IMG/VR virus record: IMGVR_UViG_3300006792_000002
Span: 1-42,642 of that record
Length of the DNA stretch: 42,642 nucleotides
Source: a virus
Direction: 5' to 3' (one strand)
Positions 1 to 42,642 of the stretch are shown here, piece by piece; the stretch's first letter is position 1; each line of letters starts with the position of its first letter. The notes beneath the pieces are model-generated. The model had not been told where the DNA came from. It worked only from the letters and a program-made list of their open reading frames with translations, and made no database searches. A program made the translations under genes and the position numbers.

Positions 1-120
1 CATTGGGGGTATGGTTTACGGAAAGAGAATAATACGAGTTAAAAGGTTTCACAGTGGTTATAGCTTTAGCGATTTTACCCGCCCTCCCCCTCATAAAGTT
101 AGGATTAGTTTTATTTATCC
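1..120 (-). other. Region upstream of TerS, possible packaging-site region
   Basis: If the genome is circular, this stretch lies directly upstream of the small terminase gene at the other end of the window. It holds no convincing gene. A reading frame starting at position 94 on the minus strand runs off the window edge; it is rich in Lys, Arg and small residues and lacks a ribosome binding site. A GC-rich run (about 79-91, C-rich on the plus strand) stands out from its AT-rich surroundings. In HK97-like phages cos sites lie next to the HNH/TerS genes, so a cohesive-end or pac site could sit here, but nothing in the sequence proves it. Confidence 0.3.
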
Positions 121-339
121 TCATTCCTCCTCCTGTCTTGTTAGGTATCTTGTTGTCAGGATTACGATGCTGAAGCTGGCTGCACTTCCTATAAGGCCTA
201 ACAAGCAATACCAGTAGCTGCCGTTGCTTGCTTCTATCGAAGCCCTTACAAGTAAGAACAAGGCTGCGGCTATTAATGACAATGTATATAAATAGACCGC
301 GCCGTCAAATATGTGTTTAAGAACCTTTTCTGCGTCCAT
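121..339 (-). CDS. Small two-helix membrane protein
   Basis: This predicted 72-residue protein starts MDAEKVL. The start at 339 was chosen because it lies four bases after the upstream stop codon; a longer frame to 429 would overlap that gene heavily. Two hydrophobic segments (about residues 15-35 and 45-62) are separated by a short polar loop, and the C-terminus is charged (TRQEEE). It sits in the late operon between the HNH gene and TerS, counting across the window ends. No family is recognised. A holin-like role is possible because a second holin-like pair lies in the lysis cassette, but position and sequence do not decide it. Confidence 0.6.
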   Translation of the reverse strand: MDAEKVLKHIFDGAVYLYTLSLIAAALFLLVRASIEASNGSYWYCLLGLIGSAASFSIVILTTRYLTRQEEE

Positions 340-343
340 CCTC

Positions 344-652
344 TTAATTGCTGTTAAGTTTTGCTCGTAGTAGCTCGATATCTTCTTTAGTAAATAGGGG
401 GTTGGCAAAAGTAACGTTATCAAAATCATTGCTTATCCATTTTTCACAATCTTCTTTAGTTTTAAAAAGAATACAATTTTTTTCTTCCGTGTCTGCATAC
501 GTTTCAAACGCTTGGTGTCCTAATTCGCTAATAGTTTGGATTTCATATTCAATTTCATCTTCTTTCCAAAGTATTTCCATTATATCTACACACAAAGCTC
601 TATTTTTATAAGGCGTCCAAACTTCTTGGCTTGGTTCAAATCTTGGTTTCAT
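344..652 (-). CDS. Hypothetical acidic protein, late operon
   Basis: This 102-residue soluble acidic protein is not recognised. It contains a segment reading FKTKEDCEKWISND, which resembles the short interaction modules of small phage accessory proteins. There is no signal peptide or membrane segment. It lies 23 bases downstream of the HNH gene and four bases upstream of the small membrane protein gene, so the three are probably co-transcribed with the terminase. The function is unknown. Confidence 0.7.
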   Translation of the reverse strand: MKPRFEPSQEVWTPYKNRALCVDIMEILWKEDEIEYEIQTISELGHQAFETYADTEEKNCILFKTKEDCEKWISNDFDNVTFANPLFTKEDIELLRAKLNSN

Positions 653-675
653 ATCTATTAATTATATACTATACG

Positions 676-1074
676 TTAACCGTTCCTATTTTCCATGATC
701 GTCTTAATTCGGTGATGATGTCGGCATAGTGATTGCAGGTTATCTTCATCCCAGAAGAGTTGTTCTTGCCTTTGTTTTGTTTTCCCTTGCTTCCAGGGCT
801 TTATATGATCTACCATCTGGGCGGCCGTTCGCTTTCCCTCTTCCCTGCAATGCCTGCATGTAGGCTCTTTCATCAAGTGCTGCTCACGTAGTCCGCCGCG
901 GCTGCCTAATTGTTTGTTGGGGTTGCCCTTCCATCCTGAATTATTGTAATGGGGATCTGCTTTCTTTTTTTGAGATGGGCTGTCTTTCTTATGTAAGGCA
1001 CAGTATGATTCAGAAGCATCTATGGCCTCAGAGCAACGGGGCTTATGGCATATCTTTTTTGTAAGATGGGGCAT
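676..1074 (-). CDS. HNH endonuclease, packaging-associated
   Basis: This 132-residue protein has a C-terminal HNH domain. A zinc-binding pair (C73, C76) is followed by the first catalytic part MVDHIKPW (D89, H90), then DEDNLQSLC with N112, then RHHHR with the last histidines (about 119-121). An upstream cluster of Cys and His (C9, C14, C25, H28) may bind a second zinc. In HK97-like phages an HNH protein encoded beside TerS and TerL is needed for cos cleavage by terminase. Here it lies upstream of TerS if the window ends are joined, which fits that role. It is the first gene of the late operon. Confidence 0.85.
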   Translation of the reverse strand: MPHLTKKICHKPRCSEAIDASESYCALHKKDSPSQKKKADPHYNNSGWKGNPNKQLGSRGGLREQHLMKEPTCRHCREEGKRTAAQMVDHIKPWKQGKTKQRQEQLFWDEDNLQSLCRHHHRIKTIMENRNG

Positions 1075-1184
1075 TCATTGGGTTTTAAAATGGAGCCCGT
1101 CCACCGGCCTTATTAGGGTTCCCGGCTTCAGGGCGTATATTCGTTGTTCTAAATATACAAAATTATCGCGTAAAAAGCATGTTG

Positions 1185-1204
1185 TTTCTGTATGCGCACA
1201 GAAA
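1185..1204. promoter_or_regulatory. Inverted repeat, candidate operator
   Basis: A perfect 7-bp inverted repeat, TTTCTGT and ACAGAAA, is separated by six bases (ATGCGC). It lies between the late operon start and plus operon 1. Half-site length and spacing suit a dimeric HTH or ribbon-helix-helix repressor. As RNA it would form only a short hairpin without a U-run, so a DNA-binding site is the better reading. Confidence 0.4.
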
Positions 1205-1299
1205 AGGAAGCTTTTTGGGCTTTTTTATAGGCTTATTTGAGATGTTGCGTTTATGCGCCCTAAAGATGCATTATTAGATTAATTAATTGTAATTATTAC

Positions 1300-1328
1300 T
1301 TGACACTTATGTTTATAAGCTATACTAT
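1300..1328 (+). promoter_or_regulatory. Promoter P1 of plus operon 1
   Basis: A perfect -35 TTGACA (1300-1305) is followed by TATACT at 15 bp or TACTAT at 17 bp. Transcription should begin about 1333-1336, just at the conserved GTGAAGCAAATG leader. The second plus operon has the same arrangement (see 17937-17965), and the sequence from AGCTATA onward is conserved between the two, supporting a real promoter cassette. Confidence 0.65.
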
Positions 1329-1332
1329 ATAA

Positions 1333-1355
1333 GTGAAGCAAATGGGGGTAACCCC
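1333..1355 (+). promoter_or_regulatory. Conserved leader with GNRA-tetraloop hairpin (copy 1)
   Basis: GTGAAGCAAAT is followed by a four-bp stem GGGG (1344-1347), loop GTAA and CCCC (1352-1355). Copy 2 (17970-17992) has the same 5' sequence but stem GAGG/CCTC and loop GAAA. The stem change is compensatory and both loops fit GNRA, so the structure itself looks selected. Being at the predicted 5' end of the mRNA, it may stabilise the transcript or bind a regulator. Confidence 0.6.
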
Positions 1356-1376
1356 GCTAATTAAACCCTTAGCATT

Positions 1377-1685
1377 ATGAAAACATTAAAAGTAATCGAA
1401 TCGGCCATAAAAAACGAAAGAGCAGCAACCGTTTTGGCCCAAGGAGATGGGGACATTAACAGAATAGCTGTATGCAAAAACGGCCTTCGCGGGTATATAA
1501 ACCGATCAGGAGCCATTCTTTGCCGGTCTATTGAAGCGCAAAAAATCATGGATAAAAAAGAAGAAGTCTCACAGGCTATGCGCGAATTATTCGGCGATGA
1601 TTTCAAGGGCTTATACATTGCTCGTACGGATGACCTATCTAATCCGGCGCGGCAAGATAAAAGAGATGCCTATTACAAGCACTAA
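1377..1685 (+). CDS. Hypothetical protein, first gene of plus operon 1
   Basis: This 102-residue protein has no recognised family. The N-terminal 55 residues look like a compact alpha/beta fold (IAVCKNGLRGYINRSGA), and the C-terminus is charged (DLSNPARQDKRDAYYKH). It has no signal or membrane segment. The start codon is preceded by AACCCTTAGC in place of a Shine-Dalgarno, a motif shared with three other genes in the two plus operons. A conserved hairpin element begins three bases after its stop codon. Its position right after an early-type promoter suggests a host-takeover or regulatory role (inference). Confidence 0.75.
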   Translation: MKTLKVIESAIKNERAATVLAQGDGDINRIAVCKNGLRGYINRSGAILCRSIEAQKIMDKKEEVSQAMRELFGDDFKGLYIARTDDLSNPARQDKRDAYYKH

Positions 1686-1687
1686 AA

Positions 1688-1731
1688 TTATCCTGCTAAG
1701 GGAGCCGAACGCCTTCGGGTTAGTAGGCTCC
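1688..1731 (+). promoter_or_regulatory. Post-stop hairpin element E1
   Basis: The element begins TTATCCTGCTAAGGG, right after the stop of the first gene. An outer stem GGAGCC (1701-1706) pairs with GGCTCC (1726-1731), and an inner CCGAA pairs with TTCGG. An alternative stem CCTGCTAA (1692-1699) with TTAGTAGG (1720-1727) is also possible, so two folds compete. A near copy, E2, lies at 18606-18646 with a compensatory change in the stem. E1 lacks the U-run that E2 has. GCTAAGGG (1695-1702) is complementary to CCCTTAGC before nearby start codons. Confidence 0.6.
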
Positions 1732-1812
1732 TGGCTTAATGCAGCCAAGCCGGTCGCAAGCCCGGGCCCTGATATTCAGGGATGCAGAGCGAGCATTTTA
1801 ACCCTTAGCGTT
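1732..1812 (+). other. Structured intergenic leader
   Basis: The rest of the intergenic stretch is GC-rich and rich in inverted repeats: GGCTT (1733-1737) can pair with AAGCC (1747-1751), and CCCTGA (1767-1772) pairs with TCAGGG (1776-1781) around a three-base loop. It ends in AACCCTTAGC (1800-1809), three bases before the next start codon. It contains no gene. The folding suggests a regulatory leader for the 1813 gene. Confidence 0.45.
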
Positions 1813-2127
1813 ATGAAAACTACAAATCAAAACATCGACTTCTCTAAAAGTGTAAAAGTATCAGTTGACATCCAAGACCTTGCTAATTTAGGTTGGGAAT
1901 TATCTGATGAACTTGAATCAAAAGAAACCTATCACGTTGATATAGTTGTGAATGATGAAGGAAAAACAAAATGGAATTTAACAAACACACAAAAAGAGCA
2001 AGGCGGTATATGGGAGGGTTCTGATTCAGAAGAAACGGGTGATGATGAGCAAACGATTAAAGACCTTGAAAAACTTCATAGCGAAGGTAACTTATTCAAC
2101 ATTATAACTGAATATTATGGGGCTTAA
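1813..2127 (+). CDS. Hypothetical acidic protein, plus operon 1
   Basis: This predicted protein of 104 residues begins MKTTNQNIDF. The start at 1813 was chosen because the region upstream in the same frame is the structured intergenic leader, and because AACCCTTAGC sits three bases before this ATG as in its neighbours. The middle resembles a beta-sandwich pattern (KVSVDIQDLANLG, YHVDIVVND), followed by a strongly acidic segment (SDSEETGDDEQ) and a C-terminal helix. Its acidity could mimic nucleic acid, as many phage anti-host proteins do, but that is speculation; no family is recognised. Confidence 0.7.
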   Translation: MKTTNQNIDFSKSVKVSVDIQDLANLGWELSDELESKETYHVDIVVNDEGKTKWNLTNTQKEQGGIWEGSDSEETGDDEQTIKDLEKLHSEGNLFNIITEYYGA

Positions 2128-2156
2128 AAAAGAAATAATAACCAAACCCCTTAGCC

Positions 2157-2474
2157 ATGACACAATCAGAAGCAAAAAAGATAGCTCTAAAAACGGTAAA
2201 GGAAACTCAGTGGGTCGGCGAAGTAACGCATGATACGATACAAAAGTGTTTAGATGCCATCAGCTTCTTTCACAGCATGAACTCCGGACTGTATAAACCA
2301 AAAGCCGGAAGATTGATTGGCATTCATGGTGTTTTCATGCTTAATGAAGATGGCAGCCTGAACGTTGAGTCAAGAATCATTAAAGTAGATGACAATACTT
2401 ATAAAATAGAGCACCTTTCAAATGCCGGCTATAAAGCGTTTGAAAATAAGTTTATTGAAATAATTGAATCATAA
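2157..2474 (+). CDS. Hypothetical protein, plus operon 1
   Basis: This 105-residue protein has a helical N-terminal half (SEAKKIALKTVKETQW) and a beta-rich C-terminal half (GRLIGIHGVFMLNEDGSLNV). It is soluble and no family is recognised. AACCCCTTAGCC lies directly before the ATG, without a Shine-Dalgarno. It lies 29 bases after the previous gene, and its 3' end runs into the leader of the small HTH gene at 2485, with which it is surely co-transcribed. Confidence 0.7.
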   Translation: MTQSEAKKIALKTVKETQWVGEVTHDTIQKCLDAISFFHSMNSGLYKPKAGRLIGIHGVFMLNEDGSLNVESRIIKVDDNTYKIEHLSNAGYKAFENKFIEIIES

Positions 2475-2484
2475 TCTTAGTAAA

Positions 2485-2670
2485 ATGAACATTAAAAAAC
2501 TAAAAACCATATACGACACAGGGCTGATTAGCCTACAGAGCGTCTGCAACCAGGCCGGGCTACGCTATAATACCATCTACGTCAAGATGAAACGCGGAAG
2601 CGAGCTATCACCGGAGCAAGCCGAAGCTATACAGGAAGTACTGGATGGGCTTGTGTTGGTAATCGGGTGA
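2485..2670 (+). CDS. Small HTH (Cro/XRE-like) DNA-binding protein
   Basis: This 61-residue protein has a helix-turn-helix pattern: ISLQSVCNQAGLRYNTIYVKM is followed by a basic stretch and a helix (SPEQAEAIQEVLDGL). The ATG at 2485 was chosen over a TTG 21 bases upstream because CTTAG precedes it as in the neighbouring genes. It is the last gene of plus operon 1 and ends two bases before the convergent end of the early operon. The other plus operon also ends in a small HTH gene, so each may feed back on the divergent control regions (inference). Confidence 0.65.
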   Translation: MNIKKLKTIYDTGLISLQSVCNQAGLRYNTIYVKMKRGSELSPEQAEAIQEVLDGLVLVIG

Positions 2671-2672
2671 AG

Positions 2673-3206
2673 TTACACAACAACCAAATCGGCACCTTTT
2701 TGGTGTTTTTCACAGGCAACTAATTCAACGCTTCCTGCATAATGCGTATATTTCCATTCTAAGGCTCGCATTTTATCAAGGGCTTTATCCTGCGCATCAT
2801 TAGGTGTGGGTGCGATAACATAAATCCATGTGCTATCAAATAATCCATGTACTTCAACTTTGTATAGATTCATATTAATATACGGACCCTCAAACGTTAC
2901 CGTCCCATCCACATTAAGTTTTTCTTCTTTGGTGTTTTTATGGGGATGTTTAGCAAAAGTAACGCTATTAAAATACCACCTCTTATCGGTTATTACGTAC
3001 CCGTCGCCCTTAATCAATACTTTTTCGTCCGAAGGGATTTCTTCATCAACCTGACCAGATGCGAGTCTTTGTTCAATATCATCTATGGCCTGATATGATA
3101 AATCAACCATTTTCTCACTTGTAGATGAATGTTGTTCGCCGCTATCTATCATAGAGTATAATAAACCGATTGTTTTATTTATTAATCTTGTTTGTGAATC
3201 ACTCAT
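2673..3206 (-). CDS. Hypothetical protein, distal early operon
   Basis: This 177-residue soluble protein is not recognised. The N-terminus is helical (TRLINKTIGLLYSMID) and the C-terminal two thirds are mixed alpha/beta, with several Trp and Tyr. A good Shine-Dalgarno (AAAGAGGAAAA) precedes the ATG. It is the last gene of the early minus-strand operon and converges with plus operon 1 with only two bases between the stop codons, so transcription from either side could interfere with the other. Confidence 0.75.
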   Translation of the reverse strand: MSDSQTRLINKTIGLLYSMIDSGEQHSSTSEKMVDLSYQAIDDIEQRLASGQVDEEIPSDEKVLIKGDGYVITDKRWYFNSVTFAKHPHKNTKEEKLNVDGTVTFEGPYINMNLYKVEVHGLFDSTWIYVIAPTPNDAQDKALDKMRALEWKYTHYAGSVELVACEKHQKGADLVVV

Positions 3207-3217
3207 AATTTTCCTCT

Positions 3218-3442
3218 TTAGTTGTTGTTTTGATTAATATACTTTAACGCTTCTTTTCCATCTATAATTTTCCCATCCCAAAATTGTACATAGGCCATTT
3301 TCGTTTCACCATGCCCGCAACAGGCGTTCATTACATTTTCGAGCGTTCCGATACATCCATCATGTCCTTCAGGGGTTCGCTTCTTACCACAATGCCCACA
3401 GACATCTTTACCATAGCTGTCTAAGTAATTTCCTTCCTTCAT
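3218..3442 (-). CDS. Small zinc-binding phage protein
   Basis: This 74-residue protein has a cysteine-rich core: CGHCGKK at about 15-21, HDGC at 27-30, then NACCGHGET at 39-47, followed by AYVQFWDG. This ACCGHG...AYVQF pattern occurs in many phages as a short conserved hypothetical protein, probably binding one or two zinc ions through Cys and His. The function is not established. It lies 11 bases upstream of the 3206 gene and just downstream of the repeat array. Confidence 0.8.
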   Translation of the reverse strand: MKEGNYLDSYGKDVCGHCGKKRTPEGHDGCIGTLENVMNACCGHGETKMAYVQFWDGKIIDGKEALKYINQNNN

Positions 3443-3462
3443 TTTTAATAGGCGTTTATAGC

Positions 3463-3491
3463 GTCTGGAGGGCGTTTTTAGTGCCCTAAAA
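3463..3491 (+). promoter_or_regulatory. Hairpin at the left edge of the repeat array
   Basis: TTTTTAG and CTAAAAA form a perfect 7-bp inverted repeat around the loop TGCC (about 3475-3492), flanked by GGGC. It sits exactly where the repeat array begins and shares TGCCCTAAAA with the right edge. It may be an array boundary or a weak terminator. Confidence 0.35.
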
Positions 3492-3960
3492 ATCCAATCT
3501 CGTTTTATTTTTTGCAGTTGGTTTCAAATCAGCGCATCTGGCGAACCTCCTCAGAATAATCTCAGTTGGTTTAGAAATTGAACTTTTCGCCAACCTCTTC
3601 AGAATAATCTCAGATGGTTTGAAACTTGAACTTTTTATGAACCTTCTTTTTATTCTTGCAACTGGTTTGAAAAATAAAATCTTAGGCAACCTTATTAAAA
3701 AAAATCGAGTTGGTTTATAATTTGATTTTTTTACTAACCTTCTCATAAAAATCCGAGTTGGTTTGAAGCTTGAGTTTTTTTTGAACCTACTCAAAATATT
3801 TGCAACTGATTTGAAAATGATCGCAAAATCCAACCTGCTTAAAAAAATCTGATCTGGTTTGAAATTTAAAGTTTTCACCAATCTCCTCATAATAATCTCA
3901 ACTGTTTTAAAATCTACACGTCCGTCCAACCTGCTCAAAATATTTTCAACTGCCCTAAAA
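3482..3960. repeat. 48-bp tandem repeat array, nine full units
   Basis: From about 3516 nine successive units of exactly 48 bp can be lined up without any gap. Each starts with a block like AGTTGGTTTGAA, has about 18 variable bases, then AACCTnCT, then a semi-conserved tail near CAAAATAATCTC. The truncated first and last units begin TGCCCTAAAA (3483-3492 and 3952-3961) instead of TGGTTTGAAA, marking defined edges. No ATG-started gene covers it. A minus-strand frame of about 150 codons stays open (16-residue repeats around FKPTEIILRRLAKSS) but starts only at a TTG without a ribosome binding site. The role is unknown: binding-site array, structured RNA or unusual protein. Confidence 0.75.
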
Positions 3961-3996
3961 GATGCCGTTTAAACAGCTTGGGCAGGGGTCTTTTTG
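3952..3996 (+). terminator. Plus-strand terminator-like hairpin at right edge of array
   Basis: CTGCCC (about 3950-3955) pairs with GGGCAG (about 3980-3985) around a 24-base loop that contains the palindrome GTTTAAAC. GGGTCTTTTT follows on the plus strand. The T-run favours termination of rightward transcription. No rightward gene lies nearby, which raises the possibility that the repeat array itself is transcribed rightward. Confidence 0.4.
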
Positions 3997-4020
3997 CACG
4001 TAAACGCATTACCCCCCCCT

Positions 4021-4431
4021 TCATCGTGAATACGCGCCGTTACCAAAATCAAAGGCCTCCATCTGTTTAGGCCCCCCTTCAAAATCTTCGCGCCGCCGCC
4101 ATCGCCACTTATGTTCCGTTCCGCCCAAAAGGCTTTTGTTGGTTTCATCCAGCATCATCAAAAGGGGCGGGTAAATAATACCATCCTTCCTCACGCTATC
4201 GGTAAGGTTCGTTATCGTCCGCCTTGTGGAGTTGATTTCCCAGCCACCACGCCGATCAGGAAAGTCCGGAAAGAACTGTTGGTGAAGGTAGGTGGGGCCG
4301 ATACTCCGGTAGGGATGCTCCTGAAACCAAGCTGCTATTTTCTTCTGCTGATTATTAGCGGATTTCTGCAAACGTGCTATTTGTAGCGGAAGGTAAAAGT
4401 CGGTGTTGTATGTTTGGGCTGGTCTATTCAT
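4021..4431 (-). CDS. Winged-helix DNA-binding-like phage protein
   Basis: The 136 residues contain a region resembling a winged helix (about residues 20-90): a helix AAWFQEHPYRSIGPTYL, then SIRR/TRRTI-like recognition helix STRRTITNLTDSVRKDG and a wing. Similar small proteins near the end of phage early operons are annotated as regulators or recombination accessory proteins. The C-terminal segment (KWRWRRREDFEGG) is basic. It overlaps the upstream gene by four bases. The repeat array follows its stop. Which DNA it binds cannot be told from here. Confidence 0.6.
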   Translation of the reverse strand: MNRPAQTYNTDFYLPLQIARLQKSANNQQKKIAAWFQEHPYRSIGPTYLHQQFFPDFPDRRGGWEINSTRRTITNLTDSVRKDGIIYPPLLMMLDETNKSLLGGTEHKWRWRRREDFEGGPKQMEAFDFGNGAYSR

Positions 4432-4757
4432 AATGTGGTAGAATCTATTACGTCGCCGGTTTCAAACGCTGCATGATCGAACGGATAAACTCTTATTGAT
4501 AGTAAATAATCCCTTTGTTTTTCATAAACAGTAATCATCCGGCCTGATTTTTCACGAAAGAAGGATTTCCAAATTTCTCTTTCCCCATCCGTCATGTCTG
4601 AGATTTTACGAGCAATGAGGGTGCATTCATCCATCCCAAATCCATTATGATAATAATTCCCGTCTGTCTTGTTCATATAGGGCTGAAACGTATCAATGTA
4701 TTTTGCATCCCTTCCTATTTGCGCCTTAAACTTTCCATTATGTTCTTTCCAGTTCAT
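4428..4757 (-). CDS. Hypothetical protein, early operon
   Basis: This 109-residue soluble protein is rich in aromatic residues and ends in DVIDSTTL. No family is recognised and there is no membrane segment. Its start overlaps the preceding HNH-like gene by four bases (ATGA-type), and it overlaps the following gene by four, so it is translationally coupled on both sides. Confidence 0.7.
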   Translation of the reverse strand: MNWKEHNGKFKAQIGRDAKYIDTFQPYMNKTDGNYYHNGFGMDECTLIARKISDMTDGEREIWKSFFREKSGRMITVYEKQRDYLLSIRVYPFDHAAFETGDVIDSTTL

Positions 4758-5023
4758 AATGCTTTCCTTCTCCTTTTTATTATTTCCGGTTTAGTATGTA
4801 TGCTTTCATGGCAACCTATCTCGCCGTCCTGCCGAATAAGCGTGGAACATAGCAACTCGATATTATCCTTATCATACTTCAAGTCCGGTCGCGCTCCCTT
4901 GCTTCTTATATGGCTGAAAACATGTGCCACCGGCCTGATTATAGGGTGCCCACAGGCGACGCAAACATGCGGCCGCTCATTCCATATCTCCGCATATAGC
5001 TGTTTTATTTTGCTAATCGACAT
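4754..5023 (-). CDS. HNH-like zinc-binding nuclease or recombination protein
   Basis: This is about 89 residues from MSISKIKQLY; a start 21 bases upstream would give a longer overlap with rusA. It shows a zinc-type pair CVACGH, then VAHVFSHIRSKG, DNIELLC and GCHESIHT. This spacing of Cys, His and Asn matches compact HNH domains found beside resolvase genes in phage recombination modules (NinG-like position). Being next to a RusA gene supports a role in DNA processing. A degenerate catalytic centre cannot be excluded because the first motif reads SH rather than DH. Confidence 0.6.
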   Translation of the reverse strand: MSISKIKQLYAEIWNERPHVCVACGHPIIRPVAHVFSHIRSKGARPDLKYDKDNIELLCSTLIRQDGEIGCHESIHTKPEIIKRRRKAL

Positions 5024-5423
5024 CGGTTTGATCAATCTTTTCAATGATTAATTCTGTGCATGGCTCCACGCTGTAGAATTTTCGCGTCCTCCCATCTACA
5101 ATCTGCTTATCATCAGCCAGTATGTAACCATTCATGGTATCGTAAAGGATTTTCTCAATATTATCCTTATCCGGCGTCTTCGGCCTAAACTTGCCTTCAT
5201 ATCGCTTTTTCTTTGCCTCGCTCCAACTTGTAGGCGTCTGAAACCAGGCGTTAATGTCAACCCTTACTGGCCCACCTATCGGCGTTGCAGGCTTGATCTG
5301 CATAAGCTCCTTACGAAGCGTTTTCTTATCTCCACTGGACGGGTCATATCTGTGGCCACTCTTTGCCGTGCGGTGCCTTTTTTGCGATTTAGGGTTGCCG
5401 GGTATTACTATTCTCATTTTCAT
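5013..5423 (-). CDS. rusA: RusA-family Holliday junction resolvase
   Basis: This 136-residue protein carries the RusA signature. RPKTPDKDN (D85, D87, N88) is followed by K91, D95 and the pair D104-D105 in ILADDKQIVDG. These acidic residues bind the catalytic metal. The N-terminus IVIPGNPKSQKRHR fits the family's first strand and basic loop. The length is close to the usual 120-140. RusA homodimers cut four-way junctions, and in phages they also debranch DNA before packaging. It sits in the recombination part of the early operon. Confidence 0.92.
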   Translation of the reverse strand: MKMRIVIPGNPKSQKRHRTAKSGHRYDPSSGDKKTLRKELMQIKPATPIGGPVRVDINAWFQTPTSWSEAKKKRYEGKFRPKTPDKDNIEKILYDTMNGYILADDKQIVDGRTRKFYSVEPCTELIIEKIDQTDVD

Positions 5424-5445
5424 AATGTTTAAGGTTTAGAATTTG

Positions 5446-5826
5446 CTAATACTTGCCCTCTTTCAAAACTTTCGATATCCGATATCCGTCCTTAACATCT
5501 TCAATCTTAATACGAACGCTTTCCCAGTCTTGGTTCATTGCGTAAATACATAACCTATATCCCAACAATTCGAAGTAAAAAGGAATAAAATTGAAGCGGG
5601 TTCGACCGTAGTAGCAATCATTAATTTTCTTATCCACCCATTTTTCAAACTTGGTTTTTACTTCTTTTGGTTTTGGGATTCCCATCATGCTATTTTCTTT
5701 AACAGCAACCGCAGATTTGTTTTTTCTACGATCTACAATATTTCCCTGCCTGTCTATTCCTCCATATCCGGTGCTCATTAATTCAGCTTTCTTTTCTAAT
5801 TCCTCATATTGCTCGTCTTTACTCAT
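5446..5826 (-). CDS. Hypothetical protein, early operon
   Basis: This 126-residue protein has a helical charged N-terminus (SKDEQYEELEKKAEL) and a compact C-terminal domain (RFNFIPFYFELLGYRLCIYAM). No family is recognised. The hydrophobic patch is amphipathic rather than a clear membrane helix. A strong Shine-Dalgarno (AAAGGAGG) precedes the ATG, one of the best in the window, suggesting high expression. Confidence 0.75.
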   Translation of the reverse strand: MSKDEQYEELEKKAELMSTGYGGIDRQGNIVDRRKNKSAVAVKENSMMGIPKPKEVKTKFEKWVDKKINDCYYGRTRFNFIPFYFELLGYRLCIYAMNQDWESVRIKIEDVKDGYRISKVLKEGKY

Positions 5827-5838
5827 TTTTTTCCTCCT

Positions 5839-6222
5839 TTATTTTTCGTATTTCTTTTCAATGTGCTCTTTTGCTGTTGCTATTTGTGCCAAGGTCGTTT
5901 GGTCATTAGACATTTCAATCATTTTTAGAATTGTTTCGAGATCCTTCTTTTTAAAGTTAAATCCAGCTATTTTTAAAGCTACATCAGCATTTTTTAATTT
6001 GTCCATTTTTGTTTCCTTAACCTCTTCAAAATGAACAGAGTTAAAACATTGGTTCGGAACTTCTTTCAAGAACACGTCAGTATGCCATCTGCTTACTTCT
6101 GTTCTTAATACCGTGTAAATTTTATCTTTTTCAAGGTATTCGTTAGCGTGTTCTTTTTGGTGGTCATAACCGCCAGTTCCAGTATATTTTACCTTTGTTA
6201 CTTCTTGTGCGTATATATTCAT
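5839..6222 (-). CDS. Conserved phage protein with WHTDV motif
   Basis: The 127 residues have an N-terminal beta-rich domain of about 65: VKYTG, then KIYTVLRTEVSRWHTDVFLKE and CFNSVHFEE. This WHTD(V)...FNSV pattern is familiar from small conserved phage proteins of unknown role. The C-terminal half is a separate helical segment (MDKLKNADVALKIAGFNFKK onward) that could be a second module, possibly once a separate gene. An AAAGGAAA ribosome binding site precedes the start. Confidence 0.65.
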   Translation of the reverse strand: MNIYAQEVTKVKYTGTGGYDHQKEHANEYLEKDKIYTVLRTEVSRWHTDVFLKEVPNQCFNSVHFEEVKETKMDKLKNADVALKIAGFNFKKKDLETILKMIEMSNDQTTLAQIATAKEHIEKKYEK

Positions 6223-6259
6223 TTTAAGTTTCCTTTAGGTTTCGGTTTTATCTTTCCGC

Positions 6260-6481
6260 TCAGCTAAACTGCTCACCACTAATCCCAGAAAGAGACCGGC
6301 TGAAAAAATTGCAAGCAGAAACATTGCTATCGCGTGAATTATTTTGAGTATCATCTTGCCCTTGTTTTATTTGAAGTTGCTCGGCATCACATATCTTTTG
6401 CTCCGCCTGTTCGGGATGCAACAGGCACATGCGTATCCAGATTTCTTCCCAGTTGTCTTTGACTAATCTACTGTGTTTCAT
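6260..6481 (-). CDS. Small hypothetical protein
   Basis: This 73-residue, Gln- and Ser-rich protein has an N-terminal helical segment (SRLVKDNWEEIWIRMCLLHPEQ) and a low-complexity tail. It is not recognised. It overlaps the 46-residue gene upstream by 14 bases. The tail's composition makes it the less certain part of the call. Confidence 0.5.
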   Translation of the reverse strand: MKHSRLVKDNWEEIWIRMCLLHPEQAEQKICDAEQLQIKQGQDDTQNNSRDSNVSACNFFSRSLSGISGEQFS

Positions 6482-6608
6482 GTCGTTTTATTTTGATTCC
6501 TTTTTGTAAGAGAACTATTTCAGCAACGGCCTCAACCCTTTCTTTGTAAGGCATAAGCTTGTTGTCGGCTACTTTTTGCAGGTTTTCTATGTATTTTTTG
6601 AAGTCCAT
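6468..6608 (-). CDS. Small helical protein, 46 residues
   Basis: The frame begins MDFKKYIENLQKVADNK and ends KRHETQ. The start lies three bases after the upstream stop (6611), and the frame overlaps the next gene by 14 bases, as is common in this operon. It is predicted to be one long charged helix. No family is recognised. The close fit between neighbours is the main support. Confidence 0.55.
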   Translation of the reverse strand: MDFKKYIENLQKVADNKLMPYKERVEAVAEIVLLQKGIKIKRHETQ

Positions 6609-6610
6609 CT

Positions 6611-6865
6611 TTATTCGTTGTTTTCTACTTTTTCAAGTGCATAAAAAGGATATACCCATATAATACCTCTGGATAATTTTATACCAACATCAGTTATATC
6701 GGTTATGACATCAACCTGGTTCTCTTTAGCATACTTATCCATCTCGGACGTCCAGCTATTTTCCCATTCACTTTCTAAGGGGGAATCTTTTTTTACTATT
6801 CTTACCTGGTCTCCTACTTTTAAGCCCGATTTTTCTTGAGCTGCAATATATTTAGTTGTTGCCAT
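6611..6865 (-). CDS. Conserved phage protein, SH3-like fold likely
   Basis: This 84-residue protein has the pattern LKVGDQVRIVKKD, then WENSWTSEMDKY, then GIKLSRGIIWVYPFYALEKVE. Proteins with a VGDxVRIV start and a WxxxMD middle recur in phages of many hosts and are predicted to have a small beta-barrel. The role is unknown. It lies directly downstream (minus strand) of the tRNA-like gene and a small hairpin. Confidence 0.7.
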   Translation of the reverse strand: MATTKYIAAQEKSGLKVGDQVRIVKKDSPLESEWENSWTSEMDKYAKENQVDVITDITDVGIKLSRGIIWVYPFYALEKVENNE

Positions 6866-6889
6866 GATTCGTTTTTATTTAAGTTTTAC

Positions 6890-6910
6890 GCCCTAATCTT
6901 AATTAAGGGC
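6890..6910. terminator. Small hairpin between tRNA-like gene and 6865 gene
   Basis: GCCCTAAT (6890-6897) pairs with ATTAAGGGC (6902-6910) with one bulged base around a short loop. No clear T-run follows on the minus strand, so it may be a processing or weak pause site at the 3' side of the tRNA-like gene rather than a true terminator. Confidence 0.35.
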
Positions 6911-6927
6911 ATTTCTTATTTAAGTTG

Positions 6928-7089
6928 TCCGAAAGGCAGGATTTGAACCTGCACGTTGTTATTTGACCGCCTGATGTTTAAATCTCCGGTTTGAACTAAC
7001 AACTGTGGATGACTACCACATTGGCGTCTACCAGTTTCAACGTGTCCAACACGTTCTCTAAGTTAATCTGGCTATTCCGCCACTTTCAG
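6928..7089 (-). tRNA. tRNA-Leu-like gene, abnormally long (162 nt)
   Basis: The 3' end is canonical: T-stem GCAGG, loop TTCAAAT, CCTGC, then CTTTCGG and discriminator A. The 5' end CTGAAAG pairs with CTTTCGG (one wobble), followed by TG and GGCGGAAT, and later TGGTAGACGCC, the typical tRNA-Leu D-arm. About 40 bases split the D-loop, including the perfect hairpin AACGTGT-TGG-ACACGTT and a CCAG/CTGG stem. A second hairpin (TGTGG/CCACA) and a 7-bp GTTGTTA/TAACAAC stem follow. TTTAAAC within that last arm could hold a UAA anticodon, but its stem is poor. It may be an interrupted tRNA, a decayed tRNA or a tRNA mimic. CCA is not encoded. Confidence 0.55.
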
Positions 7090-7212
7090 TACCATCACGT
7101 AAGCAAGCCCTCGTTGACACTTTCCGCTTTTAACGGCAAAGGCTCGGTACGCACAAAGAACAGTTAATCCACCTGCCAGCCTTCACACGGGCAGGGGTTT
7201 CTTAGGGGTTAA
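7090..7212 (-). other. Structured spacer upstream of tRNA-like gene
   Basis: There is no gene here. The spacer holds a hairpin CCTGCC (7172-7177) with GGCAGG (7190-7195), just after the stop of the 7213 gene. GTACC near the tRNA 5' end can pair with GGTAC (about 7146-7150). These could direct processing of the tRNA-like RNA out of the long operon transcript. A T-rich run follows the hairpin only on the plus strand. Confidence 0.4.
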
Positions 7213-7665
7213 TTACATAAAATCCATTAGTTCCCGTTCAATCAACTCCCTGGTTGCCTCAATGAGGGCAAGGCCAATATCTATGCACTTATTGTAAAAC
7301 GCCGTAAACTCATCCTGTCCCATCTTTGAGAAACTGATACTTGCTGTGTCATACACAATATTACCTTTTGCCGTTACCGCACGGTTGCGGATATGCCCCA
7401 TCTTAATTTTCATATAAAACAGCACGTCCTCCTCGTTATTGAATCGGAATCCCTTTTCAAACGCTTTTTCCTTTTTATGCTCCGGCAGGTAATGTAGCAT
7501 AAGCCTGAAAAAAGCAAAAAGTTTGCGATGGTGCATCGGATTGCGTTCCTTCTTAACCTCATATCTCCTCAATTCTCCTTGTTTGATTTTTTTGGCTTTC
7601 TCCCAGTCGCTATTATGAGCAGGAATGAAGGAACCCTGGTTATTTTTAATTAAGCCTATCTTCAT
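7213..7665 (-). CDS. DUF1367-like phage protein
   Basis: This 150-residue protein matches the layout of DUF1367: an N-terminal LIKNNQGSFIPA, then KIKQGELRRYEVKKERNPMHHRKLFAFFRLML, and a C-terminal region with MGQDEFTAFYNKCIDIG and a terminal helix. DUF1367 proteins are found in early regions of many siphoviruses, usually near replication and recombination genes. Their biochemical role is not established. The gene lies between the tRNA-like gene and the putative ssDNA-binding protein gene. Confidence 0.8.
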   Translation of the reverse strand: MKIGLIKNNQGSFIPAHNSDWEKAKKIKQGELRRYEVKKERNPMHHRKLFAFFRLMLHYLPEHKKEKAFEKGFRFNNEEDVLFYMKIKMGHIRNRAVTAKGNIVYDTASISFSKMGQDEFTAFYNKCIDIGLALIEATRELIERELMDFM

Positions 7666-7690
7666 AGGGAATCCGGTAAATACATCAATC

Positions 7691-8011
7691 TCATCCCCGA
7701 AAGTCTGAAATTACTTTGTTTAAGTCTTGTTTTATGTATTCTATGGCTTTTTCTAAATCATGTAATGATTTATCCATATCTGTTTCAAAACCGTCCTTAT
7801 ATATGTTTCCCTCCTCGCTACATTTTTCGGGTGGGTTGTTGGAATAAGGAGACAAACTAACCCTTAGACCTTCTATTCCTTCTTTTAACTCATCAAGCGA
7901 ATAGCGTATTTCATCAAAAGCATCTACATATATTCCCGAGGCTTCTCCTCTGTCAGCTTTTTGTCCTATCTTATTATCATTCATTTGGGGTTCTGATTCT
8001 TGTGCGTGCAT
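7691..8011 (-). CDS. Hypothetical coiled-coil protein
   Basis: This protein has up to 106 residues; an alternative start at MNDNKIGQ (7984) is possible since neither has a clear Shine-Dalgarno. Two heptad-like helices (DAFDEIRYSLDELKEGIEGLRVSL and SLHDLEKAIEYIKQDLNKVISD) suggest a small coiled coil. It is acidic and soluble, and not recognised. Confidence 0.6.
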   Translation of the reverse strand: MHAQESEPQMNDNKIGQKADRGEASGIYVDAFDEIRYSLDELKEGIEGLRVSLSPYSNNPPEKCSEEGNIYKDGFETDMDKSLHDLEKAIEYIKQDLNKVISDFRG

Positions 8012-8073
8012 AATTTTATTATTAGTTGTTTGTTTTGTGTTTTTTTTCGGTTACTTCATGCTTTCCGTATTAA

Positions 8074-8805
8074 CTAAAATGGAAGATCATCATCAATGCC
8101 TTCAGGATATAGCTCATCATCACCGGGCACCGACGGTAGTTCCCGCTCAGGCAGGTTGTTTTCTGCCGTTTTTTGAGGCGGTTCCTCATTCTCTTCCTGC
8201 TCCACCACATTCCGCCCGTGCAGATACTTCTTTATTTCATCAAATAGATCATCTGCTTTTGTATTCGATTCCTCGGAGACTTTTTTGGTGCCAAATACGG
8301 GATACTTGAAGTTAATGCTTCCCGTCTTGTCAAGCTTTGCTTCTTTTATCATCACAGCTTCTTCTGATAGATTGGCCGACGACTTTTGCAGATCAATCCA
8401 CGGCCCCAATGAAGACCCTTTGAATTTGATGTTGCCAATATGCAATTCGCCCGAATCACTCTTATAGGCTATGTACACGCTTGACGTATATTTGCCACCC
8501 TTAGCTACTACACTGTCTTTTATCTCTTGATACAGCCCTTGCGCCACGGTCTGCTTGCCCATACGCACGTTTAACACTTCTTTTTGGGTATTGCGAACTT
8601 CGTTAGAATAAATACTTTCCTCACTTTGGGAATTATACCCTGTGATACACGAAAGCATATCCAAGGGAAAAAAAACAAAAGGAAATTCTACTTTCTGCTC
8701 CTGCTCCCCATCCCAGTAGCTTACATATCCTGCATCCTCACCACCATTCCATTTAAGATAGCGTTCTACTGGATTACTCGTTTGATTTGGAAATCGTTTA
8801 GTCAT
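8074..8805 (-). CDS. Putative single-stranded DNA-binding protein
   Basis: The 243 residues have a large N-terminal globular domain (about 1-165) beginning NPVERYLKWNGGEDAG and containing KGGKYTSSVYIAYK and LHIGNIKFKGSSLGPW. A proline- and acid-rich linker follows, and the C-terminal tip ends DDDLPF. An acidic tip ending in hydrophobic residues is the hallmark of SSB proteins that recruit partners. Similar proteins occur in phages next to exonuclease and helicase genes. The assignment rests on the tip, length and context between a RecB-like nuclease and recombination genes; an OB fold cannot be confirmed by eye. Confidence 0.6.
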   Translation of the reverse strand: MTKRFPNQTSNPVERYLKWNGGEDAGYVSYWDGEQEQKVEFPFVFFPLDMLSCITGYNSQSEESIYSNEVRNTQKEVLNVRMGKQTVAQGLYQEIKDSVVAKGGKYTSSVYIAYKSDSGELHIGNIKFKGSSLGPWIDLQKSSANLSEEAVMIKEAKLDKTGSINFKYPVFGTKKVSEESNTKADDLFDEIKKYLHGRNVVEQEENEEPPQKTAENNLPERELPSVPGDDELYPEGIDDDLPF

Positions 8806-8945
8806 GGTTGGTTTGTTTTTTTGGATTCTAAATATTGGTCAAGAGCTTGACGGAATACTTCCGCTTCCTTCAAACCCGTCTTTTTAACGTAGGATTTTAG
8901 CCTTTGCTCTTGCTTTTTTCGTATGCTTATGCTTTTTCGTTCCAT
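8802..8945 (-). CDS. Ribbon-helix-helix regulator, 47 residues
   Basis: The sequence ERKSISIRKKQEQRLKSYVK starts a short beta strand and a helix, followed by KTGLKEAEVFRQALDQYLES, the second helix. This is the Arc/CopG ribbon-helix-helix plan. It overlaps the ssDNA-binding gene by ATGA, showing coupled translation. The promoter-like sequence just upstream would give a transcript starting at or within a few bases of the ATG. It may control its own promoter and the genes that follow. Confidence 0.7.
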   Translation of the reverse strand: MERKSISIRKKQEQRLKSYVKKTGLKEAEVFRQALDQYLESKKTNQP

Positions 8946-8950
8946 ATATG

Positions 8951-8979
8951 AAGTTATATAATTGTATGTTGAATTGCAA
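8951..8979 (-). promoter_or_regulatory. Promoter-like site with inverted repeat before RHH gene
   Basis: On the minus strand TTGCAA (8974-8979) is followed after 17 bases by TAACTT, or after 15 by TATAAC. The start would fall almost on the ATG at 8945. AAGTT and AATT elements are mirrored around the centre (AAGTT-N2-AATT and AATT-N4-AACTT), suggesting an operator for the adjacent ribbon-helix-helix protein. Confidence 0.45.
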
Positions 8980-8994
8980 CTTTATTTTTAACTA

Positions 8995-9216
8995 TTATTC
9001 TCTCATAATATCACGCTCCCTATTTTTTATATAGGTATCCATTTGGTCTTTATTTTCGGCACTATAACCTGTCGTTGGATGATAGATATAATCATCTTTA
9101 TTTTCAGGCTCATCATAATGAATGGGTTCAATATTCCTTTCTTCAGGATCTGATTCACTTATCCAATAACTTATAATTATTATAAAAATTAACAATACGA
9201 TTTCAGATGTCCCCAT
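8995..9216 (-). CDS. Single-pass membrane-anchored small protein
   Basis: This 73-residue protein has an N-terminal hydrophobic helix (EIVLLIFIIIISYWI, residues 5-19) followed by an acidic, Tyr-rich tail of about 50 residues. The N-out or N-in topology cannot be set. An AAGAGG Shine-Dalgarno precedes the ATG. It resembles other tiny phage membrane proteins of unknown role; no family is recognised. Confidence 0.65.
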   Translation of the reverse strand: MGTSEIVLLIFIIIISYWISESDPEERNIEPIHYDEPENKDDYIYHPTTGYSAENKDQMDTYIKNRERDIMRE

Positions 9217-9234
9217 AATTACCTCTTATTTTAA

Positions 9235-10170
9235 TTAACTATGCTTCTCTTTAACGTAAGCCTCTGGACTCATAGAAAAGCTGGAAAGGTCGCTGTCTCT
9301 TGACAACATCCCATCCGTTGCAGCAATATTAGACGGATTAACTTTCACCGTCCGACTGGCTATTTGAGCATAAGATTTAAAGTTCATAAAATCATCTTCA
9401 GAAACCTTCCTGTTTTTCAACGTGTACTTGCCCTTATTAGAAAAGTCTTTAGGCTTCAAATTCATAAGTAGATCAATTTTTAAGTCTGGGTTGGACTGCT
9501 CCCACGCTAATTTATTCCCGATTAGCTGATATACTTGATCTTTGCTGAGACTACCGGTTTTTAAATCAACAATCGCTCGTTTACGCCCACCGTTAAAATC
9601 AAGCTCCCCTACAAAGTCAAGGGTACAGCACCAACTAAACGGGATACTATCAGACCCATCGTAGCTCCCCATCCACTCCAAGGCTATCACTTCAAAATTA
9701 CGCTCTTGAATAAAAGCCACAATACAAAGTAATTCATTTTTTATGCGATCCGTCCATTGCTCGCGTGTGGCAAGCTCTTCAACAAACTTCGCTTCCTGTA
9801 TGTCGTTTATAGCCCAGTAAACATCCACGGCGTTACCTAACTTGCCTAAATCAATACTGCCGTTTCTAAGTAGCAAGGCGGCCATGATATGTGCAAACGT
9901 GCCGTAGTTAGAGCTATAAAACAGACGCTCATCCAAAAAGGCCAGTTCGTTTTCTTTAAACCATTTTTCTAAAAAATATGGGGTAGGCATCACTTTCTTC
10001 AACCACGTCGTGATAGAGGTATAAAATTTAATTGGATTGGTTTTGTAGTACCACCTGAAATTCTGCTTCTCTAATCGGAAAATATCCGGCTCTGCTACGC
10101 TCTTTCCGCTCCAAAAGGTCGCCGTTGATTCCTGATTGATTAAATCACCTAATATTTTTTCGTAATCCAT
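9235..10170 (-). CDS. PD-(D/E)XK exonuclease, RecB/Cas4-like
   Basis: This 311-residue protein shows the core of the PD-(D/E)XK nucleases: GTFAH (H94) as motif I, CTLDFVGELD (D185) as motif II, and AIVDLKTG (D202, K204) as motif III, then QVYQLIGNKLAWEQ as the helix with the conserved Gln/Tyr. This arrangement is typical of Cas4/RecB-type exonucleases in phage recombination modules, which resect ends for annealing. The ssDNA-binding protein gene nearby supports that. The C-terminal tail of about 50 residues is Ser-rich and probably disordered. Confidence 0.85.
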   Translation of the reverse strand: MDYEKILGDLINQESTATFWSGKSVAEPDIFRLEKQNFRWYYKTNPIKFYTSITTWLKKVMPTPYFLEKWFKENELAFLDERLFYSSNYGTFAHIMAALLLRNGSIDLGKLGNAVDVYWAINDIQEAKFVEELATREQWTDRIKNELLCIVAFIQERNFEVIALEWMGSYDGSDSIPFSWCCTLDFVGELDFNGGRKRAIVDLKTGSLSKDQVYQLIGNKLAWEQSNPDLKIDLLMNLKPKDFSNKGKYTLKNRKVSEDDFMNFKSYAQIASRTVKVNPSNIAATDGMLSRDSDLSSFSMSPEAYVKEKHS

Positions 10171-10179
10171 AATTTTATC

Positions 10180-10503
10180 CTATATAAATTCGGCGCGGGA
10201 AACGCCATGATATTTGTGGGGATCGTCTTTGAGCGCCTGCCTATCGGAAAAATCAGCCAAAAAGTCCTCCCTAATTTCATCCATTATCGTTTCTGCAAAT
10301 TCCGCTACTACTACTTTGCTCATATCAATAGCATCATCGTTCAAAACGGCCTCCAGCAACGCCTCAACATCTGCCTTCCAGGTGTAAGGGTTAAAATTTA
10401 TCTCTCCTACATTCCTGTTACAATACTGCGCAAATTGCCGCGTAAGTTCCTCATCGAAGGCTCGTTTGGCTTCGGTTACAAGGGCTTGTGTTTTTTTATT
10501 CAT
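10180..10503 (-). CDS. Hypothetical helical protein
   Basis: This 107-residue, mostly helical acidic protein (ALVTEAKRAFDEELTRQFAQYC, ETIMDEIREDFLADF) has no recognised family. Its start overlaps the coiled-coil gene upstream by four bases, and the nuclease gene follows after nine. It may assist the recombination proteins, by context only. Confidence 0.65.
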   Translation of the reverse strand: MNKKTQALVTEAKRAFDEELTRQFAQYCNRNVGEINFNPYTWKADVEALLEAVLNDDAIDMSKVVVAEFAETIMDEIREDFLADFSDRQALKDDPHKYHGVSRAEFI

Positions 10504-10994
10504 TGGTCTTTTTTATAGTTATTAGCAAGAAATTTCATTACATCTCTCGTGTCCTTATTTTTAAGATGGCTACTTATAGAACCTAACAAATCAGCCGTAG
10601 TCTTAAGGTTGTATGTTTTTATGTTATTTATTTTTGCTTCCATTTTATAAAGCTCTTCTAAAAGAGGTTTCATCGAATTAACAATCTCTTTTGACTTGTT
10701 TTTCTTTTGTGTCAAGTCTTTTTCAAAGTCATGCCATAAATCTTCCATCTGCTTCAGCTGTTCATTTTTAACCTCGCGAAATTCCTTCTTATAAGCTGCC
10801 ATTAAACCACGATACCGTGCCACATCTTCATCAAGCATTTCAATCTCGCTTTGCATAGATGATTTTAGTGATCTTGCATAATCGGCAAGTATGGCTTCTT
10901 TTGTATCAGGGTCTTGTGCTTCTTTAATTAGGTTCTCTGTTTCTGGTGTAACCCATACAGTTACTACTTTTGTTTGTTCTTTGTTTTTATTCAT
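10500..10994 (-). CDS. Hypothetical long coiled-coil protein
   Basis: The 164 residues begin with a short strand (TKVVTVWVTPETENLIKEA) like the start of a ribbon-helix-helix or toxin-antitoxin-type protein. About 90 residues of charged heptad-like helix follow (RGLMAAYKKEFREVKNEQLK, then KSKEIVNSMKPLLEELYKME), then a final helical segment. It looks like a coiled-coil scaffold or a partner of the neighbouring nuclease. No family is recognised. Both ends overlap neighbours by four bases. Confidence 0.7.
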   Translation of the reverse strand: MNKNKEQTKVVTVWVTPETENLIKEAQDPDTKEAILADYARSLKSSMQSEIEMLDEDVARYRGLMAAYKKEFREVKNEQLKQMEDLWHDFEKDLTQKKNKSKEIVNSMKPLLEELYKMEAKINNIKTYNLKTTADLLGSISSHLKNKDTRDVMKFLANNYKKDQ

Positions 10995-11284
10995 TGGTGC
11001 CTATTTTTAGTTGTTGTTTGTTCCGATACATTAAATCCCCAAAAATCATCCATCTCCCGAATTACATCAGGATGTGTTTGTGTGTTGTACTTTTCTGCTA
11101 CGTGTTCCCATCCTTGAGAATGGTTGGGTGACCAAGCGCATCTGCAAGCACTTCTATAACTTGCTTCGCCATTTTCTATTTCTGTGCCCACGCTTTCGCC
11201 GCAAATGGAGCAGTCATGTGAAGGCCAATAAGTAATGCCTTTTAATTCGGCCTGTTTTTTAAATTCTTCTGGTGTTCTCATCAT
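10991..11284 (-). CDS. Zinc-finger-like phage protein
   Basis: This 97-residue protein has Cys pairs HDCSICGE (C25, C28) and ACRCAW (about C46, C48) that could bind one zinc. The pattern is seen in small phage proteins with a C-x2-C-G start. The N-terminus (TPEEFKKQAELKGITYWPSH) is helical. The function is unknown. It overlaps the coiled-coil gene by four bases. Confidence 0.65.
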   Translation of the reverse strand: MMRTPEEFKKQAELKGITYWPSHDCSICGESVGTEIENGEASYRSACRCAWSPNHSQGWEHVAEKYNTQTHPDVIREMDDFWGFNVSEQTTTKNRHQ

Positions 11285-11308
11285 TTTTCTAAGTCTGTTG
11301 TTTTTAAA

Positions 11309-11386
11309 TTACCTTAATGGAAACATTAACAGCAGTAACCATATCGTAAATATAATCCAAAAAAATGTGCGTTTTGATACTTCCAA
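11309..11386 (-). CDS. Possible tiny membrane peptide, 25 residues
   Basis: A TTG-started frame, with AAAGGA five bases upstream, encodes EVSKRTFFWIIFTIWLLLLM followed by FPLR. It is almost entirely one membrane helix with positive ends. It fills the only gap between two genes here. Support is limited to the ribosome binding site and composition. Confidence 0.35.
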   Translation of the reverse strand: MEVSKRTFFWIIFTIWLLLLMFPLR

Positions 11387-11398
11387 TTTTCCTTTGTT

Positions 11399-11761
11399 TT
11401 ATTTATTAAGTTCTTCTAATAGCGCATCTGCATATTCTACTGATAATTCAGCTACCTCTTTTGCATTCAGAGATACATCAGATGAGATACCCTGCATGGC
11501 TGCCATAGTTGCATCTTGCTTTAGCGATTGTCTTATTAATTCGTCAAGCTCATCATCACCTGAGTTTGGAACTTTTAGGCGAATACAAGCTTCTTCGCGT
11601 TTGGTAAGGCCATCTTTGACTTGATGCATCTCAACTTCGTCTATCTTAAATACATCGCCATCAGAAAACATAACCCACCTGTCGGCAAAATCTATGCTTT
11701 CAATATCTTCTATTTCACCCGTAACCGGATGCAGTGCCCTAAATTTTATTTCTTGTTTCAT
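11399..11761 (-). CDS. YopX-like N-terminus fused to a short helical domain
   Basis: This 120-residue protein begins KQEIKFRALHPVTGEI, similar to the start of YopX-family phage proteins, but the YopX domain is short here (about 60 residues). The C-terminal half (DELDELIRQSLKQDATMAAMQG, then AKEVAELSVEYADALLEELNK) matches a small helical module often encoded alone in phages of Bacteroidota-like hosts. The arrangement looks like a fusion of two small phage genes. No enzymatic motif is seen. Confidence 0.6.
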   Translation of the reverse strand: MKQEIKFRALHPVTGEIEDIESIDFADRWVMFSDGDVFKIDEVEMHQVKDGLTKREEACIRLKVPNSGDDELDELIRQSLKQDATMAAMQGISSDVSLNAKEVAELSVEYADALLEELNK

Positions 11762-12033
11762 AATTCTACCCCTACTTTTTGAAGCACCTTTTCAATTTCT
11801 CCCATCCTTTTATTAGCATATCTAACAGATCCAGGTAGAAATTCCTTAATAAAACTTTTCTTAGATATTTTCATATCAGTATGGGCATTAATCAACGCAT
11901 CTATCATTTCCTCAATGAGTTGTGCTTCCGCCCATTTTCTGCAATAGATCGTTATATTTTTACCGATCTTCATTTCTAAGACATTTGGCCCATAAAAGCC
12001 AATCTCTTCTATTTTAATTTTTGGTTTCTTCAT
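11758..12033 (-). CDS. Hypothetical small protein
   Basis: The 91-residue basic protein has an N-terminal beta region (KIEEIGFYGPNVLEMKIGKN) and a helical C-terminus. It overlaps the next gene by four bases. It is not recognised, and no cysteine cluster, signal or membrane segment is present. Confidence 0.65.
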   Translation of the reverse strand: MKKPKIKIEEIGFYGPNVLEMKIGKNITIYCRKWAEAQLIEEMIDALINAHTDMKISKKSFIKEFLPGSVRYANKRMGEIEKVLQKVGVEL

Positions 12034-12035
12034 AA

Positions 12036-12173
12036 TTATTTATTTGGGTTATAAAACCATTTCCAAATTCTTTTAAGCTGCTCGTCTTTCTGCCAATTTT
12101 TGCCGATTGCAAAACCTACAAGCATGCTTGGTATGACTAATTCAATTACATATAGGATGGCGTGTAGTTTCAT
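12036..12173 (-). CDS. Small membrane protein, 45 residues
   Basis: A membrane helix (about residues 5-24, AILYVIELVIPSMLVGFAIG) is followed by a basic tail (KNWQKDEQLKRIWKWFYNPNK). The start overlaps the HTH gene's stop in the ATGA manner, and the stop is two bases before the next start. It is missed by simple length cut-offs. The role is unknown. Confidence 0.65.
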   Translation of the reverse strand: MKLHAILYVIELVIPSMLVGFAIGKNWQKDEQLKRIWKWFYNPNK

Positions 12174-12394
12174 TTTCTTTTGTTCTTTTTGTTAAAAGGA
12201 TAACCGGCACTTTTAACATAGTCATGGACTCTTTGAAATAAGGCCTTGTTTTCATTCGGATATTTCAACACGTCATATATCCTACGACCTGAGTACCCAA
12301 AATGGTCGGCTACATCCTGTACGGTATCGTCAAAATCAATACGAGATTTTTTAAATTTCTTTAATCTATCGCTGTATTCTGTTTGTTTATCCAT
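12170..12394 (-). CDS. Small HTH-type DNA-binding protein
   Basis: This 74-residue basic protein contains FDDTVQDVADHFGYSGRRIYDVLKYP, a helix-turn-helix pattern with a recognition helix ending in RRIYDVL. The tail KKNKRK is strongly basic. It begins a sub-operon with a promoter-like site just upstream (12437-12464). It is probably a transcription regulator acting on early or late promoters. It could also be an excisionase-like or terminase-like HTH protein, which the sequence cannot exclude. Confidence 0.6.
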   Translation of the reverse strand: MDKQTEYSDRLKKFKKSRIDFDDTVQDVADHFGYSGRRIYDVLKYPNENKALFQRVHDYVKSAGYPFNKKNKRK

Positions 12395-12436
12395 TTTTAT
12401 TATGTTCGTGATGCGTTAATGTGAAGCAACTCCTTG

Positions 12437-12464
12437 AATGTATAAAACCTATTTGAACTTTCAA
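12437..12464 (-). promoter_or_regulatory. Internal minus-strand promoter candidate
   Basis: On the minus strand TTGAAA (12459-12464) and TACATT (12437-12442) are 16 bases apart, giving a start about 35 bases before the HTH gene at 12394. TTGAAAGTTCAA is itself palindromic, a possible operator. On the opposite strand GTGAAGCAA occurs at 12421, recalling the plus-operon leader, but no plus gene follows. Confidence 0.4.
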
Positions 12465-12483
12465 AATAATATTTAGTTTTTTT

Positions 12484-13092
12484 TTAAAACATAGAGGTTT
12501 GAGCCACATTGCTTTTAAGGTATATCTCTTTTGCACAGTTGAAGATGTATTCCCCTATTTCGGGATGTACACAGTTGCGGAGCATCTTTCTTCTTTTAGG
12601 CCCACTTACTTTAAACCCATATTCTTTTTCAAGCTTTTTTAGGTTATCTTTTTCAAACTCAACATCCTTAAAAACGCCTATCTTAAAATCTGACCAAAAT
12701 AAATGGCGTCCTACTTTTTGGGCCGGAATCATTGGGTTATAAAAAGGAGTTACGTTTTCAACCACCCACTTACACCGTGCGTAATTATCGAGTAACAATA
12801 TTTCTTGGTATAGCTTCATATCTGGATATTTAGGTTCTAATACCCCCCCCTTACTTGCCCAGAAACGTGCTCTTGAATGCGTTGGGCAAGGCGGGCTACT
12901 CCATATAAAATCAAATTCCTTATAATGATCTAAAAGATACTGATGAGCATCACCAACTATTACTTTATCATTAGGGAAGTAATCCTGGTAAACCTTTGCC
13001 GTCTCTTCATCCCACTCTACGGCCGTTACATCGCAGTCCGTCCATAGCTTACGATTTCCCCCAATTCCGGCATATAAATTTAATACGTCCAT
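12484..13092 (-). CDS. DNA cytosine-5 methyltransferase, short phage type
   Basis: The 202 residues carry C5-methyltransferase motif I (NLYAGIGGN, 5-13), motif IV with the catalytic cysteine (SSPPCPTHSRAR, C69) and motif VI (VENV, 111-114). The usual large target-recognition domain is nearly absent; only about 90 residues follow motif VI, compared with 150-250 in typical Dcm/HhaI-type enzymes. Such short forms are common in phages and may protect phage DNA from host restriction, or methylate broadly. It lies downstream of the helicase genes in the replication region. Confidence 0.85.
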   Translation of the reverse strand: MDVLNLYAGIGGNRKLWTDCDVTAVEWDEETAKVYQDYFPNDKVIVGDAHQYLLDHYKEFDFIWSSPPCPTHSRARFWASKGGVLEPKYPDMKLYQEILLLDNYARCKWVVENVTPFYNPMIPAQKVGRHLFWSDFKIGVFKDVEFEKDNLKKLEKEYGFKVSGPKRRKMLRNCVHPEIGEYIFNCAKEIYLKSNVAQTSMF

Positions 13093-13149
13093 AGTTCGTT
13101 TTTTTCATTCATAACATCCCTTTTTCCTTGTAGTGCTTATATGTTCGCT

Positions 13150-13446
13150 CTAATTCCTTCCGGTAGCCTTCGGTTCTATGTCCGCATCAGCCTGTTCAGG
13201 CGTCCAATGGCATACATTTTCAACATCATAAAAATGCTCTTTGCCTAATGATTCCCGAACCTCTTTGGCGTACTCATAATCACTGTAAATGCCTATTACC
13301 GGGTCAAATCCACTCCATAAAATCTCACCAACCTTTTCATTATTAGCATCAAGGATATATTGGATACGCTCTTTGGGTTCGGTGATCTTACAGTTAGGTA
13401 ACGCCATTGCAAGTTCTATATAACATTTCATGGCTACTGCTTTCAT
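13150..13446 (-). CDS. Hypothetical protein after helicase
   Basis: This 98-residue protein has no recognised family. The sequence alternates strands and helices (MKCYIELAMALPN, ERIQYILDANNEKVGEILW). Its start overlaps the end of the helicase gene by four bases, so it is translationally coupled to it. It could be a helicase accessory or loader-like factor by position, but no loader motif (Walker A) is present. Confidence 0.65.
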   Translation of the reverse strand: MKAVAMKCYIELAMALPNCKITEPKERIQYILDANNEKVGEILWSGFDPVIGIYSDYEYAKEVRESLGKEHFYDVENVCHWTPEQADADIEPKATGRN

Positions 13447-14747
13447 ATCAGCTCCTGGCTATAAAGTTTAAGGCCATCATCAGTATCTACAAAGTGTGCC
13501 CATTGGTGTTGGTAATCACATTTTTTTCGTGAAAGCGCAGGCTTGATAAATACGCTTGATATAGGCGCACGGGTTTCGTCGGGTGCATACACTTCCGGTC
13601 TTGCCCCGGGGATAACAGAACCAACAATTAGATCATCGAAGTTTTGTGGCCTGAAGCCAACTATAATCATTGATGATGCCTTGATAATCTGTTTCGAGCC
13701 GTACGCATCGTGTACCTCTGGAACGTGCCCGTATCCGCTTTTGCGGTCTTTGGTTGTTGTTACCTGTGAAAGCATGTTCATCAGCACGTTGTACTTGGTG
13801 CATAATTGGGTTAGCCGCCTACACGTTTCTGTGATGCGTTCGTTATCACCAACCCAGCGCCCGATATTGAGTTGCACCTCTTGCAGGTAGTCCATAACCA
13901 CAACATCAACGCCCTGCGTAAACTCGGCTTCAATGAACGACGACTCGATGGAATCTATATCGAAACGATCATCAACGAGTAAGAATTTATCGCCATAGTT
14001 CATCCATTCATCTTTCAGGATTTGCTTGACGTTGTCTAAAATATCATTGTTTTGTCCTTCGAGCGTAAAGTACATAACCGTGCGCCCTTGTCTCAGGTGT
14101 TGCGCTGCCTCCCAGCACGCCGAACGGGTCTTGCCATGCTTAGATCGGAAAATGGAGCTTTTAACGGTTCCCTTATGAAGTCCGGAATTAGCGTAAATCT
14201 TATCATCGAATAGCGGTATACCAAGGTACAAGCGTTCGCCCCAGTTATCTTTTTCTTCGTGTACTTCAAAGGCGGTTTTATATTTCTTTTCAGATCCCTT
14301 ATTCCAGCCGATAGCACAATCCATTGCCATCTTTGCCAACTGTTCAGGGTGCGTATCCTTGTTCGCCTCATCATTAAGGGTTGATATATCTTTTTTCGCC
14401 TTACGGATGCCGCCCAGCTTGGCAAGCTCGTTAATTTTCGGGTCAAACTTGGTGTCGTGATCCCACGCATTGCGTATATGGTTGGCTTCGGCCTCGCTGT
14501 AAATACCTAAGTCGATCCACGTATCACAAATAACAACCGGGTCAATATCTTTTCCGGCTTGGAATCGGTTCTGGATAATGCCAAATGCCTTGCTGTTGGT
14601 CCCAATTTTGAAGTCACGAAGATTGCTAAGGGTATTCATTGCCTTTGCCAGCGCCTCTTTGCTGTGCAGGCATACGCTTAACACATATTGTTCTGTGTTT
14701 TTTGCATCAAGATACCGGCGATCATCCATTTCAGTTAAGGCTTGCAT
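13443..14747 (-). CDS. dnaB: DnaB-like replicative helicase
   Basis: This 434-residue protein is shaped like DnaB. A helical N-terminal domain (about 15-110) and linker precede a RecA-like ATPase core. Walker A is FRSKHGKTRS (about 198-209), which keeps GKT but lacks the usual glycine pair of GxPGxGKT. Walker B is VDVVVMDYLQ, followed by SQVTT and a late RKS/GYGH arginine region. DnaB helicases unwind DNA at the fork as hexamers. The O-like initiator gene immediately upstream (17-base overlap) suggests it loads this helicase at the iterons within its own gene. The odd Walker A is noted as a finding. Confidence 0.82.
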   Translation of the reverse strand: MQALTEMDDRRYLDAKNTEQYVLSVCLHSKEALAKAMNTLSNLRDFKIGTNSKAFGIIQNRFQAGKDIDPVVICDTWIDLGIYSEAEANHIRNAWDHDTKFDPKINELAKLGGIRKAKKDISTLNDEANKDTHPEQLAKMAMDCAIGWNKGSEKKYKTAFEVHEEKDNWGERLYLGIPLFDDKIYANSGLHKGTVKSSIFRSKHGKTRSACWEAAQHLRQGRTVMYFTLEGQNNDILDNVKQILKDEWMNYGDKFLLVDDRFDIDSIESSFIEAEFTQGVDVVVMDYLQEVQLNIGRWVGDNERITETCRRLTQLCTKYNVLMNMLSQVTTTKDRKSGYGHVPEVHDAYGSKQIIKASSMIIVGFRPQNFDDLIVGSVIPGARPEVYAPDETRAPISSVFIKPALSRKKCDYQHQWAHFVDTDDGLKLYSQELI

Positions 14748-15462
14748 TTATTCTCCTAATTTTGTTTTGATCTCCTATTTGCGGTTTGTCTTCGTTTACG
14801 TTCAGATAGCGTTCCGGTTTTTCATCATTCCGCCAGAAGGTACTCCAGCTTGTTTTGTGCTTTTTACCTTCTCCGTTTATCCATGAATCTTTTGAGCGGT
14901 TGATAATAGATTGTTTAAGCTCTTTATCAGAATAGGTTTTGAGGCGTTGGCGTATCTGTTTCCTTTTTCTATCTGTAACCCGGCATTGAGCATCATTTAT
15001 CTTATTCCAAAAGTCAACCCATTTTGAGTAATCAAAAACATCATCATCCTTTATATTTTGTTTAGTTTCTTTTGTAACAGTTTCTTTTGTGTGTGAACTT
15101 TGTTCATAGGCGCCCTGTGAACTTTCTTCATAGGTGCTATGAACTTTCTTCATAGGCTCTGATTCTACCTGTGAACTTTCTTCATAGACAACCTCGTATG
15201 ATTTTATGTCATTAATGGTCTCGGTTTTGATTAATCCATGATCTCCAAGTGATCGTACAGCATCAATTATGCACCTATTAGAGAGGCCTGTTTTTTCTTC
15301 AAGTTGAGATGTGCTTATCCTATCAGTCTCCTTATGCCAACCGATTGTTTGCCTGCAAATTATTAGAAATATTTGTATTTCTGAACCCTTTAATTTTGGT
15401 AGCCATTCATCTAAGAAATCGTTAGGTATCTGTGTATGATTAATACTTCTTAGTTTACTCAT
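14731..15462 (-). CDS. Replication initiator, phage O-like
   Basis: The 243 residues start with a winged-helix initiator domain: TQIPNDFLDEWLPKLKGSEI, then IICRQTIGWHKETD, ISTSQLEEKTGL and the recognition helix RCIIDAVRSLGDHGLIKTE. This closely follows the lambda-O/phage-replication-protein N-terminal pattern. The middle (about 90-125) is low complexity, reading YEESSQ and SSHTKE repeatedly, because the DNA here carries four iterons. The C-terminal part is basic and helical (DRKRKQIRQRLKTYS) and may contact the helicase. As in lambda, gene and origin appear to coincide. Confidence 0.8.
   Translation of the reverse strand: MSKLRSINHTQIPNDFLDEWLPKLKGSEIQIFLIICRQTIGWHKETDRISTSQLEEKTGLSNRCIIDAVRSLGDHGLIKTETINDIKSYEVVYEESSQVESEPMKKVHSTYEESSQGAYEQSSHTKETVTKETKQNIKDDDVFDYSKWVDFWNKINDAQCRVTDRKRKQIRQRLKTYSDKELKQSIINRSKDSWINGEGKKHKTSWSTFWRNDEKPERYLNVNEDKPQIGDQNKIRRINASLN
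15092..15188. repeat. Four iterons, probable replication origin
   Basis: Four 19-bp copies of TGTGAACTTTsTTCATAGG lie at 15092-15110, 15116-15134, 15138-15156 and 15170-15188. Each is an imperfect palindrome (TATGAA...TTCATA). Starts are 24, 22 and 32 bp apart, close to two, two and three helical turns, so the sites face the same side of DNA. They lie inside the initiator gene, like lambda ori inside gene O. AT-rich DNA follows on the left (about 15040-15090). Confidence 0.75.
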
Positions 15463-15731
15463 TTATTGCTCTTTTTGGAGTTACAAATATTACAAAGTGT
15501 TTGTAAATTCGAAATATGATTACCACCACCAATAGATTGTGCTTCAACATGGTCTATCTCAAGTATCCATAATTTACCATCTTCTCTATCAGGTAAATAA
15601 GGGGCAAAACTACCATCATAATCTTTATTTATTTTATCTGAAATAGGTGCTTTTACACCACATTTCTGACAAGTAAATTTATCTCTTTTATGTACTAATC
15701 TTCTTTTGTTAGGTGTAATATAAAAAGCCAT
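15459..15731 (-). CDS. HNH endonuclease, free-standing
   Basis: This 90-residue compact HNH protein has a zinc pair C21/C24, EIDHVEAQSIGGGNHISN (D60, H61, N75) and C80/C83 in LCNICNSKKSN. It overlaps the initiator gene by four bases and has a good ribosome binding site (AAGGAAA). Such proteins near replication genes may be homing endonucleases or accessory nickases. It follows a strong terminator-like hairpin by only about 25 bases, so its expression depends on read-through. Confidence 0.85.
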   Translation of the reverse strand: MAFYITPNKRRLVHKRDKFTCQKCGVKAPISDKINKDYDGSFAPYLPDREDGKLWILEIDHVEAQSIGGGNHISNLQTLCNICNSKKSNK

Positions 15732-15753
15732 TTTCCTTATAATTAGGTTAAAT

Positions 15754-15844
15754 AAAAAAGCCCCTTAGAAGAAACGGCTGCGGCCTGTGGCATTTTCCCA
15801 AAATCGTGTAGGGGTTGTACCGCAAACCGCCTCTTCTAAGAGGC
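15754..15844 (-). terminator. Structured terminator/attenuator before replication genes
   Basis: On the minus strand a long hairpin ends in TTTTTT (15754-15759). Stem blocks CTTAGAAGA (15764-15772) with TCTTCTAAG (15832-15840) and TGCGG (15779-15783) with CCGCA (15820-15824) are strong; an inner hairpin ATTTT-GGG-AAAAT sits in the loop. The 5' half alone can fold as GCCTCT-TAGA-AGAGGC, which would prevent the long terminator stem. Two exclusive folds plus a U-run are typical of attenuators. All HNH, initiator and helicase genes lie beyond it. Confidence 0.65.
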
Positions 15845-15934
15845 TATAAACGATTTTTATTAAGCATGCCACTGCTTATGTTCAAAATGTCAAGTTGAAT
15901 ATTAACAAACGTGCAACTAAAAAGCAAACGGAAA
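15845..15934. other. Non-coding gap downstream of methyltransferase remnant
   Basis: No gene is seen in these 90 bases. The sequence is A-rich on the plus strand and forms the leader of the attenuator on the minus strand. Confidence 0.5.
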
Positions 15935-16027
15935 CTAAAACAACGTAGTCTGGCTTATGTGCTGCTCAAATCGCTTCACTGCGGCGTTGTAATAAACCTC
16001 ATCAAGCTCTACATCTTCAAAAACCAT
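15935..16027 (-). pseudogene. C-terminal remnant of a DNA adenine methyltransferase
   Basis: A 30-codon frame encodes VELDEVYYNAAVKRFEQHI and ends QTTLF. This matches the usual C-terminus of phage N6-adenine methyltransferases, where ELDxxYYxxAxxRFE follows the SAM-binding motif and the chain ends in LF. The N-terminal remnant lies at 16636-16755 and the centre is missing, replaced by the 16009-16620 gene. It has an ATG with GGGGAAGGGA upstream, so a 30-residue peptide could still be made. Confidence 0.65.
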
Positions 16028-16620
16028 TCCCTTCCCCTCTCAATATCTGAAAAATATTTAGCGTTCGTTTGGTGTGGCTCATAGTCATCTCTTAGCATTC
16101 TATAAACAGCTGAACTACCAATGTTTATTTTTCTTGATATATCCATTCCAGACAACCCTTCCTTAGAAAGCTTTTTTACTTTTTCATAATCCTGTATTCC
16201 CTTTTCATCATAATAAGTGCCTCTAAATTCATTTACCCTAAAATTCATTGTTGAAGCCATATCATCATGCTTTAAGTAACCCACAGAGCCGGTGTCTAAA
16301 ACAACTAATGCAAACAAATCAACCTCCCCCAAAGTGTATTTCTTTTTATTGCTTTTACCGTGATTCCGTATATTAAAAATATAGGCTTTCGTTTCTTTAG
16401 CCCTTTGAGGAACCATTCTATAAGTTTGAGTAGTTTTGACTTGCACCCTTTTTATTTCAGATCCTATATCTAAGCAAACATCATAAGGTAGCCCCTGCTC
16501 GCTTGGGTATGCTATAAAGCCCTTTAATATTAAATCAGCACAAACAAGATATTCACCTGCTTTGCCTATTTGTAACTCGTTCGATGTTCTTATTTTAAAT
16601 CCCATACCCCAAGTTAACAT
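16009..16620 (-). CDS. PD-(D/E)XK endonuclease with HTH, I-Ssp6803I-like
   Basis: The 203 residues have IGKAGEYLVCADLILKG (E23), LPYDVCLDIG (D47) and KRVQVKTTQ (Q60, K62), the plan of the PD-(D/E)XK group that includes the homing enzyme I-Ssp6803I. The C-terminal part (VKKLSKEGLSGMDISRK, then GSSAVYRMLRDDY) is a resolvase-type helix-turn-helix, giving DNA specificity. An alternative start is MGFKIRTS at 16602. It sits exactly between two pieces of an adenine methyltransferase gene, so it is probably a mobile endonuclease gene that replaced the enzyme's centre. Confidence 0.75.
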   Translation of the reverse strand: MLTWGMGFKIRTSNELQIGKAGEYLVCADLILKGFIAYPSEQGLPYDVCLDIGSEIKRVQVKTTQTYRMVPQRAKETKAYIFNIRNHGKSNKKKYTLGEVDLFALVVLDTGSVGYLKHDDMASTMNFRVNEFRGTYYDEKGIQDYEKVKKLSKEGLSGMDISRKINIGSSAVYRMLRDDYEPHQTNAKYFSDIERGREWFLKM

Positions 16621-16635
16621 ATTCGATTGAATATA

Positions 16636-16755
16636 TCAAGTATCGCAAATAGCTAAATCCCAATAATTTTCAGGCTTATTTTTCATTAAGTCCATGCAGT
16701 CGCCCAAAAACATGCGTATCGTGGAGCGACCTTTGTATTCTTTACACTTTGTCAT
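16636..16755 (-). pseudogene. N-terminal remnant of a DNA adenine methyltransferase
   Basis: A 39-residue frame contains MFLGDCMDLMKNKPENYWDL then AICD and stops (AICDT). In N6/N4 methyltransferases the same context continues as ICDPPYG, the catalytic motif IV. The frame therefore breaks exactly at the active site. The matching C-terminus is at 15935-16027. Together they mark a methyltransferase gene of which about 38 N-terminal and 30 C-terminal residues survive. Confidence 0.7.
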
Positions 16756-16831
16756 AGATTATTTTATGTTTCGAATTGTTCATGTTATCCCGCGAATATG
16801 CGTATTGTTGATAGCATCCGTTGTGGTGCAT
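16742..16831 (-). CDS. Possible small protein, 29 residues
   Basis: The frame HHNGCYQQYAYSRDNMNNSK, then HKIIYDKV, begins with a TAATG overlap with the zinc-ribbon gene's stop and ends within the methyltransferase remnant. The overlap is the only support, and composition is not distinctive. Confidence 0.25.
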   Translation of the reverse strand: MHHNGCYQQYAYSRDNMNNSKHKIIYDKV

Positions 16832-17067
16832 TAAGTGTACACGCACCCGCACTCATGGCAGATGTCAGCTTGAATGCCTACCTCCTTGTGAATGCCGGCA
16901 TCATCTGTAACCGTTAGTTCAAGGCTATCGCACTCCACACATTTCCGTTCTCTTGGATTATTTACTTTTAAATGAGAATAATCGTTACCATCCGAATAAC
17001 GCACCACAACACCCGCTAAGGGTGCATGGCCTTGTTGGTTATCGGAAGTTTGTTTCTCGTTGCTCAT
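16831..17067 (-). CDS. Zinc-ribbon protein
   Basis: This 78-residue protein has two CxxC knuckles (RKCVECDS and DICHECGCVYT), which with the intervening strands suggest a zinc ribbon of about 35 residues. The N-terminal 35 residues are polar and probably flexible. Small zinc-ribbon proteins in phage early operons often touch RNA polymerase or DNA, but nothing here shows which. Confidence 0.7.
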   Translation of the reverse strand: MSNEKQTSDNQQGHAPLAGVVVRYSDGNDYSHLKVNNPRERKCVECDSLELTVTDDAGIHKEVGIQADICHECGCVYT

Positions 17068-17142
17068 ATCATTGTGTTTTGAAAGTTAAGTAGCCCGTTG
17101 CAGGTCGGCCACGACACCCTAGCTTCTACGTTAGGCATAATA

Positions 17143-17445
17143 CTACTTACGCCATCTAATCAGCATTTCCTTTTTGCCATTATACTTAGTCCTATCTGCA
17201 TCACGCTCGAACACTTCTTTTACTTCTATTTCAGCATTATCAAGCAGTACACATACCCAAGCGTGTTCTTTTTCGTCAATATGGTGTGAGCGTGTTCTTA
17301 ATCCAATTTCATTTAATGCTTTTAGTAAAGGAATTGCTTCTTTGTTCGCCACAAATTCACCATCTCCAAAATCAACCAATTCGTGCTTATCACCTATTTT
17401 GTGGTGGTGGTTGCAATACCTGTATTCTTCTGTTGAGTCCTTCAT
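17143..17445 (-). CDS. Conserved small phage protein (LRTRxHH type)
   Basis: This 100-residue protein contains LLKALNEIGLRTRSHHI, then AWVCVLLDNAEIEVKEVFERDADRTKYNGKKE in short pieces, a pattern that I recognise from early regions of other phages and some bacterial genomes; its function is unknown. The N-terminal HHHK and several His may bind metal. It lies near the promoter end of the early operon. Confidence 0.7.
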   Translation of the reverse strand: MKDSTEEYRYCNHHHKIGDKHELVDFGDGEFVANKEAIPLLKALNEIGLRTRSHHIDEKEHAWVCVLLDNAEIEVKEVFERDADRTKYNGKKEMLIRWRK

Positions 17446-17516
17446 AATTTACAGTACCATGCCTAACAAAGGCTAAAATTAATAGCCTTATCAAGCTGAT
17501 TGTTTAATTGATTAGT

Positions 17517-17663
17517 TCATTCCTCGGCTTTAATTTTCCTTGTAAAACATTTAGTGCAACAATTAAATGCAAACTTAGCACCTTCTGTTATTGGTTCTCG
17601 TTTGCACTCAGGACAAATTGCTACGTATTTCTTCTTTCCATAAATATCTTCTGCTGTTGCCAT
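17517..17663 (-). CDS. Small zinc-ribbon protein, 48 residues
   Basis: Cysteines C17/C20 (AICPECKRE) and C36/C39 (CCTKCFTRK) form a zinc ribbon. A textbook Shine-Dalgarno (GGAGGAG, eight bases from the ATG) overlaps the end of the ribbon-helix-helix gene. As the second gene after the early leftward promoter it is probably expressed early and strongly. No closer family assignment is possible. Confidence 0.75.
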   Translation of the reverse strand: MATAEDIYGKKKYVAICPECKREPITEGAKFAFNCCTKCFTRKIKAEE

Positions 17664-17666
17664 AAT

Positions 17667-17792
17667 TTACTCCTCCGCTTTCGTTAAAACCATGCGCACA
17701 TAGGCAGACAGCGAGATGTTCAAAGCATCGGCCTGGGCTTGTAGTTTTTCCTTTAGTTCCTTTGGCACACGTATTTTCAAGTAATCTTCCAT
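17667..17792 (-). CDS. Ribbon-helix-helix repressor-like protein, 41 residues
   Basis: The sequence EDYLKIRVPKELKEKLQAQA then LNISLSAYVRMVLTK is a classic Arc/CopG ribbon-helix-helix: a strand (LKIRVP), helix A, turn and helix B. A longer frame over the same DNA in another phase has no homology-like features. It is the first gene leftward of the central divergent region and sits against CCACAA repeats, so autoregulation of this promoter is likely (inference). Confidence 0.8.
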   Translation of the reverse strand: MEDYLKIRVPKELKEKLQAQADALNISLSAYVRMVLTKAEE

Positions 17793-17798
17793 AACCCG

Positions 17799-17827
17799 AA
17801 GATACCACAAATAAACCACAACCACAA
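17799..17827 (-). promoter_or_regulatory. Early leftward promoter with CCACAA operators
   Basis: On the minus strand TTGTGG (17822-17827) and TATCTT (17799-17804) are 17 bases apart. The predicted start lies at or next to the ATG at 17792, so the mRNA may be leaderless. Three TTGTGG copies (17805-17810, 17816-17821, 17822-17827) cover the promoter and are plausible half-sites for the adjacent ribbon-helix-helix protein. Confidence 0.55.
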
Positions 17828-17936
17828 ACCCGCACAGGAAATATCAGAAAAACATAAGTAATTCCATCTCTTTTTTAAAAGCTTTGTTTAAAGCACACAT
17901 GATGCGTTTATAGCAGAAGAAAGATGGGAGAATAAT

Positions 17937-17965
17937 TTGCACGCTATGCCTAACAGCTATATGTT
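17937..17965 (+). promoter_or_regulatory. Promoter P2 of plus operon 2
   Basis: TTGCAC (17937-17942) is followed by TATATG at 15 bp or TATGTT at 17 bp. The start should fall at about 17970, at GTGAAGCAAAT. AGCTATA just before the -10 is shared with P1, marking a duplicated promoter cassette. Confidence 0.6.
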
Positions 17966-17969
17966 ACAG

Positions 17970-17992
17970 GTGAAGCAAATGAGGGAAACCTC
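17970..17992 (+). promoter_or_regulatory. Conserved leader with GNRA-tetraloop hairpin (copy 2)
   Basis: GTGAAGCAAAT is followed by GAGG (17981-17984), loop GAAA and CCTC (17989-17992). Copy 1 at 1333-1355 has GGGG-GTAA-CCCC. The G-C to A-T pair change keeps the stem, and both loops are GNRA. The next 20 bases up to the ATG are unrelated between the copies, which sharpens the case that this block is the functional unit. Confidence 0.6.
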
Positions 17993-18013
17993 AAAAACTA
18001 ACAACATAGTATA

Positions 18014-18202
18014 ATGACTAACAAGCTCAAAAGGTTCTTAGATAACAGAAAGGAATCAGATTTTATTGATAAAAATGCTTATGCAAGTAGAAAGGCAAAG
18101 AGCTTTCTTAATACTGATGCCTATAAAGACAATGAGAAGTACAAAGGAAATGATATACATGTTATGCTTTTAGTTTTAAGAGACCCAAGCCAAGAAATTT
18201 AA
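18014..18202 (+). CDS. Small hypothetical protein, first gene of plus operon 2
   Basis: This 62-residue, basic and mostly helical protein (NKLKRFLDNRKESDFIDKN, SRKAKSFLNTDAYKDN) is not recognised. It has no Shine-Dalgarno; the leader hairpin lies 22 bases upstream. Position after an early promoter suggests an early regulatory or anti-host function. Confidence 0.65.
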   Translation: MTNKLKRFLDNRKESDFIDKNAYASRKAKSFLNTDAYKDNEKYKGNDIHVMLLVLRDPSQEI

Positions 18203-18225
18203 ATCCCAAACAAACCCTTAGCAAA

Positions 18226-18603
18226 ATGAATAAAAAAACAGGTAATATGAAATCACGAATAGCCATAGGAACGATAATCTTCTTTTTAGGTTGTGTATCA
18301 CTTACAAATGCTCAATCTAACCAATATGAAATTAAAAAGGCAGTTAAAAATGCCGTTGAAAAAGCCAAAGAAATAGGCATGTTAACAAGAATTGATACCC
18401 AAAATAAAAGCTTCTATATAAAGAGAGTTTACTGGTTTGCATTTAATAGTAAGCAAAAAGAGAATACCGTCCGTGCCTTTGCGCGGTATTTTGGATATTT
18501 TATTTATGACATGGATAGTGCTGTAGGTATCTATGTTAAAGATAATCAGTCAGGAAAAACACTTGCTACTTATGGTGTTTGGGAAGGCGTTGTAATAAAA
18601 TAA
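18226..18603 (+). CDS. Exported small protein, plus operon 2
   Basis: This 125-residue protein has an N-terminal signal: basic start, hydrophobic IAIGTIIFFLGCVSL, then TNAQS. Cleavage after TNA by signal peptidase I is likely; the FLGC (C23) is a weak lipobox alternative. MKSRIAIG (residue 8) is a second possible start. The mature part is basic and alpha/beta. AAACCCTTAGC precedes the ATG without a Shine-Dalgarno, and element E2 follows the stop. An exported early phage protein may alter the envelope or exclude other phages (inference). Confidence 0.7.
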   Translation: MNKKTGNMKSRIAIGTIIFFLGCVSLTNAQSNQYEIKKAVKNAVEKAKEIGMLTRIDTQNKSFYIKRVYWFAFNSKQKENTVRAFARYFGYFIYDMDSAVGIYVKDNQSGKTLATYGVWEGVVIK

Positions 18604-18605
18604 CT

Positions 18606-18653
18606 TATCCTGCTAAGGGCGCCGAAACCTTCGGGGAGTAGGCGCCTTTTTCT
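18606..18653 (+). terminator. Post-stop hairpin element E2, terminator-like
   Basis: TTATCCTGCTAAGGG begins two bases after the stop. Stem GGCGCC (18618-18623) pairs with GGCGCC (18641-18646), with inner CCGAA/TTCGG, and TTTTTCTT follows. E1 (1688-1731) has the same sequence frame but GGAGCC/GGCTCC, a compensatory change. GCTAAGGG (18612-18619) is complementary to CCCTTAGC before four start codons. It probably terminates or attenuates plus operon 2. Confidence 0.65.
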
Positions 18654-18666
18654 TAACCAAAACACA

Positions 18667-18942
18667 ATGAAAATGAACAAGACAAAAGACGTTACCAGTG
18701 CCGAATTGAAGGCCTTATCAGATACGTTTAGTGATGAAGATAAAGATGATTTTGCAATGACTATCGGCAATCTGTTTTTCAGGATGGAAGAGATGGATTT
18801 TGATACGTGGTGGGTTCAAATTTATATTGGAGAAGCCCCCTATTTTTTCGGTGGTAATATAATAGATGGCAGAATAAATGCTATCAATGCCCTCGTGCAA
18901 AGGGGCCAAGAAATTTTGAATAAACAAAAACAAAGAGGATAA
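18667..18942 (+). CDS. Hypothetical acidic protein, plus operon 2
   Basis: This protein has up to 91 residues; a second ATG six bases later (MNKTKDV) is also possible. The N-terminus is acidic (LSDTFSDEDKDDFAM), the middle aromatic (DFDTWWVQIYIGEAPYFFGG). No signal or membrane segment is found and no family is recognised. It lies 14 bases after the E2 terminator, so it is expressed only by read-through or from an unseen promoter. Confidence 0.65.
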   Translation: MKMNKTKDVTSAELKALSDTFSDEDKDDFAMTIGNLFFRMEEMDFDTWWVQIYIGEAPYFFGGNIIDGRINAINALVQRGQEILNKQKQRG

Positions 18943-18943
18943 A

Positions 18944-19576
18944 ATGAAATTTAATTTAATTGAGGCTAAGGAAATTTTAGATTTTGAGAAAGAGCTTGGG
19001 GTAGAACTAACTGTTAACGAGCGGCCTGAAGCAGACAACTTGCCTAAATATCATGTAAGTTTTGACCATGTGGAGGTAATGGAAGGTGGGTGTTTATGTA
19101 GTCCCCGTGGTGATGGTGAAACCATAGACGATGCCTTGCGGGACTATTGTAATGAAATAGGAAATAGGCGAATAGCCTTGTTTGCATATACTGATAAACG
19201 GAGGGAGGTTGTTTGTCCTAAATTGGTGCATACAAAAAAGGTCAGACGTTTATCAAGGGAGGAAGAGAAAGAAAAACAAACCAAAAAAAAGGGCAACTAT
19301 TTAGTAGAAGCAGTGAAGAAATTAACCGGAAAATACTATACGCCTCCGGGTGTTTTGGAACACATTAAACAAGAAGATAGAGCCAAACCTAATTTTGATA
19401 GCGTTATGGAAACTAATCAAGAAATAGAAATAATATCCTGGAATCGTTTTCCCGGGTTCTATGTCGTCAGTAAAGATCAATCTATCTTTGATGGATTGAA
19501 GTTTCATTTTTGGGCCGAAACAATAACAGAATGCAAGAAATGGATACAAGAAAATGAAGCACACAAAACAAAATAA
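18944..19576 (+). CDS. Hypothetical protein, plus operon 2
   Basis: This 210-residue protein has an N-terminal domain with YHVSFDHVEVMEGGCLCSP, RGDGETIDDALRDYCNEIGN and RRIALFAY, resembling short conserved phage proteins of unknown role. A charged linker (SREEEKEKQTKKKGN) separates a second domain of about 90 residues ending near the C-terminus. An AGAGGA ribosome binding site precedes the ATG. It overlaps the protease-like gene by 23 bases. Confidence 0.7.
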   Translation: MKFNLIEAKEILDFEKELGVELTVNERPEADNLPKYHVSFDHVEVMEGGCLCSPRGDGETIDDALRDYCNEIGNRRIALFAYTDKRREVVCPKLVHTKKVRRLSREEEKEKQTKKKGNYLVEAVKKLTGKYYTPPGVLEHIKQEDRAKPNFDSVMETNQEIEIISWNRFPGFYVVSKDQSIFDGLKFHFWAETITECKKWIQENEAHKTK

Positions 19577-19925
19577 AAGCTATGATTGCGGGCTGGCGTG
19601 TGTAGCCTGTGTAACCGAGGAAAGTTTGGATTATGTTACCAAATTAGCAGGCGATTCATTGGCGACCCGTGAAGGATGCGGGCCTGAGCTGCTTTGGATA
19701 TTGCTTTCATACTTAGGTGTAGCAACTCGCGTTTTATACCGTTCTAATTGTGATACGTGGCCACCTGATACAAAGAAACCATTTATAGCGCGGGTGTTTA
19801 CGCCAGCCCAACATTGGATAGTAATTGATGGTGAGACGGCTTACGATTCTGAACATGATGAGCCAAGCAAAAGTGATAGCTACGAAATTGGTAATGTAAT
19901 ACTTGAGTTGTACACCCAACGTTAA
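19554..19925 (+). CDS. C39-like cysteine peptidase
   Basis: The 123-residue protein has the signature of C39/papain-like peptidases. KSYDCGLACVACV gives catalytic C12, QHWIVIDG gives H87, and YDSEHD gives D98. These spacings fit a bare peptidase domain without a transporter. C39 enzymes cut after GG leader motifs in ABC transporters, while free-standing phage versions have unknown targets. Within an early plus-strand operon it may cleave a host or phage protein. Confidence 0.75.
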   Translation: MKHTKQNKSYDCGLACVACVTEESLDYVTKLAGDSLATREGCGPELLWILLSYLGVATRVLYRSNCDTWPPDTKKPFIARVFTPAQHWIVIDGETAYDSEHDEPSKSDSYEIGNVILELYTQR

Positions 19926-19938
19926 AAATAAGGATAGT

Positions 19939-20169
19939 ATGGAAAATAGTAAATTAATTACAATATTAACAGAAGTTGACGAGGGAACAAAAACCCCATT
20001 TAAAGCACATAATGAAATATTATCTTTATTTGGTGTTGTACAGCAACGCGAACAGTTAATTGCTTTTATGGATGACCTTAAACAACATCCAAGGTTAATA
20101 ATACTCCCAACAGAAACAATAATAGATGGGTATATGAAAAGTAACGGAATCAAAACGACAAAATTATGA
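19939..20169 (+). CDS. Small hypothetical protein
   Basis: This 76-residue protein starts MENSKLITIL. An upstream in-frame start is possible but would overlap the protease gene; the chosen ATG has AGGATAG just before it. The chain is mixed alpha/beta, and no family is recognised. It overlaps the next gene by four bases. Confidence 0.65.
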   Translation: MENSKLITILTEVDEGTKTPFKAHNEILSLFGVVQQREQLIAFMDDLKQHPRLIILPTETIIDGYMKSNGIKTTKL

Positions 20170-20375
20170 GATATGCACAACACAAAGGTGGCCAAAAATT
20201 ACACCTTGTCTACGAATTAGAAGATGGATTGACACAACCAGTTTGCGGTAAGAAGGTGGACGTTTATAGAGCTACATTTAATGTACCATTAAGTAATGCT
20301 TGCAAAAACTGCCGTAGAAGATTAAACAGTAAAGCCTTTGAACCTAAAAACTTTATTAAGAAATATTATGAATAA
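20166..20375 (+). CDS. Small zinc-finger-like protein
   Basis: This 69-residue basic protein has cysteines in PVCGKK and ACKNCRRR, spaced as in a half zinc ribbon. The C-terminus is Lys/Tyr-rich. It is not otherwise recognised. It overlaps the next gene by eight bases (ATGAATAA). Confidence 0.6.
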   Translation: MRYAQHKGGQKLHLVYELEDGLTQPVCGKKVDVYRATFNVPLSNACKNCRRRLNSKAFEPKNFIKKYYE

Positions 20376-20619
20376 AACGGAAAACGAAGTTATAGCTGAT
20401 ATGCTCGAAAGAATGCAGGCAAAGAAAGATCATGCTATTGCTCTTCGGGATAAGTTTTTTGACAACGAGAAGAAGCGTGAATTTTTTAACGGCATGATCG
20501 GCTGCATTGAAGATTTAGAAGGGCATATGCAAAAAACGTGCACCATAACTTTTAGTGCTACTTCCCTCTGGGGCGGTAAAACAGAAACTAAAACCGAAAC
20601 AAATAAAACAAAACTATGA
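20368..20619 (+). CDS. Small hypothetical protein
   Basis: This 83-residue protein starts MNKTENEVIADML at an ATG overlapping the previous stop. The first 50 residues are helical and charged; the tail is Thr/Lys-rich (KTETKTETNKTKL) and probably disordered. It overlaps the HTH gene by four bases. Confidence 0.6.
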   Translation: MNKTENEVIADMLERMQAKKDHAIALRDKFFDNEKKREFFNGMIGCIEDLEGHMQKTCTITFSATSLWGGKTETKTETNKTKL

Positions 20620-20804
20620 AAAATCCCGAGCAACTATCCACCGCTGAACTCTCCATCACCTTGCGTGGTGAAAATAGTCAAACAGAATGGGCTAAGCGCA
20701 TTGGCTATGCTGACCAGGGGGCCGTGTCCCACTTAGAAACAGGCAAGATAAAGAACAATCAGGTACGGGCGCACCTGCTCGATATTGCTAAGTGGGAGGG
20801 TTAG
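20616..20804 (+). CDS. XRE-like HTH protein, end of plus operon 2
   Basis: This 62-residue protein has an XRE-type helix-turn-helix: TLRGENSQTEWAKRIGYADQ then AVSHLETGKIKNNQVRAHLLDI. It is the last gene of plus operon 2 and its stop codon overlaps the stop of the convergent late gene (TTAG). Plus operon 1 also ends in a small HTH gene. Such Cro-like proteins often control the divergent promoters. Confidence 0.75.
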   Translation: MKNPEQLSTAELSITLRGENSQTEWAKRIGYADQGAVSHLETGKIKNNQVRAHLLDIAKWEG

Positions 20805-21235
20805 TCTTTTTTAGGCTCTTCCTTTTTTGACAGGTCAATGATCGGCCCGAAAAGACGCAGAATCTTACCGTTGAGCATGTCGTGTTTGTCAAGATCTTCT
20901 TTGGTGAGGGCTTCAAAATCAACCTTTTTCTCTTTGTCTGCAAGCTCCCTAAGTTCTTCGTCAATAGCAGTGATCTTTGCTTTTGTCTTATCGGGGATGT
21001 TTTCAAAAAAGACTTGGCCGTCCGGACGCTCAATCTTTTCAACTTGATCTAAGGCGCTTACTTTTTTAATAATTTCGTCTCGTTCGGTTGCAAGTTTCTT
21101 TTCGCTTGCCTTAATGGCCTTGAAAGAATTTTCGATCTTACAGTTAATCTCAAAAGCTTTGATACATTCATCGTTTCTGAGACCGTCAAGTTCAGACCAG
21201 TTATTTAGGATAAAGTTTGACTCGGAATATTTCAT
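20801..21235 (-). CDS. Hypothetical coiled-coil protein, end of late operon
   Basis: This 144-residue, mostly helical protein has a long charged helix (about 30-65) and an AIDEELRELADKEKKVDFEA region. It sits in the tail end of the late operon but is separated from the tail fibre gene by the oppositely oriented lipoprotein gene. It resembles the layout of DUF1617-type tail accessory proteins, though I cannot confirm that. It may be a fibre chaperone. Confidence 0.6.
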   Translation of the reverse strand: MKYSESNFILNNWSELDGLRNDECIKAFEINCKIENSFKAIKASEKKLATERDEIIKKVSALDQVEKIERPDGQVFFENIPDKTKAKITAIDEELRELADKEKKVDFEALTKEDLDKHDMLNGKILRLFGPIIDLSKKEEPKKD

Positions 21236-21315
21236 GTTGAGGAATTAGATTAGGATTTGACAAAAGATAGCAAAAAAATGTGTAACTTGTTAATTAAACC
21301 AAAAACCATACTACT
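21236..21315 (+). promoter_or_regulatory. Promoter region for the lipoprotein gene
   Basis: TTGACA (21257-21262) is a perfect -35. The -10 is weak: TGTAAC at 18 bp or TAACTT at 20 bp. The strand is opposite to both flanking late genes, so the lipoprotein gene must have its own promoter. AT-rich DNA continues to the ATG. Confidence 0.5.
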
Positions 21316-21882
21316 ATGAAAAAACTACTCTTATTCTTAATTTTTCCATTTCTGTTCTCATGCTCTTCAAGTACAAGCGTAGAGCCGCCTGAACAAAACT
21401 ATCCTTACACCGTAGGCACGTGGACGGTTGAAAGCCCTAACATGGCAGAGTGGAACGGCACGAGAGGTAAATCGATGGCATCGCTAAGTGCAGACACGTC
21501 TATCATTGCAGCACCGGGGCAACATTCACTTACGATAGTAACCAATGATCAAATTGTAAACGGATTTGACATTCAAATAACTGACACGTCTATCACAAGA
21601 GGCTTGATATTTCCAGCTGCAACTCGAATGACATTTCCTGATTCTACATTCAGCGGAGCCGATAATGCAGGCGGGCACTTAGGGATAGATTGGAACTATA
21701 AACAAGGCTATATGTATATGGAGCTTTCGGTTCGACTTAACTGTGATTTTGAAGGAGACGTTAATCGCATATTTCTTGAACTCCGCAATGCCGAAAATAC
21801 CGAGGCCTATCGTTTTTACGAGTTCCAAACAACGGGATTCTTGCAAGCCGTTAAAGATGTAGCCGGATGTATTATGCCTTAA
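21316..21882 (+). CDS. Lipoprotein, probable conversion or exclusion gene
   Basis: This 188-residue protein has a lipoprotein signal (MKKLLLFLIFPFLFSC, lipidated C16) and a Ser-rich tether. The mature part is beta-rich, with three or four strands per repeat-like block. It has its own promoter, opposite to the late operon, and overlaps the convergent fibre gene by 11 bases. Monocistronic lipoprotein genes in phage late regions are often morons that block the receptor or change the host surface. It may carry receptor-like or fibre-competing activity; no family is recognised. Confidence 0.8.
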   Translation: MKKLLLFLIFPFLFSCSSSTSVEPPEQNYPYTVGTWTVESPNMAEWNGTRGKSMASLSADTSIIAAPGQHSLTIVTNDQIVNGFDIQITDTSITRGLIFPAATRMTFPDSTFSGADNAGGHLGIDWNYKQGYMYMELSVRLNCDFEGDVNRIFLELRNAENTEAYRFYEFQTTGFLQAVKDVAGCIMP

Positions 21883-24800
21883 CTTTCACAGTCCAGTTAT
21901 TATTTGAATCCTTTTCGTCAGAAAATAACATCCCAGATGGAATTTCGGTAATATCAAGCGTCAAATCATCAGTAGTAGGAATATCCATATAGGTGTTTCC
22001 AAGCAAAGCAACGCCTCTTGGTGATGCGTAGAACTCAGATTTTATCTGTTGCATATTATAAGCATTAAGTTGCCAGTTGCCTCCCGAACTATTTCTATCA
22101 GCAACACGCAGCCTAAACCGATTGAACCCCGTTTTGTCTGAAATAGAAAAGAACTTTGTAATCTCTATTGAGCTGCCTGCTAATGAACCATCTTTTGTAT
22201 TAATCCCATTCCAAGTAGTACCTCCATCAGTTGACCCTTCAAAATAGAGTGTGTAATCATAGGTCGACACACTACTACCGCCCACTTCCTCTACTTCATA
22301 TGAACCACTGATATTTTCATAGTCAACAACGATAAGGTTACTGGTAGACGCTTGATTCGTGCCTGAAACTGATTCACGTATAGCCGCCGTTGTGGGGAAT
22401 CCGGGCACGCTGCTATTTCCGTCCAGCGTTATTCGCGCGGTAGTGCCGTTATCCTCAAAAATTTTCAGCTTCTTGTCCGTCCAGTTAAGTTCGAGACCCC
22501 CGGTTGAACTATAATTATATACCCTGTCAGAGTCGAAAGATGCGCCTGCAAATATACCCGTACCTGCAAATCCATCTGCTTTAAACACGGGACTTGAGGG
22601 ACTACCTACTTGCAACACCTGCTCGGCCCAATTGTTGAGGAACGTAGCACTTGCCTTGGTTGCACTCCCTGCCCATTGTGCGCCTACATCGAAGTAAGAA
22701 CCTGCAATCCTACCTGTATCCGCAAATCCGTCCACCTTTAACACGGGATTTGAAGGGTTGCCTACTTGCAACACCTGCTCGGCCCAATTGTTGAGGAACG
22801 TAGCACTTGCCTTGGTTGCACTCCCTGCCCATTGTGCGCCTACATCGAAGTAAGAACCTGCAATGACATTGGTTGAGCCAAGTTGCAAAAGGTAATTTCC
22901 ATCAACAGACCCCCGAAACCCCCAATCACCGCTATCATTGTAATACATCTGCGTGTAGTTTTCACCGCCAGCAGTACTTGCAGCTTGCATACGTATAATC
23001 GGCAAGGGATTGGTTGCTGTGTTTGGATACCAAAAACCGACTTTCATCGTTTTCTCGCCAGCGACTGTGGATAAATTATTCCCAATATACAGGCTACCGT
23101 TTGTGTTTGTCTGGCTGAGCGTGTTGGCGTCAGCGGCGAAACTTGCAAGGTTAACCAAAGCACTTGTTCCGCTTAAGATGCCACCGCCAAAGGAGAAGGT
23201 TTGATCTGATTTGAAATAATCCGTCCCTGCTGTAAGGGTGAAGGTATCCGCTGTTACCGTGCCCGTAAGGGTAGCATTTCCCGCCGTGTCCCAAACAAAA
23301 TTCCCCGCAGCCAAATAACCCGAACCATCACTCTTGAAATAGTTCTTCCAAGAAGCACCATTGTAATAACCGAAATAAGTGGCTGTAAGGTTTAACCCGA
23401 TGGCAAGGGAACCTGACACGATGGAGGAGCCCTGTATAATCTTTTTAACGTACCCCGCACCATTTAAGCCAGCATTAGCATAACCCGACCATGCAGAGAT
23501 GTTTGAAGCCGCCGTGCCATTTACGTTTGAGGTGTCATTAGCGGTATTTGCCCCGGTTACATCCGCCCCTGTGGCAATACCACCTAATTTAGTGCCTTCG
23601 GTTGAGTTAATCACACCCAAAGATGTTGGCTTATCGGTAAGATTGCCATAACCCGAACCGCTCGTTATTATCATCTGTCCTTTCAGGGTGAGCGTACTAC
23701 CCGTAAATTCTAAATAATTATTAGAACGAGATGGATCTCCAACAAAAACCGTATCCGTTGCGTAAAATCCGTAGGTAGAAGAGCTATAACCAGCTAATCC
23801 ATTTAGATTCCCTGTCTGCGTGAGCACTTGGTAGGTTGCCGCAGCGGGGCGTGGGCCGCCGGTGCCTGTGTTTGTCCATCGCACCATACGACTATAAGGT
23901 GTCTTAGAGAAGTCAGATGTTGAACTTCGATCTAATACCGTCCGCTCAATAAATGAATCGCCGCTCGTTCCATAATCAAGAACAACCGCCCCTTTATTGG
24001 CATCTTCTCCAACCAACAAGCCTGTAGGTCCCGCATAATCGGTAGTAAATGTCCAATCTTGTGTTCCGCCCGCGTTATCTACATAAAGGGTTACCGTGCC
24101 CCAAATATCGCCAATTTTAAGCCCGTTCGTTCGGTCAACAATGCGAATGCGAATCCAATCACCAGAGGCAAAGGTTTGGAAGTTAGCAAGCCCAGCCAAA
24201 TCTTCAATCGTCATGGTGCCCGAACTCCCGACAGCAGGTATCGTAAAATTACTATCTAAAATACCCACAGATTTTGTAAGGATATCACTGCCTGCTAACG
24301 CTTGTGCAACGTCAACGGTAAAAGCTTTAGCTATAAGCTCATCAATATATAGTGTGCGAAAATCTCCAATGCCACTTTGTGTTATTTGTGCGCCTGCTGG
24401 ATTAGCCGAAAACCAATCAGAAAAGGTAGCGGTCTCAACATTGCCTGCAAACGTAACATCATTCGCCGTAACATTTCTCGAAGAATCTACAAAGGGGTTG
24501 CCTGCTATGTTGATGCCGTCCGCAGCATCTAATTTCCCACTACCACTAAGCTCCATGATAGCACTTGTACCACCATCCGCATTGTGCTTTGAATACCACC
24601 TATGGACACCATTAGATTTATAGTATAGTGTAGAGGGTTCTACGCCAAACCCATACATAGATACGCCGCCAAGACTGTTGCCATAAAGACTTATTTTATC
24701 TTCCACGGTTTGCGCAAAAGCTACATTACCAGCAGCGGTAAGCAAGCCAGAAAAAGAGCCTATGGTAGCCGTAAGTCCAGCCATCTGTGCATTTCTATAT

Positions 24801-27478
24801 CCCGTGTCTCCTGCATTGCGGAACTGGTAAGAAACAGGAGATAGGAACTTGCCCGAATCAGGGCGTAGAGTGCCAGCTGACAGAGCACCCCGAAAACTAG
24901 CTGCACCACTTCCATCATCAAGCGTATTATAAACCGTAGATACGTTGACAGGAGTTGCGCTCGCTCCCGTTAACTTTAATGGAGCTGAAATGACTGAACC
25001 ATTAGCTGTTTCAGATTGAATATAATTTGTTCCCGCTGCTTGGATAAACCTAATTCCCCCTATCCAACTTTCAACTGTTGATGTGATAGACAAGGTATTA
25101 GCCGTTACATTCCCACTCCCATCCACCGTAGCATTCGCTGTACCAGCAACTCTCGAATTAGCGTTATCCCAGTAGGTAATCGCTCCGTTGGGCAAGCTGT
25201 CAGGGCGTGTCATTATCGCTTGCAGCGTTCCACCAGCCCAGCCTACTCTTGCAACAGCACTGTTATCCGTTCCAAATACTACGTCATTTACGCCGTCTGC
25301 CTTAAGAATCTTAGACCCTGCAATAGCACCTGCTGCAATAGAACCCGTTGCTCCTTCGCGTTGGATGATGAAGTCTTTGGTAGTCTTTATCTGCTCGGCG
25401 TAATTAATATACGCAGGCCCGTTCTGGGTGATGTTACCGTTTATTGTAATGTCGGCATTAAAGGTATTTACACCCGCCCACGTGTTGTTTCCGCTTAGCG
25501 AACCGTACAGTCCGTCAGCCTCAGACGTAGAATATACGCCTAAGTTTGCTCGCGCCGTAACAAAATCATTAAGGTCGGAAAGGTTATTGGCTTGCTGCAG
25601 GTACCTTGTATCCGAGTCAGTGTATCCCGTGCCACTAACGCCCGAACCGCTTGAACCGATCGTCGAAGATGTGCCCGAATCGCTATTCTTATATATAATA
25701 TTAAAATCATCGGTACCTGTTACTATATTTATTTCCCAAAAAAGCCCGTTCCACTCATGCTCCCCAAGCGTCAGTTCGCCCCCTAAAAAGAAAAGATTTT
25801 TACTGTCTCTTACAATAAGATTTTGAGAGCGATAATCCCCGATAAGGTCAGCCCCAAGCGATAATCTCGACGAACGCTGACTATCCATAAATTCGCGCAG
25901 CAATAGGTTGGCATGACCGATGATCGAGGTCTCTCCTACAAGCTTCCAGGAGTCGGATGTCAGGTTGGCTCCCAAGCTATCAGATGTTAATGCAGCATGA
26001 CTATACGATGTTGGCCCGTCGCCAAACAGTACTTTTTCGTGGTCGTAATTTTTTGACTGGTTGGCGGTCTGTGTAAGTTCGTACTCAATCGCCGTATTAT
26101 TACCATCTGCGACGGAGGTGTTATTAATTCGATAAGAAGACCCACCACCAAAAGACGTTTCGCTTGCATACACGCCAGCTGAATCATCAGAAGGATAAAA
26201 GCTGATGGTGATATCTCCGTCAGCATCAACGGGAATTGGAAGGGTATTGATAAAGACGAATCCTATGTACAACGTCTCGCCAGCAGGCGTGTTCAACGTC
26301 CCCTGAAGTTCAACCTTATTGATGGTTTGAGATGGATCCCATGCGTCTGTGTTTACGTTCCAGCTATAATTACCCACTTTGATTTTGAAATATCCATAAA
26401 CAGGATCTGTTGGGCTGTTAAGCAGGGCATTAATTCTAAAAGATAGTTGTATGTCCTGATTGCCGTCAGATTGAAAATACTGGGTAAACTCTTTTGGACT
26501 GCCTGCCCCGTCTATCGTTACCAGGTCGGGAAACTTAATATTTGAAACAGTCGTCCTGTGATCAAATAGAACGCGCGCTTCTTTTATTCCGTCATTAACA
26601 CTATTCAGCCCGCCCGGTTTTTTAAAGCGGTTAATCTTGTCAATAGTCGTTGTGAGGTCAACGGTTGCGCTTGCCTGCTGCACGCCTAAACTGTTATATT
26701 GATATTCTTTTACCGCCGCAGGGTTTTGGAGCGCGGAAAGCTGGTAGAGCCTCCACACACCCGCATCTTGCCGCAGGATAAGCCCGTGATTGCGAAGGAT
26801 GTGGTTAAGGGCTACATCGCTCTTTATCGGTTGGTCTGTCTCGTCTCCAGACTGTGCATATTTTCGAAGGGCAAAGACGTCATTATAAATTTGATTGAGG
26901 AAGTCGTCCGTTGCCAATATACCGCTTTCTGTCCACGCCGTATATGAGTAGATCGGCAGGTTGTATCCCAGCTGACCTAAAATATCAGCAATCGTTGTGA
27001 TGATGGCTTCTCTGCCGCTATTCAATCCGTATGACACGCCCGAAAGCCGCGTTAGGTCTTTCGCAATGATCGTTGCGCTGTACACATACTGCCCATCGGG
27101 ATAGTCCATCATGCCGGGCAGCACGGCACCCGTCCAGATAAGCGAGCCATTGATCTTATAGTTCATTTGAAAATCATTCTCATCAGAGGCGTATATCTCA
27201 TCAAGAATAGCCTTACCGTCGTACCCCAACACGCTATCAACACCCTGTGAGCGTATTTGAAGATATAGCTCAAAACGTCCTTTTATTGCGGGCTTTTCGA
27301 AGGGCTCTTTGGGGTTGATCTTCTCGAAAAATAACTTGCCAACGCCCTCGCTTTTGTTGCCCTTGATATTCGTTACCGAGCCGATATACCCATCCTTTAA
27401 TAGCTCAACTACGTGGGTTGCCTCGGTGCCATTCGTGGAGGTCTTATGTTGAAGGCGGTATTTAACTCCATAACTCAT
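21872..27478 (-). CDS. Giant tail tip and fibre protein
   Basis: This 1868-residue protein is the only gene between the tape measure and the end of the tail module. The first about 600 residues resemble a tail-hub region (beta-rich, with strand-turn patterns). From about 620 a phage fibre section begins: DTRYLQQANNLSDL and TARANLGV form the classic fibre repeat, then long Gly/Ser/Thr-rich stretches. Two near-identical 52-residue copies (around residues 1535-1640) contain SATFLNNWAEQVLQVG. The C-terminus (DEKDSNNNWTVKVKA) may be a receptor-binding or trimerisation tip. It seems to merge distal tail, hub and fibre functions. It converges with the lipoprotein gene, overlapping by 11 bases. Confidence 0.8.
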   Translation of the reverse strand: MSYGVKYRLQHKTSTNGTEATHVVELLKDGYIGSVTNIKGNKSEGVGKLFFEKINPKEPFEKPAIKGRFELYLQIRSQGVDSVLGYDGKAILDEIYASDENDFQMNYKINGSLIWTGAVLPGMMDYPDGQYVYSATIIAKDLTRLSGVSYGLNSGREAIITTIADILGQLGYNLPIYSYTAWTESGILATDDFLNQIYNDVFALRKYAQSGDETDQPIKSDVALNHILRNHGLILRQDAGVWRLYQLSALQNPAAVKEYQYNSLGVQQASATVDLTTTIDKINRFKKPGGLNSVNDGIKEARVLFDHRTTVSNIKFPDLVTIDGAGSPKEFTQYFQSDGNQDIQLSFRINALLNSPTDPVYGYFKIKVGNYSWNVNTDAWDPSQTINKVELQGTLNTPAGETLYIGFVFINTLPIPVDADGDITISFYPSDDSAGVYASETSFGGGSSYRINNTSVADGNNTAIEYELTQTANQSKNYDHEKVLFGDGPTSYSHAALTSDSLGANLTSDSWKLVGETSIIGHANLLLREFMDSQRSSRLSLGADLIGDYRSQNLIVRDSKNLFFLGGELTLGEHEWNGLFWEINIVTGTDDFNIIYKNSDSGTSSTIGSSGSGVSGTGYTDSDTRYLQQANNLSDLNDFVTARANLGVYSTSEADGLYGSLSGNNTWAGVNTFNADITINGNITQNGPAYINYAEQIKTTKDFIIQREGATGSIAAGAIAGSKILKADGVNDVVFGTDNSAVARVGWAGGTLQAIMTRPDSLPNGAITYWDNANSRVAGTANATVDGSGNVTANTLSITSTVESWIGGIRFIQAAGTNYIQSETANGSVISAPLKLTGASATPVNVSTVYNTLDDGSGAASFRGALSAGTLRPDSGKFLSPVSYQFRNAGDTGYRNAQMAGLTATIGSFSGLLTAAGNVAFAQTVEDKISLYGNSLGGVSMYGFGVEPSTLYYKSNGVHRWYSKHNADGGTSAIMELSGSGKLDAADGINIAGNPFVDSSRNVTANDVTFAGNVETATFSDWFSANPAGAQITQSGIGDFRTLYIDELIAKAFTVDVAQALAGSDILTKSVGILDSNFTIPAVGSSGTMTIEDLAGLANFQTFASGDWIRIRIVDRTNGLKIGDIWGTVTLYVDNAGGTQDWTFTTDYAGPTGLLVGEDANKGAVVLDYGTSGDSFIERTVLDRSSTSDFSKTPYSRMVRWTNTGTGGPRPAAATYQVLTQTGNLNGLAGYSSSTYGFYATDTVFVGDPSRSNNYLEFTGSTLTLKGQMIITSGSGYGNLTDKPTSLGVINSTEGTKLGGIATGADVTGANTANDTSNVNGTAASNISAWSGYANAGLNGAGYVKKIIQGSSIVSGSLAIGLNLTATYFGYYNGASWKNYFKSDGSGYLAAGNFVWDTAGNATLTGTVTADTFTLTAGTDYFKSDQTFSFGGGILSGTSALVNLASFAADANTLSQTNTNGSLYIGNNLSTVAGEKTMKVGFWYPNTATNPLPIIRMQAASTAGGENYTQMYYNDSGDWGFRGSVDGNYLLQLGSTNVIAGSYFDVGAQWAGSATKASATFLNNWAEQVLQVGNPSNPVLKVDGFADTGRIAGSYFDVGAQWAGSATKASATFLNNWAEQVLQVGSPSSPVFKADGFAGTGIFAGASFDSDRVYNYSSTGGLELNWTDKKLKIFEDNGTTARITLDGNSSVPGFPTTAAIRESVSGTNQASTSNLIVVDYENISGSYEVEEVGGSSVSTYDYTLYFEGSTDGGTTWNGINTKDGSLAGSSIEITKFFSISDKTGFNRFRLRVADRNSSGGNWQLNAYNMQQIKSEFYASPRGVALLGNTYMDIPTTDDLTLDITEIPSGMLFSDEKDSNNNWTVKVKA
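22605..22864. repeat. Direct repeat of 104 bp inside the fibre gene
   Basis: Identical 104-bp copies lie at 22605-22708 and 22761-22864, offset 156 bp (52 codons). They encode the same stretch around SATFLNNWAEQVLQVG. The identity at DNA level, in contrast to diverged neighbours, points to a recent duplication or gene conversion that lengthens the fibre. Confidence 0.9.
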
Positions 27479-30216
27479 TATCGTAGTTTCCCTCGTTGCG
27501 CCGTATTAATCGTTGCTACCATATCGGGGCCGCGCTGGACAAATTCTCCGAAAACACGGATGTTTTGATCACCTGAAAATCCTCCCATCGAAGGCATCCC
27601 CCCGCCCATGCCCGGCATCGAAGGAATGAGATTCGAGAAGTCTTTCATCGCAAGAATATTATCATCAGGATGAAATTTTACGATAGAGCCGTCCGAACGA
27701 ATAAGGGCATCGTTTACAGACGAAGAGCGGCCTTCTCTGTTTTTTGCTCGTTTATCTATGCCCGAAGAAACACCCGTGCCAGCCGCAACAAGTGCCGCGC
27801 CCGCTAATATATAGAGCCCGCCCGGCCCGGATAAAATCCCCGTAAAAGCCATCGCGGTACCTATCGCTATTAAAAGTTCACCAAGCGCAATGGCAAAATC
27901 GGCAACGATCTGCATAATTTGTTCAAAAGCTGTTTTAAACTTGCTGCCTATACCCGCCAAATTTTTCCCTATGTTTGCTGATAGTTTGGTTATAGCCCCA
28001 CCTATTTTATCAACAAGGAATGTTTGAAAAGCTTCCCCCGTAACTTTAAAATCATCTACAAATTTTGTCCATATATTTGATGTATCCCCAAGAGCAGCTT
28101 CAGCCACAGTTGATAAAGCCCCTGTTGCTTTCGCCATCTTTCCTAAATCTTTTGCATAACCTTCCGCCATGTCGCTGACACTTACGTTTTTGATCTTATT
28201 AATTGTTGGCAATCCATCTTGAATGCTTTGCAGGTATGTTTGGAACCTCGTGTTTACTTTTTTGTATGCCGCACTGGTTCTATCCAATCCCTGTAATGCC
28301 AAATCTCGCAACTTGTCTTTGAAGGCCGTTACCGTTGCAAGCTTCTCTTTGAGATTTGGAAATAATTCGGGAAAGGAACTTTTTATTTTAATTTGCTGTA
28401 ATTGTTTTTGAAGTCCGTCTAAAATATCTTTCACGGCGTCCGAGATTCCGCCTCCCGTTTCAACTACCGGCTCAATCTTAACTTTGGGCTTGAAAATAAA
28501 GGGCCCCTTGTTATCTTGTAACCCAAGCATGCTAAGCCCCATGTCGTCTAATGTCTGGCCTGGTGTTAGGGCTATATTTACAGGGATCTCAATGTTGCCC
28601 ATGAGCTGATGCTTCTTCTCAATAAGAAGGTCAAATTCTTTTTTAAAATGAGCGGTGTTGCCCAAAATCTTATCCATTAATCCAAATCCCATGTTTCTGT
28701 TGAGCCTTTTTTGAACTTCCTCAATAGCTGCATTAACCCGCTTTAAATTTGCTGCATCTAAATTTTCTAAAAGATCATGAAGCTTTTGCGTTTGCTGATA
28801 ACTCTTGAAAGCCGAAGTACCAATGGCCGCCAAACCAATAACTATGGCTCCAATACCAGTTGCTAATAATAACCCCTCGAAAGCCGTAAGGGCCGTAACC
28901 GCAGCCCATATTCCCTCTGTTGCAGCAAGGCCCGCGGCGGCTCCTATGCTTTGAAAGCCCACAATCAATTTTGGAACAAAAACAACCAAGCCTTTCATAA
29001 CCCCAACGATACTTGACAACGCTATTGAAAGTTTACCCAAAATGATTAACGAGCCGCCAAGGATAAGCGTCCATTTTGTCCACCAAAAGATATTTTTTTT
29101 CGTCTGGTCGGAAAGCTCGCCGAACCATTTCACCCAGTCGCTAATATAATCAATCAGCTTGATAGCCATCGGGAATAGAACTGTCCCAAGTTTTACCGCT
29201 TCTACTTTTAATCTCGCAAAAGCTTTTTGAAACTTGAACTGCACGGTCTTAGAAACGGTTGCGAATCCCTTGTCAAGGTTGCCCGTAGATTCCTGTAAGT
29301 CGTCTGCTATTCTTAAATAGGATTCCGTTTGAGCACCTGCCGTACCCATAATGGCAGCTAATCCACGCACCCGACCTGCAAAGGCTGCCAATCCCTGTTC
29401 ATTTCCCTTAAAGCTTTTTGTAAGGTCAACTAAAGCCCGGGCCAATCCTTGTTTTTCGATCTTATCCCGAAGGCCATCAAAGGTAAGCCCTACGCTATCC
29501 AATGCTCTTCTCGCTTTCGGCGTCTGCTTAAGAAGCGCGTTCATTATTCCACGCAGTCCAGTTACGGCTTCTTCGGCGCCAACACCAAGCCGCGTAAATG
29601 AAGCAATAGAAGCACCAACCTGGCTAAATGAAATACCTAATTGTGAGGCTATACCCGTAACACGTCCTAATACGGGGGCTAATTCCGATGCTTCCAGGTT
29701 ACCCTCCCGAATGACACCAATAAGGGTATCAGTTGCCTCGGCCGCCGTAAGTCCTTGTTTTGAGTAGGATTGCAGAATACCCGTCAAGGCCCGGGCAATG
29801 TCTTTTGTCTCACCTAAGCCAATAGCCGAAGCCTTAGCAGCGCGCTCCAGTGTATTCATGGCCTGCGCCCCACGAAGCCCCGCGCTCGTTACTACAAACA
29901 GCGCATCGGCAAGCTCTTTCGGGCCACGGCCTGTTTGTTTTGCCAAATCCAGCACGTCTTTGCGCATTCCCTGTACCGATTCTGCCGAAAGGCCAACCAA
30001 CGTTTGTATTTTTGTCATTGATGCCTGGAAGTCGGAGGCCATCTTAACAGAGGCGGCTCCGGCAATAGCAAGCGGTGCAGCAAGGGTAGCAACCGATCGT
30101 CCAAGCCGCTCGGTCTTACGGCCAAACGCCTTTAAGCGGTATTGCGCCGATGCCAGCGTCTTTTTAAACTGCTGCGCATTGGCTGTTAAGAGAAAAGTGA
30201 CTTTTCTTGAAGGCAT
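27478..30216 (-). CDS. Tape measure protein, TP901 type
   Basis: This 912-residue protein starts with the TP901 core: FQASMTKIQTLVGLSAESVQ, then LAKQTGRGPKELADALFVV and SAGLRGAQAM. Helical central and hydrophobic segments (for example LIILGKLSIALSSIVGVMKG and ALTAFEGLLLATGIGAIVIG) follow, and a helical C-terminus. Tape measure length sets tail length; at about 0.15 nm per residue it predicts a tail near 135 nm, typical of siphoviruses. It begins one base after the fibre gene's start region, reading leftward. Confidence 0.92.
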   Translation of the reverse strand: MPSRKVTFLLTANAQQFKKTLASAQYRLKAFGRKTERLGRSVATLAAPLAIAGAASVKMASDFQASMTKIQTLVGLSAESVQGMRKDVLDLAKQTGRGPKELADALFVVTSAGLRGAQAMNTLERAAKASAIGLGETKDIARALTGILQSYSKQGLTAAEATDTLIGVIREGNLEASELAPVLGRVTGIASQLGISFSQVGASIASFTRLGVGAEEAVTGLRGIMNALLKQTPKARRALDSVGLTFDGLRDKIEKQGLARALVDLTKSFKGNEQGLAAFAGRVRGLAAIMGTAGAQTESYLRIADDLQESTGNLDKGFATVSKTVQFKFQKAFARLKVEAVKLGTVLFPMAIKLIDYISDWVKWFGELSDQTKKNIFWWTKWTLILGGSLIILGKLSIALSSIVGVMKGLVVFVPKLIVGFQSIGAAAGLAATEGIWAAVTALTAFEGLLLATGIGAIVIGLAAIGTSAFKSYQQTQKLHDLLENLDAANLKRVNAAIEEVQKRLNRNMGFGLMDKILGNTAHFKKEFDLLIEKKHQLMGNIEIPVNIALTPGQTLDDMGLSMLGLQDNKGPFIFKPKVKIEPVVETGGGISDAVKDILDGLQKQLQQIKIKSSFPELFPNLKEKLATVTAFKDKLRDLALQGLDRTSAAYKKVNTRFQTYLQSIQDGLPTINKIKNVSVSDMAEGYAKDLGKMAKATGALSTVAEAALGDTSNIWTKFVDDFKVTGEAFQTFLVDKIGGAITKLSANIGKNLAGIGSKFKTAFEQIMQIVADFAIALGELLIAIGTAMAFTGILSGPGGLYILAGAALVAAGTGVSSGIDKRAKNREGRSSSVNDALIRSDGSIVKFHPDDNILAMKDFSNLIPSMPGMGGGMPSMGGFSGDQNIRVFGEFVQRGPDMVATINTAQRGKLR

Positions 30217-30557
30217 TAGTTTTTCCTTTTTTCTGCAAGGCCTTCAAACAGGCCTCTCATTTCATCGTAATTAAGCACTTTCGGTTTTTCACCCCGCTTC
30301 CTTTTTGATTCCCAAGGTGCTTTTTCGCGCATAATGCTTTTTGACTGCTTCTTACTCCACGCCGTTCGTGAAGCATTGTATTGAGCAAAAAAGAATCCAT
30401 ATCCACGAATGGCCTCTATTTCCTCATTACGAGATTCAGCCCATCCTATCCATGCGTTCACAAATTCCCGCAAGGTCATTTCCCAAAAGGATTCGCGGTT
30501 TAACCCAATTTTGCCGAAAGCGACCTGAAATAATCTATCCCAGGTTAACCTTTCGGC
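30216..30557 (-). CDS. Tail assembly chaperone GT extension, via -1 frameshift
   Basis: This frame is open from the slippery site at 30557-30563 through 30216 and encodes KAERLTWDRLFQVAFGKIG, then NRESFWEMTLREFVNAWIGW, a typical gpGT/tail-chaperone T domain. The whole fusion would be about 223 residues (110 from G plus 113). An ATG at 30479 lies inside this frame but lacks good initiation signals. GT and G in unequal amounts guide tail tube assembly on the tape measure. Confidence 0.8.
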   Translation of the reverse strand, partial: AERLTWDRLFQVAFGKIGLNRESFWEMTLREFVNAWIGWAESRNEEIEAIRGYGFFFAQYNASRTAWSKKQSKSIMREKAPWESKRKRGEKPKVLNYDEMRGLFEGLAEKRKN

Positions 30558-30886
30558 TTTTTTGCGTTTCCCTCTTTTTCGGCCTGTTCCTCTAACTTTT
30601 TAGCCACACTTGAATTTTGAAGGGCTTCCTGAAGCTCTTTCATCAGCTTTGGATTTTCATCAATAGCAAATTCAAGCGTCGTTACATCAAGCTTGTTACC
30701 GTCTGTCTTTTTAAGGGCAGCGTGGTTAGCTTTAAGAAACATTTCAAGGAACGCATCGAAATCAGAATGAATAGCACCGCTGACCTCATCAAATTCTATC
30801 TCGCCGGAATTGGATATATACCAAAACACGCGCATGCCAAAATGAAAAGGATAGTCCTTATCACCTACTTTTATGATTTGATTCAT
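30545..30886 (-). CDS. Tail assembly chaperone G-like protein
   Basis: This 113-residue protein lies between tail tube and tape measure, the standard place for G. It is acidic and helical (DAFLEMFLKANHAALKKTDG, LMKELQEALQNSSV). The end (EKEGNAKKPKG) overlaps the -1 frame used by GT. The A AAA AAG heptamer near its end gives the frameshift. Confidence 0.85.
   Translation of the reverse strand: MNQIIKVGDKDYPFHFGMRVFWYISNSGEIEFDEVSGAIHSDFDAFLEMFLKANHAALKKTDGNKLDVTTLEFAIDENPKLMKELQEALQNSSVAKKLEEQAEKEGNAKKPKG
30557..30563 (-). other. Slippery heptamer A AAA AAG
   Basis: The heptamer lies in frame at codons 109-110 of the G gene (read GCA AAA AAG), the best known -1 slip site. An AGAGGGAA element sits about seven bases upstream and could act as a Shine-Dalgarno-like stimulator. 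A short palindrome AGGTTAACCT follows. A -1 shift enters the open T frame. Confidence 0.85.
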
Positions 30887-30887
30887 A

Positions 30888-31304
30888 TTATATGGTTGTT
30901 ACGTTTCGAGTAAGGGCACCATTGCCTTCAATCGTGAAGCTTGATTCGATTGGGTCGTCGCTACCGCCCGCATCAATCGAGAAGTTACTTAAGATGGCGT
31001 CGCCAGTATAGGTTACATCATCAATAACGGGTGTTTCGGGCCCGAAAGAAGCAGTTCCGCTCCGTGTGCCTGAAATCATTGCTATTTCGATAGCAGCCTG
31101 TTGTGCATCGCCTTCGGGGTTATGATATAGCCCGATGTCCATGCTCCAGTCTTTGCGACCGGCCAGTTTATCGTTCCAGTCGCCGGAATCCCAATCCGAT
31201 ACGTCAATAATTTGTCCATCTACGGTAAGACTAGCGCTGGTAACGTTACCCACCTTCGTAGCTTCCCACAGAAACACAAGTGATCGTCCTAATTTTTTAG
31301 CCAT
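30888..31304 (-). CDS. Major tail tube protein
   Basis: This 138-residue beta-rich protein (TSASLTVDGQIIDVSDWDSG, then DDVTYTGDAILSNFSIDAGG) fits the TP901-type major tail protein in length and place, directly upstream of the chaperone gene. An AAAGAGG ribosome binding site precedes the start. It would polymerise in rings around the tape measure. Confidence 0.85.
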   Translation of the reverse strand: MAKKLGRSLVFLWEATKVGNVTSASLTVDGQIIDVSDWDSGDWNDKLAGRKDWSMDIGLYHNPEGDAQQAAIEIAMISGTRSGTASFGPETPVIDDVTYTGDAILSNFSIDAGGSDDPIESSFTIEGNGALTRNVTTI

Positions 31305-31322
31305 TTTTGATACCTCTTTAAG

Positions 31323-31751
31323 TTATACGGAAACCAAGCGGCGGTATGCCACTTTGATCTCCAGTTGTTTAGTGTATAGTTCAAGTTCGTCCAAATAATC
31401 TTCCATACCCGAAGGCATATAAAAAACATCATCAATTTCAATGCTGTTAAAGGTGCCACTTTTGCCTTCAAGCTCTTTGCGTACCACTTCTTGTAGTTCT
31501 AATGCTTCAGCATAGCCGTTTACGCCATCTCTGTTTTTGCCATAGCTCCAGATATCAACCATCGCCATATCAAAGGTGCTCGGCCCGCTAAAATCGCTTG
31601 TATCAATGATGTTATTCGTGCGAAACGTAAGGCAGGGGAAAAGTGTTTGCCCCTGTGGGATAACTTTCGCATAGAACCGCATCGGAGCCGTTCCGATCAT
31701 GTCGGTGATAGCCGTTTTGCTTTCTATGAGTCCAATTAATCCTTTTATCAT
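31323..31751 (-). CDS. Tail terminator, DUF3168-like
   Basis: This 142-residue protein shows DUF3168 features: an N-terminal LIGLIESKTAITDMIG, then RFYAKVIPQGQTLFPCLTF, and DIWSYGKN and a helix in EALELQEVVRKELEG. Proteins of this family cap the tail tube and join it to the head. It overlaps the next gene by four bases. Confidence 0.8.
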   Translation of the reverse strand: MIKGLIGLIESKTAITDMIGTAPMRFYAKVIPQGQTLFPCLTFRTNNIIDTSDFSGPSTFDMAMVDIWSYGKNRDGVNGYAEALELQEVVRKELEGKSGTFNSIEIDDVFYMPSGMEDYLDELELYTKQLEIKVAYRRLVSV

Positions 31752-31939
31752 GTTGTATGCTTAACTATAAGATTGCGGATTCCGGTATCTACATGCTCAA
31801 ATTTCCGTTCGTCAAAATCGCTTAAATCCATCGTCTTTATCTCGGCCTGAATACTTAAGCCAATAACTTTAGCATCGCCGCTTTCAATCTTCTGCGTAAG
31901 TTCTTTTAAAGCCTCTAAAGCTTTCTTTTTGTCAACCAT
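31748..31939 (-). CDS. Small hypothetical protein, head-tail region
   Basis: This 63-residue protein lies between the gp10-like and terminator genes. It is helical at the start (KKKALEALKELTQKIESGDAK) then beta (VIGLSIQAEIKTMDLSDF). It is possibly a small partner of the neck proteins. No family is recognised. Confidence 0.6.
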   Translation of the reverse strand: MVDKKKALEALKELTQKIESGDAKVIGLSIQAEIKTMDLSDFDERKFEHVDTGIRNLIVKHTT

Positions 31940-32408
31940 TTCCTACCTCTCGCACTACTTTTCGTTCAATAGCTCCTGTAACGCCATCCAAGAACGCCGG
32001 TGCGTTATTGTCAAAAGCATTTCGTAACCAAGGCTCGGCCGTTATCTCGCCGGTACTGGCCGCGCTAAACGCCCCCGTCTGCCGGAATCGCTCCTGCGTG
32101 CCGTATTCAAATACCGATGCTGTGGCTTGCGCCGAAAATGTCGGGAACAAGCCTGCATCATTCTTTACCACCCCTACACGGACACCGCGCGGGCCTGTAT
32201 ATTTAACGCGCTGCGTTACCGCAACCATTTTTCCAAGCTTCGCAAAGGGTGCATTCGCTTTCATCTCCGGAACAAAGTGCTTCCGCGCGTATCTGGATTG
32301 CACTTTTCTTAGGTATTGGCTATCAATACCTAATTTAGGACGTTCTAAAGCCTGTATGGCTTCGCCTAATCCCCCTTCCGATATGGTGATAAAATTACCG
32401 GGCATCAA
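31932..32408 (-). CDS. HK97 gp10-like neck/tail completion protein
   Basis: This 158-residue protein has the gp10 layout: N-terminal helix with basic residues (KVQSRYARKHFVPEMKANAP), VTQRVKYTGPRGVRVGVVKN, SVFEYGTQERFRQTGAFS, then EPWLRNAFD. M2 may be the real start. In HK97 gp10-family proteins form part of the head-tail joint. It overlaps both neighbours. Confidence 0.8.
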   Translation of the reverse strand: MMPGNFITISEGGLGEAIQALERPKLGIDSQYLRKVQSRYARKHFVPEMKANAPFAKLGKMVAVTQRVKYTGPRGVRVGVVKNDAGLFPTFSAQATASVFEYGTQERFRQTGAFSAASTGEITAEPWLRNAFDNNAPAFLDGVTGAIERKVVREVGNG

Positions 32409-32700
32409 TAATCTTTAAGAGTTCGTTTTTGGTGTTTTCGGCATCATGTTCAATGCCATTTTCAACCAAGTAGCCAAGAATGGCATCTTTGGTATCATTC
32501 ATCGTAGGCGTTTCGGCATGTTCAGGCGCACCCTTTTCAGGATTCCATTCGACGGCAACCCCTTCATCAATCCACCTTTGCGCCTCGGCATGTTCCAGCC
32601 AGGTGCTGTTATTTTTCCGAAAGTGTGTACCTTCGGGAGTTTCGGTAAAAAGCACACACGTTATTCCTTTTCCTTTAGTCATTCCTTTTTGTTTAGCCAT
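32395..32700 (-). CDS. Structural protein with C-terminal HeH-like domain
   Basis: This 101-residue protein has an N-terminal beta-type part (GITCVLFTETPEGTHF) and, after residue 65, DTKDAILGYLVENGIEHD then NTKNELLKIID, fitting the helix-extended-loop-helix (HeH/LEM-like) module found at the ends of phage head-tail proteins. The role is probably minor structural. Confidence 0.6.
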   Translation of the reverse strand: MAKQKGMTKGKGITCVLFTETPEGTHFRKNNSTWLEHAEAQRWIDEGVAVEWNPEKGAPEHAETPTMNDTKDAILGYLVENGIEHDAENTKNELLKIIDAR

Positions 32701-32726
32701 AATATTATTACTATGTTTTTATCGTT

Positions 32727-33071
32727 TTAATTGCTAATTACAGCTACTTTTAGACTTGTTACAGCCGAATAAGTAATCTGTACAGCCTTGTTTGAATCAT
32801 TAAATGAATGCGTGTTGAAGGGGCCGATCACACCAACCCCTCCTGCTGCTATTGTAACCGATTGATTATTTTTCGTAACAATTTCTAACCCAGACACGAT
32901 TGCAGATGTTTGCTGTGCTGTGATTGTAACCGTCTTGCCAGCTACGTCTCCGTTTTGAATAACAAGAATCTCTTTGCCTGTGTTGGTGAATTGGTCACCA
33001 CCGGCCGTTGCAGCTGCAAGTGTTAAATCTGCTCCTGATTCCGTAATTGTTTGCTTTGTCAGTGTTGCCAT
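32727..33071 (-). CDS. Decoration-like structural protein A
   Basis: This 114-residue, Ala/Thr/Val-rich beta protein (TGKEILVIQNGDVAGKTVTI, then AAGGVGVIGPFNTHSFNDSN, KVAVISN) is like small head decoration or surface proteins of siphoviruses. A similarly built protein lies at 34366-34719 on the other side of the lysis genes, with a common N-terminal MAT and beta-rich pattern, although direct similarity is weak. Confidence 0.65.
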   Translation of the reverse strand: MATLTKQTITESGADLTLAAATAGGDQFTNTGKEILVIQNGDVAGKTVTITAQQTSAIVSGLEIVTKNNQSVTIAAGGVGVIGPFNTHSFNDSNKAVQITYSAVTSLKVAVISN

Positions 33072-33089
33072 AATATTATTATTTTATTG

Positions 33090-33626
33090 TTATGGAGATA
33101 CTTTCTTTTGTTTGTGAAATAGATGCGCGAAAAAGTCAATAAGTTGATCCCTTTCGCCATCTGATATATTTTCGCCTTTTTCAGAATCACGCGCCTTAAA
33201 ACTTGCGTAAAGCTCCAATCCCTCCTCAGATTTATCAAGAATCCGATCCACAATAGGGCCGGTCTTAACTTTCAAATAGGTTACTACTGCTCCCCAAAAA
33301 AAGAGGATTACAGTCCATACATTTATGTCGAATGAAGTAAAAAAGTCTGTCATAATTGGCTCCGTAAAAGTTATAGGCGAAATATTAACGCCCGTTAAAA
33401 GTGATAATCCTGCTGTTAGTACGCCATAAATAATCTTTCCGGTTTTATTTTTTGCCTTAATCGTTCTACCCAAAGCCCTGTCCCAAAAAGAAGGTTTACC
33501 AAGGGCTATTTCACTAATCGTTTTTGATTCACCCGCAATGGGTTTAATTTCTTTTATGGTGATAGGATCTGATAGCCTCACGTTGTCAATTTTGTGCACG
33601 CGCTGTATGGTATCTTTTTGGCTCAT
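33090..33626 (-). CDS. Membrane protein, holin-like or antiholin-like
   Basis: This 178-residue protein has a soluble N-terminal 70 residues and two membrane helices (GKIIYGVLTAGLSLLTGVNI and WTVILFFWGAVVTYLKV) followed by a charged C-terminal tail. It lies in the lysis cassette between endolysin and decoration genes. The size and topology suit a holin or a regulator of lysis; the large soluble N-terminus is unusual for a simple holin. Confidence 0.6.
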   Translation of the reverse strand: MSQKDTIQRVHKIDNVRLSDPITIKEIKPIAGESKTISEIALGKPSFWDRALGRTIKAKNKTGKIIYGVLTAGLSLLTGVNISPITFTEPIMTDFFTSFDINVWTVILFFWGAVVTYLKVKTGPIVDRILDKSEEGLELYASFKARDSEKGENISDGERDQLIDFFAHLFHKQKKVSP

Positions 33627-33643
33627 TTTAGTATGAATCCTAT

Positions 33644-33922
33644 TTAAAAGAAGTATGCAACCATGCCTTGTATCAAAGCAGTAGCCACAGCAGTGGCTCC
33701 CGCGGTATAGGCTACTATTTTTGTTTTGAAATTATTTAAATTTTGTCTGTTATTGTTACGCTCAATCTTTGCACGTTTAATTTCATGTGTATTTTCTGAT
33801 ACTTCATCCAACAAACCCATCCTGTTAAATCTCTTGCTGCCTTCAAGAAGGTCTAAAATAGATTTAACATCAGTTTGTAGGGATATGTAATGATCGTCTG
33901 TCATCTCGTTTTTATTTGCCAT
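33644..33922 (-). CDS. XhlA-like holin candidate
   Basis: This 92-residue protein has a helical N-terminus with heptads, and a single C-terminal membrane helix (KIVAYTAGATAVATALIQGM). This plan matches XhlA/hemolysin-type holin-associated proteins. It lies directly after (minus strand) the endolysin gene. Together with the 33090 protein it likely forms the membrane part of the lysis system. Confidence 0.65.
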   Translation of the reverse strand: MANKNEMTDDHYISLQTDVKSILDLLEGSKRFNRMGLLDEVSENTHEIKRAKIERNNNRQNLNNFKTKIVAYTAGATAVATALIQGMVAYFF

Positions 33923-33945
33923 TACACTATTTTATTTAATTGTTA

Positions 33946-34362
33946 TCATTTTCGCTCAGATTCATAATTCCATTTTCCAGCACGATCGGCTGTGAAATAA
34001 ATCTTTATGCTACCCTTAAAATCACAATGCACAAACCCATGATACGGGTAGTAGCAAACTCTTTTGTAATTGCTTGCTTTCAACAAATCAAGCAATTCCT
34101 CAAGCCTTTCATTACTCCTAATATCTGCGGCCCCATAACCCGAAAATGTGTGCTGCGAATCACCGCTCCTTCCATGTTCTTTTTCCCATTTTACGCTTCG
34201 GTATCCACTATGCTTTGAAATGATAACGGGTACATCCAAAACCTCACGTATGGGATTTAAAATCGGTAGATGTTTCTCTACAATTTTATCGGCAACATGG
34301 AGCGGAATAAGGTCCATGTTAGGGGCGATAATAAATTCTGATATTTTGAAATAATTATTCAT
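33946..34362 (-). CDS. Endolysin, M15 peptidase
   Basis: This 138-residue protein shows M15_3 peptidase motifs: SGYRSVKWEKEHGRSGDSQH with H71, TFSGYGAADI with D80, and YHGFVHCDF with H112, which bind zinc. Family members cleave D-Ala/L-Ala-D-Glu links of peptidoglycan and often serve as endolysins. There is no signal peptide, so a holin is needed. It sits in the middle of head genes rather than at the end of the late operon. Confidence 0.85.
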   Translation of the reverse strand: MNNYFKISEFIIAPNMDLIPLHVADKIVEKHLPILNPIREVLDVPVIISKHSGYRSVKWEKEHGRSGDSQHTFSGYGAADIRSNERLEELLDLLKASNYKRVCYYPYHGFVHCDFKGSIKIYFTADRAGKWNYESERK

Positions 34363-34365
34363 ATT

Positions 34366-34719
34366 TTATTCCTCTGATAGAGTAGCGACTATGCCAGTAC
34401 CGCCAGTGATTGCAATAGCTCCAGATAGATAGAGGTTAATAGTATTTGTTTTGATAGCTACTACTGCACCGGCCGCAATACTTCCCACTGGATAACCAGC
34501 CGATAAATCAACTGGCGCTGCGCCGCTAATTGGATGAGCTGTCGGTGCTCCATCCCCGTCTATAATCGGAGTTAGGGCACCTGCTGTTACATTTCTGAGT
34601 GTTAAAAGTTGATTAACACCGCTACTATACGTAAAAGTATCTGCTGTTCCAGTTAGTGTGGTTTCTGCCAATACTGTTGCGCCGGTTCCGCTTATATTTG
34701 TTGCTGTAATTGTAGCCAT
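34366..34719 (-). CDS. Decoration-like structural protein B
   Basis: This 117-residue, Ala/Gly/Thr-rich beta protein (ATNISGTGATVLAETTLTGT, then VGSIAAGAVVAIKTNTINLY) is similar in composition to the 32727 protein. It lies three bases upstream of the endolysin start. Small Gly/Ala/Thr-rich proteins between capsid and neck genes are often capsid decorations or fibres. Confidence 0.65.
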   Translation of the reverse strand: MATITATNISGTGATVLAETTLTGTADTFTYSSGVNQLLTLRNVTAGALTPIIDGDGAPTAHPISGAAPVDLSAGYPVGSIAAGAVVAIKTNTINLYLSGAIAITGGTGIVATLSEE

Positions 34720-34775
34720 AATATGTCCTTTTTATTTTTGGATTATTTTATTTAATTAGTCTTTTCATACCGTAT

Positions 34776-35129
34776 TTACCGGTTATCTTTCTGCGTTGTT
34801 TTAACCATCATATTTGCACGGCGTATAAGCCATATATTTTCAATGTCGTAAATCTCATTTTCATACTTAATCTTGTAATCCTTCGCATTTAAACTTTCCA
34901 TCGTGGGTATCTTCCATATCACTTTCTGCCACGCTAAAATTTGACCGTCCTTCTCGCCTTCATCCCCGCCTTTAAAATGCTGCTCGGCGTACACTCCGCC
35001 GGAAGCGTCAGCTACACCATCAAGGGCTGCCGCCGGGTTCCAGGCTTCAACAGGCTGATTATAGTCGTCCTTACCGGTCGTCTTTTTCAAAATAATAATA
35101 TACCTAACGCGCTTTCCGCGAATGCTCAT
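34776..35129 (-). CDS. Head-tail adaptor (SPP1 gp16/HK97 gp7-like)
   Basis: This 117-residue protein begins with basic SIRGKRVRYIIILKKTTGKD, then GVYAEQHFKGGDEGEKDG and YENEIYDIENIWLI, the usual layout of phage head-tail joining proteins (Phage_H_T_join). It overlaps the connector gene by four bases. It would extend the connector under the portal. Confidence 0.8.
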   Translation of the reverse strand: MSIRGKRVRYIIILKKTTGKDDYNQPVEAWNPAAALDGVADASGGVYAEQHFKGGDEGEKDGQILAWQKVIWKIPTMESLNAKDYKIKYENEIYDIENIWLIRRANMMVKTTQKDNR

Positions 35130-35719
35130 ACCGGTGTTCTTATAGATTCTTGTTCAAAAATCATAGACGCCATCTGGGGTATCTCTTTCGCATCAACAGA
35201 CTGCCCTTCACTAACCATTACTTCCATGCGGTTAAAAAACCAATGTGAAATCATAAACAGCATGGCATCTTTTAGCGTCTCCGGCATCGTCAACCGCTCA
35301 TCGCTATCATCAAATCCAGCCGTGAAATTTACAGACACGGCGCTAATACGATCTTTCGTTGCCGGCCATCCGTCAGGAGCCTGTATGCGTGTTGTTATAG
35401 CCTTGTTATCTACATAATAATTAGCGGCGTCCATCGTCTGAGACGCCCCGTTCCCGTCTATATAGGTTATGGATTCCACCGATTTAATGGGATACTCGCT
35501 AATCCTTAATATTTCACCGCTCGGGAACTCATCTATATTCATCTTATACGTGCCCGCGCGAAGGGTAAGCCAGGTTTGATTCTCGGCGGTACGGCGTGCC
35601 GATTTAATAAGGTTCGTGATCTTAGCATCCCACTTTGTACCAACAACATAGCAGTGTGGCCTTGCCGTGGGGAGGTCAATAGGCTCCGGTCCTGTAATAT
35701 TTACGGGTATAACATTCAT
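35126..35719 (-). CDS. Head-tail connector, HK97 gp6-like
   Basis: This 197-residue protein has LPTARPHCYVVGTKWDAKIT, ARRTAENQTWLTLRAGTYKM, ILRISEYPIKSVESITYIDG, and a C-terminal helix (LKDAMLFMISHWFFNRME). These mark the gp6-like connector that forms the ring beneath the portal. Overlaps on both sides support tight coupling. Confidence 0.85.
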   Translation of the reverse strand: MNVIPVNITGPEPIDLPTARPHCYVVGTKWDAKITNLIKSARRTAENQTWLTLRAGTYKMNIDEFPSGEILRISEYPIKSVESITYIDGNGASQTMDAANYYVDNKAITTRIQAPDGWPATKDRISAVSVNFTAGFDDSDERLTMPETLKDAMLFMISHWFFNRMEVMVSEGQSVDAKEIPQMASMIFEQESIRTPV

Positions 35720-35997
35720 TTAAGTTCTTTTTGGGCTTTTATTGCTTTTTCTTCGCCCCTTACTTTCTCATTATCAGAAAGCTCATACCATCCGCCGCCG
35801 GTGTGTTTCGGATATTCTTTATTTTTAGGCGGTTCTACGGCCTTATTTTCGGGCATAGTAGCCTTTTTTGTAGCCCATCCTTCTTCAAGAGCAACCTCAG
35901 CGCATCGTTTAGATACGTCTTGTTCTCCTTTTTCAATTCGTTTAATATCATAGCCTCTGTGTGCAAAATCGAAAGGCTTTTTTACGTATATTTTCAT
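35716..35997 (-). CDS. Small structural protein downstream of capsid
   Basis: This protein has 93 residues from MKIYVKKPFDFAHRGYDIKR; an upstream in-frame start would run through the capsid terminator, so 35997 was chosen. The N-terminal part (VKKPFDF, IKRIEKGEQDVSKRCAEVAL) with the WATKK box is a short beta-helix module seen next to capsid genes in related phages. The rest is Pro/Lys-rich. Probably a minor head or neck component. Confidence 0.65.
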   Translation of the reverse strand: MKIYVKKPFDFAHRGYDIKRIEKGEQDVSKRCAEVALEEGWATKKATMPENKAVEPPKNKEYPKHTGGGWYELSDNEKVRGEEKAIKAQKELK

Positions 35998-36007
35998 AAC
36001 TTTTTTT

Positions 36008-36036
36008 AAAAAAGGGGAGAGGACTAAGCCCCTCCC
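36008..36036 (-). terminator. Terminator after the capsid gene
   Basis: On the minus strand a stem between GGGAGGGG and CCTCTCCCC (one bulge) is followed by TTTTTT (36008-36013). It lies between the capsid stop and the next gene and could reduce read-through so that capsid protein is made in excess of connectors. Confidence 0.6.
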
Positions 36037-36043
36037 GTTAAAA

Positions 36044-37291
36044 TTAAATACTGAAAGCAATCAACTTGATGGCTTCGCTGTCAACAACATGTCCACCTAC
36101 ACGCTTCGTGGTGTAGAAATGCACATAAGGCTTGTTCGTATAGGGATCCCGAAGCACACGAGTGCCCACGATATCTACAATCTGATAACCCCGCTTAAAG
36201 TCACCGAAAGCAATCGACGAGGAGTTGGCTGCGATATTGGGCATGTCCTCGTTTTCCGTTACCGGATAACCCATAAGGGTTTGAGGCTGTCCTTCAGAAA
36301 GCCCTGGTTGCCAGATGAGATTACCATTCCCGTCCTGCATCTTGCGTACACTTGCAAGTGCGGATTTGTTGATCACCCACCTTGAATTACCTCTGTGTGC
36401 AGCCTTAAGAGCATACACAGCATCAATAAAGATATTATGCGGATCAGCGGCGGCAAAGTCTCCAGATACCCCGGTGTTAACTTGTTGCAGCGTGCCAAAG
36501 GCTCGCGTTCCGTCAGCCGTGGTATTAGACAAGTAGTCCAGGATACCCTTAGGCTTATTCGTGCCGTTACCAGACGTGAATGCCAGGTTTTCTTTTTCAG
36601 AAAACTCCATGGCCACTTCTTGGGCCAACCATTCTTCGGCGTCAAAAAACACATCATCCAATGAACGCTGTGTAGCGGCTGGATTAGCGTATATCTCACC
36701 GAAAGAAGGCGTTAATTCTGCCAACGTTGGGCTACCCGTTTCGGTACGAGCGGCTGTTTCGCCCACCCATCCAGAAGCAGCACCATGCAGGTTCACAAGC
36801 TTCTTATAATTCTCATTGGACACGCGTTGCACCGTTGAGATCGCTCGCATAGGCGTAGCCTCGCGTTGAAGCGCATAGATATTTCTATCCAGCTCTTCCG
36901 GAACAGCATAGCCACCATCGGGGTCTGATCCGATAGACATAGCTTTGCGTTCTAAGTCCCGAAGCCCCTCCTCAGTGCCGGCCTTCATAAAATCCAAGAA
37001 AGCATCTTTGTGCTCCTTCTGTTCGGATGAAATCTCATCACCATTATCATCTACGTAGTTCGGTCGGTTGAGCTTTTTTTCAACCTCGTCAAGACGTGCT
37101 ATTTCAGCATCGTATTCATCTTTTTTTGACTGAACATCAGCCAGTTTTTTTTCCAGTTTAGTTACTTTTTCTTCAAGCAACGGGTCAGCCTTGCCTTTGG
37201 ATTCAATCTGTTCCAGCCGCTCTTCGTTGGCCTTTTTAAAATCCTCAAACACGCTGCCTAATTGCTCGATCTTATCTTTTAATTCAGGCAT
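36044..37291 (-). CDS. HK97-type major capsid protein
   Basis: The 415 residues have an N-terminal coiled-coil delta domain (about 1-110: KDKIEQLGSVFEDFKKANEE, KVTKLEKKLADVQSKKDEYD) and then the HK97 fold from about SIGSDPDGGYAVPEELDRNI onward, with FGDFKRGYQIVDI near the end. The delta domain acts as scaffold and should be cut off by the prohead protease near residues 112-118 (RKAMSIGSD). Confidence 0.92.
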   Translation of the reverse strand: MPELKDKIEQLGSVFEDFKKANEERLEQIESKGKADPLLEEKVTKLEKKLADVQSKKDEYDAEIARLDEVEKKLNRPNYVDDNGDEISSEQKEHKDAFLDFMKAGTEEGLRDLERKAMSIGSDPDGGYAVPEELDRNIYALQREATPMRAISTVQRVSNENYKKLVNLHGAASGWVGETAARTETGSPTLAELTPSFGEIYANPAATQRSLDDVFFDAEEWLAQEVAMEFSEKENLAFTSGNGTNKPKGILDYLSNTTADGTRAFGTLQQVNTGVSGDFAAADPHNIFIDAVYALKAAHRGNSRWVINKSALASVRKMQDGNGNLIWQPGLSEGQPQTLMGYPVTENEDMPNIAANSSSIAFGDFKRGYQIVDIVGTRVLRDPYTNKPYVHFYTTKRVGGHVVDSEAIKLIAFSI

Positions 37292-37298
37292 TGTTCTA

Positions 37299-37976
37299 TT
37301 ATTTATTTATTGTTTTAATTAAATTATCGATTGAATCTATTAAGCCAACATCCCGTTGCGAATGAATAGATTTATAGCCGTTGGAAATTATTTCCTTGGC
37401 TTGTGATTGCGCAAACCCTACATCCCGTAGCAGCTGCTCAATTTCTCTTTCTGTGGGCATCCCACCACTTTCTAAGGTGCTTTTTACCGTGTCTACCCTT
37501 GCTGCCTCGTTCATCGGGAAAACGGTTGGAGATACCTCCCACAGATTAATTTTTTCCAAATCTCTTATGCCAGTTTCATCATCAATATCTGATCCATTGT
37601 CAGGAATGGAATAACCAATAGACAATCCCATCTTTCCCTTCTCTTTTTTCATGCCTCTGTAAGCCTTCATGGCATCAGGGTCGGGGTGGCTGCCGTCAAT
37701 CCACAATTTCCCTTCAACAAATAATCCCCGGTCATCTTCACGTATGTTTTTCCATTCACCAATTTCTTTAACGTGGTCATGTGAATAGAACATCGCCGGC
37801 CATGTACCTTTTTTCCCATGCTCTCTAATTGAATCCATAAAAGCACCCTTTTTAACGCGGTCATAGCCCAAATCCACCACGTCAAATACGCTTCCATATC
37901 CGGCAAAGTCGCCGGTCTCCGAAACCTGTTTTATGTCAAATCCTACATTAAGCTGCTTCCTGTCCATCACTGGCAC
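37299..37976 (-). CDS. HK97-type prohead protease
   Basis: This 225-residue protein has YGSVFDVVDLGYDRVKKGAF, MFYSHDH with H66/H68 and GKMGLSIGYS with S119, the catalytic residues of the U35 serine protease. The C-terminal 50 residues are helical and may be removed on maturation. It overlaps the portal gene by 29 bases and lies eight bases before the capsid gene. Confidence 0.9.
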   Translation of the reverse strand: MPVMDRKQLNVGFDIKQVSETGDFAGYGSVFDVVDLGYDRVKKGAFMDSIREHGKKGTWPAMFYSHDHVKEIGEWKNIREDDRGLFVEGKLWIDGSHPDPDAMKAYRGMKKEKGKMGLSIGYSIPDNGSDIDDETGIRDLEKINLWEVSPTVFPMNEAARVDTVKSTLESGGMPTEREIEQLLRDVGFAQSQAKEIISNGYKSIHSQRDVGLIDSIDNLIKTINK

Positions 37977-39177
37977 CTTCCATGTTTAACGGTTGTAAAA
38001 ACTCATCCAATTCATCCTCCCTGTTTCTGTTTTCCATAGCGCGAACTTCATTACGATTCAATATTCCATTCTGAATAGCAATGCCGTAGGCCTCGTATCG
38101 TTCTTTCGTATTTCCTTTCAGAAGCTCGTCAAACAGATGTTCGGCAAAATATTTTTTCTTTTCAGTAGGCGATAAAAGGTCTCGGCGAATAGCCTGCTCC
38201 CACATCGTTGTTTGTGGCATAAGCGTGTCCGTTACAAATTCCCTGGACATCTCATATACGTTAGAAAAAGTTGCATCACCCAAATCCTGCATCTTATGCG
38301 GCGTTAATCGGTACACCCGGCCCAACTCTTTAAGCTGAAATTCGCGGAGTTCCACAAACTGCGCCTTATCATTAGGCATGGTTACCGTCTGATATTCTGC
38401 GCCATTTTCAAGTATGGCGGTACTTTGCTGATTGTCTCCGCCGTTAGCATCTTCAAAATTTTTGCGCCACTCTTTAGCGGCTTCGCGGGTTTTAAATTTA
38501 CCTGGTAAGCTTACTACGCCAGACGGAATGGCATTGTTGCTGAAAAACTTAGCTCCGTAGCGTTCTGCGGCTATTAGAAAGCCAATAGCTTCTTTAGCCT
38601 GGTTTACGGGTGAAATGCCACGAAAACCGTCCTTTGACAACCATCTAAGGTGTAATATGTCTTTTTGGTCGTATATTTTGCCCCTTTCACCATCTTTTAG
38701 TGTAATTTCATAGCTTAACTCCATGTTTTTACCCACTTTCACTTCAACTTTAGAGGGTTCTATGGGTATTAGCTCCGTTATACGGCTGTTCATCGTAGCC
38801 CCAACACGGTTTATGATAGCATACGCGTTACCATAGAGGAGCACATTCATCTGCATAAGCTGCCGAAAATCAAAACTTGACTGAAAATCGTTGGGTTGGT
38901 CGTGTAGAATGGGGTATAGCGGGTGGTCTTTGGCCACACTGTCGTTACCGTTTTCCTCTCTTTTGTAAAACTTAAGCGGAAGCTGGGCAACGGATTGGCT
39001 TATAACGGAAATAGCGGCAATAACAGCCGGAACTTGCATGGCTGTGTCGGGTGTTACACGTACTTTTGTAGATGTCGTGTTGGCCGTTCTCAAAAAATCT
39101 TCTAAATCACTGGACGTGCGAATACTGGCCTTACTAAAAGGCGTGAAGCTCTTTTCTAAACATTGAAAAACAGACAT
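37948..39177 (-). CDS. HK97-type portal protein
   Basis: This 409-residue protein shows HK97 portal features: VPAVIAAISVISQSVAQLPL, LLYGNAYAIINRV, RWLSKDGFRGISPVNQAKEA, FFSNNAIPSGV, VELREFQLKELGRVYRLTPH. It forms the dodecamer through which DNA enters. A hairpin directly before its ATG may affect translation. A strong terminator lies between it and terminase, so it may be transcribed separately. Confidence 0.92.
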   Translation of the reverse strand: MSVFQCLEKSFTPFSKASIRTSSDLEDFLRTANTTSTKVRVTPDTAMQVPAVIAAISVISQSVAQLPLKFYKREENGNDSVAKDHPLYPILHDQPNDFQSSFDFRQLMQMNVLLYGNAYAIINRVGATMNSRITELIPIEPSKVEVKVGKNMELSYEITLKDGERGKIYDQKDILHLRWLSKDGFRGISPVNQAKEAIGFLIAAERYGAKFFSNNAIPSGVVSLPGKFKTREAAKEWRKNFEDANGGDNQQSTAILENGAEYQTVTMPNDKAQFVELREFQLKELGRVYRLTPHKMQDLGDATFSNVYEMSREFVTDTLMPQTTMWEQAIRRDLLSPTEKKKYFAEHLFDELLKGNTKERYEAYGIAIQNGILNRNEVRAMENRNREDELDEFLQPLNMEGASDGQEAA

Positions 39178-39181
39178 TCAA

Positions 39182-39210
39182 CTTAGACTTGGTGATTTTG
39201 TTAGTCTAAG
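39182..39210 (-). promoter_or_regulatory. Hairpin at the portal start codon
   Basis: CTTAGACT (39182-39189) and AGTCTAAG (39203-39210) form an 8-bp stem on the minus-strand RNA, ending four bases before the portal ATG, in the place of a Shine-Dalgarno. It could hide the initiation site or bind a protein repressor. Confidence 0.5.
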
Positions 39211-39256
39211 CTAACTGATATGCTGGTCTATATCACCGGTAACCTGTTACGTTTAT

Positions 39257-39289
39257 AAAAAAACCCCTGCCAACTATGACAGGGGTTTT
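39257..39289. terminator. Strong bidirectional terminator before portal
   Basis: AAAACCCCTG (39260-39269) pairs with CAGGGGTTTT (39280-39289), with seven T residues on the minus strand (39257-39263 as A on the plus). It should stop transcription from the terminase side, so portal and capsid genes need read-through, antitermination or a promoter between 39178 and 39256. No clear promoter is seen there. Confidence 0.85.
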
Positions 39290-39301
39290 GCTTTATATGA
39301 A

Positions 39302-39409
39302 TGGGTGTCTTTATCTATATGGCTCGCTTGCAATCAGTGGGTGTCTTGCCGTTTATGGCTCGCTTTTATTCCTTGGGTTTCTTATTATAACTGGCTTCAA
39401 ATTAAGAGT
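39302..39409. repeat. Three 36-bp tandem repeats
   Basis: Units start at 39302, 39338 and 39374, each TGGGTGTCTT plus seven variable bases, then ATGGCTCGCTT and a tail. The third copy is degraded (TGGGTTTCTT...CTGGCTTC) and runs into the end of the 39397 gene. They do not form an open frame on either strand. They may be protein-binding sites near the terminator or leftovers of a repeated gene end. Confidence 0.6.
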
Positions 39410-39555
39410 TTATTCAAATAAGGGGTAAATGTATTAGGAAATTCCCTTTTAAGCCCCGCTTGAGCTAATTTTAAGCGCAGGAGGGCTGCCGATAACGAAT
39501 CTGGTTGCTCTCGTAATACCCGGCGTTCTATTTGGTTAAGTATTGGGCGTTTCAT
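39397..39555 (-). CDS. Small basic helical protein, 52 residues
   Basis: It begins MKRPILNQIERRVLREQPDS and continues LSAALLRLKLAQAGLKREFP, two likely helices. The start overlaps the previous gene in the ATGA manner. It is the last gene of the terminase segment before the terminator. No family is recognised. Confidence 0.6.
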   Translation of the reverse strand: MKRPILNQIERRVLREQPDSLSAALLRLKLAQAGLKREFPNTFTPYLNKLLI

Positions 39556-39686
39556 CTTATTCCCTTCATTTTCTCTTTGATCTGCCTCAATGATTCCTCA
39601 TAAGCCATCTCAGGAGACCATCCAGCCTCGATCAACTCTCGTTCTATATTCTGCCGGTCGATATCTAACTCACTCATTTTGCTCAT
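39552..39686 (-). CDS. Small acidic protein, 44 residues
   Basis: It begins MSKMSELDIDRQNIERELIE, a helix, and ends in a second helix (MAYEESLRQIKEKMKGIR). The start overlaps the preceding stop (ATGA); a second start at 39677 is possible. It is not recognised. Confidence 0.6.
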   Translation of the reverse strand: MSKMSELDIDRQNIERELIEAGWSPEMAYEESLRQIKEKMKGIR

Positions 39687-40033
39687 ACTAATTCCTCTTT
39701 TAGTTTTGGTTTCCCCGTACCCTGGAATTTATATATCCACATATCATCATATTTAATAGGATCGCTATCTATTAATATTTTTCCATTACCAATTGTAGAT
39801 TCCCCATTATATCGAAAAATGCCATCGTAGGAATGCTCATATGCAGGATATAGCTTATCGGGTACAAGTATTTCCCCTACAAATGACCTCGGTCCCTTTA
39901 TAGTCCTCTTATAATTATTTTTCTCATCTTCATCGGTGGAAATATTAAGCTTCTCTACTATTATTCTTGCGTATCCTCTACACTCAATACCATTTACTTT
40001 TGCTTCTTCATTTTCCTTTAATTTCATAATCAT
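39683..40033 (-). CDS. Hypothetical protein in terminase segment
   Basis: This 116-residue, mixed alpha/beta protein (ARIIVEKLNISTDEDEKNNY, RSFVGEILVPDKLYPAYEHS) has no recognised family. The start is preceded by AAGAGGAA. It overlaps its neighbours by four bases. Confidence 0.65.
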   Translation of the reverse strand: MIMKLKENEEAKVNGIECRGYARIIVEKLNISTDEDEKNNYKRTIKGPRSFVGEILVPDKLYPAYEHSYDGIFRYNGESTIGNGKILIDSDPIKYDDMWIYKFQGTGKPKLKEELV

Positions 40034-40173
40034 TCCTCTTTTTTATTTTTAAGCCACTGCTGTACGGCCCTTCTCACGATCTCGGCCTGCGGTATCCCGC
40101 GCGATTCGGATTCCCTTTCCAGTTTTATACACTGTTCAGGTTCTAAGTAAAAATGTTTAAGTTTTTTTGCCAT
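40030..40173 (-). CDS. Ribbon-helix-helix protein, 47 residues
   Basis: The sequence AKKLKHFYLEPEQCIKLERE, then RGIPQAEIVRRAVQQWL is an Arc-type ribbon-helix-helix. It is one of three such small regulators in the window. In the terminase segment it may help switch late gene expression. ATGA overlap with the next gene. Confidence 0.7.
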   Translation of the reverse strand: MAKKLKHFYLEPEQCIKLERESESRGIPQAEIVRRAVQQWLKNKKEE

Positions 40174-40226
40174 GCGTGAATGTAGTTATAATTATATACA
40201 AGTATTATTTTATTGATTGGCCGCCC

Positions 40227-40400
40227 TTAATCTGCTAAAAGTTTTGCCCCATATATAATAAATATGCACGAAAGAAATGCCAGCCCCCAAGTCTTAGCAG
40301 TTTGAACAAATCCTATATTTATCGCTGTTATAATTAATAGCGCAATCAAAACGAATGCTATAATTAATAATCCAATAATATTTTCTTTATTCAGTTTCAT
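40227..40400 (-). CDS. Small membrane protein, 57 residues
   Basis: Two membrane helices (NIIGLLIIAFVLIALLIITA and KTWGLAFLSCIFIIYGAKLL) are separated by a short loop. No start signal stands out, but the frame is densely hydrophobic and fills the gap. The role is unknown; perhaps lysis- or exclusion-related. Confidence 0.6.
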   Translation of the reverse strand: MKLNKENIIGLLIIAFVLIALLIITAINIGFVQTAKTWGLAFLSCIFIIYGAKLLAD

Positions 40401-40405
40401 AAGTA

Positions 40406-40651
40406 TTAATTAGGCGATTGGCTGTTTTTAATCCTTTTCCCATTGGTGATTCGAAAACTGTCGTAGCTCGCATACCTTCGCTCCCCTAAAATAGGCCCTA
40501 ACCCACGGTCTTCTACAAACTTGCTATATTCCTGCTCTAAATCATCATAAGCGGCTTCATAGGTCATGCCCTCTGACACCTTCTCAATCCAAAGGTCATA
40601 GAATCCTTTAGGGTCTTTCATTTTTTTTATGCGTTCGGGAATTTTCATCAT
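40406..40651 (-). CDS. Small protein downstream of TerL
   Basis: This 81-residue, helical charged protein (PERIKKMKDPKGFYDLWIEK, MTYEAAYDDLEQEYSKFVED) has a basic tail. It overlaps TerL by four bases. It is not recognised; it may aid packaging. Confidence 0.65.
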   Translation of the reverse strand: MMKIPERIKKMKDPKGFYDLWIEKVSEGMTYEAAYDDLEQEYSKFVEDRGLGPILGERRYASYDSFRITNGKRIKNSQSPN

Positions 40652-42417
40652 GATAGCATTCCATACCCCGTATATTCCTCTTCCGGTTCCTCTTGCTCAT
40701 CCACGGCAGGCATAAAAGCCATCGCCAAGGCTACCATGCCGTCAATCTTGTCATTAGCAGAGCCTTTATCAAAACGTTTCTCTTCATTATAATTACCTTT
40801 TATCACAACATTTGAGTTCATCCATGCTAACACGGGGTCGCCACCCAGTTCTACCGCCTTATCGAATACTGTTTTCAAAATTTCTTCAATAGGTGCGTTC
40901 ATCTTCGACGCTCGTTGTGTTACGGCCGCTACTTCAATACCAAATTCAGCCCCTATTTTAGACGGCAGGTTTTGCGCTTTACTGCCATCGCATATAAACT
41001 TGTCAATACTCACACCCTCGTCTAAAATAGCCTCAATATCATCCTTAATTTGGTCGTAATCGGTCGCATTGCCCTCTGTGGTAGTTATCCAGCCCTCCTC
41101 AACCCACGGTAGTAGAATATGCGCGTTCTCACGGTCTTTAAGCGTTAATTTGGGTATCCAATACATAAGCTTGACAATATAGTTCTTGTGCTCTTCATTG
41201 GGCATCCCAAGCAGGGCAAAGGCCGAAAAGTCGGATATTTCACCTAAATCAAGCCCCGCATAACATGTTCGGCCATGAAAATCACTCCATGCCACCTCAC
41301 CCGTGTTGCATCTGTTCCATTTTTCGCTGAGAATAAACCCATTCGCCGAATCCACCCACTCGTTTAGGTGCCTGCAGCGCAACATGGCTATTTTATTTGG
41401 AGACCCAACGGCAGCGGCTATCCTTTTTTTGTAATAATCTTCGCCAACTGTAACGGCAAAATTCGGGTTCGCCTTCTTGTAAAGCTCAATATCCTGCCAA
41501 TAATCATCCTTTTCCTTGTCCTCTTCGTCAATAGTGTAGATTAATCCAAAAGAGCTTTCGTCCTGCACAATCCCATTGAGCAGCTTCTCTATGTACTCAA
41601 ACCGTTCATAGCCTAAAGATTCCCTCTTGGTGCCTGCTGTAGAGATATTCGCCACCATAGCCATAGGGTCGGACGCCGTACCATTCACAAGCGTCTCGTA
41701 AAGCTCTTTATTTTCCCAGTCTTTAATCTCATCGTTGGCTGCCAGGTGTATTTTCGGACCATCGGCTATCTCTTCATCGTTCACCAGGGGTTTGATGTGC
41801 GCGTTGCCCTTCTCGTAATAGATCCCCATAAATGCCGCCCCTTTCTTGATTTTATACTCAAGAGTCGGAGATTCCAAAGCCATAATTTCTGCATCTCGGT
41901 AGCCAAGCTCCTTAGCTTGTGTTTGGTTCAGCGCAAGGGAATAAATCTGTGCCCCGGGGTAATTATCCCACTCCAAAAAGAAGAGCATATTACCCCCTAT
42001 CCATGCAGATTTGCCCTGTTTTTTTGGGATAAAGATATCCATGCTGCTGAATCTACGTATAGACATATCATTGATACGCTTATACTTTAACCAACCGAAG
42101 GGAGAGGCAAAAGTGAACCATTGCCACGGTTCAAATTCAAAGCGTTGGCCTGCAAATACACCATCGTAATGCCTTAAATTGTCCCTGAAAAACGATACAT
42201 AGTATTCGGCCGCCTGCCTATCAAAGTAGTAATCCCCCTTTTTTTCGCTCTCGAACTCGCCCTTATCTGAATCGTAGTGATTAAGCCCCCATTCCCCTAA
42301 ATCCTTATAATGCCGATCAACAGCCTTGCGCACCCAATGACATACCTTAATATCACTGCACTTCACCCCCTCACAGTAATGATCAAGCTGCTCTATACCT
42401 GTTTTGGGTAGGCCCAT
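40648..42417 (-). CDS. terL: Terminase large subunit
   Basis: This 589-residue protein has a Walker A PKKQGKSAW (131-139), a Walker B-like segment IHLAANDEIKD, and nuclease motifs AGLDLGEISDFSAFALLG (first acidic pair), ICDGSKA and NDKIDGMVALAMA near the end. It is the packaging ATPase and nuclease that cuts concatemers and drives DNA into the prohead. TerS lies immediately upstream. The C-terminus is acidic. Confidence 0.93.
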   Translation of the reverse strand: MGLPKTGIEQLDHYCEGVKCSDIKVCHWVRKAVDRHYKDLGEWGLNHYDSDKGEFESEKKGDYYFDRQAAEYYVSFFRDNLRHYDGVFAGQRFEFEPWQWFTFASPFGWLKYKRINDMSIRRFSSMDIFIPKKQGKSAWIGGNMLFFLEWDNYPGAQIYSLALNQTQAKELGYRDAEIMALESPTLEYKIKKGAAFMGIYYEKGNAHIKPLVNDEEIADGPKIHLAANDEIKDWENKELYETLVNGTASDPMAMVANISTAGTKRESLGYERFEYIEKLLNGIVQDESSFGLIYTIDEEDKEKDDYWQDIELYKKANPNFAVTVGEDYYKKRIAAAVGSPNKIAMLRCRHLNEWVDSANGFILSEKWNRCNTGEVAWSDFHGRTCYAGLDLGEISDFSAFALLGMPNEEHKNYIVKLMYWIPKLTLKDRENAHILLPWVEEGWITTTEGNATDYDQIKDDIEAILDEGVSIDKFICDGSKAQNLPSKIGAEFGIEVAAVTQRASKMNAPIEEILKTVFDKAVELGGDPVLAWMNSNVVIKGNYNEEKRFDKGSANDKIDGMVALAMAFMPAVDEQEEPEEEYTGYGMLS

Positions 42418-42636
42418 TTAGAAGTTTTTAACGGATTGCAGTTTCTTTCCATCGGTTTTATCACTTACCCCGAATTGCTCCTTGTATTGCTTGACAAGGC
42501 CGGAAAGATTGTTACCGGCATAAATCCGCTGGTTGGGCGTGGCCTCATCATCTTCGAGGACTAACTCCATCATCTGCATAGCCGATTCCATCTTTAAGCG
42601 AAGCTCCTTTTCGGTATATTTTCTGTTTTTAGGCAT
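42418..42636 (-). CDS. terS: Terminase small subunit candidate
   Basis: This 72-residue protein lies directly before TerL. It is short for a TerS (usually 100-170) but has the helical, charged layout (RKYTEKELRLKMESAMQMME, NQRIYAGNNLSGLVKQYKEQ). It may be a truncated or unusual form that oligomerises and binds the packaging site. The assignment rests on position. Confidence 0.65.
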   Translation of the reverse strand: MPKNRKYTEKELRLKMESAMQMMELVLEDDEATPNQRIYAGNNLSGLVKQYKEQFGVSDKTDGKKLQSVKNF

Positions 42637-42642
42637 AATAGG

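What the first reader, a model, noticed from the sequence alone, without database searches (positions are those of the whole stretch)
6928..7089. tRNA-Leu-like gene expanded to 162 nt by structured insertions
Acceptor stem, T-arm, discriminator and D-arm flanks are those of tRNA-Leu, but about 75 extra bases form additional hairpins, including a perfect 7-bp stem inside the D-loop and a TGTGG/CCACA stem. The possible anticodon loop TTTAAAC has a weak stem. This could be a tRNA with unusual introns, a tRNA fused to another RNA, a decaying tRNA, or a tRNA mimic that traps host factors. No tRNA of this form is known to me.
Basis: partly seen in the sequence, partly recalled or inferred. Interest (0 to 1): 0.68.

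Follow-up and report, generated by a model that had tools for sequence, protein, structure and literature searches.

The report
Phage tRNA-leucine mimic with swappable insides
This 162-base RNA gene keeps the ends and elbow of a leucine tRNA but has no working anticodon arm, and it belongs to a large, apparently undescribed family of virus RNAs that keep the same tRNA shell while the inside is swapped between related viruses.

Summary
On the minus strand at 7089-6928 there is a tRNA-Leu body: a 7-bp acceptor, U8, a GCG/CGC D-stem, A14, A15, G18, G19, A20a, U48, a T-arm and A73. It has a 41-nt D-loop insert and about 70 nt in place of the anticodon and variable arms. ARAGORN and Rfam miss it.

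It is neither decay nor a one-off. One pattern scan of viral contigs for D-loop-expanded Leu cores gave 108 hits. I collected 157 unique expanded elements, up to about 8 per phage. Acceptor stems covary strongly (96 double-change cells against 26 in shuffles). Canonical anticodon stems are nearly absent (2/67 D-insert elements, none with U33). At one conserved gene junction, phages with 92-97% identical flanking proteins carry elements with constant ends and completely different interiors.

The retained bases match published E. coli LeuRS determinants; the lost parts are those LeuRS does not need. Best reading: a non-decoding, probably leucylatable tRNA scaffold carrying an exchangeable RNA domain. 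A decoy or counter-defence role is only inferred.

Closest precedent: phage T4 species 1 RNA (rnaC), function unknown, with nearly the same layout. The window phage has no close relative, so its own insert is untested by comparison.

The parts
6928..7089 (-). whole tRNA-Leu-like RNA (acceptor to discriminator A73 at 6928)
   Evidence: sequence, fold z -3.0; core conserved in 28 distinct relatives
7083..7089 (-). 5' acceptor strand CTGAAAG
   Evidence: pairs 7/7 with 6929-6935
7074..7082 (-). U8 G9, D-stem 5' strand GCG, then GAAT (G13 A14 A15 U16)
   Evidence: same core in the relatives
7033..7073 (-). 41-nt insert in the D-loop, between GAAT and G18G19
   Evidence: position shared with 67 D-insert relatives; this sequence itself has no match
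7039..7055 (-). perfect 7-bp hairpin AACGTGT-TGG-ACACGTT inside the D-loop insert
7024..7032 (-). G18 G19 U20 A20a G20b A21 and D-stem 3' strand CGC
   Evidence: sequence; LeuRS determinants G18, G19, A20a per PMC9976931
7004..7020 (-). hairpin TGTGG-TAGTCAT-CCACA in anticodon-arm position; A at loop position 33, 2 nt out of register
6955..7003 (-). expanded variable-arm-like domain, GTTGTTA/TAACAAC closing helix with internal ACCG/CGGT and GAT/ATC helices (tip TTAAAC)
6936..6954 (-). 47-48 (GT, U48) and T-arm GCAGG-TTCAAAT-CCTGC
   Evidence: Rfam RF00005 T-arm match; U48 kept in 44/46 distinct cores
6928..6935 (-). 3' acceptor strand CTTTCGG and discriminator A73

Best explanation
It is a phage-encoded, non-decoding tRNA-Leu-like RNA: a tRNA shell (acceptor stem, D/T elbow, Leu identity bases) used as a stable, host-processed scaffold for a variable RNA domain. 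Shown: the cloverleaf core is under selection as RNA, the D-loop insert is a real and recurring architecture, the anticodon arm is lost or replaced in nearly all members, and the interior is exchanged as a block while the ends stay constant. Inferred (about 75%): ends are made by host RNase P/RNase Z and CCA is added. Inferred (about 50%): it is charged with leucine by host LeuRS, because all published bacterial LeuRS determinants are kept and the missing anticodon and variable arms are not needed; charged but unable to decode, it would act outside elongation. Inferred (about 30%): the exchangeable domains act as decoys, antitoxin-like RNAs or inhibitors of host, mainly defence, factors, which would explain the fast swapping.
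For: Acceptor, D and T stems of 28 distinct relatives pair in 97.1% of cells against 75.7% shuffled, with 96 double-change cells against 25.9. In cores selected only by D-arm motif and T-arm, 23/28 distinct acceptors pair 7/7 against 5% in shuffles, and U48 is kept in 44/46. 157 unique expanded elements in 128 loci; several per phage. D-insert type D0 pairs in 100% of cells with a conserved loop; middle family M0 has 8 pairs changed on both sides. Same middle with and without D-insert, same D-insert with different middles. Locus swap: identity is near-complete up to AGTCAGGTGGCGGAATG, lost inside, and resumes at ACAGGTTCGA, with flanking protein A 92-97% identical. Canonical anticodon stem in 2/67 D-insert elements, 0 with U33. 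The window keeps U8, A14, A15, G18, G19, A20a, U48, A73; PMC9976931 reports A73, A15-U48, G18G19 and A20a as E. coli LeuRS determinants and that tRNA-Leu lacking anticodon and variable arms is still charged. TAnnTTTG boxes just upstream of 14/150 elements against 1.3 expected.
Against: No expression or charging data. The window phage has no close relative, so its own inserts are not tested by comparison. Its lowest-energy fold pairs G18G19 with CCAG of the insert, which would break the elbow; some relatives have damaged D-loops. N73 is not always A (26 of 46). Among 65 AGTCAGG elements not matching a recruiting pattern, A15 (48) and U48 (44) are less strictly kept, so Leu identity is not universal. 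No partner gene was found, and no defence target.
Confidence: 0.6

Rival explanations
1. It is a decoding tRNA gene interrupted by small introns or processed inserts; after removal a normal tRNA-Leu remains.
For: The same tRNA-Leu core occurs with and without the D-loop insert, as if the insert were removable; one of the phages also has a tRNA-Leu(UAA)-like gene with a ~200-nt insert after the anticodon (G017:52817; intron identity not tested).
Against: Removing the D-loop insert does not restore an anticodon arm: middles lack a canonical 5-bp stem with U33 in all 67 D-insert elements. Some are too short to hide one (17-24 nt). No known intron family matches.
Confidence: 0.08
2. It is a decaying tRNA-Leu gene that gained random insertions.
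For: Weak anticodon loop and no U33; no sequence match for this particular insert; some AGTCAGG elements have damaged D-loops.
Against: All stems needed for a tRNA shell are intact, the insert folds better than shuffles, and the same architecture recurs with compensatory changes, conserved insert types and maintenance at a fixed locus.
Confidence: 0.07
3. The shell is kept only because tRNA ends are good recombination and RNA-processing sites; the inner domains are unrelated regulatory RNAs and charging is irrelevant.
For: Ends are constant and interior exchanged; D-arms of other types and a few elements without a recognisable D-arm occur behind the same acceptor and T-arm; N73 varies.
Against: Diverse acceptors with compensatory change mean that the RNA structure, not a DNA homology block, is kept in single-copy phages such as this one; Leu elbow bases are kept in many independent cores.
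Confidence: 0.25

Closest known systems
Phage T4 species 1 RNA (rnaC, 139 nt; stable RNA annotated without function)
   Same: Acceptor stem, 3-bp D-stem, D-loop opened by a large hairpin placed just before GG, no anticodon arm (short single strand), long variable-arm-like hairpin, tRNA T-arm; the layout is supported by 7 double-change pairs. Lies beside tRNA genes.
   Different: No sequence similarity shown; no U8 G9 and no Leu D-arm; acceptor has two U-U mismatches; conserved rather than swapped among T-even phages. The window element has a 5-bp/7-nt hairpin where T4 has a single strand.
Canonical phage or bacterial tRNA-Leu
   Same: Acceptor, D-stem, elbow bases, U48, T-arm, A73, long variable region.
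   Different: 162 nt instead of about 85, D-loop insert, no standard anticodon arm; not recognised by ARAGORN or Rfam.
tmRNA (tRNA-like domain plus inserted RNA)
   Same: A tRNA-like end joined to a structured non-tRNA domain; other phages of the family carry a real tmRNA too.
   Different: No tmRNA found by ARAGORN, no G3-U70 alanine signal (the pair here is G3-C70), full Leu-type D-stem present.
GOLLD and ROOL RNAs
   Same: Large phage RNAs of unknown function near tRNA arrays (PMC12286853); GOLLD occurs in one of the family's phages (L131).
   Different: Much larger, not built on a tRNA core; no Rfam match in the window.

Membership tests
canonical tRNA-Leu | 7-bp acceptor, D-stem, T-arm, A73 | tested here: met
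   covariation in relatives
canonical tRNA-Leu | 5-bp anticodon stem at 27-43 with U33 and a Leu anticodon | tested here: not met
   arm displaced by 2 nt, loop TAGTCAT
canonical tRNA-Leu | recognised by tRNA models | tested here: not met
   ARAGORN none; Rfam gathering none
bacterial LeuRS substrate | A73, A14, A15-U48, G18 G19, A20a present in sequence | tested here: met
   sequence against determinants in PMC9976931
bacterial LeuRS substrate | G18/G19 free to contact the T-loop | tested here: inconclusive
   minimum-energy fold pairs them with CCAG of the insert
bacterial LeuRS substrate | charged with leucine | not testable with these tools
   needs an aminoacylation assay
D-loop-expanded tRNA-Leu-like phage RNAs (defined here) | TGGCGGAAT + 22-52 nt + GGTAGACGC, then T-arm and complementary acceptor | tested here: met
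D-loop-expanded tRNA-Leu-like phage RNAs (defined here) | interior swapped at a fixed locus | tested here: inconclusive
   shown for AGTCAGG members; no relative of the window phage to compare
T4 species 1 RNA | hairpin in D-loop just before GG, long variable-arm hairpin, T-arm | tested here: met
T4 species 1 RNA | D-stem abutting acceptor, single strand instead of anticodon arm, sequence similarity | tested here: not met
   window has U8 G9 and a 5-bp arm; no blast match to it in phages
tmRNA | G3-U70 and tag reading frame | tested here: not met
   G3-C70; ARAGORN finds no tmRNA
intron-containing tRNA | known intron family, or anticodon arm restored by removing the insert | tested here: not met
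   no Rfam intron; no arm restored

The most novel reading that the evidence does not exclude
Many freshwater phages use leucylated, non-decoding tRNA shells as a display platform for rapidly exchanged RNA domains aimed at host factors, and T4 species 1 RNA is a conserved example of the same principle.
Probability: 0.25. Interest if true: 0.92.

Novelty: new variant of a known kind. Interest (0 to 1): 0.77.

Why it matters
Standard tRNA tools skip these genes, so an abundant class of phage RNA has apparently gone unannotated. If they are charged without decoding, they would be natural anticodon-free leucyl-tRNAs. The block exchange of their interior at a fixed site is what one expects of an arms race, so they point to RNA-level phage-host conflict. 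The shared layout gives a comparative handle on T4 species 1 RNA, a laboratory phage RNA that still carries no functional annotation.

Tried and rejected
Decay, chimera and introns. Antisense guide to the phage's own genome: the longest complementary stretches of the middles are no longer than for shuffled middles; host targets could not be tested. A dedicated partner protein: no gene is shared by most loci; the two clusters lying close to elements mark one insertion site. A second structured RNA just upstream in the window: z -0.08, rejected. Close relatives of the window phage: none by the two flanking proteins or by the insert. Cultured phages with the AGTCAGG type: none found by similarity. 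Bacterial genomes: the D-insert pattern with T-arm gave 0 hits in 257 Gb; the AGTCAGG core gave 6 contigs, all from MAGs or uncultured bins, three of them Chitinophagaceae/Sediminibacterium. Literature searches in the open-access library found no description; most subscription papers and all bioRxiv preprints are absent, so absence is weak. A GUC triplet in the window's loop and in family M3 loops was noted but not pursued.

Full report
What is there. On the minus strand, 7089 to 6928, the window holds a 162-nt tRNA-Leu-like RNA. In order: acceptor CTGAAAG; U8 G9; D-stem GCG; GAAT; a 41-nt insert; GGTAGA; D-stem CGC; CAA; hairpin TGTGG-TAGTCAT-CCACA; a long arm GTTGTTA...TAACAAC; GT; T-arm GCAGG-TTCAAAT-CCTGC; acceptor CTTTCGG; A73. 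The fold is better than dinucleotide shuffles (z -3.0). ARAGORN reports no tRNA, and Rfam reports none at its gathering scores, with only the T-arm at a loose threshold. The element lies between the stop of a DUF1367 gene (7213-7665) and an 84-aa reading frame (6611-6865), both on the same strand, in a 42.6-kb record with terminase, portal, HK97-type head and tape-measure genes.

It is one of a family. A scan of viral contigs for the Leu D-arm motif with a 22-52-nt D-loop gap gave 108 hits; 73 of 109 sequences, the window included, have a full T-arm and complementary acceptor. In all, 157 unique expanded elements lie in 128 loci, up to seven in one fetched locus and about eight in one phage (G016). 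In an equivalent scan of bacterial and archaeal genomes the D-insert pattern had no hit, and the AGTCAGG core only six contigs, all from MAGs or uncultured bins. My patterns recruit elements by their D-arm, so the conservation of that motif in these sets is partly built in; acceptor pairing, T-arm, middle, N48 and N73 are not.

The tRNA shell is under selection as RNA. Without using pairing to choose the T-arm, 23 of 28 distinct acceptors pair 7/7 (5% when shuffled); two of the five exceptions, L002 and L009, arise because a nested T-arm-like hairpin lies in the middle. With the outer T-arm used for those two, all seven acceptor pairs have changes on both sides, and 96 cells are double changes against 25.9 in shuffles. 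U48 is kept in 44 of 46 distinct cores.

The anticodon arm is gone. A canonical 5-bp stem at 27-43 occurs in 2 of 67 D-insert elements, none with U33; among 121 elements without D-insert, 13 have it with U33, mostly with Leu-type anticodons and so ordinary tRNA-Leu genes. The replacement is 17 to about 160 nt. Many members have a short single strand followed by a variable-arm-like hairpin. One short group reads as an H-type pseudoknot with compensatory change by eye: TCTGGGGCCGGGACACCAGTTAGAAACCCG in L193, TCCGGGGAATGGACACCGGTTAGAAACCAT in L107.

The parts are modular. D-loop inserts recur in types with conserved loops and covarying stems (D0). The same middle occurs with and without D-insert, and the same D-insert with different middles and different acceptors. 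Most strikingly, between two conserved phage genes, L023/L088, L270, L203 and L303 align almost perfectly up to AGTCAGGTGGCGGAATG, have unrelated interiors (L270 and L203 share one), and align again from ACAGGTTCGA onward; protein A of L023, L270 and L303 is 92-97% identical. A box TAnnTTTG, which from my own knowledge is the Bacteroidota -7 promoter element, sits a few bases before 14 of 150 elements against 1.3 expected.

How it may work. Bacterial LeuRS, by a published review (PMC9976931), depends on A73, the A15-U48 pair, G18G19 and A20a, and E. coli tRNA-Leu lacking the anticodon arm and variable arm is still charged. The window has all of these bases and lacks what LeuRS does not need. 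I therefore infer a processed, CCA-tailed and probably leucylated RNA that cannot decode. Against this, the minimum-energy fold ties up G18G19, N73 varies in relatives, and in members found without a recruiting pattern A15 and U48 are kept in only about 70%. What the inner domains do is not shown; their fast exchange suggests factors that change between hosts, such as defence proteins. The middles are not antisense to their own phage.

Relation to the known. The closest precedent is T4 species 1 RNA (rnaC), annotated as a small stable RNA; a 1978 catalogue of T-even tRNA-like molecules is cited in PMC11143913. I tested its structure: acceptor, 3-bp D-stem, D-loop hairpin before GG, single strand instead of an anticodon arm, long variable-arm hairpin and T-arm, with 7 double-change pairs across T4, RB69 and two Enterobacter phages. 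Layout is shared; homology is not shown, and T4's RNA lacks U8 G9 and the Leu D-arm. I therefore rate this a new variant of a known but unexplained kind, with a much larger and more variable membership than the precedent suggests.

Limits. The window's own inserts have no relatives to compare, so membership rests on the shared core and on the position of the D-loop insert. There are no expression data. The open-access library lacks most subscription papers and holds no bioRxiv preprints, so a prior description may exist.

Noticed in passing
L310:909-1047 (NC_000866.4 70908-71046, minus): T4 rnaC (species 1 RNA) is tRNA-like with a D-loop hairpin and no anticodon arm; covariation supports this. 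The neighbouring rnaD (119 nt) does not fold better than shuffles.
   Followed up: partly
L194:200-3700: A stretch of several kb packed with tRNAs, seven AGTCAGG tRNA-like elements and other apparent structured RNAs; e.g. a TTAGAAG...CTTCTAA element near 950-1030 that recurs in G016 near 91.9 kb.
   Followed up: no
L131:5574-6065 and 9365-9782: One family phage (G016) also carries a tmRNA and a GOLLD RNA within its tRNA array.
   Followed up: no
L194:837-945 and G010:86399-86501: Another tRNA-like type with a different acceptor and conserved CGCCTGGT...CCGAA in an expanded middle; suggests that shells of other isotypes are used too.
   Followed up: no
L228, L286, L122 (cluster M3) and window 7004-7020: M3 members have a normal-sized anticodon arm with loops TCGTCTC, TCGTCTA or CTGTCTC; the window's loop TAGTCAT also has GUC at positions 34-36. 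May be chance.
   Followed up: no
L002, L004, L009, L107 middles: Nested T-arm-like hairpins (e.g. GTTCGAG or TTCGAAT loops) inside the variable middle.
   Followed up: no
L066, L086, L024, L194 (cluster M0): A ~115-nt conserved middle domain with several covarying helices and invariant blocks (CGCAAGGTTGATATTG, AAAACGC, AAGAGAAA); no Rfam match at gathering threshold.
   Followed up: partly
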